Shown one piece after another: positions 1-59,722 of a stretch of 59,722 nucleotides of DNA. The stretch comes from a virus. The translations under genes and the position numbers were made by a program. The notes beneath the pieces were generated by a model that searched no databases, was not told where the DNA came from, and was given only the letters and a program-made list of their open reading frames with translations. Numbering within the stretch: the stretch's first letter is position 1; the number at the start of each line of letters is the position of its first letter. The stretch spans positions 1-59,722 of IMG/VR virus record IMGVR_UViG_3300021963_000142. One strand, written 5' to 3'.

Positions 1-24
1 AGTCGTAAACGATTAATTAGGTTT

Positions 25-72
25 CCTACCCCCGTTTTTCTACAGGCGTTTAACATACCTGGCGGGGGTAGG
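25..72 (+). promoter_or_regulatory. Inverted repeat (hairpin) upstream of the first gene
   Basis: CCTACCCCCG at 25-34 is a perfect 10-bp reverse complement of CGGGGGTAGG at 63-72, with a 28-nt loop. It sits just before the first gene and is followed by a weakly T-rich stretch. It may be the terminator of the gene left of the window or a leader structure. The long loop and lack of a clean U-tract make a terminator call uncertain. Confidence 0.4.
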
Positions 73-97
73 TTCCTTATTTATAAAAGGATTTGAT

Positions 98-403
98 ATG
101 GCATTAATTAGAGGTAAAGAAGTAAAAGAAAAGGAAAATCGGGAAGCCGCTAATCCTAAACTTTGGAACATGATTACTGCTCAAGCAGGAACAAAGTTTT
201 CTAAAAACTCTCCCGCCCGTGGTCACTGGATTCATGCCAGATATAATCAAATGGGTGGTCAATACGTTAAATCTAAAAAAGAGGTAGACCCCCGTTTTAG
301 AGATTACGCACACGAAGCATTAGAGAAAAAAGAAGAGTCAGAAAAAAAGAAGGTTACTAAGCCAGTTGCTAAAAAAGTTTTAAGCAAAAAGCGCTTTAGC
401 TAA
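98..403 (+). CDS. Hypothetical basic protein next to the portal gene
   Basis: A 101-residue protein with an AAAGGA ribosome site 5-10 bases before the ATG. The middle is Gly/Tyr/Asn-containing with a GHWIHARYNQMGG stretch, and the last ~30 residues are dominated by Lys and Glu, ending in a strongly basic KKVLSKKRFS tail. I recognise no family. The position directly upstream of the portal, where terminase or head genes usually lie, and the basic tail suggest a DNA-packaging or head-associated role; this is inference only. Confidence 0.6.
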   Translation: MALIRGKEVKEKENREAANPKLWNMITAQAGTKFSKNSPARGHWIHARYNQMGGQYVKSKKEVDPRFRDYAHEALEKKEESEKKKVTKPVAKKVLSKKRFS

Positions 404-455
404 ACTTACTATTCGTGGTATTCTTAGCGCCTCTTAAGTTAGAAACAGGTGAGTT

Positions 456-2162
456 TTGAGCGGTATTGATTTTTCGCCTCCCTCATACAGGGCTGCATCT
501 AGCGACCTTACAATATCTATCTCTCCCCTTGGATTGGTGGAATTAGCAGATGAAGAGTTCGAAGTTCACGGCCCTCGTCTTAATCGCTATTCTCTTAACT
601 GGGCCATGTATCTTGGTCATCACTATTCTTACCGCCGTCAAGTAGGCGAATCACAATTAGTTCTTAACTATTTCCGAGCTTTTTCAGATTTTATTATTAA
701 CTTTACTTTTGGTAAGGGTGTTAACTTTCGCTCACCAAAAGAAACTGAAGCTATTGTTCCTGACCTTCTTGAAAGAGTATGGGAAGTAGATAACAATAAA
801 GCTACAGTATTGTGGGAAATGGGTCAGCAAGGCGCTGTATCTGGAGACTGTTTTGTTAAGGTTGCTTACGAAGAGCCTTGGACAGACCCTTCAGGAATGC
901 AACATCCAGGTCGCGTACGCATCCTTCCACTTAACGCGTCTTTTTGTTTCCCAGAGTTTCACCCGCATGACCGCGAACGTTTAATACGTTTTAAATTAAA
1001 GTACCGTTTTTGGGGCACATCTCTTGAAGGTACACGTCAGGTATTTACTTACACTGAAATTCTTACAGAAGATGTGATTGAGGAATACATCAACGATGAA
1101 CTTATTGATTCTCGCCCTAACCCGCTTGGCACTATTCCCATTATTCATATCCCTAATATTCGTATTAGTGGTTCTCCTTGGGGTCTCTCTGATTGTCACG
1201 ACGTTATTAATATCAATCGTACTTATAATGAAACTGCTACTGATATCGCTGACATCGTTAACTACCATGCTGCGCCCGTCACGGTCATCATCGGTGCTAA
1301 GGCTTCTCAGCTTGAAAAAGGCGCTAACAAAGTCTGGGGTGGTCTACCAAAAGACGCAAGAGTAGAGAACCTAGAAGGCGGAGCACAGGGCCTTAAGGGT
1401 GCTATGGAGTTCTTAGCTATGCTCAAGAAGTCTATGCACGAAATGATTGGTATTCCTGAGACCGCTCTTGGTCAGGCACAGCCTATCTCTAACACATCAG
1501 GCGTTGCTTTATCTATCCAGTTCCAGCCTTTGATGAACCGCTATCACCAGAAGATTATTCAGTATGCACGTGGCCTAGAGCGGGTTAATGAGTTAATCCT
1601 ACGTAGCCTTGCAGTTAAAGAGCCAGAGACCTTTACTTGGAGCCCTGATACAGATGTTAAGTTGAAAAAGGGACAAGTTGCTCAACTAGACCCTAATGAC
1701 CCCATCACATACCTTTCATATGTACATTTCCCACAGCCTCTGCCATTAGATAAGTTGATTGCTCTTAATGAAGTTCAATCTATGCTTTCTCTTGGTCTTG
1801 AGTCTAAAGAAGGCGCACTTAGAACTCTTGGAGAAGAATTTCCCGCTGCAAAACTTAATGAGATTCGTCAAGAACTTCTTGATGACGCTACCGCTGACGG
1901 AGCGCTTAAGTTGTTACAAACTCAAATTGAACAAGAAATTGCAGAATTAACAGGAACTATGCCAAATCCAGAAACTGGTGGTGCCCCAGGCGCCCCAAGC
2001 GCAACTGGTAAACCAGGCGCTCCTGCTGTATTACCACCAACAATAGATGGCGCACTAGCAGCCGCGGACATGGGTGAAGCCGACCTCCGCAACAAGCTAG
2101 TAACAGAAGCTTATGGAACAGTCCTCCCTCAGAGGCGCGTTCCAGAAGAGTACGAAAAATAG
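456..2162 (+). CDS. Portal protein
   Basis: A 568-residue portal, the dodecameric ring at the capsid vertex through which DNA is packaged and to which the neck attaches. The sequence has the family's typical middle and C-terminal parts: a GIPETALGQ segment followed near residue 345 by SNTSGVALSIQFQPL and a long amphipathic helix (MNRYHQKIIQYARGLERVNEL). Residues ~503-529 form a Pro/Gly/Ala-rich linker before a short C-terminal tail. The start is TTG, with an AGGTGAG element close upstream; no ATG fits. It precedes the scaffold and capsid genes, the standard head order. Length fits the family. Confidence 0.9.
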   Translation: MSGIDFSPPSYRAASSDLTISISPLGLVELADEEFEVHGPRLNRYSLNWAMYLGHHYSYRRQVGESQLVLNYFRAFSDFIINFTFGKGVNFRSPKETEAIVPDLLERVWEVDNNKATVLWEMGQQGAVSGDCFVKVAYEEPWTDPSGMQHPGRVRILPLNASFCFPEFHPHDRERLIRFKLKYRFWGTSLEGTRQVFTYTEILTEDVIEEYINDELIDSRPNPLGTIPIIHIPNIRISGSPWGLSDCHDVININRTYNETATDIADIVNYHAAPVTVIIGAKASQLEKGANKVWGGLPKDARVENLEGGAQGLKGAMEFLAMLKKSMHEMIGIPETALGQAQPISNTSGVALSIQFQPLMNRYHQKIIQYARGLERVNELILRSLAVKEPETFTWSPDTDVKLKKGQVAQLDPNDPITYLSYVHFPQPLPLDKLIALNEVQSMLSLGLESKEGALRTLGEEFPAAKLNEIRQELLDDATADGALKLLQTQIEQEIAELTGTMPNPETGGAPGAPSATGKPGAPAVLPPTIDGALAAADMGEADLRNKLVTEAYGTVLPQRRVPEEYEK

Positions 2163-2267
2163 TCGTTTAACCTGACATTTTCGTGCTGAAAGGACAGAAT
2201 ATAAACAACGTTTGGTCATATGTGTTATTAATTCGGACAACGACCCCTAGGATGTAAGGAAGCAAAA

Positions 2268-3047
2268 ATGGAAACAGCAGAAGTAAACGCCGAGGCCTTT
2301 GCGGTCGAAGCAGGAGTAGTTCCAGTTGTAGCGCAGTCGTCAGACAACGCAGTTGTCGCTGACGCACCTACTACTAAGGCAACTTCCAAGTTTTATACGG
2401 AAGATGACTTGGCAAAAGTTCGTAGCCAAGAGAAAGAAAAACTCTATCCTCAGATTGATAAGTTAAAGGAAGAACTAGATTTACTTAAGCGTGAGCGTGA
2501 AGAAGCAGCAGCAGCACGTGCAGCAGAAGAAGCAGCACGAGCAGCAGCAGAAAAAGAAGCTCTTGAAAGTGATTTAGATGTTCGTTCTTTACTTAAGCAA
2601 AAAGAATCAGAGTGGCAGGAGCAGTTGGAGCGTGAGCGCCAAGAGCGCGAACGAGCCTTTGCTCTTCTGGAACGCGAAAAGTCTTTTGCTGATTTACAGA
2701 GCTACCGTACACAACGTGTAGAGGCAGAACGTGATAACATTATTCCTGAACTACTTGACCTAATTAGCGGTAACAACCGTGAAGAATTAGATTCAAGTAT
2801 TGAAGGTTTAAGAGAACGTTCTGCAAAAATTCTTGAATCGGCGCAATCTGCTATGCAGAACGCTAGAAAAGAAATGACGGGGACACGGGTAACCACGCCC
2901 CCAGCTGGACCACTGGAAACTAATATGGAGCAACGTAACTTTACGGCTGAGGATATCTCAACCATGTCGATGAACGATTACGCAAAATACAGAAGCAAGC
3001 TATTGAGTCCAAAAGCTCAAGGCAAGTCTTCGGGGCTGTTCGGTTAA
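2268..3047 (+). CDS. Capsid scaffolding protein
   Basis: A 259-residue, highly charged protein lying between portal and major capsid genes. Residues ~45-150 are a long Glu/Lys/Arg/Ala coiled coil with alanine-glutamate repeats, typical of scaffolds that guide procapsid assembly and are then lost. The C-terminal part (after ~residue 215) contains a conserved-looking FTAEDISTMSMNDYAKYR segment, the usual form of a scaffold's capsid-interacting end. There is no protease motif, and I found no separate prohead protease. An AAGGA ribosome site precedes the ATG. Confidence 0.85.
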   Translation: METAEVNAEAFAVEAGVVPVVAQSSDNAVVADAPTTKATSKFYTEDDLAKVRSQEKEKLYPQIDKLKEELDLLKREREEAAAARAAEEAARAAAEKEALESDLDVRSLLKQKESEWQEQLERERQERERAFALLEREKSFADLQSYRTQRVEAERDNIIPELLDLISGNNREELDSSIEGLRERSAKILESAQSAMQNARKEMTGTRVTTPPAGPLETNMEQRNFTAEDISTMSMNDYAKYRSKLLSPKAQGKSSGLFG

Positions 3048-3087
3048 TCCCACCAAAACCCAAATTCAACTAAGGAGTCATAGCTAA

Positions 3088-4158
3088 ATGGCATCAGGTA
3101 TTACAGGTACAGGCAATCTTGCCGCAGCACCTACAGCGTACTCAGGTACAAATACACAGCTGACTCAAGCGATTCAGACAATTTGGTCAAAGGAAATTCT
3201 TTTCCAGGCCATGCCAATCTTGCGCTTTGAGCAGTTTGCAGTAAAGAAGACTGAACTAGGAGTTGCTCCTGGTCTTCAGATTAACTTTATGCGTTACAAC
3301 AACCTCGGCTTTGCGGGTTCACTCGTAGAAGGCGTGCGTATGCAGACTAACGCACTAACAGCACAGCAGTTCTCAATCACAGTATCAGAGCATGGATATG
3401 CTCTTGCTGTTTCAGAGCTATTGCTTAATGCTTCATTCGATGACGTAATGGCTTCAGCCTCACGTCTTCTTGGTCGTAACATGGCTATCTATCTAGACCA
3501 GCTATCACGCGACACACTATACGCAGCAACTTCAACCATTTACGGTGAAGACCGCTCATCACTCACAGCAGTAAACAACTGGTATGCAGATGGTACAACC
3601 GCTGCTAACCGTGCTGCTATGACAGGTACCTACTACTTGACACCTCATACAGTCAAGGATGCAGTAGAGACCCTAAGCACAAAGAACATCCCACGTCTTG
3701 GCGAAACCTACGTGGCGTTTGTTCACCCCCACCAGAGCCGTAAACTTCGTGATAATCCAGAATTTATTGAAGTCACAAAGTACGCTGCTCCAGGTAACTT
3801 CATGCTTGGTGAAATCGGTCGTCTATACGATTGCGTATTCATTGAAACAACTCAGGTTCTTAAGGTTGCTGGCGGCGCTGGTTCTTCTTACTCAGCTGAT
3901 ACAACTGTTGCTAACCCAACAGTAGTAGCTGGTGGAGGATACACAACTCCTGCAACAAAGACAGGTAACGGTGGTTCTGACCGCTATGCAGCTATCTTCA
4001 TTGGAGATAACGCATTCGGACACGCAATCTCACTTCCTGTTGAACTACGCGATGGCGGTATCTTGGACTTCGGTCGTGAGCACGCTCTTGCTTGGTACTC
4101 AATCTTCGGTCTTGGTCTAATTACTGACCAGTCTGTAATCATTGCAGAAACCAACTAA
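3088..4158 (+). CDS. Major capsid protein, N4-gp56-like
   Basis: A 356-residue major capsid protein of the HK97 fold. The layout resembles the N4-gp56 family: a basic N-terminal half with a GLQINFMRYNNLGFAGSLVEG segment near residues 60-80, a helix-rich spine with MAIYLDQLSRDTLY around 135-150, and an axial part with AFVHPHQSRKLRDNPEF near 210-225. An AAGGAG ribosome site lies upstream of the ATG, and the gene is followed by a strong GC hairpin. Codons are rich in the A- and T-containing forms seen in the other highly expressed virion genes. Confidence 0.92.
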   Translation: MASGITGTGNLAAAPTAYSGTNTQLTQAIQTIWSKEILFQAMPILRFEQFAVKKTELGVAPGLQINFMRYNNLGFAGSLVEGVRMQTNALTAQQFSITVSEHGYALAVSELLLNASFDDVMASASRLLGRNMAIYLDQLSRDTLYAATSTIYGEDRSSLTAVNNWYADGTTAANRAAMTGTYYLTPHTVKDAVETLSTKNIPRLGETYVAFVHPHQSRKLRDNPEFIEVTKYAAPGNFMLGEIGRLYDCVFIETTQVLKVAGGAGSSYSADTTVANPTVVAGGGYTTPATKTGNGGSDRYAAIFIGDNAFGHAISLPVELRDGGILDFGREHALAWYSIFGLGLITDQSVIIAETN

Positions 4159-4175
4159 TTAGTTTAACCCGCTGA

Positions 4176-4201
4176 GGGGGTGGGGATAAAACTCCACCCC
4201 C
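4176..4201 (+). terminator. GC-rich hairpin after the capsid gene
   Basis: GGGGGTGG (4176-4183) pairs with CCACCCCC (4194-4201), extended by a G-T and a G-C pair around an ATAAAA loop. There is no U-tract; AAAGCACC follows. It may stabilise the 3' end of capsid mRNA or partly terminate, lowering expression of downstream genes. Confidence 0.45.
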
Positions 4202-4239
4202 AAAGCACCACTTAACAGACATTCAATCGGAGGATACAA

Positions 4240-4608
4240 ATGGCAAGTAAAGCAAAACCAACAGACGTCACAGGACGTGCTCGTGAAGCTCAGATTGCAG
4301 ACAATCTAGATGCTATGCAGGAACGCGCTGGTGAGATGTCTATGGCAACCGCAGCCGCACAAATTAAGCTTGAAACAGAAGTAATTGATGCAACACAACC
4401 AAACCGCGCAACTGTCATCATTGATGAACCAACAGTTGTAGGTTCAGCGGATGAGGATAAAGTTCTTATTCGTGTTGTAGAGGACATTGAACAAATGACT
4501 CTAGGTGCAGGAAATTATTTTAGTTTTAAAGCTGGACAGAAGTACAAGGTATCTCGTCAAGTTGCTCAGCACCTTGAAGAAAAAGGCTATCTAGCTGGAG
4601 TTATCTAA
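4240..4608 (+). CDS. Small head-associated protein, unknown
   Basis: A 122-residue protein between the capsid and neck genes, with a GGAGG ribosome site before the ATG. The first ~45 residues are helical and charged. The last ~55 hold a compact beta-rich unit (VLIRVVEDIEQMTLGAGNYF, then AGQKYKVSRQVAQHLEEKG) resembling small accessory domains coded after capsid genes. I cannot tell whether it is a decoration protein or a head-completion protein. It is flanked by hairpins on both sides. Confidence 0.6.
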   Translation: MASKAKPTDVTGRAREAQIADNLDAMQERAGEMSMATAAAQIKLETEVIDATQPNRATVIIDEPTVVGSADEDKVLIRVVEDIEQMTLGAGNYFSFKAGQKYKVSRQVAQHLEEKGYLAGVI

Positions 4609-4629
4609 ACTTTTATATTTGGCGTAGCG

Positions 4630-4660
4630 GCGGGCACATTGATGCCCGCTTCTTCGTTTA
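4630..4660 (+). terminator. Probable rho-independent terminator
   Basis: GCGGGCA (4630-4636) pairs with TGCCCGC (4643-4649) around a 6-nt loop, followed by TTCTTCGTTTAT. It separates the head genes from the neck and fibre genes. Confidence 0.6.
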
Positions 4661-4719
4661 TACAGAATTTATTACTAATTACTGACACTATGTACTAGCT
4701 AGTGTGAGGGGTGGATTAA

Positions 4720-5778
4720 ATGGCTTCAATGGCAGATTTGGTCTCTCGAGTACGACTAGAACTCGGTGACATGCCCAAGATGTTTACCTTTTCCGTTACT
4801 GGCGATGGTTCCACTAAAGACTTTTATTTAAAAGAAAAACCTATTGACCCTTACACACTATATGTGTCTGTCAACAATGCCGCTATTCTATCTGGAAGCG
4901 GATACAAATTAGAAAAAGATAAAGGCATGCTTCATTTTAGGTATGCGCTTACAGCATCTGAAACCCTATTTGTTGCTGGAACTTCTTATCGTTATTTTAC
5001 AGACGCAGATATTGAAACTTTTATTAATACTGCTGTAACCCAACATTTGCACGAAAGAACTGATTCATACGGAAGCAACATGTCTCTTGCAAAGCTTCCA
5101 CCTGTTGAAGAGTACCCAGTTGCTATCCTGGCTGTAATTGAAGCCTTATGGGCTCTTGCTACTGACGCCTCTTTTGACATTAACATTAGCGCTCCAGATG
5201 GGGTTGTCATCCCACGTAACCAACGTTACGAGCAGCTGACTAATACAATCAATCAACGTTGGGAACAGTACCGACAGCTATGCCAACAGCTAAACATTGG
5301 CCTCTGGAGAATTCAGGTCGGCACACTTCGTCGTGTTAGCCGCCTAACTAATAAATTTGTTCCTGTATACCTATCACAAGAAATTGACGATAGCCGTAAG
5401 CCAGAGCGGGTTTACCTTAATAATGACCTAATGGGAAGAACCCCTACCCCAAGCGCTGTAGAGGTATATGACATACAGATGTACCAAGGCGACTCATTTG
5501 AACGCCAAGTTAACTTTGATTTTAATATTACGGGGTTAGTCTGGAAGGCTCAAATTCGTACATATCCGAATTCACCCTCTTTATATGGCACCTTCAATGT
5601 TACAATTTTAGATGCTGCAACAGGCAAAATTAAGCTGACCATGACAAACAGCAATACAAAATATTTGCCAGCACGAGCTTTTTGGGATTTACAGGCTACA
5701 TCTACAACAGATGCAACCTTTGAGAGAACTTTTTTGCGAGGTCAAGTGTTCGTAACTCAACAGGTAACGGTGGACTAA
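4720..5778 (+). CDS. Head-tail adaptor fused to a BppU-like domain
   Basis: A 352-residue protein. Residues 1-~190 look like a head-tail connector/adaptor: an opening VRLELGD, a short beta domain, then YFTDADIETFINTAV followed by helices, the usual pattern of adaptors that bind below the portal. Residues ~250-350 start with a QMYQGDSFERQVNF motif and form a beta-sandwich resembling the N-terminal domain of BppU-type baseplate proteins, which docks receptor-binding proteins. I infer a two-domain protein that may anchor fibres at the neck. It is followed after four bases by the fibre gene. The domain assignments rest on visual resemblance only. Confidence 0.55.
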   Translation: MASMADLVSRVRLELGDMPKMFTFSVTGDGSTKDFYLKEKPIDPYTLYVSVNNAAILSGSGYKLEKDKGMLHFRYALTASETLFVAGTSYRYFTDADIETFINTAVTQHLHERTDSYGSNMSLAKLPPVEEYPVAILAVIEALWALATDASFDINISAPDGVVIPRNQRYEQLTNTINQRWEQYRQLCQQLNIGLWRIQVGTLRRVSRLTNKFVPVYLSQEIDDSRKPERVYLNNDLMGRTPTPSAVEVYDIQMYQGDSFERQVNFDFNITGLVWKAQIRTYPNSPSLYGTFNVTILDAATGKIKLTMTNSNTKYLPARAFWDLQATSTTDATFERTFLRGQVFVTQQVTVD

Positions 5779-5782
5779 GACT

Positions 5783-8479
5783 ATGCCAATTACCGTCATT
5801 GGACCAGACGATTCGAACTGGTACGTACCCGCAACTGGAACCACAGGCTCAACAGGAGCAACAGGTGGCACTAGTGTAACTGGACCAACAGGTCCCGCAG
5901 GTGCAGCAGGCGCAACTGGACCAACAGGTCCCGCTGGAGCTGTTGGCCCTACTGGTGCTGGAGCAACTGGAGCAACTGGAGCAACTGGTCCTCGTGGTTT
6001 TTCTGGTTTACAAGGTAATGCTGGTGCAACAGGTCCAACTGGTGCACAGGGTATTTCAGGTTTGCAAGGACCAACAGGTGCAACAGGAGCCGCTGGTCAA
6101 GCAGTAACAATCAAAGGCGAGTACGCTAACTTAACAGCGCTTCAAACAGCAGTCCCAGTCGGTCAACCTGGTGATGCTTATCTTCTTGCTAATGGAAACC
6201 TTTGTGTTTGGAATCCCCAAACATCTTCATGGCAAAATGTAGGTAACCTAGAAGGCCCCACTGGTGCAGCGGGTCCAACTGGTTCAACAGGACCTACTGG
6301 TGTTGCTGGTCCTACAGGACCACAAGGTACACAAGGTGTTTCTGGTATTGCAGGTGCAACAGGTGCTACTGGCGCTGTTGGCCCAACAGGTGCACGAGGT
6401 GACACTGGTCCTCAAGGTGCTCAAGGTTTCTCTGGTTTAATAGGTCCAACTGGTTCTACTGGTGCAACAGGACCATCTGTAACAGGTCCACAGGGTCCTG
6501 GATATAGTGGAGTGACCTCTTCTTCCGCAGTAACTATTACTGGCGGAAATAAAGTATTTACTTTAAACACAACTAATCACGCATTTGTTACTGGACAACG
6601 AGCAAGAATTATTGCGACAGCAACTACTAATACTTGGATGGAAGGTGTTATATCTGTTGCTGGAACTAGCTTAACAATTGCTGTTGATGCGCTAGACGGT
6701 GCAATTGGAACTCCATATAGTTCTTGGGTTCTTGGATTAACAGGTAACTTTGGTGACATTGGTGCAACTGGTCCATTAGGTCCAACAGGTGCTACTGGCG
6801 CTACTGGCGCAGCATCAACTGTTGTCGGTCCTACAGGTCCTACAGGTATTTCTGGTGGTATCACATTTGTTATTACTGCAAATGGAACTACAAACTATGT
6901 AATCAATGGATTATCAAATCCAACTCTTACTGTTATCCGCGGTATTCGTTATCGCTTTGACGTGTCGTCTGCGGGTCAACCATTCTTTATTCAAACAACT
7001 GCTGGTGCATATAGCCCAGGTAACCTTTACACAAATGGTGTAACAGGAAATGGAACTGCAAGCGGAAGCATTGTTTGGGATATCCCATTTGATGGTCCAT
7101 CAACTCTTTACTATGCATCACAAAACAGTGCTAACTTAATTGGAACAATTAATGTAACAGCCGCTGGTCCAGTTGGAGCAACAGGTCCTACAGGAGCAAC
7201 AGGAGCAGCATCTACAGTTGCTGGTCCTACAGGAGCAGTTGGTGCTACTGGCCCTACTGGTGCCGCTGGTGCTGTTGGTGCTACAGGTCCAACAGGTTCT
7301 GCGGGTACTGCAGGTCTTCCAGGAGCTATTGGTCCAACTGGTGCACAGGGTCCACAAGGTATTCAAGGTGTTGCTGGAGCGGCTGGCGCTGTTGGCGCAA
7401 CTGGCGTAGCTGGCCCTACTGGTGCAACTGGTAACACTGGTCCTCAGGGTACTGGCGTTGTTATTGTTGGTTACTACGATTCTTATGCGGCGTTGACTTC
7501 CGCACATCCATTTGGTGCAGCAGGTGATGGTTACCTAGTTAATGGTTACCTATACATCTGGGCTGGTTATGCGTGGATTAACGCTGGTTATATTCAAGGT
7601 CCAACTGGTCCAACAGGTTCACAAGGTGCAGTTGGCCCAACTGGTTCTCAAGGTATTCAAGGACCAACTGGTGCACAAGGTTCACAAGGTATTCAAGGTC
7701 TTGTAGGTGCTACTGGTGCGCTTGGACCAACAGGTCCGCAAGGTGCACTTGGACCTACAGGTGCTCAAGGTATCACTGGTCCAACATCAACAGTCCCAGG
7801 ACCAACTGGACCTACTGGTCAAACAGGTGCGGGTTTATCTCTCAAAGGTTCTTACAATTCATATGCGGAACTTCTTGCTGCACGACCATCTGGAAACGCA
7901 ACAGGTGATGGCTATCTAGTTCTTGGTCAACTGTATGTATGGCAAGGAACTGCATGGGTTAACGCTGGAAATATTGTTGGACCAACTGGTGCTACAGGTT
8001 CCATCGGTTTAACTGGTGCGACAGGCGCTACAGGTGCTCAGGGTATTCAAGGTGTAACAGGTCCGACTGGTAATACTGGTCCACAACCATTTACAGTTAT
8101 TGGAACATGGCAAAGTGGTATTGCCTATGGAGTTGGACAAGCAGTTTTCTATGACACCCCAACTTTAAAGGGTACATATGTAAGAATTAATTCACAATCA
8201 ACAGCGGGAATTAATCCGCTTGGAGATGTTGGAAACTGGATTCCACTTGTTGCTGCGGCAATCGGACCTACAGGTCCAACAGGTGCTCAAGGTTTAACAG
8301 GTTTGCAAGGACCTACAGGTGTTACAGGTCCAACAGGTGTTACAGGTCCAACAGGAAATCAAGGTTTACTAGGTCCAACAGGCCCTACAGGCATTACACT
8401 ATTAAACGTAGATGCTGGCAGTCCAACAAGCAATTATGGTGGAACTGACACTATCGATAGCGGAGGAGTTAACGGTTAA
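5783..8479 (+). CDS. Collagen-like tail or neck fibre
   Basis: An 898-residue fibre made of long runs of Gly-X-Y triplets, mostly GPT, GAT, GPQ and GIQ, which form collagen-type trimers in phage fibres. The triplet runs are interrupted by globular units. A ~50-residue domain occurs three times (about residues 108-155, 558-605 and 685-733; consensus GxYxSYxxL...GDGYLVxGxLYVW). Two beta domains lie at about 240-320 and 360-460. A unit near 770-826 resembles chitin-binding CBM5/12 modules ([17 protein letters not shown]). The Y position is very often Thr. It overlaps the next fibre gene by one base. Likely role: host adsorption or a whisker-like collar fibre. Confidence 0.85.
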
Positions 8480-8892
8480 TGGCAATTAAAGTACAGTTCC
8501 GACGCGGCACTGCATCTCAATGGACGTCGGCAAACCCTCTTCTTGCAGAAGGTGAACTTGGTCTTGAACTTGACACTGGAAGATTTAAAGTTGGCAACGG
8601 CGTAGGGTTATGGAATGCGCTATCATATGCTAGTGGTATCCAGGGTCCAACAGGACCCGCTGGTTCTAACGGAACCATCGGTGTTAACGGAGATACTGGT
8701 CCCACTGGTGCAACAGGCCCAACTGGACTTCGTGGACCAACTGGTACGGTAGGCCCAGCAGGTGATGGTGGTCGTGGTGAACAACTGGTATTAGATGCTC
8801 AATTAGAACTTGGCATTTTCTTCCCTCGTTATTCACAGACTAGAACAACCTCAGTTATATCAACCGTTATTCCACCAATAGCGTTAATCTAG
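8479..8892 (+). CDS. Fibre protein with Mtd-like N-terminus and collagen segment
   Basis: A 137-residue protein whose first ~55 residues ([20 protein letters not shown], then [17 protein letters not shown]) match the short beta domain at the N-terminus of phage tropism determinants such as Bordetella phage Mtd. Residues ~56-97 are collagen triplets, and the last 40 are non-repetitive. Its ATG overlaps the stop of the preceding fibre gene (TAATG), so translation is probably coupled. Its small size suggests a fibre segment or adaptor rather than a complete receptor-binding protein. Confidence 0.75.
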
Positions 8893-8904
8893 GAAGGTAA
8901 ATTA

Positions 8905-11900
8905 ATGTCACGTAATATTGCTCCTGAGGAGTATGTATTTAATCCGACTACTAAGACGATTACTATTAATCGTTATATTCAAGAGAAGCACATCTTCCTC
9001 ATTGTCAACTCAGCGTCTAACAAAGTCCTATTTAACTTCTCTGACCCAACATTAACAGCCACTGTAGATTACATTTATCCAAGTTACAATATCTCAAACA
9101 CCTCTGCTGAAAACGTCTACAAAACTACTATCACATTAACAGGCTCTGGCTGTGACACCACAGGCATGACAACTGGTGACGTTCTACAAATTATTCTTGA
9201 TGATGAAAACCAAAAAGTTACATTTGATGACACCTTCATTGACGGAGCTCAGAAGCTTCGTACATCAACTCCACAATCCCTTATGGATACTGACTTTGAA
9301 TACTCAGTACAGCCATCTAAGTGGGAATCATTATTCTTAGCTAACGGTTATCCTTCATTTTTTGCAAAGGGTACTGGCGGTAACTCATTTGACGTTGTTA
9401 CAGTAAATGGTGATGGAGTTCGACCACGTTCAACTATTACAGTAACAACCGCTCTTCCTCACGGTCTATCTGCAGGACAGATTGTTTCTGTTCAGGAAAC
9501 ACTTAACTACCTTGCAGAAGGTACCTCTCTTGTAACAGCTATTCCTTCAACAACTAGCTTCCAGTACACAGCTCGTGGAGCTGTATCGGGTGATATTCAA
9601 TCTGGAACTCTTACAACTGTTTATGGTGGAGACATCTTTGATGGCGCTCACATCCCTGGCGGTAACTTCCCAATTGGTGGCGTTAATACACTTAATCGTT
9701 GGAGAGCCTCTATAGATGGCGCCGCTCCAGTTTCAACAGTAACAGTTACTTTTGACCAGCCTCACGGCGTATTTCCAGGAAACCTTATTGTGGTATCTGG
9801 TACAAACAGCTTTGATGGTAACTGGCAAGTAACTAAAGTGGCTACTCAGACAAGCTTAGAATTCCAGTTGTCTCGTCAGCAGTCTGCTGTATCAGTTCCA
9901 ACAACCTCTCTCATTTTTACTAAGGGCGATGGTTATGTTGTTCATCGTCCGTTTGATGGCGGTGTTTCTATCTCTACCGCAACTAACTCAATGGGTTCTC
10001 AAGTAATCCGTCAGACTCGCCGTTACTTCCGTTATCAGTCAGGTAAAGGTATTCAGTTCTCAACAGGTGCACAGTTAACTCCTGTATACGATGTTGAAAA
10101 CATGGTAATTAATGGTGGTTCCGTAGGACCTGCAATTGTTACAGTAAAAACTGTACAAGACCATGGTATGCAGGCGGGCGTTAAGATTGATATTGAAGGT
10201 GTTAAAACCCGTTTTTCTTATAACCCATACAACGGTAGCGATATTACTATTACGCGAATTGTTGATGTTAATACTTTTGAATTTGCAGTAACTCTTACAC
10301 AGACATTACCTACAGTTGACCAAAATCCAGCAGGAAATAACGTATACGTTCACGCTCGTAAATGGTATGGAGCTGTTACTCGTTGCGGTATCTATGATGA
10401 GCAAAACGGATTTTACTTTGAGTATGACGGACAGAAAATGTACGTGTGCCGTCGTCACTCAGAAAAAGAAGGTATTGGTCGAGTTAACGTAACTAAGAAC
10501 TCAAGCTTTGTTACTGGACTTAACACACAGTTCCGCAAACAATTAACAGCAGGACAGACAATTGTTGTGAAAGGTTCTAGCTATAGAATTATTTCTGTTA
10601 ACAATGATACTTCGATGAACATCTCCCCTGCTTATCGCGGTGCTAGTGGTGTTCGTACTCGTTTCCTTATTACACAGAACGAACGTACTGCTCAAGAACT
10701 TTGGAACGTAGATAAATTTGATGGCACAGGTCCTTCAGGTTATAAGCTTGACATGGGTCGTATGCAGATGGTTTACATCGACTACACATGGTACGGTGCT
10801 GGAACTATTCGTTTTGGTATGCGCGGACCTAATGGAAAGATTTACTGGTGTCACCGTATGCCGCAAAACAACGTTAACAACGCTGCATACCAGCGTTCGG
10901 GTAACTTGCCTGCTCGCTACGAAGTAGCTAACGACCCTTCAAACTTTACTAAGATGATTGCTGGTGCTGCTGGAACTCTTGGTTCTCAGCTTGGTGCTAA
11001 CGACCTATCTCTTTGGGTAGAAGACGCTAGCACATTACCACCTGCTGGTTTTATTTATGTGCGTGATGCAGTGAACTGCGAAATTATGCGCTACACATCT
11101 ATTGATGCATACAACGCAACACCTGGCGGATACAAGATTAATCTTGCTCAACGTCGTGCGTCTATTACACAGATTTACCCAGACACAGCGTTTACATATA
11201 GCGGAACACTAAGTCCAGTAGTCTTTACTCCAGACTCATCTCTTACAGGTGTTGGTGCAGACGCTCAAGTTGCGGTTCAATCAATTACTCAAAACTGTGC
11301 ACCAATCATCAGCCACTGGGGTTCTTCAGTAATTATGGATGGTCGTTTTGATAACGATGCTAACTTCATCTTTACTGGTGGTATGACCAAGCTTCTTTCA
11401 GTAGCAGCTGGTGTTACTCGCCCGTTGATTGCTATTCGTTTAGCACCCTCTGTAGATAACGCTATTGCTCGTAACTTCGGTATCCGTGAACTTGTAAACC
11501 GCATGCAGCTTCAGCTTAACTCTATCGGTGTTTCTACTAACGGACAGTTCCGTATTGATGGAATTTTGAACCCATCATCTGTTACTTACAGCAGTTACTC
11601 AGCAGCTACTCTTACTACAACACGTACATCTGTAACGGGAACATCTGGTACTAACATAATCACTATTAATGATACAACTGGACTTACAGGTATTATCCCA
11701 GGCATGTTAGTAACAGGTTCTGGTATTGGAGCTAATGCTCAGATTGCTACTGTATCAGCAAACGTTGTCACCTTATCTGTGGCTAACTCAGGAACAGTAT
11801 CTGGAACAATAAACTTTATCCCACGTACTGGTTTTACAGGACTTCCTGATGATTGGAGCCGTGACCTTGTGGGCTCTGGTTCTTTGGCTCAGGTTGTATA

Positions 11901-12201
11901 CTTTGATAACTCAGGCCCTGGTGCAGGTAACGTCCAGGCAGCCTCTGGTCGCGTTATTGGTGGCGACTCTGTAGCCTCATTCTTCACTGAAAACGGTGGT
12001 GGTGGAACCAACTACAACGTCTCTAACTATGACCTTCGTACCGTCCGAGACCTTGGTAACTCCATCATTTCAGGTGACGGAAACATCTCAAGCCCTTCAT
12101 ACCCTAACGGACCAGACCTTTTAGTCTTAACGGCTACCAATATTGGTACTGGTTCCTCTAATATCTCAGCTCGTGTCTCATGGATTGAGGCTCAAGCATA
12201 A
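8905..12201 (+). CDS. Large beta-rich virion protein (fibre or adhesin)
   Basis: A 1098-residue protein with a GGAAGG ribosome site. It contains at least three copies of a ~55-residue beta module (about 172-229, 274-327, 408-462) with consensus V-x4-5-HG-x3-G-x2-V-x-V-G...V-x-TF-x-F/Y. Near 912-972 there is one copy of a second module (GMLVTGSGIGANAQIATVS) that recurs in the next large fibre gene. The region ~480-900 is globular and unrecognised. The protein lies inside the fibre block, so I call it a virion adhesin. I see no enzymatic motif. Confidence 0.7.
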   Translation: MSRNIAPEEYVFNPTTKTITINRYIQEKHIFLIVNSASNKVLFNFSDPTLTATVDYIYPSYNISNTSAENVYKTTITLTGSGCDTTGMTTGDVLQIILDDENQKVTFDDTFIDGAQKLRTSTPQSLMDTDFEYSVQPSKWESLFLANGYPSFFAKGTGGNSFDVVTVNGDGVRPRSTITVTTALPHGLSAGQIVSVQETLNYLAEGTSLVTAIPSTTSFQYTARGAVSGDIQSGTLTTVYGGDIFDGAHIPGGNFPIGGVNTLNRWRASIDGAAPVSTVTVTFDQPHGVFPGNLIVVSGTNSFDGNWQVTKVATQTSLEFQLSRQQSAVSVPTTSLIFTKGDGYVVHRPFDGGVSISTATNSMGSQVIRQTRRYFRYQSGKGIQFSTGAQLTPVYDVENMVINGGSVGPAIVTVKTVQDHGMQAGVKIDIEGVKTRFSYNPYNGSDITITRIVDVNTFEFAVTLTQTLPTVDQNPAGNNVYVHARKWYGAVTRCGIYDEQNGFYFEYDGQKMYVCRRHSEKEGIGRVNVTKNSSFVTGLNTQFRKQLTAGQTIVVKGSSYRIISVNNDTSMNISPAYRGASGVRTRFLITQNERTAQELWNVDKFDGTGPSGYKLDMGRMQMVYIDYTWYGAGTIRFGMRGPNGKIYWCHRMPQNNVNNAAYQRSGNLPARYEVANDPSNFTKMIAGAAGTLGSQLGANDLSLWVEDASTLPPAGFIYVRDAVNCEIMRYTSIDAYNATPGGYKINLAQRRASITQIYPDTAFTYSGTLSPVVFTPDSSLTGVGADAQVAVQSITQNCAPIISHWGSSVIMDGRFDNDANFIFTGGMTKLLSVAAGVTRPLIAIRLAPSVDNAIARNFGIRELVNRMQLQLNSIGVSTNGQFRIDGILNPSSVTYSSYSAATLTTTRTSVTGTSGTNIITINDTTGLTGIIPGMLVTGSGIGANAQIATVSANVVTLSVANSGTVSGTINFIPRTGFTGLPDDWSRDLVGSGSLAQVVYFDNSGPGAGNVQAASGRVIGGDSVASFFTENGGGGTNYNVSNYDLRTVRDLGNSIISGDGNISSPSYPNGPDLLVLTATNIGTGSSNISARVSWIEAQA

Positions 12202-12274
12202 TGTTCAAAGTTTACGATTTCAAATGCTTTAAAAATGCTACACTTTTAATAACCTCGGAAGGTAGGTAATATCA

Positions 12275-12613
12275 ATGCCCGATTACAGCTCCCTTAGTAC
12301 GCAGATTGACGGCGTTAAGTCGGAAATTACAGCAAGCCTTGCAGCTGCTACTTATACAGCTCAAGATTTAATCTATGTATCTAAGTCACTTGAAACTTTA
12401 GGCACCCTACTTGGGGTTAACGACATTGTTGCTGCAACCGCGGACCGCGTAACAGCAATCACCACTGCTGGTACAACACAGGTAACTGCTGTTAATGCTG
12501 CAGGCACAACACAGGTTTCTGCAGTTAACACTGCGGGAAATAACAAGGTCGCTGCAATTGCTGCAGAGTCCGCTAATTTAACCACCCTAGCTTACATTGG
12601 AGTCCTAGCATAA
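12275..12613 (+). CDS. Small fibre protein with 11-residue repeats
   Basis: A 112-residue protein whose C-terminal half has clear 11-residue repeats: VTAITTAGTTQ, VTAVNAAGTTQ, VSAVNTAGNNK, VAAIAAESANL (from about residue 62). Eleven-residue periodicity is typical of trimeric coiled-coil shafts in phage fibres. The last residues (TTLAYIGVLA) are hydrophobic. A GGAAGGTAGG ribosome site precedes the ATG. The next gene starts in its stop codon. Likely a fibre shaft or connector. Confidence 0.65.
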   Translation: MPDYSSLSTQIDGVKSEITASLAAATYTAQDLIYVSKSLETLGTLLGVNDIVAATADRVTAITTAGTTQVTAVNAAGTTQVSAVNTAGNNKVAAIAAESANLTTLAYIGVLA

Positions 12614-12918
12614 TGCCAACTACAGTAACCCGATTTAAAGCTGTGACTGCTGGGCTAACCGATGCCTCAGCATACGCAGTTCCTGCATCAAACACTGCTA
12701 TTGTGACAAATGTTATTTTGTCTAACAAAACAGCAGCAACACGTACCGCAACAGTAACAATGGGCGGTTTTTCATTTTGCACAGGTTTACAGGTTCCAGC
12801 AAACGGCACTGTAAATTTTGACGTTCGCACAGTTTTAAACGCTGCAGAAACAATCACAGTTGTAGCAGACCTTGCTTCAGCAGTTGATGTTTTAATTTCT
12901 GGCGTATTGATTTCTTAA
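12613..12918 (+). CDS. Small beta-sandwich virion protein
   Basis: A 101-residue protein with alternating hydrophobic strands (NTAIVTNVILSNKTAATRTA, then ANGTVNFDVRTVLNAAETIT), most likely a jelly-roll or Ig-like sandwich. It is translationally coupled (TAATG) to the coiled-coil fibre gene before it, so the pair may form a shaft-plus-tip fibre. No family recognised. Confidence 0.6.
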   Translation: MPTTVTRFKAVTAGLTDASAYAVPASNTAIVTNVILSNKTAATRTATVTMGGFSFCTGLQVPANGTVNFDVRTVLNAAETITVVADLASAVDVLISGVLIS

Positions 12919-12948
12919 TTAACCACGGAAAAGGACAGGTAACTATCA

Positions 12949-15900
12949 ATGGCAATTTCCTCAAGTAAAGACTTTATCGTCTTCCCGAATGACAATTCGG
13001 GTCGCGTTTTCATTAACGAGGCGTCATTTACCGCCAGCGGTACCTGGACTGCACCTGCTGGTGTAACTAGCGCTCAGGTAATTCTCGTCGGCGGCGGTGG
13101 AGGCGGCGGTGGCGGCTCTCGTGACGTTGCTGGTGGCGGTGGCGGTGGCGGTCAAGTAATCGTCAAGAACCTCACTGTTACTCCTCTTACAACCTACCAA
13201 GTATCTATTGGTGCAGGTGGTCAAGGTGGGCTTGGAGCACAAAATAGCACAGCTGACATTGTGTCAACTCTTCCAGGTGGTAACGGAACTCCAACTACAT
13301 TTGGTACTGTTTCCGTATTTAACCTTTTAACAAATACAGATTTTGATTATGGTATTAACGGTTGGGACCCAGCGGTTATCTTCCGTCAAGGTACAGGTAT
13401 TTCAGGTCAGTCTTCAATCACTGTATATCCAAATGCTAACGGCCTTGCTGCTGGTATGTTTGTAGCGGGTACTAACGTAGGTACTAGCGCTCAGATTGTT
13501 TCTATCTCAGGAAACATCATTACAGTATCTGTTGCTAACGCTGGTACTATTCAAGCGCCTTTGCGGTTTGATACTGCTCAAAACGTAGTACGTCCTGCAA
13601 ACCAGTTCTTCTACAACGTATCTTCAGGTGAAATTACAAATAACACTCAGACTGTTGGCGTAGCAACTTCACCATTCTTCCAAAATCTATCTAACAACAT
13701 TATGCAGCCAGAAGTTGCTCAGCTTGAAGAAGCAGCTATCCTTACTAACAACTACATCCGTCAGTTTGGTACAGCGCTGTCTTCATTCTCAATCACAAAC
13801 GCAGGTGTTCCAACAAAGCTTGCTGAAATGGTTGGCGGATACGCTAAAGTAGCTCAACTAACTCTTACTTCAACATCTGTAACAGTTGATAGCACTCTTA
13901 ACATCTTCCCAGGAATGTTCCTTGTTGGTACAGGTATTGCGTCAGGTACAACAGTACTTAGCGTTGATAGCTTGACAACACTTACAATGTCAGCTGGAGC
14001 TACACAGACTCGTGCAAGCGAGCCTATAACAGTCTCATACACTGGTGCTTTTGGTATCAACGGTCTTATTGCTGGTACAAGCTCATCAACATCTGCTGGT
14101 GCTCCTACATGGGTTAGCTTCTCAAACCTTAACTCAACTACAACATCTAACGGTACCCAGACAGCAACTAACTTTGGTGGTGTTCCATACATCCCAGGTC
14201 AGTCATATACATTCTCTGCTTATATCTCTACTAACGTAAATATCAGCACATCAACACCAATCCTCTTCCAGATTCGTTCTTCTGGAGCTTCATGGAATGC
14301 TATCTCAAGCACTTCATACCTTGGTGGTTCTAACTCAGGTACAACTAACTCAATTGATGCTGGTCAGGCTAACGGATTCTTTGTACGCCAGACAACACCA
14401 GCTACATTGACAAACTACGGTGGTACATTTGGTACTACAGCTACAGGCTCAAACGGTGCTACAACAATTACCGTTGCTGATGCAACAGGTATCTTGATTG
14501 GTATGGCTGTAACAGGTTCTGGTATACAGTCAAACACAGTTGTTTCATCTGTGGCTGGTACTTCAATTGGTCTTAGCCTTGCTACTAACGCGCCTCTTTC
14601 AGCTACATCTCTTTCATTTGCTAACCCATCTGGTGTTCAGATGCTTGGTTCTAACGTAACTGTTGGTCAGACAGGATGGCGCCGTCTTTCAGCTACATTC
14701 TCAACACCTGCAATTGCTTCAGCGCTTGCTAACGGTCAATATGCTTGGGGCTCAACACCTCAGTTTATTCACCCAACAATCGTCTTCCAGCAGCCATCTG
14801 TTAACTACTGGATTGACAACGTTCAGCTAGAAGTTGGTGGAACTACAACTACATGGCGCCCACCTGTATACCGTGAAGCACAGACAGCTATGATGATGTC
14901 AACAGCTTCTACAACAGGTAACCTTGAGACATCACACCGCTTTGTTAAGGCAACAGCTGGTACTGTGTACTCAGGTTCTATGTTCGTAATTGGTGGAGGT
15001 ACTTCACAGCAGTACCGCCCAGTTCGTGCGTTCCTTGAGTTCTTTGATAGAGATTACAACTCATTAAGTCGTTTTGAAGGTAACAATACATACATTGGCT
15101 TCAATGGTGTATCAACTCTTACACAGCAGATGCCTAACGTTACTTACCCAGTACGTGTTGGTATTACAAACCAAGCAGCTCCTGTAAACACAGCATTTGT
15201 GAAGTTAGGTCTTATGAACTTCCAGGGTGCACAGAGCGCTACAGCTAACGCAATTGAATACCATATTATAGCTCCACAGTTAGAAATTGGTTCAACAGCT
15301 ACAGTTTATAAGGAAGTTGATAACGTCAACTACTTCTTTGCTGGAGAAGCTGGAGCAACACCTATTGTTAGCTCAGCTCTTGTAACTGCTGAAGGTGGCG
15401 GTGGTGGAGGTACATATAACTCCAACATGACTACATGGCAGTGGGGTATCGAAGGAGGCAATAACGGCGGTCACGCTGGTTACGGCTCTAACAGTTACAT
15501 GACTCTTGCAGGTGGTGGAGCAGGCGCAGGTGGCCCAGGCTACAACGCAATCTCTTACACACCTTCATTCTCAACCTCTCCAAACGGTGGTTTTGGTAGC
15601 ACACTTGGTAATACACACAACGTATTCCCAGCCCGTGGATTCCACGGTGGTGCATCACAAGTTAACTCTGGTACAGGTAACACTAATATTCCTGGCTTTG
15701 CTGGTGACGGTGGTGAAGGTCAGTTTATTAACGGCCTTAACTCAGGTTCACCTCTAGGCCTACCACTTGGTGGTGGCGGTGGTGGAGCGGGATGGACAAC
15801 CATCTCAACATCACAGCTAACACCTGGTCGTGGAAAAGCAGGCGGCGGTAAGGGTGGAGGAAACTTCATTTACAACCAGTCAACTGCATCAGGCGACTAT

Positions 15901-16602
15901 TATGCTCGCGGACTTGACGCTATCCAGAACACTGGTGGCGGCGGTGGTGGCGGTAGCTCTAACAATGGTAACGACCCACTAGGACTTATTGCACACTCAG
16001 CAGCTCAGGCAGCAGTTAACTACGAAGCTATTTCAAGTGACTACTTCAAGTGGTCTCCTGTATATAACGCAACCCTAGCTCTCTCAACACAGGGTGGTTT
16101 CTACGGTTCAAACGTTCTTCGTGCAACTATCCAAGATACTGGTAACGCTAAGTTGGTTACAGATTGGCAATCATTCCCAATCCTTCCACGTATCCCTCTA
16201 TACTTCCCAGGTGTTGCAGCTCGTCTGACAACAGCTCCTGGTGGTGTAACTAGCTCCCAGTTCCCTGGTCTTGCTAAGCGCGTTCGTCCAACAGTTCGTT
16301 GGAAAGACCAGAACAACACACTTATCCGTGAAGACCGTCCACCATACGACATCATCTTTGCTGGTACTAACACAATCACATTCCTAGGTGCAGTCGGCGC
16401 TACTTCAGGCTCATGGCAGACACTAGTTGCTCCAACTAACGCAGCGTTCTTTGATGTTACATGGGAACTCTTGTACATGGATGCAGGCGATATTGTTGAT
16501 GTTGACTTTGGTGGTTGCCAGTATTACGGTTACTGGTCATTCGGCGGAAATGGTGCAGATGGTTACGCACTAGTTCGTTGGTTTGACAAGGCAGTTCTCT
16601 AA
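12949..16602 (+). CDS. Giant glycine-rich fibre protein
   Basis: A 1217-residue protein, the longest in the window. Residues ~25-100 are a Gly-rich domain (ASGTWTAPAGVTSAQVILVG followed by polyglycine), known from phage fibre tips where polyglycine helices pack together. Further polyglycine stretches lie near 820-835, 940-960 and 990-1010. Three copies of a beta module with GM-x-V-x-G-x-GI occur at about 151-207, 304-362 and 497-560. Two segments ending in QLEVGGTTTTWRP (near 630) and PQLEIGSTATVYK (near 785) are typical of carbohydrate-binding-like domains in fibres. Probably the main receptor-binding protein. Confidence 0.75.
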   Translation: MAISSSKDFIVFPNDNSGRVFINEASFTASGTWTAPAGVTSAQVILVGGGGGGGGGSRDVAGGGGGGGQVIVKNLTVTPLTTYQVSIGAGGQGGLGAQNSTADIVSTLPGGNGTPTTFGTVSVFNLLTNTDFDYGINGWDPAVIFRQGTGISGQSSITVYPNANGLAAGMFVAGTNVGTSAQIVSISGNIITVSVANAGTIQAPLRFDTAQNVVRPANQFFYNVSSGEITNNTQTVGVATSPFFQNLSNNIMQPEVAQLEEAAILTNNYIRQFGTALSSFSITNAGVPTKLAEMVGGYAKVAQLTLTSTSVTVDSTLNIFPGMFLVGTGIASGTTVLSVDSLTTLTMSAGATQTRASEPITVSYTGAFGINGLIAGTSSSTSAGAPTWVSFSNLNSTTTSNGTQTATNFGGVPYIPGQSYTFSAYISTNVNISTSTPILFQIRSSGASWNAISSTSYLGGSNSGTTNSIDAGQANGFFVRQTTPATLTNYGGTFGTTATGSNGATTITVADATGILIGMAVTGSGIQSNTVVSSVAGTSIGLSLATNAPLSATSLSFANPSGVQMLGSNVTVGQTGWRRLSATFSTPAIASALANGQYAWGSTPQFIHPTIVFQQPSVNYWIDNVQLEVGGTTTTWRPPVYREAQTAMMMSTASTTGNLETSHRFVKATAGTVYSGSMFVIGGGTSQQYRPVRAFLEFFDRDYNSLSRFEGNNTYIGFNGVSTLTQQMPNVTYPVRVGITNQAAPVNTAFVKLGLMNFQGAQSATANAIEYHIIAPQLEIGSTATVYKEVDNVNYFFAGEAGATPIVSSALVTAEGGGGGGTYNSNMTTWQWGIEGGNNGGHAGYGSNSYMTLAGGGAGAGGPGYNAISYTPSFSTSPNGGFGSTLGNTHNVFPARGFHGGASQVNSGTGNTNIPGFAGDGGEGQFINGLNSGSPLGLPLGGGGGGAGWTTISTSQLTPGRGKAGGGKGGGNFIYNQSTASGDYYARGLDAIQNTGGGGGGGSSNNGNDPLGLIAHSAAQAAVNYEAISSDYFKWSPVYNATLALSTQGGFYGSNVLRATIQDTGNAKLVTDWQSFPILPRIPLYFPGVAARLTTAPGGVTSSQFPGLAKRVRPTVRWKDQNNTLIREDRPPYDIIFAGTNTITFLGAVGATSGSWQTLVAPTNAAFFDVTWELLYMDAGDIVDVDFGGCQYYGYWSFGGNGADGYALVRWFDKAVL

Positions 16603-16612
16603 GGAGTAACTA

Positions 16613-16915
16613 ATGGCAAAATATGCATTAATTGATGGCACTAAAGTCGCACAAGTAATTGTTGCCGACAATGAAGATGCTCTTGGGGTTATGGGCCAGT
16701 TGTTTGACGTCGTTGATGTCACTAATCTGGTCCCACAACCAGCTCAGAAGTGGACGTTTGAAAACGGTGTTTTCTATCCACCAATGAGTACGGCAGTTAA
16801 GGCTCTTTGGAATGGTGCAAGCTTTGATGACCCTAACGTCATTGATGCTGAGGTTATTGAAGAAGACACTAAAGAAATCGAAGCTCCAACAAAAGGAAAG
16901 AAGGCAAAGTCGTAA
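16613..16915 (+). CDS. Small fibre-associated protein
   Basis: A 100-residue protein that begins KYALIDGTKVAQVIVAD and continues with a WTFENGVFYPP segment. This is the typical layout of short proteins coded after phage fibre genes, some of which assist fibre assembly. The C-terminus is charged (Glu then Lys-rich). A GGAG ribosome site precedes the ATG. Its ATG-containing stop couples it to the following gene. Confidence 0.6.
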   Translation: MAKYALIDGTKVAQVIVADNEDALGVMGQLFDVVDVTNLVPQPAQKWTFENGVFYPPMSTAVKALWNGASFDDPNVIDAEVIEEDTKEIEAPTKGKKAKS

Positions 16916-17298
16916 TGGCAATTTCATCACAGCCAACAGTATTGGCACAGTCTAACGATGCTTACATCAATGTTGGTGTAACAGGTCGCCTTCAGACTTT
17001 TTCAGCGTCTACAGGCTCAGTAACTATCAACCCAACAAACGGTTCATTTATCCGTATTGCTAACCCAGTAGGTGCTGTAACAGTAACCTTCACTGGTGTG
17101 CCATCAGGATATGGAACACGTTGGCAGGTAGAAGTTGCTAACCGCGCTTCTAACGCTGTATCTTTTAACGGTATTACTTGGGATGGTGGCTCAGCTCCAA
17201 CTATCGCATCTGGTACAAACAAGACAGTTCTAAAGTTCTACTCATACGATGGTGGTTCAACCATCTACGGTGGCGTAGACTTTGCAACTATTGCTTAA
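16915..17298 (+). CDS. Small beta-rich fibre-tip-like protein
   Basis: A 127-residue protein of short beta strands with a Ser/Thr/Gly-rich composition; the segments WQVEVANRASNAVSFNGITW and KFYSYDGGSTIYGGVDF resemble C-terminal domains of phage fibres. It ends the fibre block and is followed at once by a strong terminator. Fibre tip or decoration is an inference from position and composition. Confidence 0.6.
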   Translation: MAISSQPTVLAQSNDAYINVGVTGRLQTFSASTGSVTINPTNGSFIRIANPVGAVTVTFTGVPSGYGTRWQVEVANRASNAVSFNGITWDGGSAPTIASGTNKTVLKFYSYDGGSTIYGGVDFATIA

Positions 17299-17313
17299 TT
17301 TATAAGATTAGCT

Positions 17314-17350
17314 CCCCACCGTCCCCAGGGACTGGTGGGGCTTTTCTTTT
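17314..17350 (+). terminator. Strong rho-independent terminator
   Basis: CCCCACC (17314-17320) pairs with GGTGGGG (17334-17340), and the inner GTCC pairs with GGAC, giving a long hairpin with one bulge. CTTTTCTTTTT follows. It closes the fibre block. Confidence 0.85.
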
Positions 17351-17356
17351 TAAGGG

Positions 17357-17368
17357 TACAATAAGCGT
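17357..17368 (+). promoter_or_regulatory. Leaderless-type promoter (-10 TACAAT)
   Basis: TACAAT at 17357-17362 lies exactly 6 bp before the ATG at 17369, directly after the terminator. There is no Shine-Dalgarno sequence, so transcription would start at the ATG. No clear -35 box is visible because the terminator stem occupies that place. Confidence 0.55.
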
Positions 17369-18427
17369 ATGAAAATAGCCGTATACACCATAGCTCTCAA
17401 TGAAGAACAGTTTGTAAAACGATGGTATGACTCCTGTAAGGAAGCAGATTACCTACTCATAGCCGATACTGGTTCTACAGATAAGACAGTAGCTTTGGCT
17501 AAAAAACTTGGCATTAACGTATTTAGTATCTCTGTAAAGCCATGGCGTTTTGATGATGCACGTAACGCCGCCCTTGCTCTATTGCCAGATGATATTGATA
17601 TGTGCATCTCTTTAGATATGGATGAACTGCTTGCCCCAGGTTGGCGTGCCGAGATGGAAAAGGTAAAGCCAGGGGTTAACCGAGTTAGATACAACTACAC
17701 ATGGAACTTTAATCCAGATGGTTCTCCTGGTTTAACTTTCGGGGGAGATAAGATTCACTCTAGACATGGATACCGTTGGCGACACCCCGTGCATGAGTGC
17801 TTATACACAGACCGTTTAGAAGTTAAAGAACAATGGATTGAATTAGGGCTTTGGCATAAAGCAGATGACACTAAGTCTCGCGGTCAATACCTACCGCTTC
17901 TTGAACTTTCAGTTCACGAAGACCCAATGAATGACCGTAATGCTTACTATTACGCTAGAGAGTTATTCTTTAATTATCAATATGGTAAAGCTATAAAGGA
18001 ATTTAAACGTCATCTATCTTTGCCCACAGCTCAATGGAAACCAGAGCGAGCAGCTTCCATGCGATACATCGCTAAGTGCTCTGAAGATGAAAAAGAAAAA
18101 GAGAAGTGGTTTCAGCAAGCTGTAAAAGAATGTCCAGAAAGACGAGAAGCGTACGTTGAGCTTGGTCAGCTTTATTATAAAGAAGGAAAGTTTGCTGAGT
18201 GTGTAACAGTATGTAAGAAAGCTTTAGCTATAGAAGTTAGACCAATGGAGTACCTATGTGAAGAATTTGCATGGGGTTCTGTGCCTTGGGATTTGATTGC
18301 CGTATGCTCTTATTGGCTTGGAGAGTTTGAAACAGCTCTAAAATACGGAACTAAAGCAGCTGAGATAAGCCCGACAGATGAGCGTTTAACGGGTAATCTT
18401 GAACTGTACAAGAAAGGTATTGAATGA
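17369..18427 (+). CDS. Family 2 glycosyltransferase with TPR-like C-terminus
   Basis: A 352-residue protein. Residues 1-~110 have the GT-A fold signatures of family 2 glycosyltransferases: IALNEE near 8-13, DTGSTD near 33-38 for nucleotide-sugar binding, and LDMDE near 85-89 as the metal-binding DxD. Residues ~170-350 are helical, with TPR-like pairs (ERREAYVELGQLYYKEGKFA). It would transfer a sugar from a nucleotide-sugar donor; the acceptor is unknown. It is embedded among virion genes right after the fibres, so virion glycosylation is a reasonable guess; modifying a host surface polymer is the alternative. It overlaps the next gene by ATGA. Confidence 0.85.
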   Translation: MKIAVYTIALNEEQFVKRWYDSCKEADYLLIADTGSTDKTVALAKKLGINVFSISVKPWRFDDARNAALALLPDDIDMCISLDMDELLAPGWRAEMEKVKPGVNRVRYNYTWNFNPDGSPGLTFGGDKIHSRHGYRWRHPVHECLYTDRLEVKEQWIELGLWHKADDTKSRGQYLPLLELSVHEDPMNDRNAYYYARELFFNYQYGKAIKEFKRHLSLPTAQWKPERAASMRYIAKCSEDEKEKEKWFQQAVKECPERREAYVELGQLYYKEGKFAECVTVCKKALAIEVRPMEYLCEEFAWGSVPWDLIAVCSYWLGEFETALKYGTKAAEISPTDERLTGNLELYKKGIE

Positions 18428-18945
18428 GAGCCTACAATCCTGGCGGTAAGTTTGATGCCGATTTTGAAACAAATGAGATACTTGTTGGGGTTGACTCTGA
18501 TTTAAAAAGCCCAGTAGGAACTAAAGCACTTTGGTATATTTGGGATTCAGATACAACTGTATTGGACCCTATCTATGATGTTGGTCAAGACAGAACTAGT
18601 GCTCTTGGCGGACGTAAATGGAAAGGTCCTTATGAATTACCAGTTGTTAAAGCTGTAATTAAACAAGGTCAAGTAAAAACTTCCGCAGTTGGTTATTGGA
18701 ATTCTGACGAACTCCACTTAACTCTCAATATTGAGGATGTAGAAAAAATTTCCCCTGGGGTTATTGCTAACCCTGATAGGCAAAATAAAGGACGCATAGT
18801 CTGGAAGAACCAGGTATATCGTCCGTATGGTGTTCAGGAACGCGGAATCGTTGCTGAACGATTTACACTATTAGTCGTTGAGTGTATTCAGGTTATGCCT
18901 GAAGAAATGGTCAATGACCCGCAATTTGCTCAGTACGCTAGCTAG
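18424..18945 (+). CDS. Putative neck / head-closure protein
   Basis: A 173-residue beta-rich protein with a conserved-looking VYRPYGVQERGIVAERFTLL segment near 126-150. It is coupled to the glycosyltransferase by an ATGA overlap and lies upstream of the tail-terminator and sheath genes, where myoviruses code neck proteins. Assignment as head closure is from position and composition only; no diagnostic motif was seen. Confidence 0.45.
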   Translation: MRAYNPGGKFDADFETNEILVGVDSDLKSPVGTKALWYIWDSDTTVLDPIYDVGQDRTSALGGRKWKGPYELPVVKAVIKQGQVKTSAVGYWNSDELHLTLNIEDVEKISPGVIANPDRQNKGRIVWKNQVYRPYGVQERGIVAERFTLLVVECIQVMPEEMVNDPQFAQYAS

Positions 18946-18953
18946 GAGTTTAT

Positions 18954-19247
18954 ATGGCTGTTATTCATAATGTATTCACTGTTGGTACCACCGCAACACT
19001 TATTTGCGAAATACCAAGCAAATGCCCACCTACCGCTGTTTTAATCTTTAATGATGACAATAACCCTATCTTTATTGGGGACCCAACTATAACTGTCTCT
19101 GGCGCTAACATTGGATTAAAGGTGCCTAAGTCAACCGCTACTACACAGGTATGGCTAAACGCTGGTGATAAGTTATACGCTATCTCTGCTGCGGGAACAT
19201 CCGCAAATGCTGTAGCTGTTCTATGGTCAAAGGTAATTGCTGACTAA
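18954..19247 (+). CDS. Small beta-sandwich protein, possible decoration protein
   Basis: A 97-residue protein with strands typical of a small beta-sandwich (ATLICEIPSKCPPTAVLIFN, later WLNAGDKLYAISAAGTSANA). A TAGGAG ribosome site precedes the ATG. Similar small proteins are used as capsid decoration or fibre caps. It is coupled by TAATG to a series of tiny genes. Function unknown. Confidence 0.55.
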   Translation: MAVIHNVFTVGTTATLICEIPSKCPPTAVLIFNDDNNPIFIGDPTITVSGANIGLKVPKSTATTQVWLNAGDKLYAISAAGTSANAVAVLWSKVIAD

Positions 19248-19384
19248 TGCCTTTTAAGTCTCAGTCCCAGCGTAAGTTCATGTACGCCAAGCACCCAGAG
19301 ATGGCTAAAGAATGGGAAGATAAGACACCTAAAGGCAAGCTTCCTAATAAGGTTAAGAAGTCCGCTAAGAAAGGTAAGAAATAA
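19247..19384 (+). CDS. Tiny basic protein, DUF3008-like
   Basis: A 45-residue protein starting in the stop codon of the gene before (TAATG). It reads MPFKSQSQRKFMYAKHP, then EMAKEWEDKTPKGKLP, ending in a Lys-rich tail. This QRKFMYAKHP...AKEWEDKTP pattern is a known family of very small basic phage and bacterial proteins (DUF3008-like). Function unknown. Confidence 0.75.
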   Translation: MPFKSQSQRKFMYAKHPEMAKEWEDKTPKGKLPNKVKKSAKKGKK

Positions 19385-19524
19385 TGGCAAAAGATACGAA
19401 CCCTTGCTGGGATGGTTACGTCCAAGTAGGCATGAAAACTAAGGGTGGCAAAAAGGTTCCGAACTGCGTACCCGCAGGCTCTGGAAAAAAGAAAGTCTCC
19501 AAACCAAAGAAAGCGAGTAAATAA
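19384..19524 (+). CDS. Tiny Cys/Lys protein with NPCWDGY motif
   Basis: A 46-residue protein coupled by TAATG. It carries NPCWDGYVQVGMKTKGGKKV followed by PNCVP and a basic tail. The NPCW-x-GY...G-x-K-x-GG-x-x-VPNC pattern recurs in many phages as short proteins or protein ends. Two cysteines flank a basic core. Function unknown. Confidence 0.72.
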   Translation: MAKDTNPCWDGYVQVGMKTKGGKKVPNCVPAGSGKKKVSKPKKASK

Positions 19525-19525
19525 T

Positions 19526-19690
19526 ATGTGCGCTACATGTGGATGCATGGGCAAGAAGAAGACTGCTAAGAAGGCTGCTAAGAAGGCTGCTCCAAAGGGT
19601 ATGTCATCTAAGCAGAAGAAGCTTGATGTAGATAAAGACGGCAAGCTAGAAGGTTCAGACTTCGCTGCCCTACGAAAGAAGAAGAAGTAA
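19526..19690 (+). CDS. Tiny MCATCGC protein with EF-hand-like loop
   Basis: A 54-residue protein. I choose the ATG at 19526, two bases past the preceding stop, over in-frame starts inside the upstream gene, because it gives an MCATCGCMGKKK start matching the following gene. After an Ala/Lys stretch comes KQKKLDVDKDGKLEGSDF, whose D-x-D-x-D-G...D spacing is that of a calcium-binding EF-hand loop. A CxxCxC N-terminus may bind metal. Function unknown. Confidence 0.72.
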   Translation: MCATCGCMGKKKTAKKAAKKAAPKGMSSKQKKLDVDKDGKLEGSDFAALRKKKK

Positions 19691-19833
19691 TGTGCGCTAC
19701 CTGTGGCTGCGGTAAGCCAAAGGATAAGCACGGCATGAAGTCCCTAAAGGACGCCAACAAGAAGTTTGCTAAGAAGGCTGCTACAAAGGCCCCAGCTAAG
19801 AAAGCTTCTATGAACCGAAAGAAGGGAATGTAA
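19690..19833 (+). CDS. Tiny MCATCGC Lys-rich protein
   Basis: A 47-residue protein coupled by TAATG to the gene before. It starts MCATCGCGKPKDKHGMK, almost identical in its first seven residues to its neighbour, and continues as an Ala/Lys-rich basic chain ending NRKKGM. The shared CxxCxC start points to tandem duplication followed by divergence. Function unknown. Confidence 0.7.
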   Translation: MCATCGCGKPKDKHGMKSLKDANKKFAKKAATKAPAKKASMNRKKGM

Positions 19834-20051
19834 TGGCTGCGTTTGAAAAAGGCAAGTACACAGAGTCTAAGGATAAGAAGAAGGACTCTAAGATGCTTAA
19901 GAAGGCTGGCTTTGACAAGGACGAGAAGTCTAAGTTTGAAAAGGCTGACAAGGCTCATGGAGCTAAGAAGAAGCCAAAGACTATGGCTGAAGATAAGAAG
20001 ATTGACGCCAAGATTATTAAGAAGATTAAGAAAAACGATAAAAAGAAGTAA
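19833..20051 (+). CDS. Small Lys/Asp-rich protein
   Basis: A 72-residue, extremely charged protein coupled by TAATG. More than a third of the residues are Lys, with Asp and Glu between them, and short near-repeats such as KKDSKMLKKAGFDKDEKSKF and KKIDAKIIKKIKKNDKK. It is the last member of the tiny-gene string and is followed by a terminator. A nucleic-acid-binding or virion-internal role would suit the composition; this is inference. Confidence 0.65.
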   Translation: MAAFEKGKYTESKDKKKDSKMLKKAGFDKDEKSKFEKADKAHGAKKKPKTMAEDKKIDAKIIKKIKKNDKKK

Positions 20052-20057
20052 GTAGTT

Positions 20058-20084
20058 GAGGGGCCGAAAGGCCCCTCTTTGCTT
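20058..20084 (+). terminator. Rho-independent terminator
   Basis: GAGGGGCC (20058-20065) pairs with GGCCCCTC (20070-20077) around a GAAA tetraloop, followed by TTTGCTTT. It ends the tiny-gene operon. Confidence 0.88.
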
Positions 20085-20158
20085 TATCCTTATATTGAGT
20101 CCATGCGGGACTCAAAGCACCACCCTTGCGTTAGACCCTGCGCTCCATTGGAGAAGTC

Positions 20159-20320
20159 ATGTCTGAAAAAGATAAAGTTGATAGAGCTTCTGATATGCAA
20201 TTTAGAGAAGCTATTATTAAAAGTATCCCTGAATCAGGTGTGAGCAAGTTCTTGCTTGGTGGCGCAACAGGTTACGCGTTAGGGAAAGCGATTAAAGGTG
20301 CCGTTAAACGATATCGATAG
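20159..20320 (+). CDS. Small protein with a glycine-rich hydrophobic segment
   Basis: A 53-residue protein with a GGAGAAG ribosome site before its ATG. After a charged first half (MSEKDKVDRASDMQFREAI), residues ~29-46 form a Gly/Ala-rich hydrophobic segment (FLLGGATGYALGKAIKGAV), possibly a short membrane or membrane-active helix, then a KRYR end. It overlaps the next gene by 23 bases. No family recognised. Confidence 0.6.
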   Translation: MSEKDKVDRASDMQFREAIIKSIPESGVSKFLLGGATGYALGKAIKGAVKRYR

Positions 20321-20633
20321 CGCTGAAGAAGCCGCGCTTTTTAAAGCCCAAGAGCTCTCTAAGAAGATGACAATGAAACTTAGACATGCTGCTTTGGATG
20401 CTGCCTGGCCTTCTATGGTTGTTTCTAATATGACTGTCCGTGTTAAGGATACTCAACTAGTAATTGACTACCCCGAAGACCTTCAAGAAGAAATTAATGA
20501 CCTTGAGTACGGCACTGGACCTACTCCACCCGCATCTGTTATTCGACCTTTTTTAAACCGTACTGACGAATACATTTCCGATATATTTGGAAAAGACCTT
20601 ATCGATGAGTTAATCAGTGAGGACGTGTTTTAA
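20298..20633 (+). CDS. HK97 gp10-like neck/tail-completion protein
   Basis: A 111-residue protein starting at GTG. The C-terminal half has LEYGTGPTPPASVIRPFLNR, the pattern of HK97 gp10-type connector proteins in which a YG-T...P stretch precedes the last helix. It sits directly before the tail-terminator gene. A later ATG near codon 28 would remove the first helix, so the GTG start is preferred, although its ribosome site is weak. Confidence 0.6.
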   Translation: MPLNDIDSAEEAALFKAQELSKKMTMKLRHAALDAAWPSMVVSNMTVRVKDTQLVIDYPEDLQEEINDLEYGTGPTPPASVIRPFLNRTDEYISDIFGKDLIDELISEDVF

Positions 20634-21283
20634 TGGGTAACGGATTTGTTATTGCAGAAGACCTGGCTCTTAAAACTATGTTGCAGGGTCTGACTGTGGG
20701 GGATGAGAAAAGCTCTGCTCGTCCAGTAAAAGTATGGTTTGGGTACCCAGATGTTGAGGTAAGAGCCCAAGAGTTTCCATTTATGACCATAGATTTAATT
20801 GACATTGTCCCAGCAAATGACCGCCAAACATCAGGCCGCCTATATGATGGAGACTACAGAGGAACTATTGCGCCTGTAGGACGCAGCACATACTCTTATG
20901 AGATTCCCGTTGCCTATGACATTGTTTACCAAGTGACTTCGTATTCACGTCATCCCCGCCATGATAGAGCTATTATTTTTCAGCTCTTAAATAAGTTTCC
21001 ATCAAAGTTCGGAGTTATAGAGGTGCCAAATGAACTTGGTACAGAATCCTCTCGTCGCTCTATGTTCCTTGATGGATATGTAAAACGAGACGCAGTAGAT
21101 GGAGAAACGGGAAACCGCCGTTTACTACGTAATGTTTTTACGGTTAGAATAGTAAGTGAAATGACTCCTTCTGTTGCTATGGCGGCTATACCAGCTGCTA
21201 CTAGTGTTGGTATTAACATACTTACAGAAGATGGTCAGCGTCGCACTAGTTCGTATATCCCATCAGGTCTAACAGCTATCTAA
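20633..21283 (+). CDS. Tail terminator / tail-completion protein
   Basis: A 216-residue protein coupled by TAATG to the gp10-like gene and lying just upstream of the sheath gene, the usual place for the protein that caps the tail tube. It has the alpha/beta layout of this class: VKVWFGYPDVEVRAQEFPFM near 34-53, a central VAYDIVYQVTSYSRHPRHDR followed by a helix, and a final strand LRNVFTVRIVSEM. Assignment is by context and layout. Confidence 0.6.
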   Translation: MGNGFVIAEDLALKTMLQGLTVGDEKSSARPVKVWFGYPDVEVRAQEFPFMTIDLIDIVPANDRQTSGRLYDGDYRGTIAPVGRSTYSYEIPVAYDIVYQVTSYSRHPRHDRAIIFQLLNKFPSKFGVIEVPNELGTESSRRSMFLDGYVKRDAVDGETGNRRLLRNVFTVRIVSEMTPSVAMAAIPAATSVGINILTEDGQRRTSSYIPSGLTAI

Positions 21284-21321
21284 TATTTGTAACCATGTCA
21301 AAATCTAAGGAGATAATTTAA

Positions 21322-22827
21322 ATGGCAGGATTTAACCGCCCAGGGGTGTACGTCCAAGAGACGTTAAACCCTGTTCAACCAGTAGCAACTGCTACCTCCG
21401 ATTCATATGCAACCTTTGCTGGTGCAAATGACCGCGGACCAGTAAGCACTCCTACTCTAGTAACTTCTTGGAGCCAATATGTTAAAGCATTTGGTTCTTG
21501 GAACACAACAGCAGCAAATGATTTGCCTATTGCTGTTTACATGTTTTTTAGCAACGGTGGAAGCGCTTGCTACGTTGTTCGCGTTGCGGCTTCCGCAACT
21601 TCAGCGGCTCGTTCATTAAATGACCGCGCTGGAAGCCCATCAGCAACACTTGCAATTTCTGCTAATACACCAGGTACTTGGGGTAACAACCTCAACATCT
21701 CTATTTCAAACTCTAACACTACTGGCTACTTTGACTTAACAGTCTATGCAGGTGGAGTTACTGATTCAAATATTGTTGAGCGATTTACTGACCTAAGTAT
21801 GACAACTACTGATACACGCTATGCGGTAACTACCGTTAACTCATCATCTGTTTACCTTGGTCTAGTAGATTTGAACTCAGGTAATACAGGCGCTACTCGT
21901 AACCCAGCGGTTGTAACTAACCAAACTTTAAGCGGAGGAACTGGTGGAAACGCACTAGTAGCTTCAGATTACTCAACAGCACTTGCTTCTCTAGACACAG
22001 TAAGAAACTCTTTGGTTCTTAATGTTGCTGGTATTACAACAACTGCTGTAGTAAATGCTGCAATTTCTTACGCTGCTTCTCGTGAAGACGTGTTTGTAGT
22101 TGTAGATAGCCTAGCGCTTACTGCATCTGCTGCTCTTTCTTTATCTGCAACATACACACCAAGCTCTTTAGCAGCTGTGTACCACCCAGCTTTGGTCATC
22201 TCTGACCCAACTACTGCTCTCGGCGCATCCGCAACTCTTACTAAGACTATTGGTGCTGGAGCTGCTGTAGCTGGAATTATGATGGCAACAGATGCTTCTC
22301 GCGGAGTGTTTAAAGCACCAGCTGGTCTTCAGTCACGTATTGCTGGCGCAGTATCTGTTACCTCATTAACAAATGCGGAACTCGATGCTTTGAATACAGC
22401 AGCGGCACCAATTAACGCTATTAAATACGTTCCTGGTTCAGGAATCTGCGTTATGGGCTCACGTACTCTAAAGCCAGGTTATGTAGATAAGTACATTCCA
22501 GTTCGTCGTACTCTTATCTACCTACGCAAGTCTCTTACTTCACTCACAGAGTTTGCAATCTTTGAGCCAAACGATGAGCAGCTATGGCGTCGTCTTGAAG
22601 CAACTGTTAACTCATTCTTAACAACTTTCTGGTCACAGGGCGGTCTCCGTGGAGCAGAGCCTAAGGAAGCATTCTTCGTTAAGGTAGACGCTGAGAATAA
22701 CCCTCAGTATCTTATTGATAATGGAGAAGTACACATTGAAGTTGGCGTTTCACTACAGCGTCCAGCTGAATTCGTTGTAATCAAAATTGGTCAGTTTGAC
22801 GGTGGAACCACCGTTACTGTGGCGTAA
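21322..22827 (+). CDS. Tail sheath protein
   Basis: A 501-residue contractile-sheath subunit. It opens with FNRPGVYVQETLNP, the hallmark N-terminus of sheath proteins. Its C-terminal domain has WRRLEATVNSFLTTFWSQGG followed by FFVKVD...NPQYLIDNGEVHIEVGVSLQ, the conserved sheath subdomain that interlocks neighbouring subunits. A TAAGGAG ribosome site is present. This gene settles the myovirus morphotype. It is followed 12 bases later by the tube gene. Confidence 0.95.
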   Translation: MAGFNRPGVYVQETLNPVQPVATATSDSYATFAGANDRGPVSTPTLVTSWSQYVKAFGSWNTTAANDLPIAVYMFFSNGGSACYVVRVAASATSAARSLNDRAGSPSATLAISANTPGTWGNNLNISISNSNTTGYFDLTVYAGGVTDSNIVERFTDLSMTTTDTRYAVTTVNSSSVYLGLVDLNSGNTGATRNPAVVTNQTLSGGTGGNALVASDYSTALASLDTVRNSLVLNVAGITTTAVVNAAISYAASREDVFVVVDSLALTASAALSLSATYTPSSLAAVYHPALVISDPTTALGASATLTKTIGAGAAVAGIMMATDASRGVFKAPAGLQSRIAGAVSVTSLTNAELDALNTAAAPINAIKYVPGSGICVMGSRTLKPGYVDKYIPVRRTLIYLRKSLTSLTEFAIFEPNDEQLWRRLEATVNSFLTTFWSQGGLRGAEPKEAFFVKVDAENNPQYLIDNGEVHIEVGVSLQRPAEFVVIKIGQFDGGTTVTVA

Positions 22828-22839
22828 AGGAGCCAATAA

Positions 22840-23475
22840 ATGACAGATAGCATAATCAATCGCTTCTCAACGCTAGCGACAGACCCACTACGTTCGTTTA
22901 AATTCGTTGCTGAATTTTCACAAGCGGGTACAGCAGCAGTATTTGACAAGCGTATCTTGACCTCGTCAAGTACAGCACCAGCAACCAATGGAGTTTCTAC
23001 AGGTTGGATTGGTGGTTTCAGTAACATTAGCGGGTTGAGCGTAAACACTCAGTCAATCCAATACCGTGAAGGTGGATACAACACTACCGTTCACCAGGTA
23101 CCTGGTATGACCACCTTTACCCCAATCACTATGCAGCGTGGCGTTCTTTACGGAAACGACCAGGCAATTACATGGATGCGTGGCCTATTTGGCGCTTCAT
23201 CTGGTGAAGGACTAGCAACTGGTGGAACTGGAAGCGCTGCAAAGAGTTTCCGCGTTAACATCAACGTTTACGTTATGAGCCATCCAGACGCTCAGTCTGA
23301 TACTCCAGTAATGGGTTTCAAGATTCACAACGCATGGATTAGTACGCTAAACTACACAGACCTAAATGCTGCAGATGGAGCAATCTTATTTGAGTCTATG
23401 TCTCTTGTTCACGAAGGCTTGTCAGTCTTCTTTACAGGCTCAGACTACTCTCGTAAAGATGGTCTACCAAAGTAA
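22840..23475 (+). CDS. Tail tube protein
   Basis: A 211-residue T4 gp19-type tube protein. Characteristic parts are DPLRSFKFVAEFSQAG at the N-terminus, GGFSNISGLSVNTQSIQYRE near 58-77, and the VPGMTTFTPITMQRGV segment near 88-103. The C-terminal FKIHNAWISTLNYTDLNA is also typical. A GGAG ribosome site is present. It polymerises inside the sheath around the tape measure. Confidence 0.93.
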   Translation: MTDSIINRFSTLATDPLRSFKFVAEFSQAGTAAVFDKRILTSSSTAPATNGVSTGWIGGFSNISGLSVNTQSIQYREGGYNTTVHQVPGMTTFTPITMQRGVLYGNDQAITWMRGLFGASSGEGLATGGTGSAAKSFRVNINVYVMSHPDAQSDTPVMGFKIHNAWISTLNYTDLNAADGAILFESMSLVHEGLSVFFTGSDYSRKDGLPK

Positions 23476-23505
23476 TCTAATTTAAACTAACTAGGAGTAT
23501 AAATC

Positions 23506-24306
23506 GTGTCCGACCCACAAATCATTACTGATTCGCAACTACTCGAGCAATTTGTTGAAAAGGCCCAGAAGGAGCCCGCACCAGTCATTAAGACGCGGGC
23601 CCCTTCAGAGTCTGAAGTACAACTTCCAGGTGGGCATCTTGACAAAGATGGCGAGTTGCACACCACAGCAGAGGTAAGGGAACTTACTGGAGCTGATGAA
23701 GAAGCAGTATCAAAAGCTGGTTCTTCTGGAAAAGCATTAAATGTATTGCTTCAAAGAGGCCTTACTAAAATTGGCGGCAACGCGGTATCCCAATCCGACC
23801 TTGACACTCTTTTAGCTGGTGACAGAGACGCAATATTGCTGGGTATTCGTAGAGTAACTTTTGGACCAACCGCTACATTAGCGGTTCGTTGTCTAGAGTG
23901 TATGAGCGAAGGCGCAGAAGAGATTGACCTAACTAAAGATGTTCCTATCAAAAAGTTAGACAATCCAATTGAAGACAGAGCTTGGACTATGGAGACTAAA
24001 AAAGGAACCGTAGAAGTTCGACTTCCAAATGGATTAACACAAAAGAAGTTGATGGAAAACTATGAAAAAACATCAGCTGAAATTAATACGCTACTACTAT
24101 CTGGATGTATTGTTTCAATAGACGGAGTTCAATCAGTAGGTGCAGGAACTGCTTTATCACTTGGTATGGCTGACCGCACAAAAATTGTTGAAGAGATTAT
24201 CAACCGTAACCCAGGCCCACGCCTTGGGGAGGTGAAGAAGCCCTGCAAGGCATGTGGTGAGTCTATGGATTTACCTCTGAGCTTGCTAGATTTGTTTCGT
24301 ATATAG
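23506..24306 (+). CDS. Tail assembly chaperone, zero-frame product (T4 gp26-like)
   Basis: A 266-residue protein between tube and tape-measure genes, the fixed place of tail assembly chaperones. It starts at GTG after a TAGGAG ribosome site. Residues ~60-110 (TAEVRELTGADEEAVSKAG and the following helices) resemble the T4 gp26 baseplate-hub-assembly family. It also has two Cys pairs, CLEC near 128-131 and CKAC near 246-249, which probably bind zinc. The reading frame ends in UAG two codons after a UUU CGU site. A downstream open frame continues in +1 without a start codon, so a longer fusion is likely. Confidence 0.8.
   Translation: MSDPQIITDSQLLEQFVEKAQKEPAPVIKTRAPSESEVQLPGGHLDKDGELHTTAEVRELTGADEEAVSKAGSSGKALNVLLQRGLTKIGGNAVSQSDLDTLLAGDRDAILLGIRRVTFGPTATLAVRCLECMSEGAEEIDLTKDVPIKKLDNPIEDRAWTMETKKGTVEVRLPNGLTQKKLMENYEKTSAEINTLLLSGCIVSIDGVQSVGAGTALSLGMADRTKIVEEIINRNPGPRLGEVKKPCKACGESMDLPLSLLDLFRI
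24292..24300 (+). promoter_or_regulatory. Probable +1 programmed frameshift site (UUG UUU CGU)
   Basis: In the chaperone frame the message reads UUG UUU CGU AUA UAG. A tRNA-Phe on UUU can slip one base forward to UUC, its better codon, and the ribosome then reads GUA UAU AGC into an open frame ending at 24451. UUU CGU is the same core heptad as the influenza PA-X +1 site. No -1 heptamer (X XXY YYZ) fits the needed frame. Confidence 0.6.
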
Positions 24307-24451
24307 CGAAAAAGATTACGAATCTCTTCTTGATGAATACGAAGTTCTAACAAGAACTTTTACTGGATGGACGCTTTCAGACATAAGAGGCCTTTCTGTT
24401 AGAGAAAGGCAAAATTGGCTGGAACGCTCTACGAGACTTAAAGGACGGTAA
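24299..24451 (+). CDS. Tail assembly chaperone, +1 frameshift extension
   Basis: An open frame of 50 codons after the slip, reading VYSEKDYESLLDEYEVLTRT and FTGWTLSDIRGLSVRERQNW, then LERSTRLKGR and stop. It has no ATG, GTG or TTG near its beginning, and the in-frame stop at 24287-24289 rules out a start further up. The LSVRERQNWLE pattern is like the short second halves of tail assembly chaperones that link the tape measure to tube subunits. Fused to the first 264 residues it gives a product of 314 residues. It ends six bases before the tape-measure GTG. Confidence 0.65.
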   Translation, partial: VYSEKDYESLLDEYEVLTRTFTGWTLSDIRGLSVRERQNWLERSTRLKGR

Positions 24452-24456
24452 TGTAA

Positions 24457-26640
24457 GTGGCAGACTCAAAAGCTTCGTTTAACGTAAGCTCTTCTAAGTC
24501 TGGGTCTATTATCTCCGACCTTAGAACAGGTATCTCTACTCTTCGCCAAGAAGTTAACCTTTTAAAACAAGATACTGGCGGGTGGGTTAATACCCTATCT
24601 GGTGGGGTTAATAAACTACGTGGCGGTGGAGCGGGTGTTGGTTCTAATCAAGTAGCCCCTGAACCACGCTTTGCTGGCGGAGGAGCCTTAGCTGCTCACG
24701 ATTTTAATCCGCAGGTTTATACAGGTGGTCCAACTGGAAACCAAGTATTTTCTAACGCTAATAACGGTGGGGGCGGCGGCGGGGGTCGCGGTTCTTTTGG
24801 TGAATGGTTAAGCGCTAACCGAGGTCCTATATCAACAGCTTTATTTACTGGAAGCATTTCAGCTCTTCCTAAAACATCAGAAGCAGTAGACATGAACTTG
24901 GCAACAAGTCGTGCTGTCTTCTACCAGCAGCAGTCATCTGGTTACGGCTCAACAGGCTCTGTAAAGGGCGACTACGGCAACGTAACAAGAATGATGAAAG
25001 AAGCTCAGCGTGCTGGAACAATTACTAATAAATTTGACGCCGCTAATGCTTTAGCTACAGCAAGCTCTTACGGTATCTCTGGTCCAAACTTTAATGATGT
25101 CTTTATGGGCAGCGCCCAGATGTCAAACCTTACCCCAGGTATGGGTCTTGAACAATCAATGAAAGCATATGGCGCTGTTCAACAGGGTCGAAATGTAAAC
25201 ATGCTTCGCGCTGTTGGCATTCGAATTCGTGGTGAAGACGGTTCTATGAAACCTATGCCACAGATTATTGATGAAATTTGGTCAAAGCTTAACCGTGAAA
25301 AAATTGGTGGGGAACCCCTAACTGTTGAAGATATCAAAATATCTTTGCAGCCTGGTAACGCTTTAGATATGATGATTACTAATCTGTTTGGAACAGACTC
25401 CCTAGTACGCCGTCAGGTATCAGACGGTCTTATTCAAAAAGCGCGTACTGGAGGAAAACGTTTAGCTGGAGCTGACTTAAAAGAGCAGGCACGAGAAACA
25501 GGAGCTAGCACTAGCGCAGTTCAGTCTTTAAGCAAAAGAGTGTCAACTGCCTCTGATACATTAATGCAATTAGCTCCCTCTATGAGTAGTGTGTTTGAAT
25601 TTGGAAATAAAATTGTAAGCAGTATTACAAGTACTTTAAACTTTATTGATAGGTTTATCCCTATTTTAAAAATGCTTGGTGGCATCAAAGCTTTCGGTGA
25701 AACCGTATTTGGCGGAGGCGGTCTTTCAATGCTCAACCCTCTTAACTGGTTTAAACGAGAAGCTGGCGGACCTGTTGCTAAAGAAAACCCGACTCCTTAC
25801 ATTGTTGGTGAAAGAGGCCCAGAACTCTTTATGCCTAAGGTTGATGGAACAATCATTCCTAACCACGAATTAAAAGCTAAGAACTACCCATTCCGACATG
25901 AGGGTGGGGAAGTTCACAATAAGACTCACAACGCTCCAGACACTCGTCCTGCAGGAAAAGGAAAGATTGTTCTTGGAGATAAAGAGTTAGAAGACATCTT
26001 AAAGCAAGCTGGATTTAAAGACCAAGGTCTTGAGAACGCTAAGAAGATTGCACAGGCTGAGTCTGGTAAACGTCCTTGGGCATTTAACCCTCACGACAAA
26101 GACTTATCTTATGGCTTGTTCCAAATCAATATGCTTGGGGGTCTTGCAAAAGAACGCCTAGCTAAAGAATGGAAAGATGCTAACGGTGGAACTTTTAAAC
26201 TTAGTTCTAATGAGGATTTATACGATGCTTTAACTAACGCAAAGGTAGCTAGACACATGTCTGCTGGTGGAAAGAATTGGAGCCAGTGGTCAACTAAGGG
26301 CGTTCTTAGTGGTGGAAGTGCTGGTTCTTCTGGCTCTGGTGCTTCAGAGTCTAGCGATGGGGGTTCATCTTCTTCCTCTTCTTCTTCTAAAGACGATTCA
26401 AAACCAACAACTCTTAGAGGAATCCTTGATGGCTTTAATAAAGATAATAAGAGCGTTTTGGGAGACTTTATTAAAGGAGCTTGGGAAAACATTAAAGGCG
26501 GAGGACAGGCTCAACACACCTATAACTACGGTGGAGTAACTATTGCTGTTAATGGTTCAAGTAATCCAAGTGATACCGTGGCAGCTCTTAAGTCAGCTTT
26601 AAGTAGCCAAACAATGATGAATCAGGCGGCACAGTCATAA
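24457..26640 (+). CDS. Tape measure protein with lysozyme-like domain
   Basis: A 727-residue protein starting at GTG. The N-terminal part has a short coiled coil (DLRTGISTLRQEVNLLKQDT) and a Gly-rich stretch. Near 448-458 is YIVGERGPELF, then GTIIPN, a hallmark of tape-measure proteins. Residues ~523-608 form a transglycosylase/lysozyme-like domain: AQAESG with probable catalytic Glu near 535, then SYGLFQINM. A Ser-rich linker (~620-650) precedes the end. It sets tail length and probably cuts peptidoglycan during injection. It is short for a tape measure, implying a tail of about 100 nm by the usual 0.15 nm per residue. Confidence 0.85.
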   Translation: MADSKASFNVSSSKSGSIISDLRTGISTLRQEVNLLKQDTGGWVNTLSGGVNKLRGGGAGVGSNQVAPEPRFAGGGALAAHDFNPQVYTGGPTGNQVFSNANNGGGGGGGRGSFGEWLSANRGPISTALFTGSISALPKTSEAVDMNLATSRAVFYQQQSSGYGSTGSVKGDYGNVTRMMKEAQRAGTITNKFDAANALATASSYGISGPNFNDVFMGSAQMSNLTPGMGLEQSMKAYGAVQQGRNVNMLRAVGIRIRGEDGSMKPMPQIIDEIWSKLNREKIGGEPLTVEDIKISLQPGNALDMMITNLFGTDSLVRRQVSDGLIQKARTGGKRLAGADLKEQARETGASTSAVQSLSKRVSTASDTLMQLAPSMSSVFEFGNKIVSSITSTLNFIDRFIPILKMLGGIKAFGETVFGGGGLSMLNPLNWFKREAGGPVAKENPTPYIVGERGPELFMPKVDGTIIPNHELKAKNYPFRHEGGEVHNKTHNAPDTRPAGKGKIVLGDKELEDILKQAGFKDQGLENAKKIAQAESGKRPWAFNPHDKDLSYGLFQINMLGGLAKERLAKEWKDANGGTFKLSSNEDLYDALTNAKVARHMSAGGKNWSQWSTKGVLSGGSAGSSGSGASESSDGGSSSSSSSSKDDSKPTTLRGILDGFNKDNKSVLGDFIKGAWENIKGGGQAQHTYNYGGVTIAVNGSSNPSDTVAALKSALSSQTMMNQAAQS

Positions 26641-27959
26641 TGGTGGCGGTATACGACTCTTCACAACTTTCTAAAAAAACAGCAGTAATAAATACTAATG
26701 CCACTACTCCTAAGGCAGAAAACCGTGTTTCAAAACTTCCGTCCTCAAAAACTGTAGCAAATGTAGCTTTAACCACAACTGAAGTTGCAATAAAAGCTGC
26801 TGGCGTAGCCGCTGTTGTTGCAAAGACTGGCGCTGGAACTGCTGGTAAAAACCTAGCAATTGCTGCTGTACGAAGCACTGCTCTACGGCTTGCTCTTGGT
26901 GCTGCAGTTACTAATCCAGTTACTGGTTTAGTTGTTGGTGGAGCGGCTCTTCTTTGGGCTGTTAACAATCTTAGAAATAATTTAAATAAAGATGGTATTA
27001 CAGACAATACCGATAATGTAACAAAGAAAACTAGAACTACTCCTGAACCTGATAGCAAATGGAATCTACCTCCACATGAGTTCAGTCTTCCTGTAAACCC
27101 ACGAGTTGTGGCTGGAACACGTTATGCCAGCACAATGATTGGTATAAACGATTCTGACGAGCACATGCTTCGTCGTGGAAGAATTTGGTTTTTTAATACA
27201 GCTGGTTCTCTTTCAACTGTAGATAAGAAAAAAGGAACGGTTACAACCGTTGCAGAGATTAACAAACAGAATCAAGCAGACAATAAAGAAAAACAAGCGG
27301 GTACTGATGACGATGCAATGGATGAACAAGAAAGTTACAAGTATGGGTTTCAATTTTTATGGAATCCAGAAAGTATCTCTGTGTCTGTAGCTCGAAACCA
27401 AGACGTAACCCCATCGGCTGCAGATAGATTAAGAGCGGTATCTGGCGCATTCCCTGGACAAGAAACCGTAAGCTTTAGTATTGTTCTAGATAGAATTAAT
27501 GATTTTTCAATGGCATACGCTCATCGCAGAAATGAGGAGTTTCAAACTCGTTCAGCTAAATCTCCAAACTTAACAAGTTACGACCAGTTTGCTCCCTACT
27601 ATAAAAGCGGGTTTCACGCCAACGGTTCAGAAACCTTTAACTACAAAATGAGCAACTTAATGAAGTATGGAACTATGGCTGACATTGAGTACTTATTTAA
27701 AGCTATTAATGGGGACGGTAAAACAAAAAACTCCCCAAATGGTTGGAAAACTTTATTAGGTAAACACTCAGCAGATATTGGATACTTGAGACCAACTTTA
27801 ATGGCTGTGCAAATTGGGCCAGATGAAAACTCTATTTCCTATGTTGGTTGGATTACTCAATTGTCTATTAATCATCAATACTTTAATCAAATGATGATTC
27901 CACTAAGAAGTACCCTAAGCATAAGCCTAGACTGCTTTGCAGGAAGTACAATCGTATAA
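26640..27959 (+). CDS. Baseplate/tube-initiator protein, CIS-tube-like
   Basis: A 439-residue protein coupled by TAATG. Residues ~40-115 are Ala/Val-rich, with a hydrophobic stretch near 80-105 (NPVTGLVVGGAALLWAVNNL) that could span a membrane. Residues ~230-439 contain FQFLWNPESISVSVARNQD, then QETVSFSIVLDRI and SYVGWITQLSINHQYFNQMM, the layout of the tube-initiator proteins of contractile injection systems, which join tube and hub. It is followed directly by a LysM-like gene, as in such systems. Confidence 0.7.
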   Translation: MVAVYDSSQLSKKTAVINTNATTPKAENRVSKLPSSKTVANVALTTTEVAIKAAGVAAVVAKTGAGTAGKNLAIAAVRSTALRLALGAAVTNPVTGLVVGGAALLWAVNNLRNNLNKDGITDNTDNVTKKTRTTPEPDSKWNLPPHEFSLPVNPRVVAGTRYASTMIGINDSDEHMLRRGRIWFFNTAGSLSTVDKKKGTVTTVAEINKQNQADNKEKQAGTDDDAMDEQESYKYGFQFLWNPESISVSVARNQDVTPSAADRLRAVSGAFPGQETVSFSIVLDRINDFSMAYAHRRNEEFQTRSAKSPNLTSYDQFAPYYKSGFHANGSETFNYKMSNLMKYGTMADIEYLFKAINGDGKTKNSPNGWKTLLGKHSADIGYLRPTLMAVQIGPDENSISYVGWITQLSINHQYFNQMMIPLRSTLSISLDCFAGSTIV

Positions 27960-28240
27960 TGACTATTTACCTTGGCTCTCGCTATGAGTACGCAACCATT
28001 GATTTTTTTGCAACAGAATCTGGGGGAGATGAGAACCCTACTGTTTTTTATTCTGTTTCAAATTTGGGCAAAGTAACTTACTGGACACATACGTATAGAA
28101 CTGGTGAGCGACTAGACCAAATAGCTAATAAATATTATAACAAACCAGACCTATGGTGGTTAATTGCTGAATACAATCCTGAAGTAAAAGACTTTATGAA
28201 TATACCAGCAAATACAAAGCTTAGGGTTCCTCGTGTTTAA
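27959..28240 (+). CDS. LysM-like baseplate adaptor
   Basis: A 93-residue protein whose second half (YRTGERLDQIANKYYNKPDL, then WWLIAEYNP and IPANTKLRVP) is a LysM-type domain as found in phage baseplate adaptors such as XkdP or T4 gp53. The first 45 residues form a beta-rich extension. It is coupled by TAATG to the initiator gene and overlaps the hub gene by eight bases. Confidence 0.82.
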   Translation: MTIYLGSRYEYATIDFFATESGGDENPTVFYSVSNLGKVTYWTHTYRTGERLDQIANKYYNKPDLWWLIAEYNPEVKDFMNIPANTKLRVPRV

Positions 28241-29564
28241 ATTTATTAACGTTGAATTTCCAGATGCCCCTAGAGGTCCTAAAGTTATATATGAAGCTCG
28301 TCTATATCAAAAAATAAACGAACATGAAATGCTTAGCGTTCGATTTAGGGACTGGAACGTAGCATACGAACATATTAAACCTGGCTCTGCAGCTAGATTT
28401 AATATAATGGGAAGCAAATCTGCGCGAGAATTTATTGGCTATGTGCACCACATTCAACCAAGCCATACACCTGGAACGGCTTTTACCGAAGTTGTTTTTA
28501 TTGGAGGAACATTTCCTTTAAAGCAAGCTTCTCAAAAAGTGTATAAAAATATTACAGCAAGCAACATTGTAACAAAGATAGCAAAGATTCATGGACTTGC
28601 TGCTTTTGTAGTTCCAACTAAAAGAATTTTTGAAATGGTATCTCACGCAGCCCACACCGATTGGGAGTTGCTTGTTCGTCTTGCAAAACAACATGGGTAT
28701 ACTTTAAGAGCTCATAACACAGAGCTTTACTTTGAACCTATATTAAACGATTACGCAACCTATAGGTCTATTGCCCCTTATTTTGTCATGCGTAGTGAAA
28801 GCAGCGCACAAGGTTCTACCCTGTACAGTTTTAAACCTATAATCAGCGATTCCTTAGAAATAGAGGGCACCTTCAAAGCTGCAGTTGCGGTTAGTGGTGT
28901 TGACAAAGCTTCAAAAAAGACAACATCAATTACTCAACAAAAACGAAATAAAAAAACTAAATCTATAGAATCTCTTGAAATGTTTGATAGATTTGAAACT
29001 AAGGTAGTCGCACCTACCGCAGAGATTGCTAAATTTGAAGCGGAAGCAGCTGAAGCTAGAAACAGTTTTCCTTATAGAGCTACTGCAGAAGTACTGGGAG
29101 AGCCAAATCTTCGACCAAACCTTCCAATTTACATTGATGGTGTTGGAGCAGCTTATAGCGGATTTTGGACTGTTATTGGAACAGAGCATATAATTACAGA
29201 AATTCAAAGAGATATTGAATACAAGTATACAACTATGCTTCATCTTGGAACTGACTCATTAGGCTTAGCAACCAGGTGGACAGACGGTTCAGCTATTCAA
29301 GCTCCAGATGTTAAACAAAAAAGAATCATTACCCCAGGAAAAAAACAAACAGTTGTAAAACCAAAATCAAAAATCGTTAAAAGTACTAAACCTAAAAACT
29401 CTAAAACTGCGGTTTCTTTTGGTAATATTAGCAACCGTTCAAAGCCAACTTCATCAAAGGCGGCTTCGCTTTGGAAAACTGCAACTCCTAAACTAACATC
29501 TACTACTACAGTAGTACGACGCTCTTCAGTTGTAGCTAAAAGAGTAAAGACGGTAAAAACATGA
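28233..29564 (+). CDS. Baseplate hub protein (gpD/gp27-like)
   Basis: A 443-residue protein starting at GTG. It has the hub layout: an N-terminal barrel (SVRFRDWNVAYEHIKPGSAA), then VYKNITASNIVTKIAKIHGL near 103-122, a HTDWELLVRLAKQHGYTLRA segment near 146-165 typical of gpD/gp27 hubs, and a second barrel ending near residue 350. The last ~80 residues are an unusual Lys/Ser/Thr-rich basic tail with little predicted structure. The hub trimer sits at the end of the tube and carries the spike coded next. Confidence 0.82.
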   Translation: MFKFINVEFPDAPRGPKVIYEARLYQKINEHEMLSVRFRDWNVAYEHIKPGSAARFNIMGSKSAREFIGYVHHIQPSHTPGTAFTEVVFIGGTFPLKQASQKVYKNITASNIVTKIAKIHGLAAFVVPTKRIFEMVSHAAHTDWELLVRLAKQHGYTLRAHNTELYFEPILNDYATYRSIAPYFVMRSESSAQGSTLYSFKPIISDSLEIEGTFKAAVAVSGVDKASKKTTSITQQKRNKKTKSIESLEMFDRFETKVVAPTAEIAKFEAEAAEARNSFPYRATAEVLGEPNLRPNLPIYIDGVGAAYSGFWTVIGTEHIITEIQRDIEYKYTTMLHLGTDSLGLATRWTDGSAIQAPDVKQKRIITPGKKQTVVKPKSKIVKSTKPKNSKTAVSFGNISNRSKPTSSKAASLWKTATPKLTSTTTVVRRSSVVAKRVKTVKT

Positions 29565-30100
29565 ACGAAGATAAAAGATTTTACGGGCTATATCAAGGAA
29601 TCTGTGTAGACATAGAAGACCCTGATAAAGAAAGCCGCATTAAATTACTTGTTCCACAAGTTTTGGGGCAAGAGCCTACTGAATGGGCTAGACCTTGCCT
29701 ACCTGTTTTAGCTAATACTAATCATCCTGACCATAAGTACCATCTAGCTTCTGAGGTAGCTGCCCTACTTAATGCTCATGGAGACCACTCAGTCTCTGTA
29801 TCAGGTACTACAGGTGGAGCAACCGTAAGTACTTTTGGTTCTCATACCCATAGTTTCAGCGCAACACAGACTTTAACCCACACTAATAACCATACAGGAA
29901 AGTCTGATACAACAAACTATCTAGACCATGAGCATAAGACAGACGTTAATGAAGACAACAAATGGAACGATGACCAAGAAACAAACACGGTCCCAGAGCA
30001 TACCCCGCACCGTCTAGTTCCAAAACTAGACCAAAAAGTATGGGTTATGTTTGAAGGCGGAGACCCTAACTTTCCAGTATGGATGGGAGTAGAACTATGA
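29561..30100 (+). CDS. Baseplate spike, OB-fold split by a His-rich insert
   Basis: A 179-residue protein coupled by ATGA. Residues 1-50 (YGLYQGICVDIEDPDKESRI, then LLVPQVLGQEPTEWARPCLP) and 150-179 (VPKLDQKVWVMFEGGDPNFP, then VWMGV) are the two ends of the gp5/gpV-type OB fold. Between them lie about 95 residues with 13 histidines, including SHTHSF, HTNNHTG, DHEHK and EHTPH. HxH motifs bind iron at the tip of known phage spikes. There is no long C-terminal beta-helix, so the insert itself may be the needle. It pierces the host envelope. Confidence 0.75.
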   Translation: MNEDKRFYGLYQGICVDIEDPDKESRIKLLVPQVLGQEPTEWARPCLPVLANTNHPDHKYHLASEVAALLNAHGDHSVSVSGTTGGATVSTFGSHTHSFSATQTLTHTNNHTGKSDTTNYLDHEHKTDVNEDNKWNDDQETNTVPEHTPHRLVPKLDQKVWVMFEGGDPNFPVWMGVEL

Positions 30101-30504
30101 GCAGAGCTATCAGCTTACCTTTCTCTTTTGATAGTAACGGGGGCGTAGCGTACACAACCGATGACAGAAAAATATGGCAAGACCGAGTTGTGCTTGCGGT
30201 TATGACCTATTTTGGGGAACGTGTTATGAGACCTAACTATGGAAGCAGTGTTGAGGAGTCAACTTTTGAAAACACTACTACAGCTATAAGCATGATTAAC
30301 CAAGCTATTGCTGGAGCCTTCTCTTTTTGGCTCCCAGACTTATCTCTTGGAAAAGTTGAAAAAGTTTTAGATGACGATAACGGCATTTTGTCTGTAAATA
30401 TAAATTATTCCTACGGCCCAGGGCAATTGGAAGACAGTGTAACGATAAGAACTGATATTCTTAGCAGGTCAGGCGACCTAATTCGGGAGGTAAGAAATGG
30501 CTAA
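30097..30504 (+). CDS. Baseplate wedge protein, gp25-like
   Basis: A 135-residue gp25-type wedge subunit (lysozyme-like in name, non-enzymatic). I choose the ATG at 30097 over one 18 bases upstream because it has a GGGAG ribosome site at ideal distance and makes an ATGA overlap with the spike gene. Typical parts are LPFSFDSNGGVAYTTDDRKI, RVVLAVMTYFGERVMRPNYG near residues 35-55, and a Y-rich final strand pair. It joins the sheath to the wedge. Confidence 0.88.
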   Translation: MSRAISLPFSFDSNGGVAYTTDDRKIWQDRVVLAVMTYFGERVMRPNYGSSVEESTFENTTTAISMINQAIAGAFSFWLPDLSLGKVEKVLDDDNGILSVNINYSYGPGQLEDSVTIRTDILSRSGDLIREVRNG

Positions 30505-32212
30505 CAGTAACTACGTACCACAGGTTGACTACACCTCTAAAGACTATGAGTCTATTAGAGAAGACCTAATAGCGCTTATCCCGTATTTTGCTCCCGAGTG
30601 GACAAATAGAGACCCTTCTGATTTTGGCATGACCCTAATTGAATTGTTCTCTTACATTGGTGACAATCTCAGCTACTACATTGACCGCTCAGCTAATGAG
30701 TCTTTCATTACAACTGCTAGCCAAAGAGATAGCGTATTGTCTTTAGCTCGTGTTCTTGGGTACACCCCAACCGAAGGAACCGCCGCACTCGTTTACTTAA
30801 CTTTCTATAACTCAACTGCAACCCCCGCTATTGTACCTGCTTTAACTCAGGTATCTACAAGCATTGTATCTAATGGGGTTACAACCCAAGTTACTTTTGA
30901 AACTCTAGAAGACGTCACAGTTCCAGCAAAAGTTGGAAGTACCTCTGGTTCTGCACAAGTATATGCACAAGAAGGCGAAACTAAAACTGAAAAAATAGGA
31001 ACCTCTGATGGCTCAGTTAATCAAATTTTTCAACTATCTGATTCACCTGTAATTAGTAAAAGTACTATTGTAACTGTTGCTGGAATTAACTACACTCAAG
31101 TTGAATATATAATTGATTATCAAAACTATGACCCAGTATTTATTGCCGTTGTTGACTCTGATGAGCAGGTTTATTTACAGTTTGGTGATGGAATTAATGG
31201 ACGTATCCCACCAAATGGTGTAGATGTATATGCAACCTATAGAGTTGGTGGAGGTAAAAACGGAAACGTTCCCGCTGGAACTATTAAATACATTTTAACC
31301 CCTGTCCCAACAGGAATTAGCGTTAACAATATTGACGTTGGTCAAGTGCTGGGGTCTGGTTCAGGAGGAGCTGAGCCAGAATCTACAGACTCTATTCGCA
31401 CTAACGCTCCAAAAAGTATTAGAGCTTTAAATAGAGCGGTAGCTTTAACAGACTATTCTGCTATTGCAATTCAAGTAACAGGTGTAGCAAAGGCTATATC
31501 TATTGCTGAAGTCTATAGTAACGTGACAATTTATATTGCTCCTTATGGAGACTCAGGGCTTCAATCTGATGGGGTAACCTCTTCTCTAGTTTTTAATAAC
31601 TTAGCAACTCAAATTTTAGATTACTTTGTTGATAAGACAGCGCCTGGAGTAACTATAACTTTACAGCCACCTAAGTATGTTAATACTCAATTAAAAATAG
31701 ATGTAGTAGTCCTTAGTCAATATAAAAATTCTCAAGTAGAGTTTGATGTAAAAGCTGCTCTTCAAGAACTTTTTAATTTTGATAACGTGTCTTTTAATGA
31801 CCGAATTAACTTACAAGATGTCCTTGCTGTAGTAAACGATGTAATTGGAGTATCAAGAGCAACTGTATCTAAGCTTGTGCGTTCAGATGAAGAGCAGACT
31901 TTTGCCATAAACAACAGAGTTCTTGCTGGAAACGTTGCAACGCTAACTACCTCTGTTAACCATAATTTAACTGTAGGTCAGACAGTGCTTGTATCCGCTG
32001 TAAACAACGCCGTATTCAATGGTACAGCTGTGGTAACAGCTGTTACTTCAAACACCTTTAGTTACTCACTTGTTGCAACAGCTGTTGGTTCAGCGGCTAC
32101 AGTAACTGGTTCAGTTACAGCCCTTACCGTAAAAGATATTATCTGTTTAACAAATGAGTTGCCTCAAGCTGGTACATTTGATGTAACAGTAAGTGGAGGG
32201 TTCTTAAGTTAA
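30497..32212 (+). CDS. Baseplate wedge protein, gpJ/gp6-like
   Basis: A 571-residue baseplate J-like protein. Family features: YVPQVDYTSKDYESIREDLI at the start, DPSDFGMTLIELFSYIGDNL near 37-56, YYIDRSANESFITTASQRDS, and VYLQFGDGINGRIPPNGVDV near 225-244. Residues ~480-535 carry an inserted beta module (VNHNLTVGQTVLVSAVNNAV ... NTFSYSL) of the same type as in the fibre protein at 8905-12201, which is not part of ordinary gpJ. It is followed by the gpI-like gene with a TAATG overlap. Confidence 0.9.
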   Translation: MANSNYVPQVDYTSKDYESIREDLIALIPYFAPEWTNRDPSDFGMTLIELFSYIGDNLSYYIDRSANESFITTASQRDSVLSLARVLGYTPTEGTAALVYLTFYNSTATPAIVPALTQVSTSIVSNGVTTQVTFETLEDVTVPAKVGSTSGSAQVYAQEGETKTEKIGTSDGSVNQIFQLSDSPVISKSTIVTVAGINYTQVEYIIDYQNYDPVFIAVVDSDEQVYLQFGDGINGRIPPNGVDVYATYRVGGGKNGNVPAGTIKYILTPVPTGISVNNIDVGQVLGSGSGGAEPESTDSIRTNAPKSIRALNRAVALTDYSAIAIQVTGVAKAISIAEVYSNVTIYIAPYGDSGLQSDGVTSSLVFNNLATQILDYFVDKTAPGVTITLQPPKYVNTQLKIDVVVLSQYKNSQVEFDVKAALQELFNFDNVSFNDRINLQDVLAVVNDVIGVSRATVSKLVRSDEEQTFAINNRVLAGNVATLTTSVNHNLTVGQTVLVSAVNNAVFNGTAVVTAVTSNTFSYSLVATAVGSAATVTGSVTALTVKDIICLTNELPQAGTFDVTVSGGFLS

Positions 32213-34998
32213 TGGCACGCTACGGTCTTGATTACTACAGCTCGCCGTCGTTTCCTTTAAGTTACTACGGTACAGATAGCCCAATTGCGTTTGACGCATC
32301 CCCTTTTAAAGCGCTGTCTTCTGGATACAAACAGATTACTTTAAGCTGGAACAGCCCTTACGGAGCATGGGCAAAGTTAAGACTGGTTAGAAACCCATTT
32401 GGATACCCTGTTAACTCAACTGATGGGGATGTTATCTTTACTACTACTAGAGGTAAAGACCCACTTACTTATACTGATAACGTAGGCAAGAATAAAGCAC
32501 GTTTCTATTACTATTCAATTTTTGTGTTAGACCAAGTTCAACTTCAATGGGTGCTTGCTGGTCAAGTGACAGGGTTAGCTGTAGAAAACTTTAATACTCA
32601 AGCGCTTATGTATGAATACATTCCAAAAATCTATAAGCTTACTACGCCTTATACAGCAAGTATTGCTGGAGACAACGAAAAGTTAAGAAGCTTTTTAAAT
32701 CTTTTTGGTTTTGAATTTGATTATATAAGAACTCTTATTAAATTAATTACAAATCGATATGACTTTGAAAATGCTTCTGGAACTTTAATCCCATTGATGC
32801 TTGAACAGTTTGGTATTAACTATGAGCCAGAAATTGGCTATCAACAAAATAGAGTTTTAATCCGTGATGCTATTCAACTTCAAACTGAAAAGGGAAGCAC
32901 TGCGGGTATTAGAGAATACCTGTCCGCTTTCAGTGGATGGCCTGTGGTGTCTCCAGTTGAAGGTACACCTAATCCTAGCGTTGAAGGTCTTACAGTAAGT
33001 CACAACTTAATGCTTAATTACAACGACTCTTCATTTGAAGAGAGTATTGGTAACTGGACATCCCCAGATGGAAGCGGTCAACTGCTTCAATTAAAGAAAC
33101 AAAACATACTTAAGTTTTCTATTTCTAGTAATAACGCTAACCTATTTTTAGGAACTCACAACTATAAAGCTGGAGATAAAATATTTATTAGTGGCTCTAA
33201 GCTTCCTATTTTTAATGAGGTTGTAACAGCTAAAACTATTACTGTAGTAGATAGCACATCTATTGGTTATTCTTTGACATCTGCCGACCTTACTCAACGC
33301 TCTGCTTTTAATACAGATACTAATGAGTACGCAAAAATTACTCCAGTGCCAGCACCTTGGGCTGAATCAACAGCTCCGCTTCTTTATCCTAATAAACAAA
33401 ATGCTTTTTTAAGTGTTGCAAATGCTGGAGGTTCTACTAACGAAGTATCTTTTTCTTGTGGCATAACAGCTCCAATAACTAAAGGAATTCCAGTTAAGAC
33501 TGGTAAAAATTATACTTTTAGTATCTACTCTGCAGCAAGTTCTACCGCTAGAACGTTAACTTCAAATATTAAATGGTATGACAGATTTGGTGTTTTAATG
33601 AGGACTACAACTGGAGACCCTGTTACAAACAGCGTTGGTACGTTTGGGGCTAGAGCAACAGTTACAGATTTAGCTCCAACTAACTTAACACTTAACAGTT
33701 TTAATAGCACAGCTGGTACAGGCTATGTTGACGGTACCTACACTAATATTCCTTTGACTTATGTTTCTGGTAAGCAGTTTACAATTGCTCCTAGAGGTAC
33801 TTTTACAGTTTACCTGGGCGCAGTTCTTTCTTTAACAATCACAAATGGTGGAGCTGGAGCAGATACAACAACCCTTCTTTCTGTTGCTAACTCTTCTTTG
33901 GGCGGTACGGGTTCTGGATTCCAAGTGACCGTTCAACGATGCCAAGAATGCTATTACGCAGTTCCAGGAGTTACAATTTCTAACGTAGGCAACCTAGCAA
34001 GCAATGAACGACATTACTTTGATGCTGCTCAATTTGAACAATCAGCTACCGTTACTTCTTTTGATGAAGCTAGACAACTGCACGTAACTTTAAAAGCTAA
34101 CCGCATTAATGAAATTCGTAACCCTCACTTTGTTGCGCCATACACACCTTGGAGTGCAAGCGCATCTACATTAAGTGTACGAACAGATGTTGCGGAGCCA
34201 AACGTAGAGCTTTACAACTCAGTAGCAAGAGTAGCTGGTTCTGGAACTGGAACTATTGAACTTTCTGTTGTACATACTTTTAAAGCTGGAGACCAGATTT
34301 ATGTAACTGGATTAGGTTCGCCTTTTGACGGTCTTAAAACTTTAACTGGCGTATCTGACTTTACCGTTAGTTTTGCTGCTAGTGGAACAGTAGCTAGCGC
34401 AGCTTCAACTGTAGGCGTTGTATGTAAAGGTGGGGATGCTTTAGTAATAACTTCCTCTGGTACTTCACAAGTTATTTTAAAATCATTTGTAACAACAGCT
34501 GACTTAATGGATATACACTATCCAGATACCACATACACATTTAGTCTTTATGCAAAAACTGAACAGTCATCAGATGTTGTTATCCCATCTATTGTTTGGT
34601 ATAACAGTGCCAAAACTATTATCTCTACCTCAACAAGCTCAAGTACTTTTATGCTTAACACTAATTGGTCTAGACCAAACGTCACAGCAACTGCTCCTAG
34701 CAACGCCGCTTATGCTGCTGTACAACTGACGTGGACTCCAGCAGCCACTGGTCATAAACTAAATGTAGACACCGCCTTGTTTGAAAACTCTCCCTTTGTT
34801 CTTGATTTCTTTGATGGAAGTTCAGGGCCAGCTGCTACAAATGAATTGTTCTGGGAAGGCTCAACGCCAAACAATGCCCGTAGCCACTACTACAAGAACA
34901 GAGTTGCTATTCAAGAACGACTTATCGGGGGTGCCCTTCAGTACTACCTACTAGCTGGCACTACCTACGCGGTGTATTTGGCTCAACCAAAAACATAG
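32212..34998 (+). CDS. gpI-like baseplate protein with long fibre-like extension
   Basis: A 928-residue protein. Residues ~20-110 form an Fn3-like domain (YKQITLSWNSPYGAWAKLRL). Residues ~130-245 match tail protein I/gp7-type wedge proteins (YEYIPKIYKLTTPYTAS, RSFLNLFGFEFDYIRTLIKL, TEKGSTAGIREYLSAFSGWP). From ~255 on come carbohydrate-binding-like beta domains, and two copies of the HxLxxG module seen in the fibre protein (about 306-360 and 680-730). It therefore combines a wedge and an adhesin in one chain. It ends 12 bases before the next start codon. Confidence 0.78.
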   Translation: MARYGLDYYSSPSFPLSYYGTDSPIAFDASPFKALSSGYKQITLSWNSPYGAWAKLRLVRNPFGYPVNSTDGDVIFTTTRGKDPLTYTDNVGKNKARFYYYSIFVLDQVQLQWVLAGQVTGLAVENFNTQALMYEYIPKIYKLTTPYTASIAGDNEKLRSFLNLFGFEFDYIRTLIKLITNRYDFENASGTLIPLMLEQFGINYEPEIGYQQNRVLIRDAIQLQTEKGSTAGIREYLSAFSGWPVVSPVEGTPNPSVEGLTVSHNLMLNYNDSSFEESIGNWTSPDGSGQLLQLKKQNILKFSISSNNANLFLGTHNYKAGDKIFISGSKLPIFNEVVTAKTITVVDSTSIGYSLTSADLTQRSAFNTDTNEYAKITPVPAPWAESTAPLLYPNKQNAFLSVANAGGSTNEVSFSCGITAPITKGIPVKTGKNYTFSIYSAASSTARTLTSNIKWYDRFGVLMRTTTGDPVTNSVGTFGARATVTDLAPTNLTLNSFNSTAGTGYVDGTYTNIPLTYVSGKQFTIAPRGTFTVYLGAVLSLTITNGGAGADTTTLLSVANSSLGGTGSGFQVTVQRCQECYYAVPGVTISNVGNLASNERHYFDAAQFEQSATVTSFDEARQLHVTLKANRINEIRNPHFVAPYTPWSASASTLSVRTDVAEPNVELYNSVARVAGSGTGTIELSVVHTFKAGDQIYVTGLGSPFDGLKTLTGVSDFTVSFAASGTVASAASTVGVVCKGGDALVITSSGTSQVILKSFVTTADLMDIHYPDTTYTFSLYAKTEQSSDVVIPSIVWYNSAKTIISTSTSSSTFMLNTNWSRPNVTATAPSNAAYAAVQLTWTPAATGHKLNVDTALFENSPFVLDFFDGSSGPAATNELFWEGSTPNNARSHYYKNRVAIQERLIGGALQYYLLAGTTYAVYLAQPKT

Positions 34999-35010
34999 TA
35001 AGATATCCCC
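34999..35010 (+). promoter_or_regulatory. Leaderless-type promoter (-10 TAAGAT)
   Basis: TAAGAT at 34999-35004 is exactly 6 bp before the ATG at 35011 and no ribosome site is present. A weak TTGGCT lies 15 bp further upstream. This probably marks the switch from the late tail operon to a separate unit. Confidence 0.5.
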
Positions 35011-35292
35011 ATGGTTGAACTCATACTCCTTGGATGTTTTACAGCTTTCCTACTAGCAATCGTAGGCCCTCTTGTGGATGTACTAAGTATGTTTATTAGT
35101 GCCGTAGTATTAAATGCGGTTTCCTCAATTATCTTCTCCGCTATTGGTACTTGGTTAGTTGAAGTTTCAACTACTAAGGGGTTTATTCTCCATACCGTAG
35201 CTGGGGCTTTCCTTGGTTCGGCATTCTTAGCCTTAGCTGAAAGGACTGCTACCTATAAACCAGCAGTAATCAACAGCGCTAGACCAGAGTAA
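35011..35292 (+). CDS. Small membrane protein, holin candidate
   Basis: A 93-residue protein with two or three hydrophobic helices: about residues 3-25 (ELILLGCFTAFLLAIVGPLV), 29-52 and 59-78 (FILHTVAGAFLGSAFLALAE), then a short polar tail. Position right after the last tail gene and size fit a holin, which would pore the inner membrane at lysis. No endolysin gene is adjacent, so this is only a candidate. Confidence 0.5.
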   Translation: MVELILLGCFTAFLLAIVGPLVDVLSMFISAVVLNAVSSIIFSAIGTWLVEVSTTKGFILHTVAGAFLGSAFLALAERTATYKPAVINSARPE

Positions 35293-35301
35293 AAAATTGT
35301 G

Positions 35302-35332
35302 TAGTATAGGGCTCCCCTACAAGGAGGTCCCT
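35302..35332 (+). promoter_or_regulatory. Promoter with hairpin and ribosome site
   Basis: A TAGTAT -10 (35302-35307) preceded by TGTG is followed by a short palindrome TAGGG-CTC-CCCTA (35307-35319) around the expected start point, then AAGGAGG seven bases before the ATG at 35333. The palindrome may be an operator or a 5' hairpin. Confidence 0.5.
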
Positions 35333-36013
35333 ATGGACAAATACTATGTGTTAGTCGCTGGTAACGGCGAGACAAGCAGAGCCAACCTAGAGGCTCTTAT
35401 GGAAGACCATTACTACGCTAATGGTTCTGATGGAACATTAGTTCTTTCATTTGATATAAAACCAAGTAAGACCCAAGAGTTTGCAGCTCAGTTTGCTAAA
35501 GAAAAAAACAAGAACATCATTATGTTTTCTTCACAGGCTGCCGACTTTTCAGCGTTTCCAAATGCAAGCTTTCAACTATCTTCAAACCCTTTACATGATG
35601 CTGTGAAGATGATGTCGGGAGAAAAATCCTCTGCGTTTATTCTTTGGGACGATGAAGACCAAGCATCAGCAAACGCTTTAGCTATCTGTAAAGAATCGGA
35701 CATCCCGTGCTTTGACCTATCTGATGGGTTAACCCCTTTGACAGCTTCTAAAGGGCTAAAGGAAGTTAAAGAACCTACATTCCCTGAAAAGGAAATCGTA
35801 TCTAAAGAGGAAGACGAGGCAGAAGAAGAGGATGGCACGGAGGAAGAAGAAAGCGAAGAAGACGAAGATTTCGAAGATGAAGAAACAGACGATGCAGAAG
35901 AAGAGGCTTTGGATAATCTCTATTTCGGAGTCCAAGAAATAGCCCGTATTTTTGCTGCCGCTTTTGTTGAGGAGATTGAGGCTCGTAAGAAGGGCAAGGA
36001 AGAGCCTAAGTGA
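35333..36013 (+). CDS. Unknown protein with acidic linker
   Basis: A 226-residue protein. The ATG at 35333 is chosen because AAGGAGG precedes it; an in-frame GTG lies 36 bases upstream. Residues 1-~130 look like an alpha/beta fold (KYYVLVAGNGETSRANLEAL; SSAFILWDDEDQASANALAI). Residues ~160-195 are almost entirely Glu and Asp, and a final helix (LYFGVQEIARIFAAAFVEEI) may mediate oligomerisation. Acidic linkers are common in DNA-mimic or protein-docking proteins. It opens the replication operon. Function unknown. Confidence 0.65.
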   Translation: MDKYYVLVAGNGETSRANLEALMEDHYYANGSDGTLVLSFDIKPSKTQEFAAQFAKEKNKNIIMFSSQAADFSAFPNASFQLSSNPLHDAVKMMSGEKSSAFILWDDEDQASANALAICKESDIPCFDLSDGLTPLTASKGLKEVKEPTFPEKEIVSKEEDEAEEEDGTEEEESEEDEDFEDEETDDAEEEALDNLYFGVQEIARIFAAAFVEEIEARKKGKEEPK

Positions 36014-36897
36014 TGTCTGCCAGAGCGTTAGGTGTGTTGCTACACCTGTCCACCCAAGGGTCTTCAGGAGGCGCCAAAGGCCTCTCAGAGGGCTTCAAAG
36101 AGGGACGTGAAGCATTCCAGTCCACCTTGACCGAACTTACCGCCCTGGGCTTTATAGAGACAAAAACCTACCGTCAAACTAATGGAACCTTTTGTCGACA
36201 AATTGTCGTTACCGATGCGGGTTTTCAGGAACTGGTTAACCGAGTACGGGTTTCCAGTACATCTATACCGCTGTCACCGCTGTATAGCCTATTAGCAGAT
36301 TATTCTAATAGCCTAAATACAAATACAGTAAGAGCTACAAAATCCACGGACGAAGTCCGTGAAGAAGAATTTTCAAAAGTCGATATAGGAATAGGAGCCC
36401 ACATGACATGGTTCGGAACGCCAATGGACCCCGACGACGTTGCCGATTTAAAAGCAAAGGACAAGGCGCGTAAACAAAAAGAGTACGAGGAGGCTAAGGC
36501 CGAGAAGGCTCAGAAGGCTTTTATACACAGAGACAAGAAAGACCCTGTTAACTGGACCGTTAGCGATAGCGCTTCATATTTTTCTAGCCTTGTACCTGAC
36601 CAGTGGAACATGCCACCATGGCGTCTTCACCAGAGCCGTTTCATTATGGCGTTGAGCACCTTTAGAAAGAACAACGATTCAAATGGGGCTTTAGAAAAAC
36701 TTCTTATGGAACGTTTCTTTAGCAGTCTTACTCATGAACAGTCTTTAGATGACCCCGAGAAGCTGTGGAAACAATTTATTGTTCGTGCCCCTGGCATGGT
36801 TGCAGATGTAAAACGTGCAATGGTTACAGATGATGATATGGTTACCGCCAAGATTAAGTACAAGAGCTCAATGGAGAAGTTCAATGTTCAAGACTGA
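36013..36897 (+). CDS. Winged-helix protein, replication-initiation candidate
   Basis: A 294-residue protein whose ATG overlaps the preceding stop (TGATG). Residues 1-~75 form a winged helix-turn-helix (FKEGREAFQSTLTELTALGF as recognition region, then a beta wing). Residues ~150-165 are a charged helix (KDKARKQKEYEEAKAEKAQK), and ~180-290 is a helical domain. The next gene is a DnaC-like loader, so a role as origin-binding initiator or loader partner is likely. The start of the loader lies inside this gene's last codons. Confidence 0.65.
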   Translation: MSARALGVLLHLSTQGSSGGAKGLSEGFKEGREAFQSTLTELTALGFIETKTYRQTNGTFCRQIVVTDAGFQELVNRVRVSSTSIPLSPLYSLLADYSNSLNTNTVRATKSTDEVREEEFSKVDIGIGAHMTWFGTPMDPDDVADLKAKDKARKQKEYEEAKAEKAQKAFIHRDKKDPVNWTVSDSASYFSSLVPDQWNMPPWRLHQSRFIMALSTFRKNNDSNGALEKLLMERFFSSLTHEQSLDDPEKLWKQFIVRAPGMVADVKRAMVTDDDMVTAKIKYKSSMEKFNVQD

Positions 36898-37573
36898 TAA
36901 ATTAAAACTTGGTAGAGCTGCTTGGATTAAAGTTGCTGGCATACCTTCGTCTTTAATTGGTTGGACTTTGGATGACTGCACAGCCACTGACCCACAAGAT
37001 ATCCAGACAATCCGTACTTGGATTAACGCTGTTGGTAAAAATAAAATTATTAAAGCTGATGGTGTTAGAAGCAGTGGTCAGGGGTTGCTCCTATATGGAA
37101 AACCAGGACACGGTAAAACAACCCTTGCTATCTCTATCATTCAAGAGATGATTACTACCCTTCCTGTCAGCTCATTCGCTCCATCAAAAAACATGCCTTT
37201 AGTAAGGCCTTGTTACTTTTCCACATTTAATCAGGTCCTAGACCTTAAAAGTTCTATTATGGATGGGGCGACAGACGCAGAGGAAACCCTTTATTATGGG
37301 ATGTTAGGTGAGTGTGAAAACGATGCCTATAACATACGAGTACTAGTTATAGATGATTTAGGCAAAGAGCACGCAGGCCTTACTGGGTGGCAGAAGAACA
37401 TGTTTCATCATGTTCTTCGCACCCGAGTAAATAATGGACTACCGACCATTGTTACCACTAACATTCCTCTTGAAGGATGGGCAGCGTTATACGGAGATTC
37501 GACAGCAAGCTATGCAGTCGAAGCATTTGGTTACATGCCAATTATTTCAACAGAGGGAGATATGCGTAAATGA
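36884..37573 (+). CDS. DnaC-like helicase loader ATPase
   Basis: A 229-residue AAA+ ATPase. The ATG at 36884 has GGAGAAG upstream; longer in-frame starts run deep into the previous gene. The Walker A motif GKPGHGKT lies near residues 71-78 and Walker B VLVIDDLGKE near 153-162, followed by LPTIVTTNIPLEG (sensor 1) near 190. It would load the DnaB-type helicase coded two genes downstream onto single-stranded DNA. It ends with an ATGA overlap. Confidence 0.85.
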   Translation: MFKTDKLKLGRAAWIKVAGIPSSLIGWTLDDCTATDPQDIQTIRTWINAVGKNKIIKADGVRSSGQGLLLYGKPGHGKTTLAISIIQEMITTLPVSSFAPSKNMPLVRPCYFSTFNQVLDLKSSIMDGATDAEETLYYGMLGECENDAYNIRVLVIDDLGKEHAGLTGWQKNMFHHVLRTRVNNGLPTIVTTNIPLEGWAALYGDSTASYAVEAFGYMPIISTEGDMRK

Positions 37574-37887
37574 AAGAGAACATAGTGTCAAGTGACTCTC
37601 GTTTAGTTCAGGTGTTTCTTAGCCAACAGCAAACCCCTGGGCCAGGTATCTACGAGGTATCTGTTGAAAAAGATAGTGACTCACTAAGTTGCACCTGTCC
37701 AGGATTTAGAGGACGAGCAACCTGTAAGCATGTTCGTTTTGTTAAAGCACGAATTGATAACAACAAAGGTAACTATCCATTAGAGATATCTAGTCGTGCA
37801 ACTAAAGACGATGCCGAAAAAGCTCGACAATCAAACATTGATTTTCGAGAGTTTGTTATTAAGTTCGGTAAGATAGAAGTTTTTTAA
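37570..37887 (+). CDS. SWIM zinc-finger protein
   Basis: A 105-residue protein with the SWIM pattern CxC-x(n)-CxH in SCTCPGFRGRATCKHVRFVK (about residues 38-57), a zinc-binding DNA- or protein-interaction domain. The rest is short and charged. It is coupled by ATGA to the helicase-loader gene, suggesting an accessory role in replication or recombination. Confidence 0.75.
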   Translation: MKENIVSSDSRLVQVFLSQQQTPGPGIYEVSVEKDSDSLSCTCPGFRGRATCKHVRFVKARIDNNKGNYPLEISSRATKDDAEKARQSNIDFREFVIKFGKIEVF

Positions 37888-37890
37888 CCC

Positions 37891-38298
37891 GTGAAAAACG
37901 GGGATATTAGTAATGAGCTTCCAAAACGTTACCTCATTGCTACGGATATATTTTTAGAAGTAAATATAACTGTAAAGAAAATTGCTAAAATCTTTCCAGT
38001 ACCAAAAGTCGACAAAAAGTTTAGAAGAGACATTTTAAGCTTTCTATATTTGTTTACTACTAAAGCTGGAGTAACCCTAGAGGTTGTTTCATTTGATTTA
38101 TCAGATGATGAGCTATCAAAGGTTATGGATACACTTGACAACATGGGTACTAATCCGTTTAGATACTTTTCATCATACGAGTCGGTCAATCATTTGGTTT
38201 CAGAACTTCCCTACAGGCCCGAGGTTCTTGGAGTTGTTGATGTAGACTCTAGGCTACTTCGATACGGGCACTGGGGGAAGGACTTCAAAGGTTTATGA
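37891..38298 (+). CDS. HAD-like protein, unknown
   Basis: A 135-residue protein starting at GTG with no good ribosome site. Strand-like segments LIATDIFLEVNI near the start, VTLEVVSFDLSDDELSKVMD in the middle, and EVLGVVDVDSRLLRYG near the end suggest a small Rossmann/HAD-like fold, but the full catalytic set of HAD phosphatases is not visible. It is placed between SWIM and DnaB genes and overlaps DnaB by ATGA. A related-looking protein is coded at 58906-59364. Confidence 0.5.
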   Translation: MKNGDISNELPKRYLIATDIFLEVNITVKKIAKIFPVPKVDKKFRRDILSFLYLFTTKAGVTLEVVSFDLSDDELSKVMDTLDNMGTNPFRYFSSYESVNHLVSELPYRPEVLGVVDVDSRLLRYGHWGKDFKGL

Positions 38299-39527
38299 AC
38301 AACGAAAGTAAATTATTAAGTAAAGTCTTACATGACCGTGATGTCGCTCCCCTATTTGATAGAGGCGTACAAGACACTTGGTTTGTAGACCCTACTAACA
38401 AACGTATCTGGGAGTTTACTCGCCAGCATTTTTTTAATTATGCAGAGGTACCGAGCCTTGATGTCATAAAAGAAAACTTCCCCAACTATGTACCAGCAGC
38501 TGTATCAGACTCTGTTGAGTACTTAATTGATGCAGTTGTTGCTACTCGTAGAAAAGCCAACACTATTGGGATGGTGCAAAGCGCTATCAGTGCTTTGGAA
38601 AAAGAACAAAACCATGAGCAAGCTATTCTTAATATTCAAAGCGGTTTAATAAAGTTAGAAGAAGACGGACTAAGTAAGACTAACGATTTAGATTTAACAT
38701 CAGAAGCTACCAAGCGTTTTGATGAGTATGAGTGGCGCAAGAACAACCCAGGGTTACTTGGAGTTCCAACTGGTTTTCCAACAATTGATATAGCAACAGG
38801 TGGATTGCAGAATGGTCAGTTGATTGTTATTGTTGCTCCACCTAAAACTGGTAAGTCAACCCTTGCTTTGCAGATTGCACAGAACGTTCACATGACTGAT
38901 AAGAAAGTAATGTTTCAGTCATTTGAGATGAGCAACCATGAACAGCTCACTCGTTACGATGCTCAAAAAGCTCGCGTATCACATAACCGATTGATTAATG
39001 GAAAGCTTACCCCCGAAGAAGAGACTCGATACAAGAGAGTGCTTCAAGGAATTGAAGGCATGCGTGAAAGATTCTGGTTAGTAGATTCTGCTGCTGGTTC
39101 TACAGTTACAGGTATCACAAGTAAGATTCAAGTACTGCACCCTGATGTTGTTTTTATTGACGGTACTTATCTCATGATTGATGAGCAGTCGGGCGAGGCT
39201 AATACCCCGCAGGCAATTACTAACATCACTCGTTCTTTAAAACGTATGGCACAGAAGTTTAAAGTTCCTGTTGTTATTTCTACTCAGGCTTTAAATTGGA
39301 AAATGAAAAAAGGGCAACTAACCGCAGACTCTATTGGTTACTCATCTTCTTTCCATCAAGACGCCGATGTTATCTTTGGTCTTCAAAGAATTGATGACGC
39401 GATTGATGACATGCGTATGTTAAAGATTCTTGACTCCCGTAACTCAGGACGTTCAGAGGTTGCCCTTAATTGGGATTGGAACACTGGACAATTCCGTGAG
39501 ATGGAAGGCGATGATTGGCAAGTATGA
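38295..39527 (+). CDS. dnaB: Replicative DNA helicase, DnaB-like
   Basis: A 410-residue RecA-fold hexameric helicase. An N-terminal helical domain (1-~130) precedes GVPTGFPTIDIATGGLQNGQ and the Walker A PPKTGKST near 182-189. Walker B is DVVFIDGTYLMI near 285-295, and later come VPVVISTQALNW and QDADVIFGLQRI, typical of DnaB motifs H3 and H4. It unwinds DNA ahead of the phage polymerase and would be loaded by the DnaC-like protein. It ends with an ATGA overlap with the primase gene. Confidence 0.92.
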   Translation: MNNESKLLSKVLHDRDVAPLFDRGVQDTWFVDPTNKRIWEFTRQHFFNYAEVPSLDVIKENFPNYVPAAVSDSVEYLIDAVVATRRKANTIGMVQSAISALEKEQNHEQAILNIQSGLIKLEEDGLSKTNDLDLTSEATKRFDEYEWRKNNPGLLGVPTGFPTIDIATGGLQNGQLIVIVAPPKTGKSTLALQIAQNVHMTDKKVMFQSFEMSNHEQLTRYDAQKARVSHNRLINGKLTPEEETRYKRVLQGIEGMRERFWLVDSAAGSTVTGITSKIQVLHPDVVFIDGTYLMIDEQSGEANTPQAITNITRSLKRMAQKFKVPVVISTQALNWKMKKGQLTADSIGYSSSFHQDADVIFGLQRIDDAIDDMRMLKILDSRNSGRSEVALNWDWNTGQFREMEGDDWQV

Positions 39528-40453
39528 CTGTAGATGAAATGCAGGATACGTTATACAGATTAGGTGTTGATGTTGTATCTGTTCGTGGGTATGAGATTCA
39601 ATGCTACTGTCCTGTTCATAAATTAATAAAAGGAGTTGAAGATAGGAACCCGTCTTTTTGGATTAATGCTGACACGGGTGCAAACCTTTGTTTCTCATGC
39701 GGTCACAAAGGTGCACTAACAACTTTAGTTTCTATGATTCAAGGCTCTGACTATGATGCCGCAAAAGCTTTTATTACTTCAGGAGATGTTAACTTAACTA
39801 ATTCATTACAAAAAGCTTTAAAACCTAAAGAAATATTTGAACAGCCTACATTTATTACAGAATCAATGCTTTCTGCATTTGTTAGACCTCCAGTTGATGC
39901 GCTTAAATCACGTGGCCTTACCGTTTCCGCTGCAGTCAAACATGATTTATTGTGGGATGAACGACGTTCTAATTGGATAACCGTTATTAGAGAGCCTTTA
40001 ACAGGTAAGTTGTTGGGCTGGCAAGAGAAGGGACACCGAGCACGGTATTTTAAAAATCAACCCGTTGGTGTTCAAAAAAGCACAACTCTTTTTGGCTACA
40101 ACCAATACAAAGGGGGGACAATGATTGTTGTTGAATCCCCATTAGATGTTGTCAGGTTAGATTCCGTAGGCATCACAGGGGGCGTAGCAACCTATGGTTC
40201 TGCCGTGTCAATGGTTCAGTTTAATTTAATACGTGGGGCTGAAAAAGTAGTTTTTGCAATGGACAACGATGACTCAGGTAAAGGTTCTTCTTTAAGTCTA
40301 TTAACCTTAGCAACTGAGATGGGGTTAGAGTGTTGGTTTTTTAATTATACCTCTACAGGTATGAAAGATGTTGGCGGTATGAGCAAAGTTGAGATAGAGT
40401 GGGGTTTAGATAACGCTAAGCATTGCGTTCATGGAGAGAAGGCGCTTTCATGA
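39524..40453 (+). CDS. DNA primase, DnaG-like
   Basis: A 309-residue primase. The ATG at 39524 overlaps the helicase stop (ATGA). A CHC2-type zinc finger is formed by CYCPVHK near residues 27-33 and CFSCGHKG near 57-64. The Toprim domain has VVESPLDVV near 202-210 with the catalytic Glu, and FAMDNDDSGKGSS near 245-257 with the DxD. The polypeptide is compact because it lacks the C-terminal helicase-binding domain of bacterial DnaG. It makes RNA primers for the family A polymerase. Confidence 0.88.
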   Translation: MTVDEMQDTLYRLGVDVVSVRGYEIQCYCPVHKLIKGVEDRNPSFWINADTGANLCFSCGHKGALTTLVSMIQGSDYDAAKAFITSGDVNLTNSLQKALKPKEIFEQPTFITESMLSAFVRPPVDALKSRGLTVSAAVKHDLLWDERRSNWITVIREPLTGKLLGWQEKGHRARYFKNQPVGVQKSTTLFGYNQYKGGTMIVVESPLDVVRLDSVGITGGVATYGSAVSMVQFNLIRGAEKVVFAMDNDDSGKGSSLSLLTLATEMGLECWFFNYTSTGMKDVGGMSKVEIEWGLDNAKHCVHGEKALS

Positions 40454-40989
40454 TTATTGGATTAACTGGATACGCACAGTCGGGTAAAGATACTGTGGCT
40501 AATATCCTTGTAGAAAATTACGGTTACCAACGAGTTGCTTTTGCCGACCCTATACGTGCCCTGTTATATGAAGCGAACCCGATGCTCAAAGAAGGTTATA
40601 GAGTTCAAGGGTTGGTTGATGTGTATGGGTGGGACAAGGTAAAGGTTGACTATCCCGAAGCTCGTGACCTTCTTCAGAGGTTAGGCGTTGGTGCCCGTAA
40701 AACTTTTGGTGATATGTTTTGGGTAAAGCATGCGTTAAACGGTCTTCAATTATTTGGAGAGGTTAACTATGTTATTACTGATGTTAGATATCCAAATGAA
40801 GCTAAGGCTATTAGAGATTACGACAACGCACAGATTTGGCGTATAAAACGTTCAGGCGTTTTAGCGGTAAATGCTCACAACTCAGAGTCCGCGATGGACG
40901 GGGAAAAAGTTGACCAAATATTTATGAACAACGGTACCCTTGATGACCTTAAAGTTCTTATACAAACTAGGATGCGAGCTTATACCTAA
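40450..40989 (+). CDS. Deoxynucleoside monophosphate kinase
   Basis: A 179-residue P-loop kinase. The ATG at 40450 overlaps the primase stop; an in-frame ATG 27 bases upstream would add a non-conserved tail. The P-loop GYAQSGKD is at residues 7-14, followed by VAFADPIRALLYEANP and RDLLQRLGVGARKTFGDMFW, and ITDVRYPNEAKAI near 112-124, the layout of T4 gp1-type dNMP kinases. It phosphorylates dNMPs to dNDPs for DNA synthesis. Confidence 0.85.
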   Translation: MIIGLTGYAQSGKDTVANILVENYGYQRVAFADPIRALLYEANPMLKEGYRVQGLVDVYGWDKVKVDYPEARDLLQRLGVGARKTFGDMFWVKHALNGLQLFGEVNYVITDVRYPNEAKAIRDYDNAQIWRIKRSGVLAVNAHNSESAMDGEKVDQIFMNNGTLDDLKVLIQTRMRAYT

Positions 40990-41222
40990 TGCAATATTGG
41001 TCTTGGATACTAGCCGTTATAGGTGTATCAGGTATTTACTTTGTAGGTCGTAAGACTATATGGGGTTGGCTAGTCCTTCTGTTTAACGAGTGCCTATGGA
41101 TTACGTACGCCCTTATTACTGACCAATACGGGTTTATATTCTCCGCTCTTGCCTACGCTCTTGTTTATATTAGGTCTTACATCCACTGGTCTAAAGACAG
41201 AGTTAACGAGATTCCTCTGTGA
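40989..41222 (+). CDS. Small membrane protein, PnuC-like segment
   Basis: A 77-residue protein with three hydrophobic helices (about 4-18, 22-42 and 47-66) separated by short loops. The sequence IWGWLVLLFNECLWITYALI and the Y-rich last helix resemble the core repeat of PnuC vitamin transporters, but it is only a third of their length. It could oligomerise as a transporter or be an unrelated membrane protein. It is coupled by TAATG and GTGA to its neighbours. Confidence 0.55.
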   Translation: MQYWSWILAVIGVSGIYFVGRKTIWGWLVLLFNECLWITYALITDQYGFIFSALAYALVYIRSYIHWSKDRVNEIPL

Positions 41223-42811
41223 CATTTACTGGCACCCTACTTCCTTATCAGCCTGAGGCTGTAGACCGTATGTGTGAGCAAGGCAAGATGTTGGTTGCTT
41301 ATGACTTGGGGTTAGGTAAAACAGTTCTTACTATTGCTGCCATAGAACGTCTGATGGATGAGACCAAAATTAAAGAACCAGGGATTATAATCTGTCTATC
41401 CTCATTGAAGTATCAGTGGGCTAATCAGATAGAGAAATTTACTAATGGAACTTCACGCACTTTGGTTGTTGATGGAACGCCAAAGAAAAGGGCAGAGCAA
41501 TATGAACTTGCCTATGACTGGCGGAATTCAGGGGTTGATTACATCATCCTTAACTATGAGCAAGTTGTTAACGACTGGTCTCATGTACGAGAACTTCCCC
41601 GAGGATTTGTTGTCCTTGACGAGGCCACAGCCATTAAGTCATTTAAATCCAAACGTTCCAAAGCAGTAAAGAAACTTGTAAATGCGCCCTATCGTTTTGC
41701 TCTTACAGGAACTCCTATTGAAAATGGTAAACCTGAAGAGCTTTATAGCATTATGCAATTTGTTGACGCCAACGTACTTGGTAGGTTTGACATCTTTGAT
41801 GCTGCTTTTATTGTAAGAAACTCGTGGGGCGCTCCTCAGTATTACAGAAACTTACCAACACTTCACACTAAGTTAAAGGAAGCTTGCGTACGTAAAGCTC
41901 AAAAAGACCCAGACGTAGCGCCGTATCTACCTGACTCAATCCACAAAGACCCTGTCAAGATAATTCTTGATAGAAAATCCTCAGCTTTATATGAGCGTAT
42001 AACTAAAGATTTGTTATTTGATTTAGACGAAGCTCAATCTATGTTTGGTTCTAATTTTAATGTTATGGCTCATTACGGTGTTGAGTCTAGCCGTCGTGGC
42101 GGTCCTGAAGATGAGATGCGCGGAAAAATTATGTCTAAAATTGGGTGTTTAAAGATGTTATGTTCACACCCAGACCTTATTAAAAAAAGTGCAGAAAAGT
42201 TTTATTTAATGAATGGTGAAGGTTCGGCCTATGCTGCTGATTTAGTTCTTAATGGTTACCTAGATGGAATAACTACATCTACTAAATTAGATTACCTTAT
42301 TAATTATGTAAAAGAATTTTTAGAACAAAATAAAGATAACAAAGTCGTGATTTTTGCAACCTATGTTGGTATGCTAGATAAAATTGCTGAAGCTTTAGGG
42401 CTTGAACAGTGCCGTCTATATTCAGGCAAGCTAGACGCTAAAACTAAAGAGGAGAATAAAATTGCTTTTAATGAACATCCTGATGTTCGTGTTTTGGTTT
42501 CTAGCGATGCTGGTGGGTATGGGGTCGATTTACCTGCAGCTAACCTCTTGGTCAACTATGACCTCCCGTGGTCTTCAGGAGCAGCAATCCAAAGAAACGG
42601 AAGAATTAAAAGAGCTTCATCAACCTGGCCCTCAATTGTAATTCAAGACATCATAGTTGGAGGTTCTATTGAAGAGCGCCAGTATGAGGCCTTACAACAT
42701 AAGAGTGCTGTAGCTAATGCAGTAATTGATGGTGAAGGTATAGATGATAAGGGTGGCGTCCCAATGAGCGTAGAAGGATTAAAACAGTTTCTGATATCAT
42801 CGTCTGTGTAG
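41219..42811 (+). CDS. SNF2/DEAD-type helicase
   Basis: A 530-residue superfamily 2 helicase starting at GTG (GTGA overlap). Motifs: LPYQPEAVDRM near 8-18, DLGLGKT (motif I) at 29-35, VLDEATAIKS (II) near 132-141, FALTGTPIENGKP (III) near 160-172, VIFATYVGM (IV) near 378, SSDAGGYGVDLPAANLLVNY (V) near 426-445, and a Q-RNGRIKR motif VI with the arginine finger near 455-463. It probably remodels DNA forks or protein-DNA complexes. It is followed directly by the tRNA cluster. Confidence 0.9.
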   Translation: MTFTGTLLPYQPEAVDRMCEQGKMLVAYDLGLGKTVLTIAAIERLMDETKIKEPGIIICLSSLKYQWANQIEKFTNGTSRTLVVDGTPKKRAEQYELAYDWRNSGVDYIILNYEQVVNDWSHVRELPRGFVVLDEATAIKSFKSKRSKAVKKLVNAPYRFALTGTPIENGKPEELYSIMQFVDANVLGRFDIFDAAFIVRNSWGAPQYYRNLPTLHTKLKEACVRKAQKDPDVAPYLPDSIHKDPVKIILDRKSSALYERITKDLLFDLDEAQSMFGSNFNVMAHYGVESSRRGGPEDEMRGKIMSKIGCLKMLCSHPDLIKKSAEKFYLMNGEGSAYAADLVLNGYLDGITTSTKLDYLINYVKEFLEQNKDNKVVIFATYVGMLDKIAEALGLEQCRLYSGKLDAKTKEENKIAFNEHPDVRVLVSSDAGGYGVDLPAANLLVNYDLPWSSGAAIQRNGRIKRASSTWPSIVIQDIIVGGSIEERQYEALQHKSAVANAVIDGEGIDDKGGVPMSVEGLKQFLISSSV

Positions 42812-42814
42812 TAA

Positions 42815-42887
42815 TGCCCTATAGCTCAGCTGGCAGAGCGAGCGACTGTTAATCGCTAGGTCCCTGGTTCGAGCCCAGGTGGGGCAG
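42815..42887 (+). tRNA. tRNA-Asn (GTT)
   Basis: A cloverleaf of 73 nt: acceptor TGCCCTA/TGGGGCA (42815-42821 / 42880-42886) with a T-G pair, anticodon stem AGCGA/TCGCT (42841-42845 / 42853-42857), loop CTGTTAA with anticodon GTT at 42848-42850, and GGTTCGAG in the T arm. Discriminator G. CCA is not encoded. Confidence 0.92.
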
Positions 42888-42891
42888 CAAT

Positions 42892-42967
42892 GCGGTTGTA
42901 GCTCAGTTGGTAGAGCGGCACCTTGCCAAGGTGCAGGTCGCGAGTTCGAGCCTCGTCAACCGCTCCA
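42892..42967 (+). tRNA. tRNA-Gly (GCC)
   Basis: Acceptor GCGGTTG/CAACCGC (42892-42898 / 42957-42963), anticodon stem GCACC/GGTGC, loop TTGCCAA with anticodon GCC at 42925-42927, T arm GTTCGAG. The CCA end is encoded at 42965-42967, unlike in the two neighbouring tRNAs. Only four bases separate it from tRNA-Asn. Confidence 0.93.
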
Positions 42968-42968
42968 T

Positions 42969-43040
42969 TCTCCCTTCGTCTAATTGGCAAGACTGCGGAT
43001 TCTGGTTCCGCCTATCGAGGTTCGAGTCCTTGGGGGAGAG
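42969..43040 (+). tRNA. tRNA-Gln (CTG)
   Basis: A 72-nt tRNA one base after tRNA-Gly. Acceptor TCTCCCT/GGGGAGA (T-G at the base), D stem GTCT/AGAC, anticodon stem GCGGA/TCCGC, loop TTCTGGT with anticodon CTG at 43002-43004, T stem CGAGG/CCTTG. Discriminator G; CCA not encoded. It reads CAG codons. Confidence 0.88.
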
Positions 43041-43070
43041 CTTTACACCTAACGATAATTGTTGGACAGG

Positions 43071-43082
43071 TATACTTGACGG
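43071..43082 (+). promoter_or_regulatory. Leaderless-type promoter (-10 TATACT)
   Basis: TATACT at 43071-43076 lies exactly 6 bp before the ATG at 43083. No ribosome site is present. TTTACA at 43042-43047 is too far (23 bp) for a standard -35. It begins 30 bp after the last tRNA. Confidence 0.55.
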
Positions 43083-43229
43083 ATGCCTAACGCACCTAAG
43101 ACCCCAACGCGTACCATCCGCGTCCCAGATGACCTATGGAAAGCTGTCCAAAAGAAAGCTGCAGCTGAGAAGGTCACTGTTACCAGCATTATTATTGCAG
43201 CTCTTGAACTCTATATTAAAGAGGCGTAG
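43083..43229 (+). CDS. Ribbon-helix-helix DNA-binding protein
   Basis: A 48-residue protein. TPTRTIRVPDDLWKAVQKKA is a textbook ribbon-helix-helix N-terminus: the TRTIRVP strand would enter the major groove, followed by helix 1, and VTVTSIIIAALELYI forms helix 2. Such dimers act as repressors or plasmid/phage regulators. It seems to be expressed from its own leaderless promoter and may control the nearby promoters with inverted repeats. There is no toxin-like partner: the next gene is a Gly/Lys-rich small protein. Confidence 0.85.
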   Translation: MPNAPKTPTRTIRVPDDLWKAVQKKAAAEKVTVTSIIIAALELYIKEA

Positions 43230-43232
43230 CAA

Positions 43233-43376
43233 ATGGGGAAACACCACGATAAAATTGCTAAAGCCCTAGCTCAACGCCAAGCTTCAACTCCTGGTGGAGG
43301 CGGCTACAAAAAACCTGGCAGCATGAATAAAAAAAAGACTGGCTACCGAGGCATTAAATCAAATAACGCAAAGTAA
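43233..43376 (+). CDS. Tiny basic protein
   Basis: A 47-residue protein starting four bases after the ribbon-helix-helix gene. It is rich in Lys, Gly and Gln (MGKHHDKIAKALAQRQ, then GGGGYKKPGSMNKKK) and looks unstructured. It has no recognised family and no clear ribosome site, so expression probably depends on coupling to the regulator. Confidence 0.55.
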   Translation: MGKHHDKIAKALAQRQASTPGGGGYKKPGSMNKKKTGYRGIKSNNAK

Positions 43377-43377
43377 C

Positions 43378-43435
43378 TTGACACGCCCTTGAATGGGTAT
43401 TAAGTTTTCCCCAACACTACTGATTGGGGATAGCA
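43378..43435 (+). promoter_or_regulatory. Sigma70-type promoter and hairpin over the ribosome site
   Basis: TTGACA (43378-43383), a 17-bp spacer and TAAGTT (43401-43406) form a good promoter. Downstream, TCCCCA (43408-43413) pairs with TGGGGA (43425-43430), a hairpin that would bury the only Shine-Dalgarno-like bases (GGGGA) before the ATG at 43436. This suggests translational control of the next gene. Confidence 0.6.
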
Positions 43436-43837
43436 ATGGATTTACAAACAGTTAAGAATGAAGTACGTCAATACTTAAGTTTAAAAGACCAAGCTGATTT
43501 ATTAAGTAAACGTCAAACAGAAATCAAAACACGTTTAACAGCATCTATTGATGAGCATGGCTCAGAAGATGACCGTGGTCATATTGTTTTAAATATTCCT
43601 GATGAAGAGAATGAAATCTCTATCATGAAACAAAAGCGCGTATCAAAAAATCTAGATATTGCTGCTGCAGAAATCATCCTAACTAAAAAAGGTATTAAAG
43701 ATACCTGTATTAAAATGACCCCTACCCTTGATGAATCTGCAATCATGGCTGCTTTTTATAATGGTCACTTGACCGAAGAAGATATAGATACTATGTTTCC
43801 CTCTAAAATAACGTACGCATTTATCGTAGGAAAATAA
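43436..43837 (+). CDS. Hypothetical protein behind a regulated leader
   Basis: A 133-residue protein. The ATG at 43436 is used; an in-frame TTG 12 bases upstream lies inside the leader hairpin. The first half is a long helix (VKNEVRQYLSLKDQADLLSK) that could be a coiled coil; the second half has DRGHIVLNIPDEENEISIMK and a C-terminal LTEEDIDTMFPSKITYAF. I recognise no domain. Adjacent to DNA-binding and ssDNA-binding genes, it may be a recombination or replication accessory factor. Confidence 0.6.
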   Translation: MDLQTVKNEVRQYLSLKDQADLLSKRQTEIKTRLTASIDEHGSEDDRGHIVLNIPDEENEISIMKQKRVSKNLDIAAAEIILTKKGIKDTCIKMTPTLDESAIMAAFYNGHLTEEDIDTMFPSKITYAFIVGK

Positions 43838-44308
43838 ATGCCTGACGAGATAGACAATATATTTGCTGGACTGGATAAGTTTTATCCAGGCAGTAAAAGA
43901 AAACGCCGTGACCTAAAGAAAGTAGACGTGCCTACTGACCTTGGTTGGGATGCTAAACCGTTAATTAAAAAAATGCCTAACGGTAAAGACATAGAGTTCT
44001 TTACTAATGTGGCATTAGCTAACGCTTTAGGACGCCCTTTATCTACGGTTAAGAAGTGGCTATACAATGGCTACTTGCCAGTGTCGCCATACCGCAGTCC
44101 TGATATCCAAACAAAGGACGGAAAAGTAATCCGTGGGCAGAGGTTATACTCCCGCCCACAGGTTAATGTGGTAGTTGAACTATTTGGAAAGGCTGGACTT
44201 CTAGATAAAACTAGGTTAAAATGGCCTAACCAGAAATTGACTAACGCAATTGCTGAGGCTTGGATTGAACTCCGAGCACAAGAAACTAAAACAACAGAAC
44301 CTAACTAG
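43838..44308 (+). CDS. MerR/excisionase-like DNA-binding protein
   Basis: A 156-residue protein immediately after the preceding stop. Residues ~50-110 contain FFTNVALANALGRPLSTVKK then WLYNGYLPVSPYRSP and a wing with GQRLYSRPQVNVVVELF, the pattern of MerR-type winged helix domains (helix-turn-helix, then YS-x-x-QV). The N-terminal part is basic (KRKRRDLKK). Likely a transcription regulator or DNA-architectural protein. Confidence 0.7.
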   Translation: MPDEIDNIFAGLDKFYPGSKRKRRDLKKVDVPTDLGWDAKPLIKKMPNGKDIEFFTNVALANALGRPLSTVKKWLYNGYLPVSPYRSPDIQTKDGKVIRGQRLYSRPQVNVVVELFGKAGLLDKTRLKWPNQKLTNAIAEAWIELRAQETKTTEPN

Positions 44309-44320
44309 CAAAGGAAAAAA

Positions 44321-44974
44321 ATGTCAGTAAACCGTACTGAAGAATATATGCCTGAGACTGATGAATTCTCAGTAGACGCTCGTCCAGAGCAAGCAACATC
44401 CACCGCAGTAGCATCTGGCTGGGAAGCAGCAGAACAGCTATCTGTATCAGTAACTAACTATCCAACAGAGTTTAAGTTTGTTGATGGTGAGTTTACTATC
44501 GTTAAGTTCATTGACCAGAATGGTCCATTTGCAATCTACAAGCAACACTTCTTACAGCAAAAGACTGTCGGCAAGCGCTCCTATGTTTCATTAGGTGCCA
44601 ACGACCCTCTAGCAACAAAGCTTGGAAGCAAGCCTGAAGACAAGCGTGCTTTTACAATTGCAATTGTAACTCCAACAGGAGTTGAACGAAAGATGCTTAT
44701 TGCATCACCACGTTTATATAAAACTTTGCATGCTGCAGAGTTCTCACCACAAGGCCCACTTACAAAAAACTTTTGGGCTATTAGTCGTACAGGTAAACAA
44801 CAACAAACTGTTTATCACCTTAATGCCGTAAAGTCTCGAGACCTTATGGAAGACTGGAACATCTCACCTGAGATGGCAGAGAAAGAAGTTGCACTTATTG
44901 AGCCGTTCGAACGTTCCGTTATTAAGGAACACACATGGGCAGAGCTTGATGAAATTGCTGACTCACTCCTCTAG
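44321..44974 (+). CDS. Putative single-stranded DNA-binding protein
   Basis: A 217-residue protein with an AAAGGAA ribosome site. Its middle is beta-rich (FTIVKFIDQNGPFAIYKQHF; RAFTIAIVTPTGVERKMLIA), compatible with an OB fold, and the C-terminus is acidic (EHTWAELDEIADSLL) like the tails of SSB proteins that recruit partners. It lies just before the DNA polymerase gene. The family is not recognised with certainty, so the SSB call rests on context, beta composition and acidic tail. Confidence 0.55.
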   Translation: MSVNRTEEYMPETDEFSVDARPEQATSTAVASGWEAAEQLSVSVTNYPTEFKFVDGEFTIVKFIDQNGPFAIYKQHFLQQKTVGKRSYVSLGANDPLATKLGSKPEDKRAFTIAIVTPTGVERKMLIASPRLYKTLHAAEFSPQGPLTKNFWAISRTGKQQQTVYHLNAVKSRDLMEDWNISPEMAEKEVALIEPFERSVIKEHTWAELDEIADSLL

Positions 44975-44993
44975 CCACAATTAGAACGCCAAC

Positions 44994-45023
44994 GGGCTGA
45001 GCAGACTATCCCCTGCTCAGCCC
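44994..45023 (+). promoter_or_regulatory. Perfect 11-bp hairpin before the DNA polymerase gene
   Basis: GGGCTGAGCAG (44994-45004) pairs with CTGCTCAGCCC (45013-45023) around an 8-nt loop. No U-tract follows, and the polymerase gene starts 26 bases later, so attenuation, mRNA processing or an operator is more likely than full termination. Confidence 0.5.
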
Positions 45024-45049
45024 TGAGGCCCTATTCCAGGGATAAAAAT

Positions 45050-47023
45050 TTGAACATTATTACGACTAAAAAACAATTAGACGAGATGGTTGCTTACTAT
45101 CTCCAACAAGATTCTTTTGCTTTTGATTGTGAAACTGTAGGACCACGTCGTGGTGTGACAGTTGTTAATGAAGTTATGTGGCTTAGCTTTGCCACCCACG
45201 GGCGTGGAGATGTTATCCCAATGGGGCATCCACACGGGGAGTTTGAGTCTGAGTCATTTCCATTAACTGGTCAAGGAGAGAAGAGAGTTGCCGCTGGTTT
45301 AGACGCCAGACCAAGTGACTACTCTAGAGATGCAAAAAAATCTACTAGAGTATTTGGTCCAGCCCCCTCTCAAATGTTTCCTGGAGAGGTCTTTAAGGCT
45401 TTAGAACCTTTGTTTTTTAACGATGAGATATTGATTATTGGTCACAACTTAGTCTTTGACCTTACCTCTGTTGCTAAATATTTAAACGGTCGTATACCCT
45501 CTGGTCCATACTTTGACACCATGGTTGGTTCATTTATCTATGACAACCGTAATAAAAACAAGTGCGGTTTAGATGACTGCTTGCAGCGAGAACTTGGATT
45601 TGAAATGACCAAAGGTGTAGGTGCTCAGGTAGAGATTCACCCTTTTAGTGAGGTAGCTAAGTATGCATACTTAGATGCTAAATACACATTTCTTTTATAC
45701 AAAGCCGTGCTTCCAAAGATTGAAGCAGCAGAACTTACAAAGATTATGAAACTAGAGATGGACGTTCTTAAAGTTCTTTGTCATATGAAACTTGCTGGTG
45801 CGCCAATCGATATGTCTGCTTTAAAACAGCTTCACGAACAACTAGAAAAAGATATCGAGGCTGCTCGCTCAGAGATTTATAAAGTTGCTGGCAGAGTTTT
45901 TAATATAAATTCAAATCAAGAGAAGCAATACCTTTTGTATTCAAAAAAGTCAGAAGGAGGTCGAGGTCTAAAACCTAAAATTCTTACTGGCAAAGGTATT
46001 AAAAAAGATATGGAAGGCAAAGAGCTTGAGTACATGGACTACTCTGTATCCGCGGAAGCACTAGAGCCACACAGAGATAAAGACCCATTAGTTAAAGCGT
46101 TACTAGAATATTCAGATTTAAATAAGTTGCTTACTACTTACGTTATTCCTTACCTAGGTGGGGATGTAACTAGAACTGTTGGTGGAAAGTCTAAAACAGA
46201 ATACAAAGATAGCCTTCTTGTCAACGGTCGTATTCATGCAGACTTTATTCAACATGGTGCAGAGACTGGCAGATTCTCTAGCCGTAATCCAAATTTGCAG
46301 AACGTACCCAATCCAGCTACCGCACACGGCAAAGCTATTCGTAACTTGTTCTACGCACCTGAGGGTTTTAAATTAGTTGTTGCTGACTACTCACAGATTG
46401 AACCTCGCATTATTGCGTCTATGTCTAAAGACCCTATTATGATGAAAAACTACATGGATGGTGGGGACATCTACACCACTGTAGGAGACACCATGGGTGT
46501 TAATCGTCAGGCTGGTAAGGTACTTGTATTGGCTATGGCTTATGGGGTTGGTCCCGATAAGATTGCTCGTTCTATAGGATGCTCAGTTACAGAGGCTAAA
46601 ACCTTACTTACAAATTTTGCAGCAAAGTTTCCATCGGTAAACATCTATCGAATGAAGGTTGTTGCTCAGACTAAGGCTAAGAGATATGTCACCACCCTTA
46701 TGGGTAGAAAACGTTATCTACCAGAGATTGCATCTAGAGACTTTGGTGTTAGGGCTGGTGCTGAGCGTCAGGCTTTCAACACGCGTATCCAAGGGTCAGC
46801 AGCAGACATCATGAAACTTGCTATGATTAGGGCTCATGATTTGGTACCACCAGAAGCCAAGATTCTTCTAACAGTTCATGACGAACTTGTAACCCTTACC
46901 CCAGATTCTTTAGCAAAGAAGACGGCAGAAAGTATTCGTGAAGCGATGGAAGGCATAAAGGTTTTAGACATACCTTTGATTGCTGACGTAAAAACCGTAC
47001 AGAGATGGGGAGAAGCTAAGTGA
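45050..47023 (+). CDS. polA: DNA polymerase, family A (PolA)
   Basis: A 657-residue polymerase starting at TTG. A 3'-5' exonuclease domain is shown by FAFDCETVG near 24-32 (Exo I), GHNLVFDLTS near 137-146 (Exo II) and YAYLDAKYT near 205-213 (Exo III). The polymerase motifs are VVADYSQIEPRIIAS (A), RQAGKVLVLAMAYG starting at residue 486 (B, O-helix) and LLTVHDELV (C). The residue equivalent to E. coli Phe762 is Leu (residue 494). There is no 5' nuclease domain. It is the phage replicative polymerase. Confidence 0.95.
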   Translation: MNIITTKKQLDEMVAYYLQQDSFAFDCETVGPRRGVTVVNEVMWLSFATHGRGDVIPMGHPHGEFESESFPLTGQGEKRVAAGLDARPSDYSRDAKKSTRVFGPAPSQMFPGEVFKALEPLFFNDEILIIGHNLVFDLTSVAKYLNGRIPSGPYFDTMVGSFIYDNRNKNKCGLDDCLQRELGFEMTKGVGAQVEIHPFSEVAKYAYLDAKYTFLLYKAVLPKIEAAELTKIMKLEMDVLKVLCHMKLAGAPIDMSALKQLHEQLEKDIEAARSEIYKVAGRVFNINSNQEKQYLLYSKKSEGGRGLKPKILTGKGIKKDMEGKELEYMDYSVSAEALEPHRDKDPLVKALLEYSDLNKLLTTYVIPYLGGDVTRTVGGKSKTEYKDSLLVNGRIHADFIQHGAETGRFSSRNPNLQNVPNPATAHGKAIRNLFYAPEGFKLVVADYSQIEPRIIASMSKDPIMMKNYMDGGDIYTTVGDTMGVNRQAGKVLVLAMAYGVGPDKIARSIGCSVTEAKTLLTNFAAKFPSVNIYRMKVVAQTKAKRYVTTLMGRKRYLPEIASRDFGVRAGAERQAFNTRIQGSAADIMKLAMIRAHDLVPPEAKILLTVHDELVTLTPDSLAKKTAESIREAMEGIKVLDIPLIADVKTVQRWGEAK

Positions 47024-47493
47024 AATGGTTTAAAAGAAAAAAGAATGCCCCTACTGAGATTGAGTTTTTAAGAAAAGAACTTCCGTTAAGCACACTGCTT
47101 CGTTGGTATATCTATGACTCTGGATTAGGTGAGCCAAATGATTTAGCAACTCTACTTGGTTTGAACCCCGTATCTGATGAAGGCGAAGAGATGGAAAACT
47201 CCGACAGCGATATGCGTATGAAACGCATTGAGTTTATAATGCCATTTCTTCATACAATTGCGGAGATGGGTGCAGACGTTATTGTTTCATTACAGATTGA
47301 TGAGATTAGAAAAGAAAACCCTGATAATACAGAAGAGGTAGATAAAGAAGAGAACTTGATGAGATTAATGTACAAGATGGTAGGAATGTCTGCTTTGGTT
47401 GGTGCATTTTCATCAGCAATGGAGATAGGATTGATAGCGCCAGGAGAATTACTTGACGCTGACTTAGTAGAAATGGAGCATGATGATGAGTAG
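47020..47493 (+). CDS. Hypothetical helical protein
   Basis: A 157-residue protein starting at GTG, overlapping the polymerase stop (GTGA). It begins with a basic stretch (MKWFKRKKN), followed by helices and acidic loops, and a hydrophobic segment near 122-143 (MVGMSALVGAFSSAMEIGLI). No family recognised. It is co-translated with the polymerase, so a role in replication or as a polymerase partner is possible. Confidence 0.55.
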   Translation: MKWFKRKKNAPTEIEFLRKELPLSTLLRWYIYDSGLGEPNDLATLLGLNPVSDEGEEMENSDSDMRMKRIEFIMPFLHTIAEMGADVIVSLQIDEIRKENPDNTEEVDKEENLMRLMYKMVGMSALVGAFSSAMEIGLIAPGELLDADLVEMEHDDE

Positions 47494-47839
47494 CAACTGG
47501 TGGTCAAATAAATTGGGGACAACTCCTCAACCGCAGCAGCCAAACATGCCGCAACAACAGCCTGTTTATCAGCAGCCGACGCAACAACCACAGTCTTACC
47601 CAACTTCACAACAGACTGTTCCAATGACACCGCGTTGTCCAGGCTGTAATAGTGGTAACTATGGCGGTACAGCTGAGTCACGTCCACGATGTTATGACTG
47701 TGGATACCCTATTCAACAATCAGGTTCTGGTGCAGGCACTGGAATTGTTGGTCAAGGTGGTGGCGGTGGGCCAGCAACCCCAGCTACACAAGTACCAACT
47801 GGTGGGTTTAATCCAACAACAATCATAGGACACATTTAA
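47486..47839 (+). CDS. Pro/Gln-rich zinc-ribbon protein
   Basis: A 117-residue protein starting at the third of three overlapping ATG codons (47480, 47483, 47486). Residues ~12-50 are almost only Pro and Gln and probably unstructured. CPGC near 52-55 and CYDC near 70-73 form a zinc ribbon. A Gly/Pro/Thr-rich tail follows. It lies between polymerase and RecA genes and is coupled to RecA by TAATG. Function unknown. Confidence 0.6.
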   Translation: MSSNWWSNKLGTTPQPQQPNMPQQQPVYQQPTQQPQSYPTSQQTVPMTPRCPGCNSGNYGGTAESRPRCYDCGYPIQQSGSGAGTGIVGQGGGGGPATPATQVPTGGFNPTTIIGHI

Positions 47840-48891
47840 TGAATGCTGAATTAACTAAAATATTAACAAAAATTAATAAAAAATACGGTGACAATACCGT
47901 AGTTCTTGGTTCAGACATTAGAGATGATGTTCTGAGTCGTGTCACCACTGGCTCTATTAGTTTAGATGTTGCCCTTGGTGGTGGATGGCCCGTTAATCAA
48001 TGGCATGAAATTATTGGTGAAGCAAGTAATGGTAAGACTGCAATTGCACTTAAAACTATTGCTGCAAACCAAAAGCGCGACCCAGAGTTTACAACGGTAT
48101 GGATTGCTGCAGAGCAATGGGTACCTGCTTACGCTGAGTTGTGCGGAGTGGATACAAAAAGAGTTTACGTAGTTTCTACAAACATTATGGAGGAAGCATA
48201 TGAAGCGGTTATTGAAATTGTGGAAAGCAAAGCTGTGGATTGCGTCGTTATTGATAGCCTTCCTGCCTTGGTTCCTAGCTCAGAAGATGAGAAACAAATG
48301 GAAGAATCAACCGTAGGTCGGGGCGCCCTTCTTACTAACAAGTTTTTTCGCAAGGTAGGCATGGCATCTAAGCGTAGCCTTATTGAGTATGAGCGCCCGT
48401 TTATTGGGATTCTAATCAATCAATGGCGTTCAAAGATTGGGGTTATGTATGGAGACCCACGCACTACCCCAGGTGGTTTAGGTAAAGACTATGCGTTCTT
48501 TACTCGTATGGAAGTACGACGCGATGAATGGATTGAGTCTGGAACTGGTCAGGAAAAACGTCGCATTGGTCAGACAATTAAAGCACGTGTTATTAAAAAT
48601 AAATCAGCCCCACCATCCCAGGTTGCTGTTTTTGATTTTTACTTCTCAGAAGGTGGCGAAGTTGCTGCTGGAGAGATTGATTTTGGCAAGGAAATACTAG
48701 CTATTGGTATTCTAAATAAGGTTATTATCAGGGCTGGGGCTTACTACCGCTATGGTGGTAGGCAGTGGCAGGGTTCTGATGCTATGCTTAGCTCCATACG
48801 CGAGGAGATTGACCTTAAAGAGACTTTAGAACGAGATGTTCTAGATTCAATTAAGGCGGGTTCAAAGTTCGTTGCTGACGATGAAATCTAA
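47839..48891 (+). CDS. recA: RecA-like recombinase
   Basis: A 350-residue RecA-family protein. Typical segments: SRVTTGSISLDVALGGGWPV near 34-53, a Walker A variant GEASNGKT near 60-67, AAEQWVPAYAELCGVD near 92-107, Walker B VDCVVIDSLPALVP near 133-146, and the L2-flanking TPGGLGKDYAFFTRMEVRR. It drives strand exchange for recombination-dependent replication and repair. Two nuclease genes and a RuvC-like resolvase follow. Confidence 0.92.
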   Translation: MNAELTKILTKINKKYGDNTVVLGSDIRDDVLSRVTTGSISLDVALGGGWPVNQWHEIIGEASNGKTAIALKTIAANQKRDPEFTTVWIAAEQWVPAYAELCGVDTKRVYVVSTNIMEEAYEAVIEIVESKAVDCVVIDSLPALVPSSEDEKQMEESTVGRGALLTNKFFRKVGMASKRSLIEYERPFIGILINQWRSKIGVMYGDPRTTPGGLGKDYAFFTRMEVRRDEWIESGTGQEKRRIGQTIKARVIKNKSAPPSQVAVFDFYFSEGGEVAAGEIDFGKEILAIGILNKVIIRAGAYYRYGGRQWQGSDAMLSSIREEIDLKETLERDVLDSIKAGSKFVADDEI

Positions 48892-49225
48892 AGGACAACG
48901 AGAATCTAAGAAGCATGAGGACCGATTAGCAAAAGCAATTGGCGGACAGCGTTCAGCTGGAAGCGGTGCGTTTTGGAGTCGGAAAGGCGATGTCCGTTCA
49001 CAAGATTTGCTCGTAGAGCATAAGTGGACAGGCAAAGCTTCCGTATCCGTTAAGGCTGCGGTTCTAGAAAAGATTGTCAGAGAAGCAATTTTTGACAGTC
49101 GGATGCCTGTCCTCGGTTTTAGTCTCAACAATGAGAACTACGTATTACTAACTGAAGATGACTTTCTGGAATTGCGCCAGAATATTCAGGAGTGTACTTG
49201 TTCTCAGAAGACGTCGGACACCTAG
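48881..49225 (+). CDS. PD-(D/E)XK nuclease, resolvase-like
   Basis: A 114-residue protein; ATG at 48881 overlaps the end of recA by 11 bases. After KHEDRLAKAIGGQRSAGSGA comes a KGDVRSQDLLVEHKW segment, whose D...E-x-K spacing is that of the PD-(D/E)XK nuclease fold. The small size and an LEKIVREAI helix after it resemble Hjc/VRR-type nucleases and small phage Holliday-junction-cleaving enzymes. It probably works with RecA in recombination. Confidence 0.72.
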   Translation: MKSKGQRESKKHEDRLAKAIGGQRSAGSGAFWSRKGDVRSQDLLVEHKWTGKASVSVKAAVLEKIVREAIFDSRMPVLGFSLNNENYVLLTEDDFLELRQNIQECTCSQKTSDT

Positions 49226-49518
49226 AAGGTTGGCGACATAAAGCAAAGTGCCGTGGCATGGACACAGAAATGTTTTTTCCTCCACGAGATAAAGCAAAGT
49301 ATAAAAAGATAGCAGACGTTTCCAAAGCTGTGTGCTTTGGTAAAGACGGTCTGCCAGAATGTCCTGTGCGTAAAGAGTGTTTATTGTATGCCAATGCTAT
49401 GGATGAGCAACATGGAATTTGGGGTGGCATGAGTCACCGAGAAAGAAATGCATTAAAAAGAAAAGCAAATAAAGCTGGTAAATCATTTGGGGAGTGGGTA
49501 ACTACCAAGAAAGTGTGA
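49198..49518 (+). CDS. WhiB-family iron-sulfur regulator
   Basis: A ~106-residue WhiB-like protein. I favour the TTG at 49198, five bases after AGGAG; a GTG at 49192 is the alternative. Hallmarks are AKCRGMDTEMFFPP, the cysteine set completed by AVCFGKDGLPECPVRKEC, the HGIWGGMSHRER turn and a basic Lys/Arg tail for DNA binding. Four cysteines should hold a [4Fe-4S] cluster. The second and third are separated by eight residues instead of the usual two. Phage WhiB proteins can reprogram host division or transcription. It indicates an actinobacterial host. Confidence 0.9.
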   Translation: MFSEDVGHLEGWRHKAKCRGMDTEMFFPPRDKAKYKKIADVSKAVCFGKDGLPECPVRKECLLYANAMDEQHGIWGGMSHRERNALKRKANKAGKSFGEWVTTKKV

Positions 49519-49530
49519 TAGGTTCTCTTC
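49516..49530 (+). promoter_or_regulatory. Leaderless extended -10 promoter (TGA-TAGGTT)
   Basis: TGATAGGTT at 49516-49524 has an extended -10 pattern (TGn then TAGGTT), exactly 6 bp before the ATG at 49531, without a ribosome site. The TGA is also the whiB stop codon. The same TGATAGGnT element occurs at 53508, 56781 and 58891. Confidence 0.55.
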
Positions 49531-50379
49531 ATGGCAATCACTCAAAAACCAAGCGGCGCTTTAAAGAAACTGGTAGATGTGGGTAAAAAACAATCAAGAG
49601 TTTTAGGCTCTGTAGAACGATATGTAATTTCAAAACCTCAAGACCAGAGTCGTAGAACAGATGTTCTACACCCCTCTGAAATGGTTAAAAAAGACTGGTG
49701 TTATAGAGCATCTTACTTTCAATTGCAAGGCCGCAACCCAATTCAAAAAAGAACTAGCAGCCTGCGTATGGAATCTGTCTTTGCTGAAGGCCATTACATT
49801 CACGCTAAGTGGCAAAAGTGGTTTCAAGAGATGGGCGTGCTTAATGGTAAGTGGTACTGCATTGAGTGCGACGAATACTTTTGGGGCGGTTCTGATTGTC
49901 ACGATGGACCGTTGCAATACAACGAAGTACCTTTGTTTTATGAACCATTAAGAATTTCAGGTCATGCAGATGGTTGGCTTACTAGTTTAGGTGACCCTTT
50001 AATGTTAGAGGTTAAGTCAATTGGTATTGGAACAATTAGATGGGAAGCTCCAGACCTTGTAAGAGAACACAAGGGAGATATGGAAGCTATGTGGGCAGAG
50101 ATTAAAGCTCCGTTTATGAATCATATTACTCAAGTTCAAATGTACATGAAGTTAGCAGAGCTTATTGAACTACCAGAGCATCCACAAGAAGCAGTGCTTA
50201 TCTATGAAAACAAAGCCAACCAAGAGGCTAGAGAATTTGTAGTTCCTAAGAGTGACTTTGCAACAGCTGGTCTATTTGACGCTGCTGCTATGATTATGGA
50301 AGCACTTGATAAAAAGACTGCACCAGCTTGCAACGTTGCAAACGGTGGTTGTTCAAAATGTAAGGGGTATGATGAGTAA
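49531..50379 (+). CDS. Cas4/RecB-like exonuclease
   Basis: A 282-residue PD-(D/E)XK nuclease. Motifs: HPSEMVKKDWCYRASYFQLQ near 47-66, GHADGWL near 146-152 with the catalytic Asp, LMLEVKSIG near 159-167 (E-x-K), and ITQVQMYMKLAEL near 201-213 (QxxxY). Cys residues at ~58 and a C-terminal cluster (CNVANGGCSKCKG) are placed as in Cas4-type enzymes that carry an iron-sulfur cluster. It probably resects DNA ends for recombination. It overlaps the next gene. Confidence 0.82.
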   Translation: MAITQKPSGALKKLVDVGKKQSRVLGSVERYVISKPQDQSRRTDVLHPSEMVKKDWCYRASYFQLQGRNPIQKRTSSLRMESVFAEGHYIHAKWQKWFQEMGVLNGKWYCIECDEYFWGGSDCHDGPLQYNEVPLFYEPLRISGHADGWLTSLGDPLMLEVKSIGIGTIRWEAPDLVREHKGDMEAMWAEIKAPFMNHITQVQMYMKLAELIELPEHPQEAVLIYENKANQEAREFVVPKSDFATAGLFDAAAMIMEALDKKTAPACNVANGGCSKCKGYDE

Positions 50380-50866
50380 CATTATTTCTACAGGAATTAG
50401 TGGCAGAGTACTAGCGCAACTTCAATCTCAGGGGTTGCCAATCAAAGTTAATTTAAACATTGACTTGCCTGATTTTCCATCGGATATTACTGAAGTAGCT
50501 GACCAAGAGTTAATGATGATGGCAAGTCGTTATATTGAGAACATTAACTTCCTTCGAACCCAGGTTGCATGTGCTGGGTTAGCGGAGCTAGAGGCTGAGA
50601 ACACCTACGAGACCGCGGTCAATCGGGGTATGCTTTCTAAATCAACTGGTAAAAGTACAGAAAAGCCAGTCCTTCTACGTGCATTAGTACATGAGGAACC
50701 AGAGATTCAAGCCCTTCAAGATGCCAAACAATATGCCCATGCTTACAAGGTTCTTCTAGAAAATAACTTAGAAAACATTGAGCGTTACTACTCATTGACC
50801 AGCCGAGAACTTACTCGTCGTAACTCAGCCGCTCGTAATATTATGAACAATCGGTTTATCCCCTAA
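50372..50866 (+). CDS. Hypothetical recombination-region protein
   Basis: A 164-residue helical protein. The ATG at 50372 is chosen because AAGGGG lies at a usable distance; the adjacent ATG at 50369 is too close. The N-terminus has VNLNIDLPDFPSDITEVADQ, and the C-terminal part is a long helical stretch (LLENNLENIERYYSLTSREL) that could be a coiled coil. It is sandwiched between Cas4-like and RuvC-like genes and may be their accessory factor. No family recognised. Confidence 0.6.
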   Translation: MSNIISTGISGRVLAQLQSQGLPIKVNLNIDLPDFPSDITEVADQELMMMASRYIENINFLRTQVACAGLAELEAENTYETAVNRGMLSKSTGKSTEKPVLLRALVHEEPEIQALQDAKQYAHAYKVLLENNLENIERYYSLTSRELTRRNSAARNIMNNRFIP

Positions 50867-51421
50867 ATGAGCTCTGTGAAAAAATTTGATGGAGGCTTAA
50901 CTTTTGAAAGCAGTAGCCCTGTATACGCTGGCATAGACCAGTCATATAGTGGATTTGCTGTAACCCTTTTTGATAAAGATTCCCTTAAGTATCAAACCAC
51001 AGTGTATAAATCTGAGAAGCGTGGGATTGAAAGACTTAGGGATATTCAAGCGCACTTAATGGATGCTTTAGTTGAGTGGGATATTGCTGACGTTGCCATG
51101 GAGGGATATGCCTTTAGTTCACAGATGGCTAACATGCTTGGTGAGCTCGGGGGAATGGTAAAGCTAGTTCTATTAGATTTCGGTATTTACCCCTTGATAG
51201 TTCCGCCTACTAACCTAAAGAAATACGTAACTGGTAAAGGTCAAGGTGTCCCAAAGAGCCAAATGCTTCTTTACGTTTATAAGAAGTGGGATGCAGAATT
51301 TACTGACGATAACGCTGCGGATTCGTACGCTTTAGCTAGGTTGGTGTCTGGAACCCATACTTTGGCATATGAAAAAGAGGTGTACGATAAGCTACAGGAC
51401 CCAAAGTTTAGAGAGAAATAA
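50867..51421 (+). CDS. RuvC-like Holliday-junction resolvase
   Basis: A 184-residue RNase H-fold nuclease. Catalytic acidic residues are visible in order: YAGIDQSYSGFAV (Asp near 24), VAMEGYAFSS (Glu near 79), and DDNAADSYALARL near 144-156 (two Asp). PPTNLKKYVTGKGQGVPKSQ between them is the usual RuvC DNA-binding segment. It would cut branched DNA before packaging. It starts directly after the preceding stop. Confidence 0.88.
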   Translation: MSSVKKFDGGLTFESSSPVYAGIDQSYSGFAVTLFDKDSLKYQTTVYKSEKRGIERLRDIQAHLMDALVEWDIADVAMEGYAFSSQMANMLGELGGMVKLVLLDFGIYPLIVPPTNLKKYVTGKGQGVPKSQMLLYVYKKWDAEFTDDNAADSYALARLVSGTHTLAYEKEVYDKLQDPKFREK

Positions 51422-51422
51422 T

Positions 51423-51593
51423 ATGCCTAAATATGATTTTACATGTGTGCCGTGTGACAGCACTGTCGAAATGCACTTAACATTTGATTCTACTGACCGC
51501 CCAGCATGCGATAGGTGTGGAAACTTTATGACAAAAGTTTGGACACCACCAGCAGTTCAATTTAAAGGCGGAGGTTGGGGAGGTCAAGGATGA
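51423..51593 (+). CDS. FmdB-like zinc-ribbon protein
   Basis: A 56-residue protein. The ATG at 51423 is chosen because MPKYDFTCVPCDSTVEMHL is the conserved FmdB start. The two Cys pairs, CVPC and CDRC, form a zinc ribbon, followed by TPPAVQFKGGGWGGQG, the typical FmdB tail with a Phe/Gly-rich end. The family occurs widely in bacteria and phages; its role is unknown, possibly regulatory. Confidence 0.82.
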   Translation: MPKYDFTCVPCDSTVEMHLTFDSTDRPACDRCGNFMTKVWTPPAVQFKGGGWGGQG

Positions 51594-51814
51594 GTAAGAA
51601 AAAACAAGAAGATGACCTAAGAGAGTACGGCTACATGACTCCTGGTGAGTTTGTAGACAATTTAGTTCCAGGTTTAAAAGAGTATTTAAAACATAATTGG
51701 GGTTGTAAACCAGACGAGCTATACCACCCAGAGGATTTGTTTTCTAATGCAGAGATTTATATTGAGGTAGCAAGACACATAGCGGGGGACTTCATTGTTA
51801 GACCTAAGAGATAA
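51590..51814 (+). CDS. Small hypothetical protein
   Basis: A 74-residue protein with an ATGA overlap; the in-frame upstream start at 51575 adds only vector-like basic residues and is less likely. The sequence YGYMTPGEFVDNLVPGLKEY and YHPEDLFSNAEIYIEVARHI suggests a compact helical fold. No family recognised; it travels between two zinc ribbons. Confidence 0.6.
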   Translation: MSKKKQEDDLREYGYMTPGEFVDNLVPGLKEYLKHNWGCKPDELYHPEDLFSNAEIYIEVARHIAGDFIVRPKR

Positions 51815-51974
51815 AGACCAGCCTTTAGAGGTGTGTATTTGTGGGTCCACATTGTGGAATGTTAAAGCCATGTTTGAAGAGGGTGAAATAAGCCTTTATA
51901 TGCTAGATATGGAATGCCATCTATGTGGCGCTCTAGCTACAGCTCCAACCCCCGCTGATTACAGAACGGTTTAG
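51795..51974 (+). CDS. Small zinc-ribbon protein
   Basis: A 59-residue protein starting at TTG, six bases after GGGGGA, overlapping the previous gene by 20 bases. It has CICG near 14-17 and CHLCGA near 40-45, a zinc ribbon with hydrophobic strands between. It is just under the length at which small genes are usually called. Its stop is followed by a 73-base gap holding a promoter candidate. Confidence 0.65.
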   Translation: MLDLRDKDQPLEVCICGSTLWNVKAMFEEGEISLYMLDMECHLCGALATAPTPADYRTV

Positions 51975-52023
51975 CCTTACACCTTTAATATTCGACGTCA
52001 TAATAATGACCACGGGGAACTTC

Positions 52024-52047
52024 TACTATTCGTAAACCGAGGTACAC
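52024..52047 (+). promoter_or_regulatory. Candidate promoter and ribosome site before spoVS
   Basis: TACTAT at 52024-52029 could be a -10, with a start near 52036, and CGAGG at 52038-52042 would serve as ribosome site before the ATG at 52048. No -35 is visible; an alternative -10 lies in the AT-rich stretch at 51983-51992. Confidence 0.3.
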
Positions 52048-52329
52048 ATGACCGAGCAAAATAATGAAGAGCAAATCCTACGCGTAGGAGCAGGCTCTAA
52101 TCCACAAGCAGTAGCATCTGCTATTGCACACAGCATTTATGAGTCCCGTACTTGTAAAGTTCGCGCCGTTGGCGCAGGCGCTGTAAACCAAGCAGTAAAA
52201 GCCATCGCAATTGCACGTGGTTACACAGCCCCAAGAGGCCTAGACCTTACCTGCATCCCTGGTTTCTCCAGTATTGAAAGCCATGATGGTCAGATTTCTG
52301 CCATTGTCTTTGATATTAAGGCTAGTTAA
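52048..52329 (+). CDS. spoVS: SpoVS family protein (Alba-like fold)
   Basis: A 93-residue protein closely matching stage V sporulation protein S over nearly its whole length: LRVGAGSNPQAVASAIAHSI, then KVRAVGAGAVNQAVKAIAIA, RGYTAPRGLDLTCIPGFSSI and a final ISAIVFDIKAS strand. The SNP-x-AVA, GAGA-x-NQAVKA and CIP motifs are diagnostic. SpoVS has an Alba-type nucleic-acid-binding fold and affects sporulation and division in Firmicutes. Here it stands alone between two short unknown genes. Confidence 0.93.
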   Translation: MTEQNNEEQILRVGAGSNPQAVASAIAHSIYESRTCKVRAVGAGAVNQAVKAIAIARGYTAPRGLDLTCIPGFSSIESHDGQISAIVFDIKAS

Positions 52330-52389
52330 GACACTGCATTCTATAAATAAGCCTTATCCTTATAGATACCTTCGCGCAAAGGAAACTAA

Positions 52390-52722
52390 ATGAAAAAAGA
52401 TACAAAGAAGAACCCAGCACCGATTGCTCCAACATCTGCCGAGCCATCAAATGCTGCTGGAGCAAAGCCACAAGTTGCTAAGCCTTTAAAAGGAACACTT
52501 GTGAAGAAGACTGGCAATGCTAAGGGTGGAACAGACCCATACAAGCAAGCTAAGCCATCACGTACTAAGATTACTGCTACAAGTGGAGCAAGATACGGTA
52601 TCCGTGTTAAGTTCCAGAAATCCACAGCTCCAGAAGCTGGCGCCACACAAGGCAATGGACGAATCCTTTCTTCAGCGGTAAAGCGCTCGGCCCCCAACTT
52701 TAAAGATGGTATGGCTGAGTAG
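52390..52722 (+). CDS. Basic low-complexity protein
   Basis: A 110-residue protein with an AAAGGAAA ribosome site. Residues 1-60 are rich in Lys, Pro, Ala and Thr (KKDTKKNPAPIAPTSAEPSN) and likely unstructured; residues ~62-110 include ITATSGARYGIRVKFQKSTA and SAVKRSAPNFKDGMAE. High Lys content and disorder suggest nucleic-acid binding. No family recognised. It is followed by a strong terminator. Confidence 0.55.
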   Translation: MKKDTKKNPAPIAPTSAEPSNAAGAKPQVAKPLKGTLVKKTGNAKGGTDPYKQAKPSRTKITATSGARYGIRVKFQKSTAPEAGATQGNGRILSSAVKRSAPNFKDGMAE

Positions 52723-52738
52723 TTACAACTAAATAGCG

Positions 52739-52770
52739 CAAAGCCCCTCCATGCGAGGGGCTTTGGCATT
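52739..52770 (+). terminator. Rho-independent terminator
   Basis: CAAAGCCCCTC (52739-52749) pairs with GAGGGGCTTTG (52755-52765) around a 5-nt loop. A short AT-rich run follows. Confidence 0.85.
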
Positions 52771-52833
52771 TATAAATGTACCTTTTCTATCATTACGGGA
52801 ATATATTTTAAATTAGATTGTTGTATACTTTTG

Positions 52834-52880
52834 TTGACCGCTCAACCGAGGGTCACTTAACTTATATCGTCTAAGGAGAT
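52834..52880 (+). promoter_or_regulatory. hsp20 promoter with operator-like palindrome
   Basis: TTGACC (52834-52839), an 18-bp spacer and TAACTT (52858-52863) form a promoter; a second -10-like TATACT lies at 52824. TGACC (52835-52839) is mirrored by GGTCA (52851-52855), so a repressor could bind between -35 and -10. AAGGAGA at 52873-52879 is a strong ribosome site. Confidence 0.55.
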
Positions 52881-52885
52881 ATATT

Positions 52886-53425
52886 ATGGCTTCAGGCTAC
52901 CCAATGGGCTCACCACATGAAAGAAATCAGTGGCCCCATAACCCAAAGCAAATACCAGCAGGAACTCAACGGCTCATTGATGGCTATAAATTAGCTGCAG
53001 AACGTTCCGTAGACCCTTTTCAACTTCTACACAACATGTTAGACCCATGGACTGTTGGGTTTGACCGTCAATTAACTTTATTTAAAGAGTTAGAGGACGT
53101 ACGCATTAAATCTAATTATCCTCCCTACAACATCAAGACTTTGCCTGATGATAAGGCTGAAATTGAGCTTGCAATTGCAGGGTTTAAGAAGGATGATGTA
53201 ACCATTACCTACAAGGAAAATGTCCTAACCGTTGAAGGAAATAGGGGAGAAGATGACGGGGAGTATGCCTACAAAGGCATTGCTGCTCGTAACTTTACCC
53301 AGAAGTTTGCTATTGCTGATGACGTTGTTGTTGTTGGCGCTAAGCTTACCGATGGCTTCCTTACTATTTCTTTAGAGCGCATTGTTCCTGAGGAAAAGAA
53401 GGCTAAAAAAATAACGATTAAATAA
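52886..53425 (+). CDS. Hsp20 small heat-shock protein
   Basis: A 179-residue alpha-crystallin-type chaperone. Residues ~70-170 are the alpha-crystallin domain: PYNIKTLPDDKAEIELAIAG, FKKDDVTITYKENVLTVEGN, the RNFTQKFAIADDVVV strand and GFLTISLERIVPEEKKA near the end. It holds unfolding proteins. It has its own promoter with a palindrome and a strong terminator, a stand-alone unit. Similar genes occur in cyanophages and other aquatic phages. Confidence 0.93.
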   Translation: MASGYPMGSPHERNQWPHNPKQIPAGTQRLIDGYKLAAERSVDPFQLLHNMLDPWTVGFDRQLTLFKELEDVRIKSNYPPYNIKTLPDDKAEIELAIAGFKKDDVTITYKENVLTVEGNRGEDDGEYAYKGIAARNFTQKFAIADDVVVVGAKLTDGFLTISLERIVPEEKKAKKITIK

Positions 53426-53450
53426 ATCGACAAAACGCAGTTGCCTAACG

Positions 53451-53487
53451 ACCCCCGTTGGATGTCCTCCAGCGGGGGTTTTTTATT
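53451..53487 (+). terminator. Rho-independent terminator
   Basis: ACCCCCGTTGGA (53451-53462) pairs with TCCAGCGGGGGT (53468-53479; one G-T pair) around a 5-nt loop, followed by TTTTTTATT. It ends the hsp20 unit. Confidence 0.9.
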
Positions 53488-53507
53488 CCATCAAGTTGCA
53501 ATTCTTG

Positions 53508-53533
53508 TGATAGGCTTGAGGCGTCGAGAGGAA
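53508..53533 (+). promoter_or_regulatory. Extended -10 promoter (TGA-TAGGCT) with short leader
   Basis: TGATAGGCT at 53508-53516 matches the extended -10 element found at the leaderless genes. Here the start codon is 22 bp further on and is preceded by GAGAGGAA, so this copy drives a normal leadered message. Confidence 0.5.
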
Positions 53534-53538
53534 TAGCA

Positions 53539-53802
53539 GTGAAATCAATTGATGATTTATTAACTGAGTTTTCAAGTAACCCCGTTAATACAAGGCGTAA
53601 AGGCTATTGCACAACAGCAAAATGGCTTGATAGACAAGATTCAAAGTTAAAAGAAAAACTTGTTAAAACTCTAAGTGATGAAACACTAGGGCTGGATATA
53701 AAAAACTTCATGAAGGCATTGGTAACAAATGGGTATGAACTACCAATGAAAGAGACAGCTTTTCGCGACCATTTCAAAGGACGATGCACATGTCGAAAGT
53801 AA
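53539..53802 (+). CDS. Small hypothetical protein
   Basis: An 87-residue protein starting at GTG, five bases after AGAGGAA; in-frame codons upstream run through the terminator and are unlikely. It is mostly helical (DDLLTEFSSNPVNTRRKGYC; DIKNFMKALVTNGYELPMKE) and ends FKGRCTCRK with a CxC. It overlaps the phosphoesterase gene. The TRRKGYCTTAKWL segment could bind nucleic acid; no family recognised. Confidence 0.6.
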   Translation: MKSIDDLLTEFSSNPVNTRRKGYCTTAKWLDRQDSKLKEKLVKTLSDETLGLDIKNFMKALVTNGYELPMKETAFRDHFKGRCTCRK

Positions 53803-54815
53803 CAATTTCAGAGTTATTAGACCAAGCGCTTGTAGAGGCAAACCCACTAGCTGTAGGTGATTGGTCTTGGCCTCCAATTCAGCCAGCAAAGCCTACTATT
53901 ATTAAGCCAGCAACTTATAAAGAACGCAAAAATAAAAAAGATGGACGATTAATTATGTTCGTCCCAGACCCACAGATTGGGTACCGTAAATATGAAGACG
54001 GCACGTTAGACCCTTTTCACGACGAAACCGCAATTGAGATTCATTTTCAATTGCTTGCTTATATGGAAGAAAAATATGGCGTGGATGAGATTATCCATTT
54101 AGGTGATTATCTAGACCTGCCAACAATGGGCAAGTACGCACAAGAAGAGATGTTTGCACACACCGTACAGCCAGCACTTGATTACGGTCATAACCTATTA
54201 GCTAAACAACGAGCTACATGCCCAACTGCAAAGATTACTTTAATTGAAGGTAACCACGATTGTCGTATGCAGAAGTATGTAACAATGAACGCTATGGCTT
54301 CTAAAGGAATTAAACGCGCAGGCGCAACCCCAGAAGAATGGCCTGTTATGTCTATTCCTTTCCTACTTCGCTTAGATGAAATTAATGTCGATTACGTAGG
54401 TGGTTACCCAGCAGGTGAGTATTGGATTACTCCACACTTACGTGCTGTACACGGAACTACTGTCCGCTCTGGTGGGTCAACCGCTTCAGCGTATGTAAAC
54501 AAGAACCCACACGTATCAACAGTGTTTGGTCACGCTCACCGTCAAGAGATGCAGTACAAAACTGTGGCTAATGGCGATGGCCCTATCCGTTCAGTGTCAG
54601 CGTCACCAGGATGCTTATGCCGTGTAGATGGTGCCGTTCCTTCATATGGTTCTGGTTTAAATGACCAAGGACGTCCACTTAAGCACTGGGAAGATTGGCA
54701 ACAAGGGATTATGATTGGATGGGTAAAAGACGACGGCAGTTTCACTCTACAACCTATTCATATTATGGATGGTTGGGCTATTTACGAGGGTATTGAGTTT
54801 AAAGCGACCGTCTAA
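53790..54815 (+). CDS. Calcineurin-like metallophosphoesterase
   Basis: A 341-residue phosphoesterase. The ATG at 53790 gives the better distance from AAAGGA than the one at 53784. The five metal-binding blocks appear in order: FVPDPQIGYRK near 51-61, IIHLGDYLDLP near 101-111, IEGNHDCR near 151-158, AVHGTTVRSGG near 214-224, and VFGHAHRQEM near 247-256. The fold is shared by nucleases (SbcD/Mre11) and phosphodiesterases; the substrate cannot be told from sequence. Confidence 0.88.
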   Translation: MSKVTISELLDQALVEANPLAVGDWSWPPIQPAKPTIIKPATYKERKNKKDGRLIMFVPDPQIGYRKYEDGTLDPFHDETAIEIHFQLLAYMEEKYGVDEIIHLGDYLDLPTMGKYAQEEMFAHTVQPALDYGHNLLAKQRATCPTAKITLIEGNHDCRMQKYVTMNAMASKGIKRAGATPEEWPVMSIPFLLRLDEINVDYVGGYPAGEYWITPHLRAVHGTTVRSGGSTASAYVNKNPHVSTVFGHAHRQEMQYKTVANGDGPIRSVSASPGCLCRVDGAVPSYGSGLNDQGRPLKHWEDWQQGIMIGWVKDDGSFTLQPIHIMDGWAIYEGIEFKATV

Positions 54816-54826
54816 TATAAAAGGCG

Positions 54827-54838
54827 TACTATAGGAGT
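54827..54838 (+). promoter_or_regulatory. Leaderless-type promoter (-10 TACTAT)
   Basis: TACTAT at 54827-54832 is exactly 6 bp before the ATG at 54839. The spacer AGGAGT could also act as a very close ribosome site, so this case is ambiguous. Confidence 0.45.
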
Positions 54839-55378
54839 ATGCCTAATTCACATCAAAATACGCAGAACCTTGGCGCTGCGGGTATGTCGGGAACCTACAC
54901 CAATTATGGTGGAGGTGGTACTCCCGTTGCTCGTTCAGAGCTTGACTTCTTACGTATTGGCGTTGGTCGCATTCCACAAGCAGAATATCCAGATGGTTAT
55001 TTAGGAACTATTCGTACACGTCGTGATGACCGTGGACGCCCTAATGGTCAATCAGAAAACGTATTAGATAGTTTAAAGATACGTGTTGGTCAGCGCAGTT
55101 ATCAACGCGGTGTTCACCGCGGGGAGCGCATTGACCAATCTGATTATTATTACCCAGCAGGTTTAGAAAATACCCGAGGCATTAAACGACAGATGGCTTC
55201 AGTTAAAACAGATAATGGGTATTTAGTAAAAAGAAATGTGGAAGATGCAGCGTTATTCCCACGTCCACATTTGCCAAATGATGGAAAAGCTGGCCCAACA
55301 GTTAGAAGCGATTCCCCAATGTCAATTAACAAGGTACGTGTAGAGCAGATGTCTCGCATGCGTCCTCAATGGAGATAA
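54839..55378 (+). CDS. Hypothetical Gly/Arg-rich protein
   Basis: A 179-residue protein with a low-complexity N-terminus (NTQNLGAAGMSGTYTNYGGG), an LDFLRIGVGRIPQAEYPDGY segment with a second related LDSLKIRVGQRSYQRGVHRG about 45 residues later, and an Arg-rich end. The two similar units hint at an internal duplication. No family recognised. It opens a tightly packed operon of small unknown genes reaching 56773. Confidence 0.6.
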   Translation: MPNSHQNTQNLGAAGMSGTYTNYGGGGTPVARSELDFLRIGVGRIPQAEYPDGYLGTIRTRRDDRGRPNGQSENVLDSLKIRVGQRSYQRGVHRGERIDQSDYYYPAGLENTRGIKRQMASVKTDNGYLVKRNVEDAALFPRPHLPNDGKAGPTVRSDSPMSINKVRVEQMSRMRPQWR

Positions 55379-55379
55379 A

Positions 55380-55544
55380 ATGCCACTTTACAAAGTAAGC
55401 TGCCCAACATGTGGCGATAATAACTTTCACACTGCAAATGATGACGCCCACTCACTAGAGGTTCACGACACTGCCAGAGCTTCTAGACATAAAGAGTTTG
55501 AAGAACACGTTGCTAAATACAAGGGTGAAGAGAAAAAAGATTAA
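55380..55544 (+). CDS. Small Cys/His protein
   Basis: A 54-residue protein with SCPTCGDNNFHTANDDAHSL, a Cys pair followed by several His residues, then a charged helix (RHKEFEEHVAKYKGEEKKD). It looks like a half zinc ribbon completed by histidines. It has GGAG upstream and overlaps the next start by TAATG. Below the usual length cut-off, but the frame and coupling support it. Confidence 0.62.
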   Translation: MPLYKVSCPTCGDNNFHTANDDAHSLEVHDTARASRHKEFEEHVAKYKGEEKKD

Positions 55545-55900
55545 TGCCAGGAAAACAAGCAGACGGCGTTTATAACCGTAGACCGTGGAACCCTAATCCT
55601 GTTGAGGCTGCAATGCCTCCGCAAGAGTACATTGGTCCATTTCAAAGCAATCAAGAGCGCCTCATAAGCCAATCTTTGGCTACTTGGAATATGACTAGCG
55701 AAGAGATTCAAGAGTATGTTCGCCCCAACCTTCCTCAGGTTAGGCTATTTCCAGATAGATACGGCTTTGTATCTGAAGAAATAGGTATTCAAGATATAAT
55801 TGAGCTGCCTGGTCGCAATGAACAGCGTGTAGAGTCTGACTTTAGCCAGACCCCAAATACACAGCAGTCATCTTCTAGAAACACGTTAGGAAACGTTTAA
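55544..55900 (+). CDS. Hypothetical protein
   Basis: A 118-residue protein coupled by TAATG at both ends. It has a Pro/Asn-rich start (NRRPWNPNPVEAAMPPQEYI), a helical middle (NQERLISQSLATWNMTSEEI) and a Ser/Gln/Asn-rich disordered tail. No family recognised. Confidence 0.58.
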   Translation: MPGKQADGVYNRRPWNPNPVEAAMPPQEYIGPFQSNQERLISQSLATWNMTSEEIQEYVRPNLPQVRLFPDRYGFVSEEIGIQDIIELPGRNEQRVESDFSQTPNTQQSSSRNTLGNV

Positions 55901-56130
55901 TGCCACGTAACAATAAAGATTTTAGCGTTGGAAAAGACCCTAGCGGTAGTGATATTTACTCCGCGTATGTTAGAGGTTATATTACCAACGAAGAAGCTGA
56001 CGAATACCATTCAATAAGTGAGGAAGATAGAGCAGCGGGCCTTGGTCATCAAAACTCTGGAATTGCTTCCCACAAAAACAAGACAATGGAACAAAAAGCA
56101 AAAATGGTAAAGTACCGCGATAATGAGTAA
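55900..56130 (+). CDS. Hypothetical protein
   Basis: A 76-residue polar protein coupled by TAATG. DIYSAYVRGYITNEEADEYH and ISEEDRAAGLGHQNSGIASH are followed by a Lys-rich helix. The YITNEEADEY pattern looks like a short helical hairpin. It overlaps the next zinc-ribbon gene by eight bases. Function unknown. Confidence 0.58.
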   Translation: MPRNNKDFSVGKDPSGSDIYSAYVRGYITNEEADEYHSISEEDRAAGLGHQNSGIASHKNKTMEQKAKMVKYRDNE

Positions 56131-56344
56131 AGACCCAGGCTTATTTACTGATTCAACTGGCGAAGGCATGGCGGGGGCTACAGATGTGTCCCTAGAGACC
56201 ATATACAATGGTTCTAAGTCATGTAAAGCCTGTGGAGCTATTATGAACCCAGTACAATCATTACAGTCTCAAGACCACTGCCCTACCTGCAGCCGTCGAA
56301 AGGCAACTAACCTAGTGAAGGGACGCATGTCCAATGACCGTTAA
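56123..56344 (+). CDS. Zinc-ribbon protein
   Basis: A 73-residue protein with CKACGAIMNPVQSL near 34-47 and CPTCSRRKATN near 54-64, a compact treble-clef or zinc-ribbon with a basic end. The N-terminal 30 residues are polar. One of several small zinc ribbons in the right-hand region. Function unknown; nucleic-acid or protein binding is likely. Confidence 0.65.
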   Translation: MSKDPGLFTDSTGEGMAGATDVSLETIYNGSKSCKACGAIMNPVQSLQSQDHCPTCSRRKATNLVKGRMSNDR

Positions 56345-56540
56345 CAATTCACGTTCACAGAACGCTGAACTACTTGAAGGCGCAACAGATGGCAAGTATC
56401 GTAAGCGCCGTCCAAACACAACCGTTGCACCAAGCGCAGGCGACCAGACTGTAGTAAAGAACCGCGCTGGCTTGCACCCATACATGAACTATGGTTTTAT
56501 TAACTCTGAAGAACCTTCAAAGGTAAACCCAGGAGAGTAA
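56334..56540 (+). CDS. Hypothetical basic protein
   Basis: A 68-residue protein overlapping the zinc-ribbon gene by 11 bases. It is polar and basic (DGKYRKRRPNTTVAPSAGDQ) with a short LHPYMNYGFINSEEP segment near the end. No family recognised, probably disordered. Confidence 0.55.
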   Translation: MTVNNSRSQNAELLEGATDGKYRKRRPNTTVAPSAGDQTVVKNRAGLHPYMNYGFINSEEPSKVNPGE

Positions 56541-56542
56541 TT

Positions 56543-56773
56543 ATGGGAATCAAATTTGGTGGAGCACCACGCAGAGAACGTGATAGCAAGCGCACATTTA
56601 ACAGCACCCCACAAGGCTTAGATACTTTAAAAGATATTGTCAAGGCTTCTCAGCTAGATAATCAGTCATATAAGGCTGACCCATGGAACAATGTTGGAGC
56701 AGAGCAGCGTAATAACTACCGTGAACCAATGGCTTCTGTCACCCAAGTCGCTGCGGGAAGTAAAAAAGCTTAA
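56543..56773 (+). CDS. Hypothetical polar protein
   Basis: A 76-residue protein two bases after the preceding stop, with GGAG upstream. Composition: Gly/Arg-rich start (MGIKFGGAPRRERDSKRTFN), then a helix (TLKDIVKASQLDNQSYKADP) and an Asn-rich end. Last gene of this operon. No family recognised. Confidence 0.57.
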   Translation: MGIKFGGAPRRERDSKRTFNSTPQGLDTLKDIVKASQLDNQSYKADPWNNVGAEQRNNYREPMASVTQVAAGSKKA

Positions 56774-56780
56774 TTACTTG

Positions 56781-56795
56781 TGATAGGCTTCGGTC
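56781..56795 (+). promoter_or_regulatory. Leaderless extended -10 promoter (TGA-TAGGCT)
   Basis: TGATAGGCT at 56781-56789 has the extended -10 element with TAGGCT exactly 6 bp before the ATG at 56796 and no ribosome site. Here the TGA is not a stop codon of the preceding gene, so the pattern is not a by-product of coding. Confidence 0.6.
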
Positions 56796-57350
56796 ATGGC
56801 AAATATTGATGACCTGGAGCCCGATAGAATCAACCTGCTTATCTGTAAGCAGTGTAAGACTATTCAGGAAATTCCATACACAAAAACAGGTAAAGCATTA
56901 GGCGAAGGTCGCTACGACCAGTCTGATAACCCTTGGATTGAACAATACATTGGCGGTTGCGAGCGCCAAGGACACTTCGGTGTTCTAACCGATTGCCTAA
57001 CTGTGGCATGGATGGGTAACCCCCAACTCAAAGAAAAAATCCTAAGTGAGATTAAGTCTCAGGTACTAAAGGGCGGGTCCTCTGGACTAGACGTTTTTGG
57101 TACCGATTTCTATAACGTCAAAGACAACTTTTCAGCAGATGCTATGAGCTGCTATGCTTTGCACAACCGTCCACAGGGTCAGTGTCCAGATTACAAATCT
57201 GATAGAAAAGTGCTAACCCCAGCTACGGAAAAAGAACGCAAAGATGCTGGTCTGAAGAAATCAAATGTAAAAATACATTTGTGTGACTTTTGTCCAGTTA
57301 AGATGTACAACCAGAAACGCGCCTACCAGAGTAAAGGACTATACAACTAA
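56796..57350 (+). CDS. Cys-rich protein, unknown
   Basis: A 184-residue protein with ten or so cysteines in pairs: CKQC near 17-20, GGCERQGHFG near 53-62, CYALHNRPQGQCPDY near 119-133, and HLCDFCPVK near 161-169. The spacing suggests two metal-binding sites, either zinc or an iron-sulfur cluster. No family recognised. It is the first gene of a unit starting at a leaderless promoter and is coupled to the next gene by TAATG. Confidence 0.65.
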   Translation: MANIDDLEPDRINLLICKQCKTIQEIPYTKTGKALGEGRYDQSDNPWIEQYIGGCERQGHFGVLTDCLTVAWMGNPQLKEKILSEIKSQVLKGGSSGLDVFGTDFYNVKDNFSADAMSCYALHNRPQGQCPDYKSDRKVLTPATEKERKDAGLKKSNVKIHLCDFCPVKMYNQKRAYQSKGLYN

Positions 57351-57649
57351 TGTCAGATGAAGAACTACACGTTGACCTAGGTGAGCTAACAGCAGAACAA
57401 CTAGGACTAACAGCGGAGGCACCTACTGGTGGAATCACCGCTTTTATTGTAATTAAACAACCAAATGGCGATTGGTATGCAACAGCAGACTTATCAACAG
57501 TTCAAACTGTTGAGCGCCAAGCTACTGTGGACGACATCAAGCATGGGTGTCAAGACATCGTAGACAGCATGCTTCAGACAAATACCGCCTACCAGGTCCT
57601 AGATTTGGTAAAAGGGTATTTAAAGGCAGAAAAAGAGCTTTCTGAGTAA
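57350..57649 (+). CDS. Hypothetical acidic protein
   Basis: A 99-residue protein coupled by TAATG. Acidic N-terminus (MSDEELHVDLGELTAEQLGL), then ITAFIVIKQPNGDWYATADL, a beta hairpin, and a C-terminal helix pair. It could be a small alpha/beta domain. Function unknown; probably a partner of the Cys-rich protein before it. Confidence 0.6.
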   Translation: MSDEELHVDLGELTAEQLGLTAEAPTGGITAFIVIKQPNGDWYATADLSTVQTVERQATVDDIKHGCQDIVDSMLQTNTAYQVLDLVKGYLKAEKELSE

Positions 57650-57664
57650 TTAACCCCTTGACGG

Positions 57665-57728
57665 TTGACCCTTTGGTACCGTAGCCTTTCACGGTATACT
57701 GTACATACAAACAAAGGGGACAACCGCA
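57665..57728 (+). promoter_or_regulatory. Promoter with palindromic operator
   Basis: TATACT at 57695-57700 is a good -10; TTGACC at 57665-57670 is 24 bp away, so the -35 is not standard. TACCGT (57677-57682) is mirrored by ACGGTA (57691-57696), overlapping the -10, a likely repressor site. AAAGGGGA at 57712-57719 serves as ribosome site before the ATG at 57729. Confidence 0.5.
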
Positions 57729-57953
57729 ATGGCCTTTATTGAAATGACTTGCACCTGCGTCGCATCTTTTCAAGCTGATGTCGAAGAGACAGGTAACGAA
57801 TCCTTAGTAATCATGTGGGCACAGCAATTTATTGCCGCACATCAACAATGTGGTTATATGAACCCAATTAAAACCGATATGCCAGAAAAACATCGCATAT
57901 TTGAGTTCGAAACCGACGTTATGTACAAAGAGAAGAAGGAAAAAGAACTATAA
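57729..57953 (+). CDS. Small hypothetical protein
   Basis: A 74-residue protein: MAFIEMTCTCVASFQADVEE, then a helix (SLVIMWAQQFIAAHQQCGYM) and a charged end. A CxC near the N-terminus and a Cys in the helix could bind metal. It has its own promoter with an operator. Function unknown. Confidence 0.6.
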   Translation: MAFIEMTCTCVASFQADVEETGNESLVIMWAQQFIAAHQQCGYMNPIKTDMPEKHRIFEFETDVMYKEKKEKEL

Positions 57954-57960
57954 TAACTAG
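57949..57960 (+). promoter_or_regulatory. Leaderless-type promoter (-10 TATAAT)
   Basis: A perfect TATAAT at 57949-57954 lies exactly 6 bp before the ATG at 57961; no ribosome site is present. The hexamer overlaps the last codons of the preceding gene. Confidence 0.6.
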
Positions 57961-58893
57961 ATGAACTTCTACGAATCGCTTGTTTCACAAGCCAAGCCTG
58001 TATCCGTAGAACCATCTGAGACGTCGTACTTCAGCGCACCTGGCGCAGGATTAGACCCGCGGCTTTTCCGTAATGGAAAGATTGTCCCAGCCGTACGTTC
58101 CATGATTTTAAGAATCCTAATTGAGCATTTAAAAAACCATTATTACAACCCTGAAGCCTATATCCATGTTTGGCTAGCTGGCTCGGGGGTTTCATATCAA
58201 TGGACAGCTGCAAGAAAGCCAGCTGACCTGGATTGTCTGATTGGCGTAAATTATCTACAATTTAGACAATCTAATCCAGAATACAAAGCCCTTAGCGATA
58301 AAGAAATCGCAGCTATGTTCAATGAAGACTTCAGCTCTGCTTTGCATCCAGCTACTTCTAACTTCCTAGAGGCATTTGAACTTACATTCTATGTTAATGT
58401 CCAATCAGATATCCGTAAAATAAAGCCATATGCAGCTTACTCACTGACAAATGACGACTGGACAGTTCAACCTGAGGTTAAGGCTTTGCCAGTTAATAAA
58501 CAATGGGATAGAAAAATTGCCCAAGATACCTCAATGGCACATGAAATCCTTTCACGGTATTCAGAAGCTCTGAGCTCTATAGGTGCAGCAACTACAGATA
58601 CCGCAAGAAGAAATGCAGAAGCCGCATTAAAAAATGCTGTGGAACAAGGCGCAGCTTTATTTGACGACCTTCACCACAGTAGAAAATACGCATTTAGTCC
58701 AGGTGGTCAGGGGTATGCCGATATCAATAATTACCGCTGGCAATCAGGAAAAGCTGCTGGTTCCGTGCAGGCTTTAAAACAACTTAAAGAGATATCAACA
58801 AAAAGTCGTAAGCAGTTTGAATCTGAAACCTATGGTATGGAACTTCCAGATACTAGTACTTTGATAAGGAGAGCCCTCACTCAAAATAAGTGA
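57961..58893 (+). CDS. Nucleotidyltransferase-like protein
   Basis: A 310-residue protein. VWLAGSGVSYQWTAARKPAD at residues 70-89, followed by LDCLIGV, gives GS (74-75) and D89-x-D91, the signature of the polymerase-beta nucleotidyltransferase superfamily. A third acidic residue may be the Glu in AFELTFYVNVQ near 140. The C-terminal half is helical (ATTDTARRNAEAALKNAVEQ) and has YAFSPGGQGYADINNYRWQS near 242-261, which I do not recognise. It could transfer nucleotides to RNA, protein or small molecules. Confidence 0.6.
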   Translation: MNFYESLVSQAKPVSVEPSETSYFSAPGAGLDPRLFRNGKIVPAVRSMILRILIEHLKNHYYNPEAYIHVWLAGSGVSYQWTAARKPADLDCLIGVNYLQFRQSNPEYKALSDKEIAAMFNEDFSSALHPATSNFLEAFELTFYVNVQSDIRKIKPYAAYSLTNDDWTVQPEVKALPVNKQWDRKIAQDTSMAHEILSRYSEALSSIGAATTDTARRNAEAALKNAVEQGAALFDDLHHSRKYAFSPGGQGYADINNYRWQSGKAAGSVQALKQLKEISTKSRKQFESETYGMELPDTSTLIRRALTQNK

Positions 58894-58905
58894 TAGGGTT
58901 CCGAC
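58891..58905 (+). promoter_or_regulatory. Leaderless extended -10 promoter (TGA-TAGGGT)
   Basis: TGATAGGGT at 58891-58899 places TAGGGT exactly 6 bp before the GTG at 58906, with no ribosome site. The TGA doubles as the preceding stop codon. Confidence 0.5.
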
Positions 58906-59364
58906 GTGGCAATATTAGTATTCGTAGATGGAGTATTACGCACTCCTAAATCAGCACCTATCCCAGATGGTATGGCGCTTTATAGAAGCTTAAAAGAAAA
59001 GCACCGAGTACTTCTTTTATGTGATGATAAAGAAAAAACAGACCACTGGTTGCGACAACACCGCATTAACAACGTCGATGATTTAGTTGAAAGCAAGTCA
59101 GTTCCTGCATTAGGTGATGACCCGCATTTTAGATTAGTGATGTGGGTAAAGTCGCAGGGGCCAGTAGAGTATGTGATAACATCTGACCCCCAGCTGACCT
59201 TGCGTTTGTTGGAGGTTGGTATGACTACTTTAGTATTTCTACAGCCAACTTATATTAAAGAAGATTTTAGACCTGACAGCCGACAAGGGGTTAGGCCTTG
59301 GACAGATATTGTTCAAGAGTTAGAAAAACAACAAGATACCTATTCGGAGGACCCAAGGATATGA
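58906..59364 (+). CDS. HAD-like protein
   Basis: A 152-residue protein starting at GTG. It has a HAD-like order of strands: ILVFVDGVLRTP near 3-14 (Asp at 8), HRVLLLCDDKEKTDHWLRQH near 33-52, and VEYVITSDPQLTLRLLEVGM near 90-109. The second Asp of the usual DxD is absent, so it may lack phosphatase activity or be a distant relative. It ends with an ATGA overlap. Unlike standard HAD enzymes it lacks a clear Lys motif. Confidence 0.6.
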   Translation: MAILVFVDGVLRTPKSAPIPDGMALYRSLKEKHRVLLLCDDKEKTDHWLRQHRINNVDDLVESKSVPALGDDPHFRLVMWVKSQGPVEYVITSDPQLTLRLLEVGMTTLVFLQPTYIKEDFRPDSRQGVRPWTDIVQELEKQQDTYSEDPRI

Positions 59365-59722
59365 ACACTTTATCGTTTCACCTATTGCCTAATGACCAAG
59401 AGATTATCGATACAGTCACTAATTGGAATGAAACCCATTGGCGCGAGGCGCTTCCAGACCTTAAAGAGTATGTAGCCTTTGCAGATTTTTATAAGCAAGT
59501 TCTAGAAACCCCAGAGGACCAACTACCACAAGCATTTATTGCTAAATTAAATAATCAATTAGTGGCTACGATTTCCTTAACCGAAGAAGAGGGTGAGGTA
59601 CTTCAACCTTGGGTATCAAACCTATATGTTGACCCTACCCATAGAAAGAACGGCATCGGGGGATTCCTGATGGAAATGATTATTGATGTAGCAAAGGTAC
59701 GCGGATTTAAAGAGGTTTACGG
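59361..59722 (+). CDS. GNAT acetyltransferase (truncated by window end)
   Basis: The first ~120 residues of a GNAT-type N-acetyltransferase: QAFIAKLNNQLVATISLTEE, then VSNLYVDPTHRKNGIGGFLM followed by EMIIDVAKVRGFKEVYG. The R-x-x-G-I-G-x-F/L block is the acetyl-CoA pyrophosphate loop. The start overlaps the HAD-like stop (ATGA) with GGAGG upstream. The acceptor is unknown. The frame is still open at the window edge. Confidence 0.85.
   Translation, partial: MNTLSFHLLPNDQEIIDTVTNWNETHWREALPDLKEYVAFADFYKQVLETPEDQLPQAFIAKLNNQLVATISLTEEEGEVLQPWVSNLYVDPTHRKNGIGGFLMEMIIDVAKVRGFKEVY

Follow-up and report, generated by a model that had tools for sequence, protein, structure and literature searches.

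In studies of soil and marine viromes, viral spoVS has been listed as an auxiliary sporulation gene and taken as evidence of viruses manipulating host sporulation (PMC6172770, PMC8940887). A member of the same protein family is encoded in the 59,722-nt stretch of DNA analysed here in its full length (the window), a 59.7-kb virus record with a GC content of 42.8%, raising the question of whether the gene serves spore formation, as read in those papers, or another process. An earlier note on the same DNA had treated a SpoVS of viral origin as surprising, which does not hold, as annotations of such genes already existed for BRock and for Lysinibacillus and Stenotrophomonas phages, besides the reports from viromes.

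From PHROGs matches to portal, major head protein, tail sheath and baseplate wedge, the window phage can be deduced to be a myovirus. WhiB factors mark actinophages (PMC10202952), and the assignment to an actinophage genome made in the earlier note is borne out by a WhiB gene together with the GC content. The features of the window considered in the following are:

5783-8479, 898-aa ORF dominated by collagen-like G-x-T/G-P-T repeats, probably encoding a tail or fibre protein
38295..39527, plus strand, DnaB-like replicative helicase
39515..40453, plus strand, DNA primase
42815-43041, cluster of three tRNA genes (Asn, Gly, Gln)
45050..47023, plus strand, PolA-type DNA polymerase
47839..48891, plus strand, UvsX/RecA-like recombinase (PHROG 97)
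48881..49225, plus strand, Holliday junction resolvase (PHROG 2002)
49192..49518, plus strand, WhiB-family transcription factor, the actinophage marker (Pfam, E 9.4e-19)
49531..50379, plus strand, Cas4-type exonuclease
50372..50866, plus strand, candidate UvsY-like recombination mediator (predicted structure)
50867..51421, plus strand, RuvC-like Holliday junction resolvase
51795..51974, plus strand, small Cys-rich ORF just 5' of spoVS, zinc-ribbon-like by eye, start codon uncertain
52048..52329, plus strand, SpoVS-family protein of 93 aa with Alba-like fold and Arg39 in place of the cellular Gln (ORF, Pfam, PHROG and PDB matches, AlphaFold2)
52390..52722, plus strand, 110-aa basic low-complexity protein with a net charge of +16, directly 3' of spoVS
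52738..52768, plus strand, strong terminator-like hairpin without long T run, just 3' of the basic protein gene
52886-53425, HSP20 small heat-shock protein
53784-54815, metallophosphoesterase

The SpoVS reading frame starts with an ATG at 52048, with a ribosome-binding-like GAGG motif a short way 5' of it, and its stop codon ends at 52329. Residues 9-90 of the product match the Pfam family SpoVS (PF04232) with an E-value of 7.4e-29 over profile positions 1-82 of 83, at a score of 99.8 bits against a curated cut-off of 24, which bears out the match along the whole length claimed before and confirms a SpoVS family member with full-length homology. Further matches were obtained with PHROG 35646 'sporulation protein' (E 3.2e-24) and with SpoVS from Thermus thermophilus (2eh1, E 5.1e-17). 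Like the Thermus and Bacillus proteins, the phage copy possesses the G-A, N-Q, K and F positions that are invariant across cellular and viral SpoVS. The Alba-like fold, also proposed in the earlier note, was recovered in an AlphaFold2 model with a mean pLDDT of 91.9, for which Foldseek gave TM-scores of 0.87-0.88 to Thermus SpoVS (2ek0, 2eh1) and of 0.59-0.68 to several archaeal Alba proteins at a probability of 1.00; profile search and structure prediction thus both gave the SpoVS/Alba fold. Among the structural matches are the Alba protein Sso10b (1h0x), the RNA-complexed structures 3wbm, 3iab and 6lt7 and the integrative model 9a7h, in which SpoVS is associated with YunD, which we take to be a metallophosphoesterase. 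While the fold is shared with the Alba superfamily (Sso10b, Rpp20/Rpp25), sequence identity amounts to 13-21%, and aligning the SpoVS profile with one Alba sequence in hhalign did not result in a significant match. Binding of nucleic acid by the phage SpoVS is predicted and would fit this evidence, as would the use of the fold on phage or host nucleic acid suggested in the earlier note, and the protein probably dimerises.

The gene lies at the end of a series of recombination genes, and the order UvsX, resolvase, WhiB, Cas4, UvsY-like, RuvC and SpoVS is common to the window and Streptomyces phages. With profiles built from the lineage of the window, resolvase, WhiB, Cas4, UvsY-like, RuvC and SpoVS genes plus several unnamed ones were recovered in the same order in the Streptomyces phages. 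In BRock, LuckySocke, pSt2308 and GiJojo, SpoVS follows the RuvC-like gene within this colinear region; in Streptomyces Borockvirus, the RuvC-like gene is located immediately 5' of SpoVS. The PHROG 35646 members BRock gp51 and LuckySocke gp174 are direct homologues, showing 46-50% identity and the same neighbourhood.

One of the neighbours, encoded at 50372-50866, has homologues in Streptomyces phages that carry the annotation SSB or hypothetical, the one in LuckySocke being labelled 'SSB protein'. This label was rejected, since the predicted structure (pLDDT 90.1) is a long UvsY-like helical hairpin without OB fold. The top 17 PDB matches of the model are all T4 UvsY chains at a probability of 1.00, with TM-scores of 0.51-0.56 (query) and 0.62-0.72 (target), albeit at modest E-values of 0.017 or worse. 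The assignment as a UvsY-like mediator is therefore regarded as a well-supported lead from modelling. In T4, UvsY acts as a hexameric mediator in the loading of UvsX onto single-stranded DNA. The SpoVS neighbourhood would thus resemble the T4 system in having a UvsX-like recombinase next to a protein modelled like UvsY, although SpoVS, to our knowledge, is not part of the T4 UvsX-UvsY system. A search with the single window protein retrieved near copies alone. Within the isolate-phage collection, the UvsY-like gene was found in eight records, all eight of which also have SpoVS, whereas in 11 Vibrio phages, which have only a distant Cas4 relative, both the UvsY-like gene and SpoVS are absent. 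An alignment of the Bacteroides-type UvsY-like proteins identified one further contig, which carries SpoVS as well.

This Bacteroides-type set comprises Bacteroides phage BS162P1, gut record MT835482 and IMG/VR contig 3300029989_000117, in all of which UvsX, resolvase, Cas4, UvsY-like and SpoVS genes are found in the same order and orientation, whereas WhiB was not detected. In a single-sequence comparison with the whole of BS162P1, 12 of the 71 plus-strand ORFs of the window gave matches, namely portal, major head, sheath, baseplate, helicase, primase and polymerase as well as UvsX, resolvase, UvsY-like, SpoVS and one short unnamed ORF; Cas4 joins these by profile. The idea that merely the recombination cassette is shared was dropped, as the common genes extend to portal, head, sheath, baseplate, helicase and primase. 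Hence, the common structural and replication genes indicate deep common descent of the whole phages, and SpoVS belongs to the small core retained between the window lineage and the Bacteroides-type phages. The lineage is a large myovirus group with hosts in the Actinomycetota and, for one distant branch, in the Bacteroidota.

For establishing how constantly the gene occurs without circularity, loci were fetched with UvsX/RecA and, as a second set, with the Holliday-junction resolvase as anchor instead of SpoVS, retaining as usable those with enough downstream DNA. SpoVS is present in 38/38 RecA-anchored and 39/39 resolvase-anchored usable loci, the two sets overlapping and covering close relatives of the window phage, with RecA identities from about 78% upwards. 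The small Cys-rich ORF is likewise found in all 38 RecA-anchored loci. Unlike SpoVS, genes for HSP20 (25 of the 38 RecA-anchored relatives), FmdB and the metallophosphoesterase (near SpoVS in 24 of the 38) are present in only part of the anchored loci. Among the neighbours in the RecA-anchored loci, SpoVS shows the highest conservation, its median identity being 83.5% compared with 81.1% for RecA itself, 67.0% for Cas4 and 57.8% for the UvsY-like protein. The dN/dS value of 0.078 is close to the 0.077 of RecA, both ratios being rough with dS near saturation, and demonstrates strong purifying selection at the codon level. SpoVS is a core gene of this myovirus lineage with near-universal presence, in contrast to the filing of PHROG 35646 as moron. 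Patchy presence, mobile position and recent host origin, by which a moron would be recognised, were not observed in this lineage, and the position of the gene is fixed. A moron or recent host acquisition was consequently rejected, as SpoVS is universal in loci chosen without it and the tree described below shows a deep viral clade.

The phylogeny including viral copies that the earlier note had proposed was calculated by maximum likelihood from 79 SpoVS proteins and 85 columns (36 lineage, 38 cellular and 5 sporadic phage copies) and gave a separate viral clade. All 36 lineage copies, Streptomyces and Bacteroides types included, are found on one side of a branch supported at 100/100, with the 38 cellular and five sporadic phage copies on the other; the inner forks are poorly supported with 85 columns, and the position given to the long Bacteroides branch inside the clade may be wrong. 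Arg39 occurs in 86/86 distinct lineage copies but in only 1/71 cellular and 0/5 other phage copies. The window protein thus lies outside the cellular radiation, both by its position relative to the 100/100 branch and by lacking Gln39, a residue marking the cellular subfamily rather than being a defining feature of PF04232. Arg39 might be found at the place of Alba Lys40, an equivalence drawn from the non-significant hhalign alignment and the shared fold. Besides, most or all aquatic and Streptomyces copies show Lys instead of Glu at position 37 and Arg instead of Asn/Ser at position 63, whereas the viral proteins lack the basic residues that cellular SpoVS has near positions 31, 83 and 87 and also differ by their recombination-region context. 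The sporadic copies, from Stenotrophomonas phage TS-12, a Lysinibacillus phage, Bacillus phage KLEB27-3 and two gut records, lie among cellular SpoVS, keep Gln or Asp at position 39 and represent separate, later acquisitions. An IMG/VR scan for relatives of the Lysinibacillus phage SpoVS did not find any. Close relatives of the window protein are encoded in at least 584 IMG/VR stretches.

Identity of the window SpoVS to the closest cellular copies is 46-58% (best 80 of at least 525 genome matches). The earlier statement that SpoVS is known mainly from Firmicutes and a few other bacteria proved too narrow, as the close cellular relatives among these best 80 also span Thermotogota, Synergistota, Atribacterota, Dictyoglomota, Chloroflexota and others, including many non-sporulating phyla. 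None of the best 80 of at least 525 matches was labelled Actinomycetota. In Collinsella aerofaciens (Actinomycetota), spoVS is located just 3' of recA-recX-rny on a large replicon; a cellular spoVS is thus present in at least one actinobacterium.

Regarding function, we give an even chance to the phage SpoVS being an Alba-like nucleic-acid-binding accessory of phage replication and recombination. According to this proposal, the virus-specific SpoVS branch would be a core component of the replication/recombination region, and the small protein, probably as a dimer, would bind nucleic acid and coat or bridge phage DNA during recombination-dependent replication, alongside UvsX, the UvsY-like mediator, the Cas4-type exonuclease and the Holliday-junction resolvases. 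A part in UvsX/UvsY-type recombination is suggested mainly by the conserved context; however, a core function outside recombination could explain conservation and position as well, because colinearity in these phages extends over the entire region. Also speaking against the proposal, the window SpoVS lacks a net positive charge (0 overall, compared with a domain median of +2 in its relatives). The experimental evidence on SpoVS links it more closely to cell development. A regulator that steers mRNA stability or translation by binding host or phage RNA with the same fold appears unlikely to us, albeit deserving attention: the Alba superfamily has many RNA binders, with Rpp20/Rpp25, YhbY and IF3-C being examples (PMC11621453), the structural matches include the RNA complexes mentioned above, and ribonuclease Y is encoded near cellular spoVS in 10 of 80 loci and in Collinsella, which suggests RNA rather than DNA. 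The phage copy, however, resides among DNA recombination genes in phages infecting two host phyla, and neither an RNase nor an RNA gene is kept beside it.

A joint action with the neighbouring WhiB factor in host takeover, altering host division or development, would agree with the position of WhiB 2.5 kb 5' of SpoVS and its conservation across the actinophage part of the lineage, with the PHROGs category 'moron, auxiliary metabolic gene and host takeover' and with an effect of SpoVS on septation and sporulation in Bacillus, as far as Resnekov et al. (1995) are cited for it in PMC6172770. The retention of SpoVS in the Bacteroides-type phages, in which no WhiB was detected, and a universal presence, not patchy as for morons, render this role improbable. 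The WhiB of mycobacteriophage TM4 alters host division or development, and apart from the WhiB gene this analysis gave no sign supporting the effect on division considered in the earlier note. The published reading as an auxiliary gene helping the host to form spores, in line with the family name (PMC6172770, PMC8940887), is in our opinion hardly tenable for this lineage, as the viral clade is distinct from the copies of sporulating bacteria and SpoVS occurs in many non-sporulating phyla, too. Above all, the phages in which the gene is fixed include some infecting Bacteroides, a genus without endospore formation, and a sporulation role is unlikely because of this retention. Finally, SpoVS might be an architectural or virion-associated protein that condenses phage DNA before or during packaging together with its basic neighbour. 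The gene for this low-complexity protein adjoins SpoVS in 141 of 148 viral loci and is followed by a comparable hairpin in 135 of the 141 (11/141 in control stretches), and Alba is a chromatin protein. However, detection of the basic neighbour was only weak in Streptomyces phages, and in the Bacteroides-type phages it was not found, leaving condensation a quite improbable function. A promoter scan gave sites no more frequently than expected by chance.

Core status, the viral clade with its diagnostic residue and the UvsY-like neighbour appear to be new, and no prior report of any of these was found in the literature searched, whereas the SpoVS family and its presence in phages were known. With somewhat less than even confidence, we consider the viral SpoVS/Alba-like protein as a standard, previously unrecognised part of the UvsX-UvsY-type machine in very common actinophages, in Streptomyces phages and in gut Bacteroides phages, so that such virome 'sporulation genes' would be misread DNA-transaction proteins. 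If many of them are indeed core replication/recombination proteins of one lineage, the interpretation in terms of sporulation ecology would be wrong for those. As the lineage includes isolated Streptomyces phages, the role of SpoVS in recombination, replication or packaging is amenable to testing in a simple phage system. SpoVS copies are encoded in 13 isolate or gut phage records, six of these being Streptomyces phages, and one further gut record with SpoVS was found when using the Bacteroides-phage protein as query.
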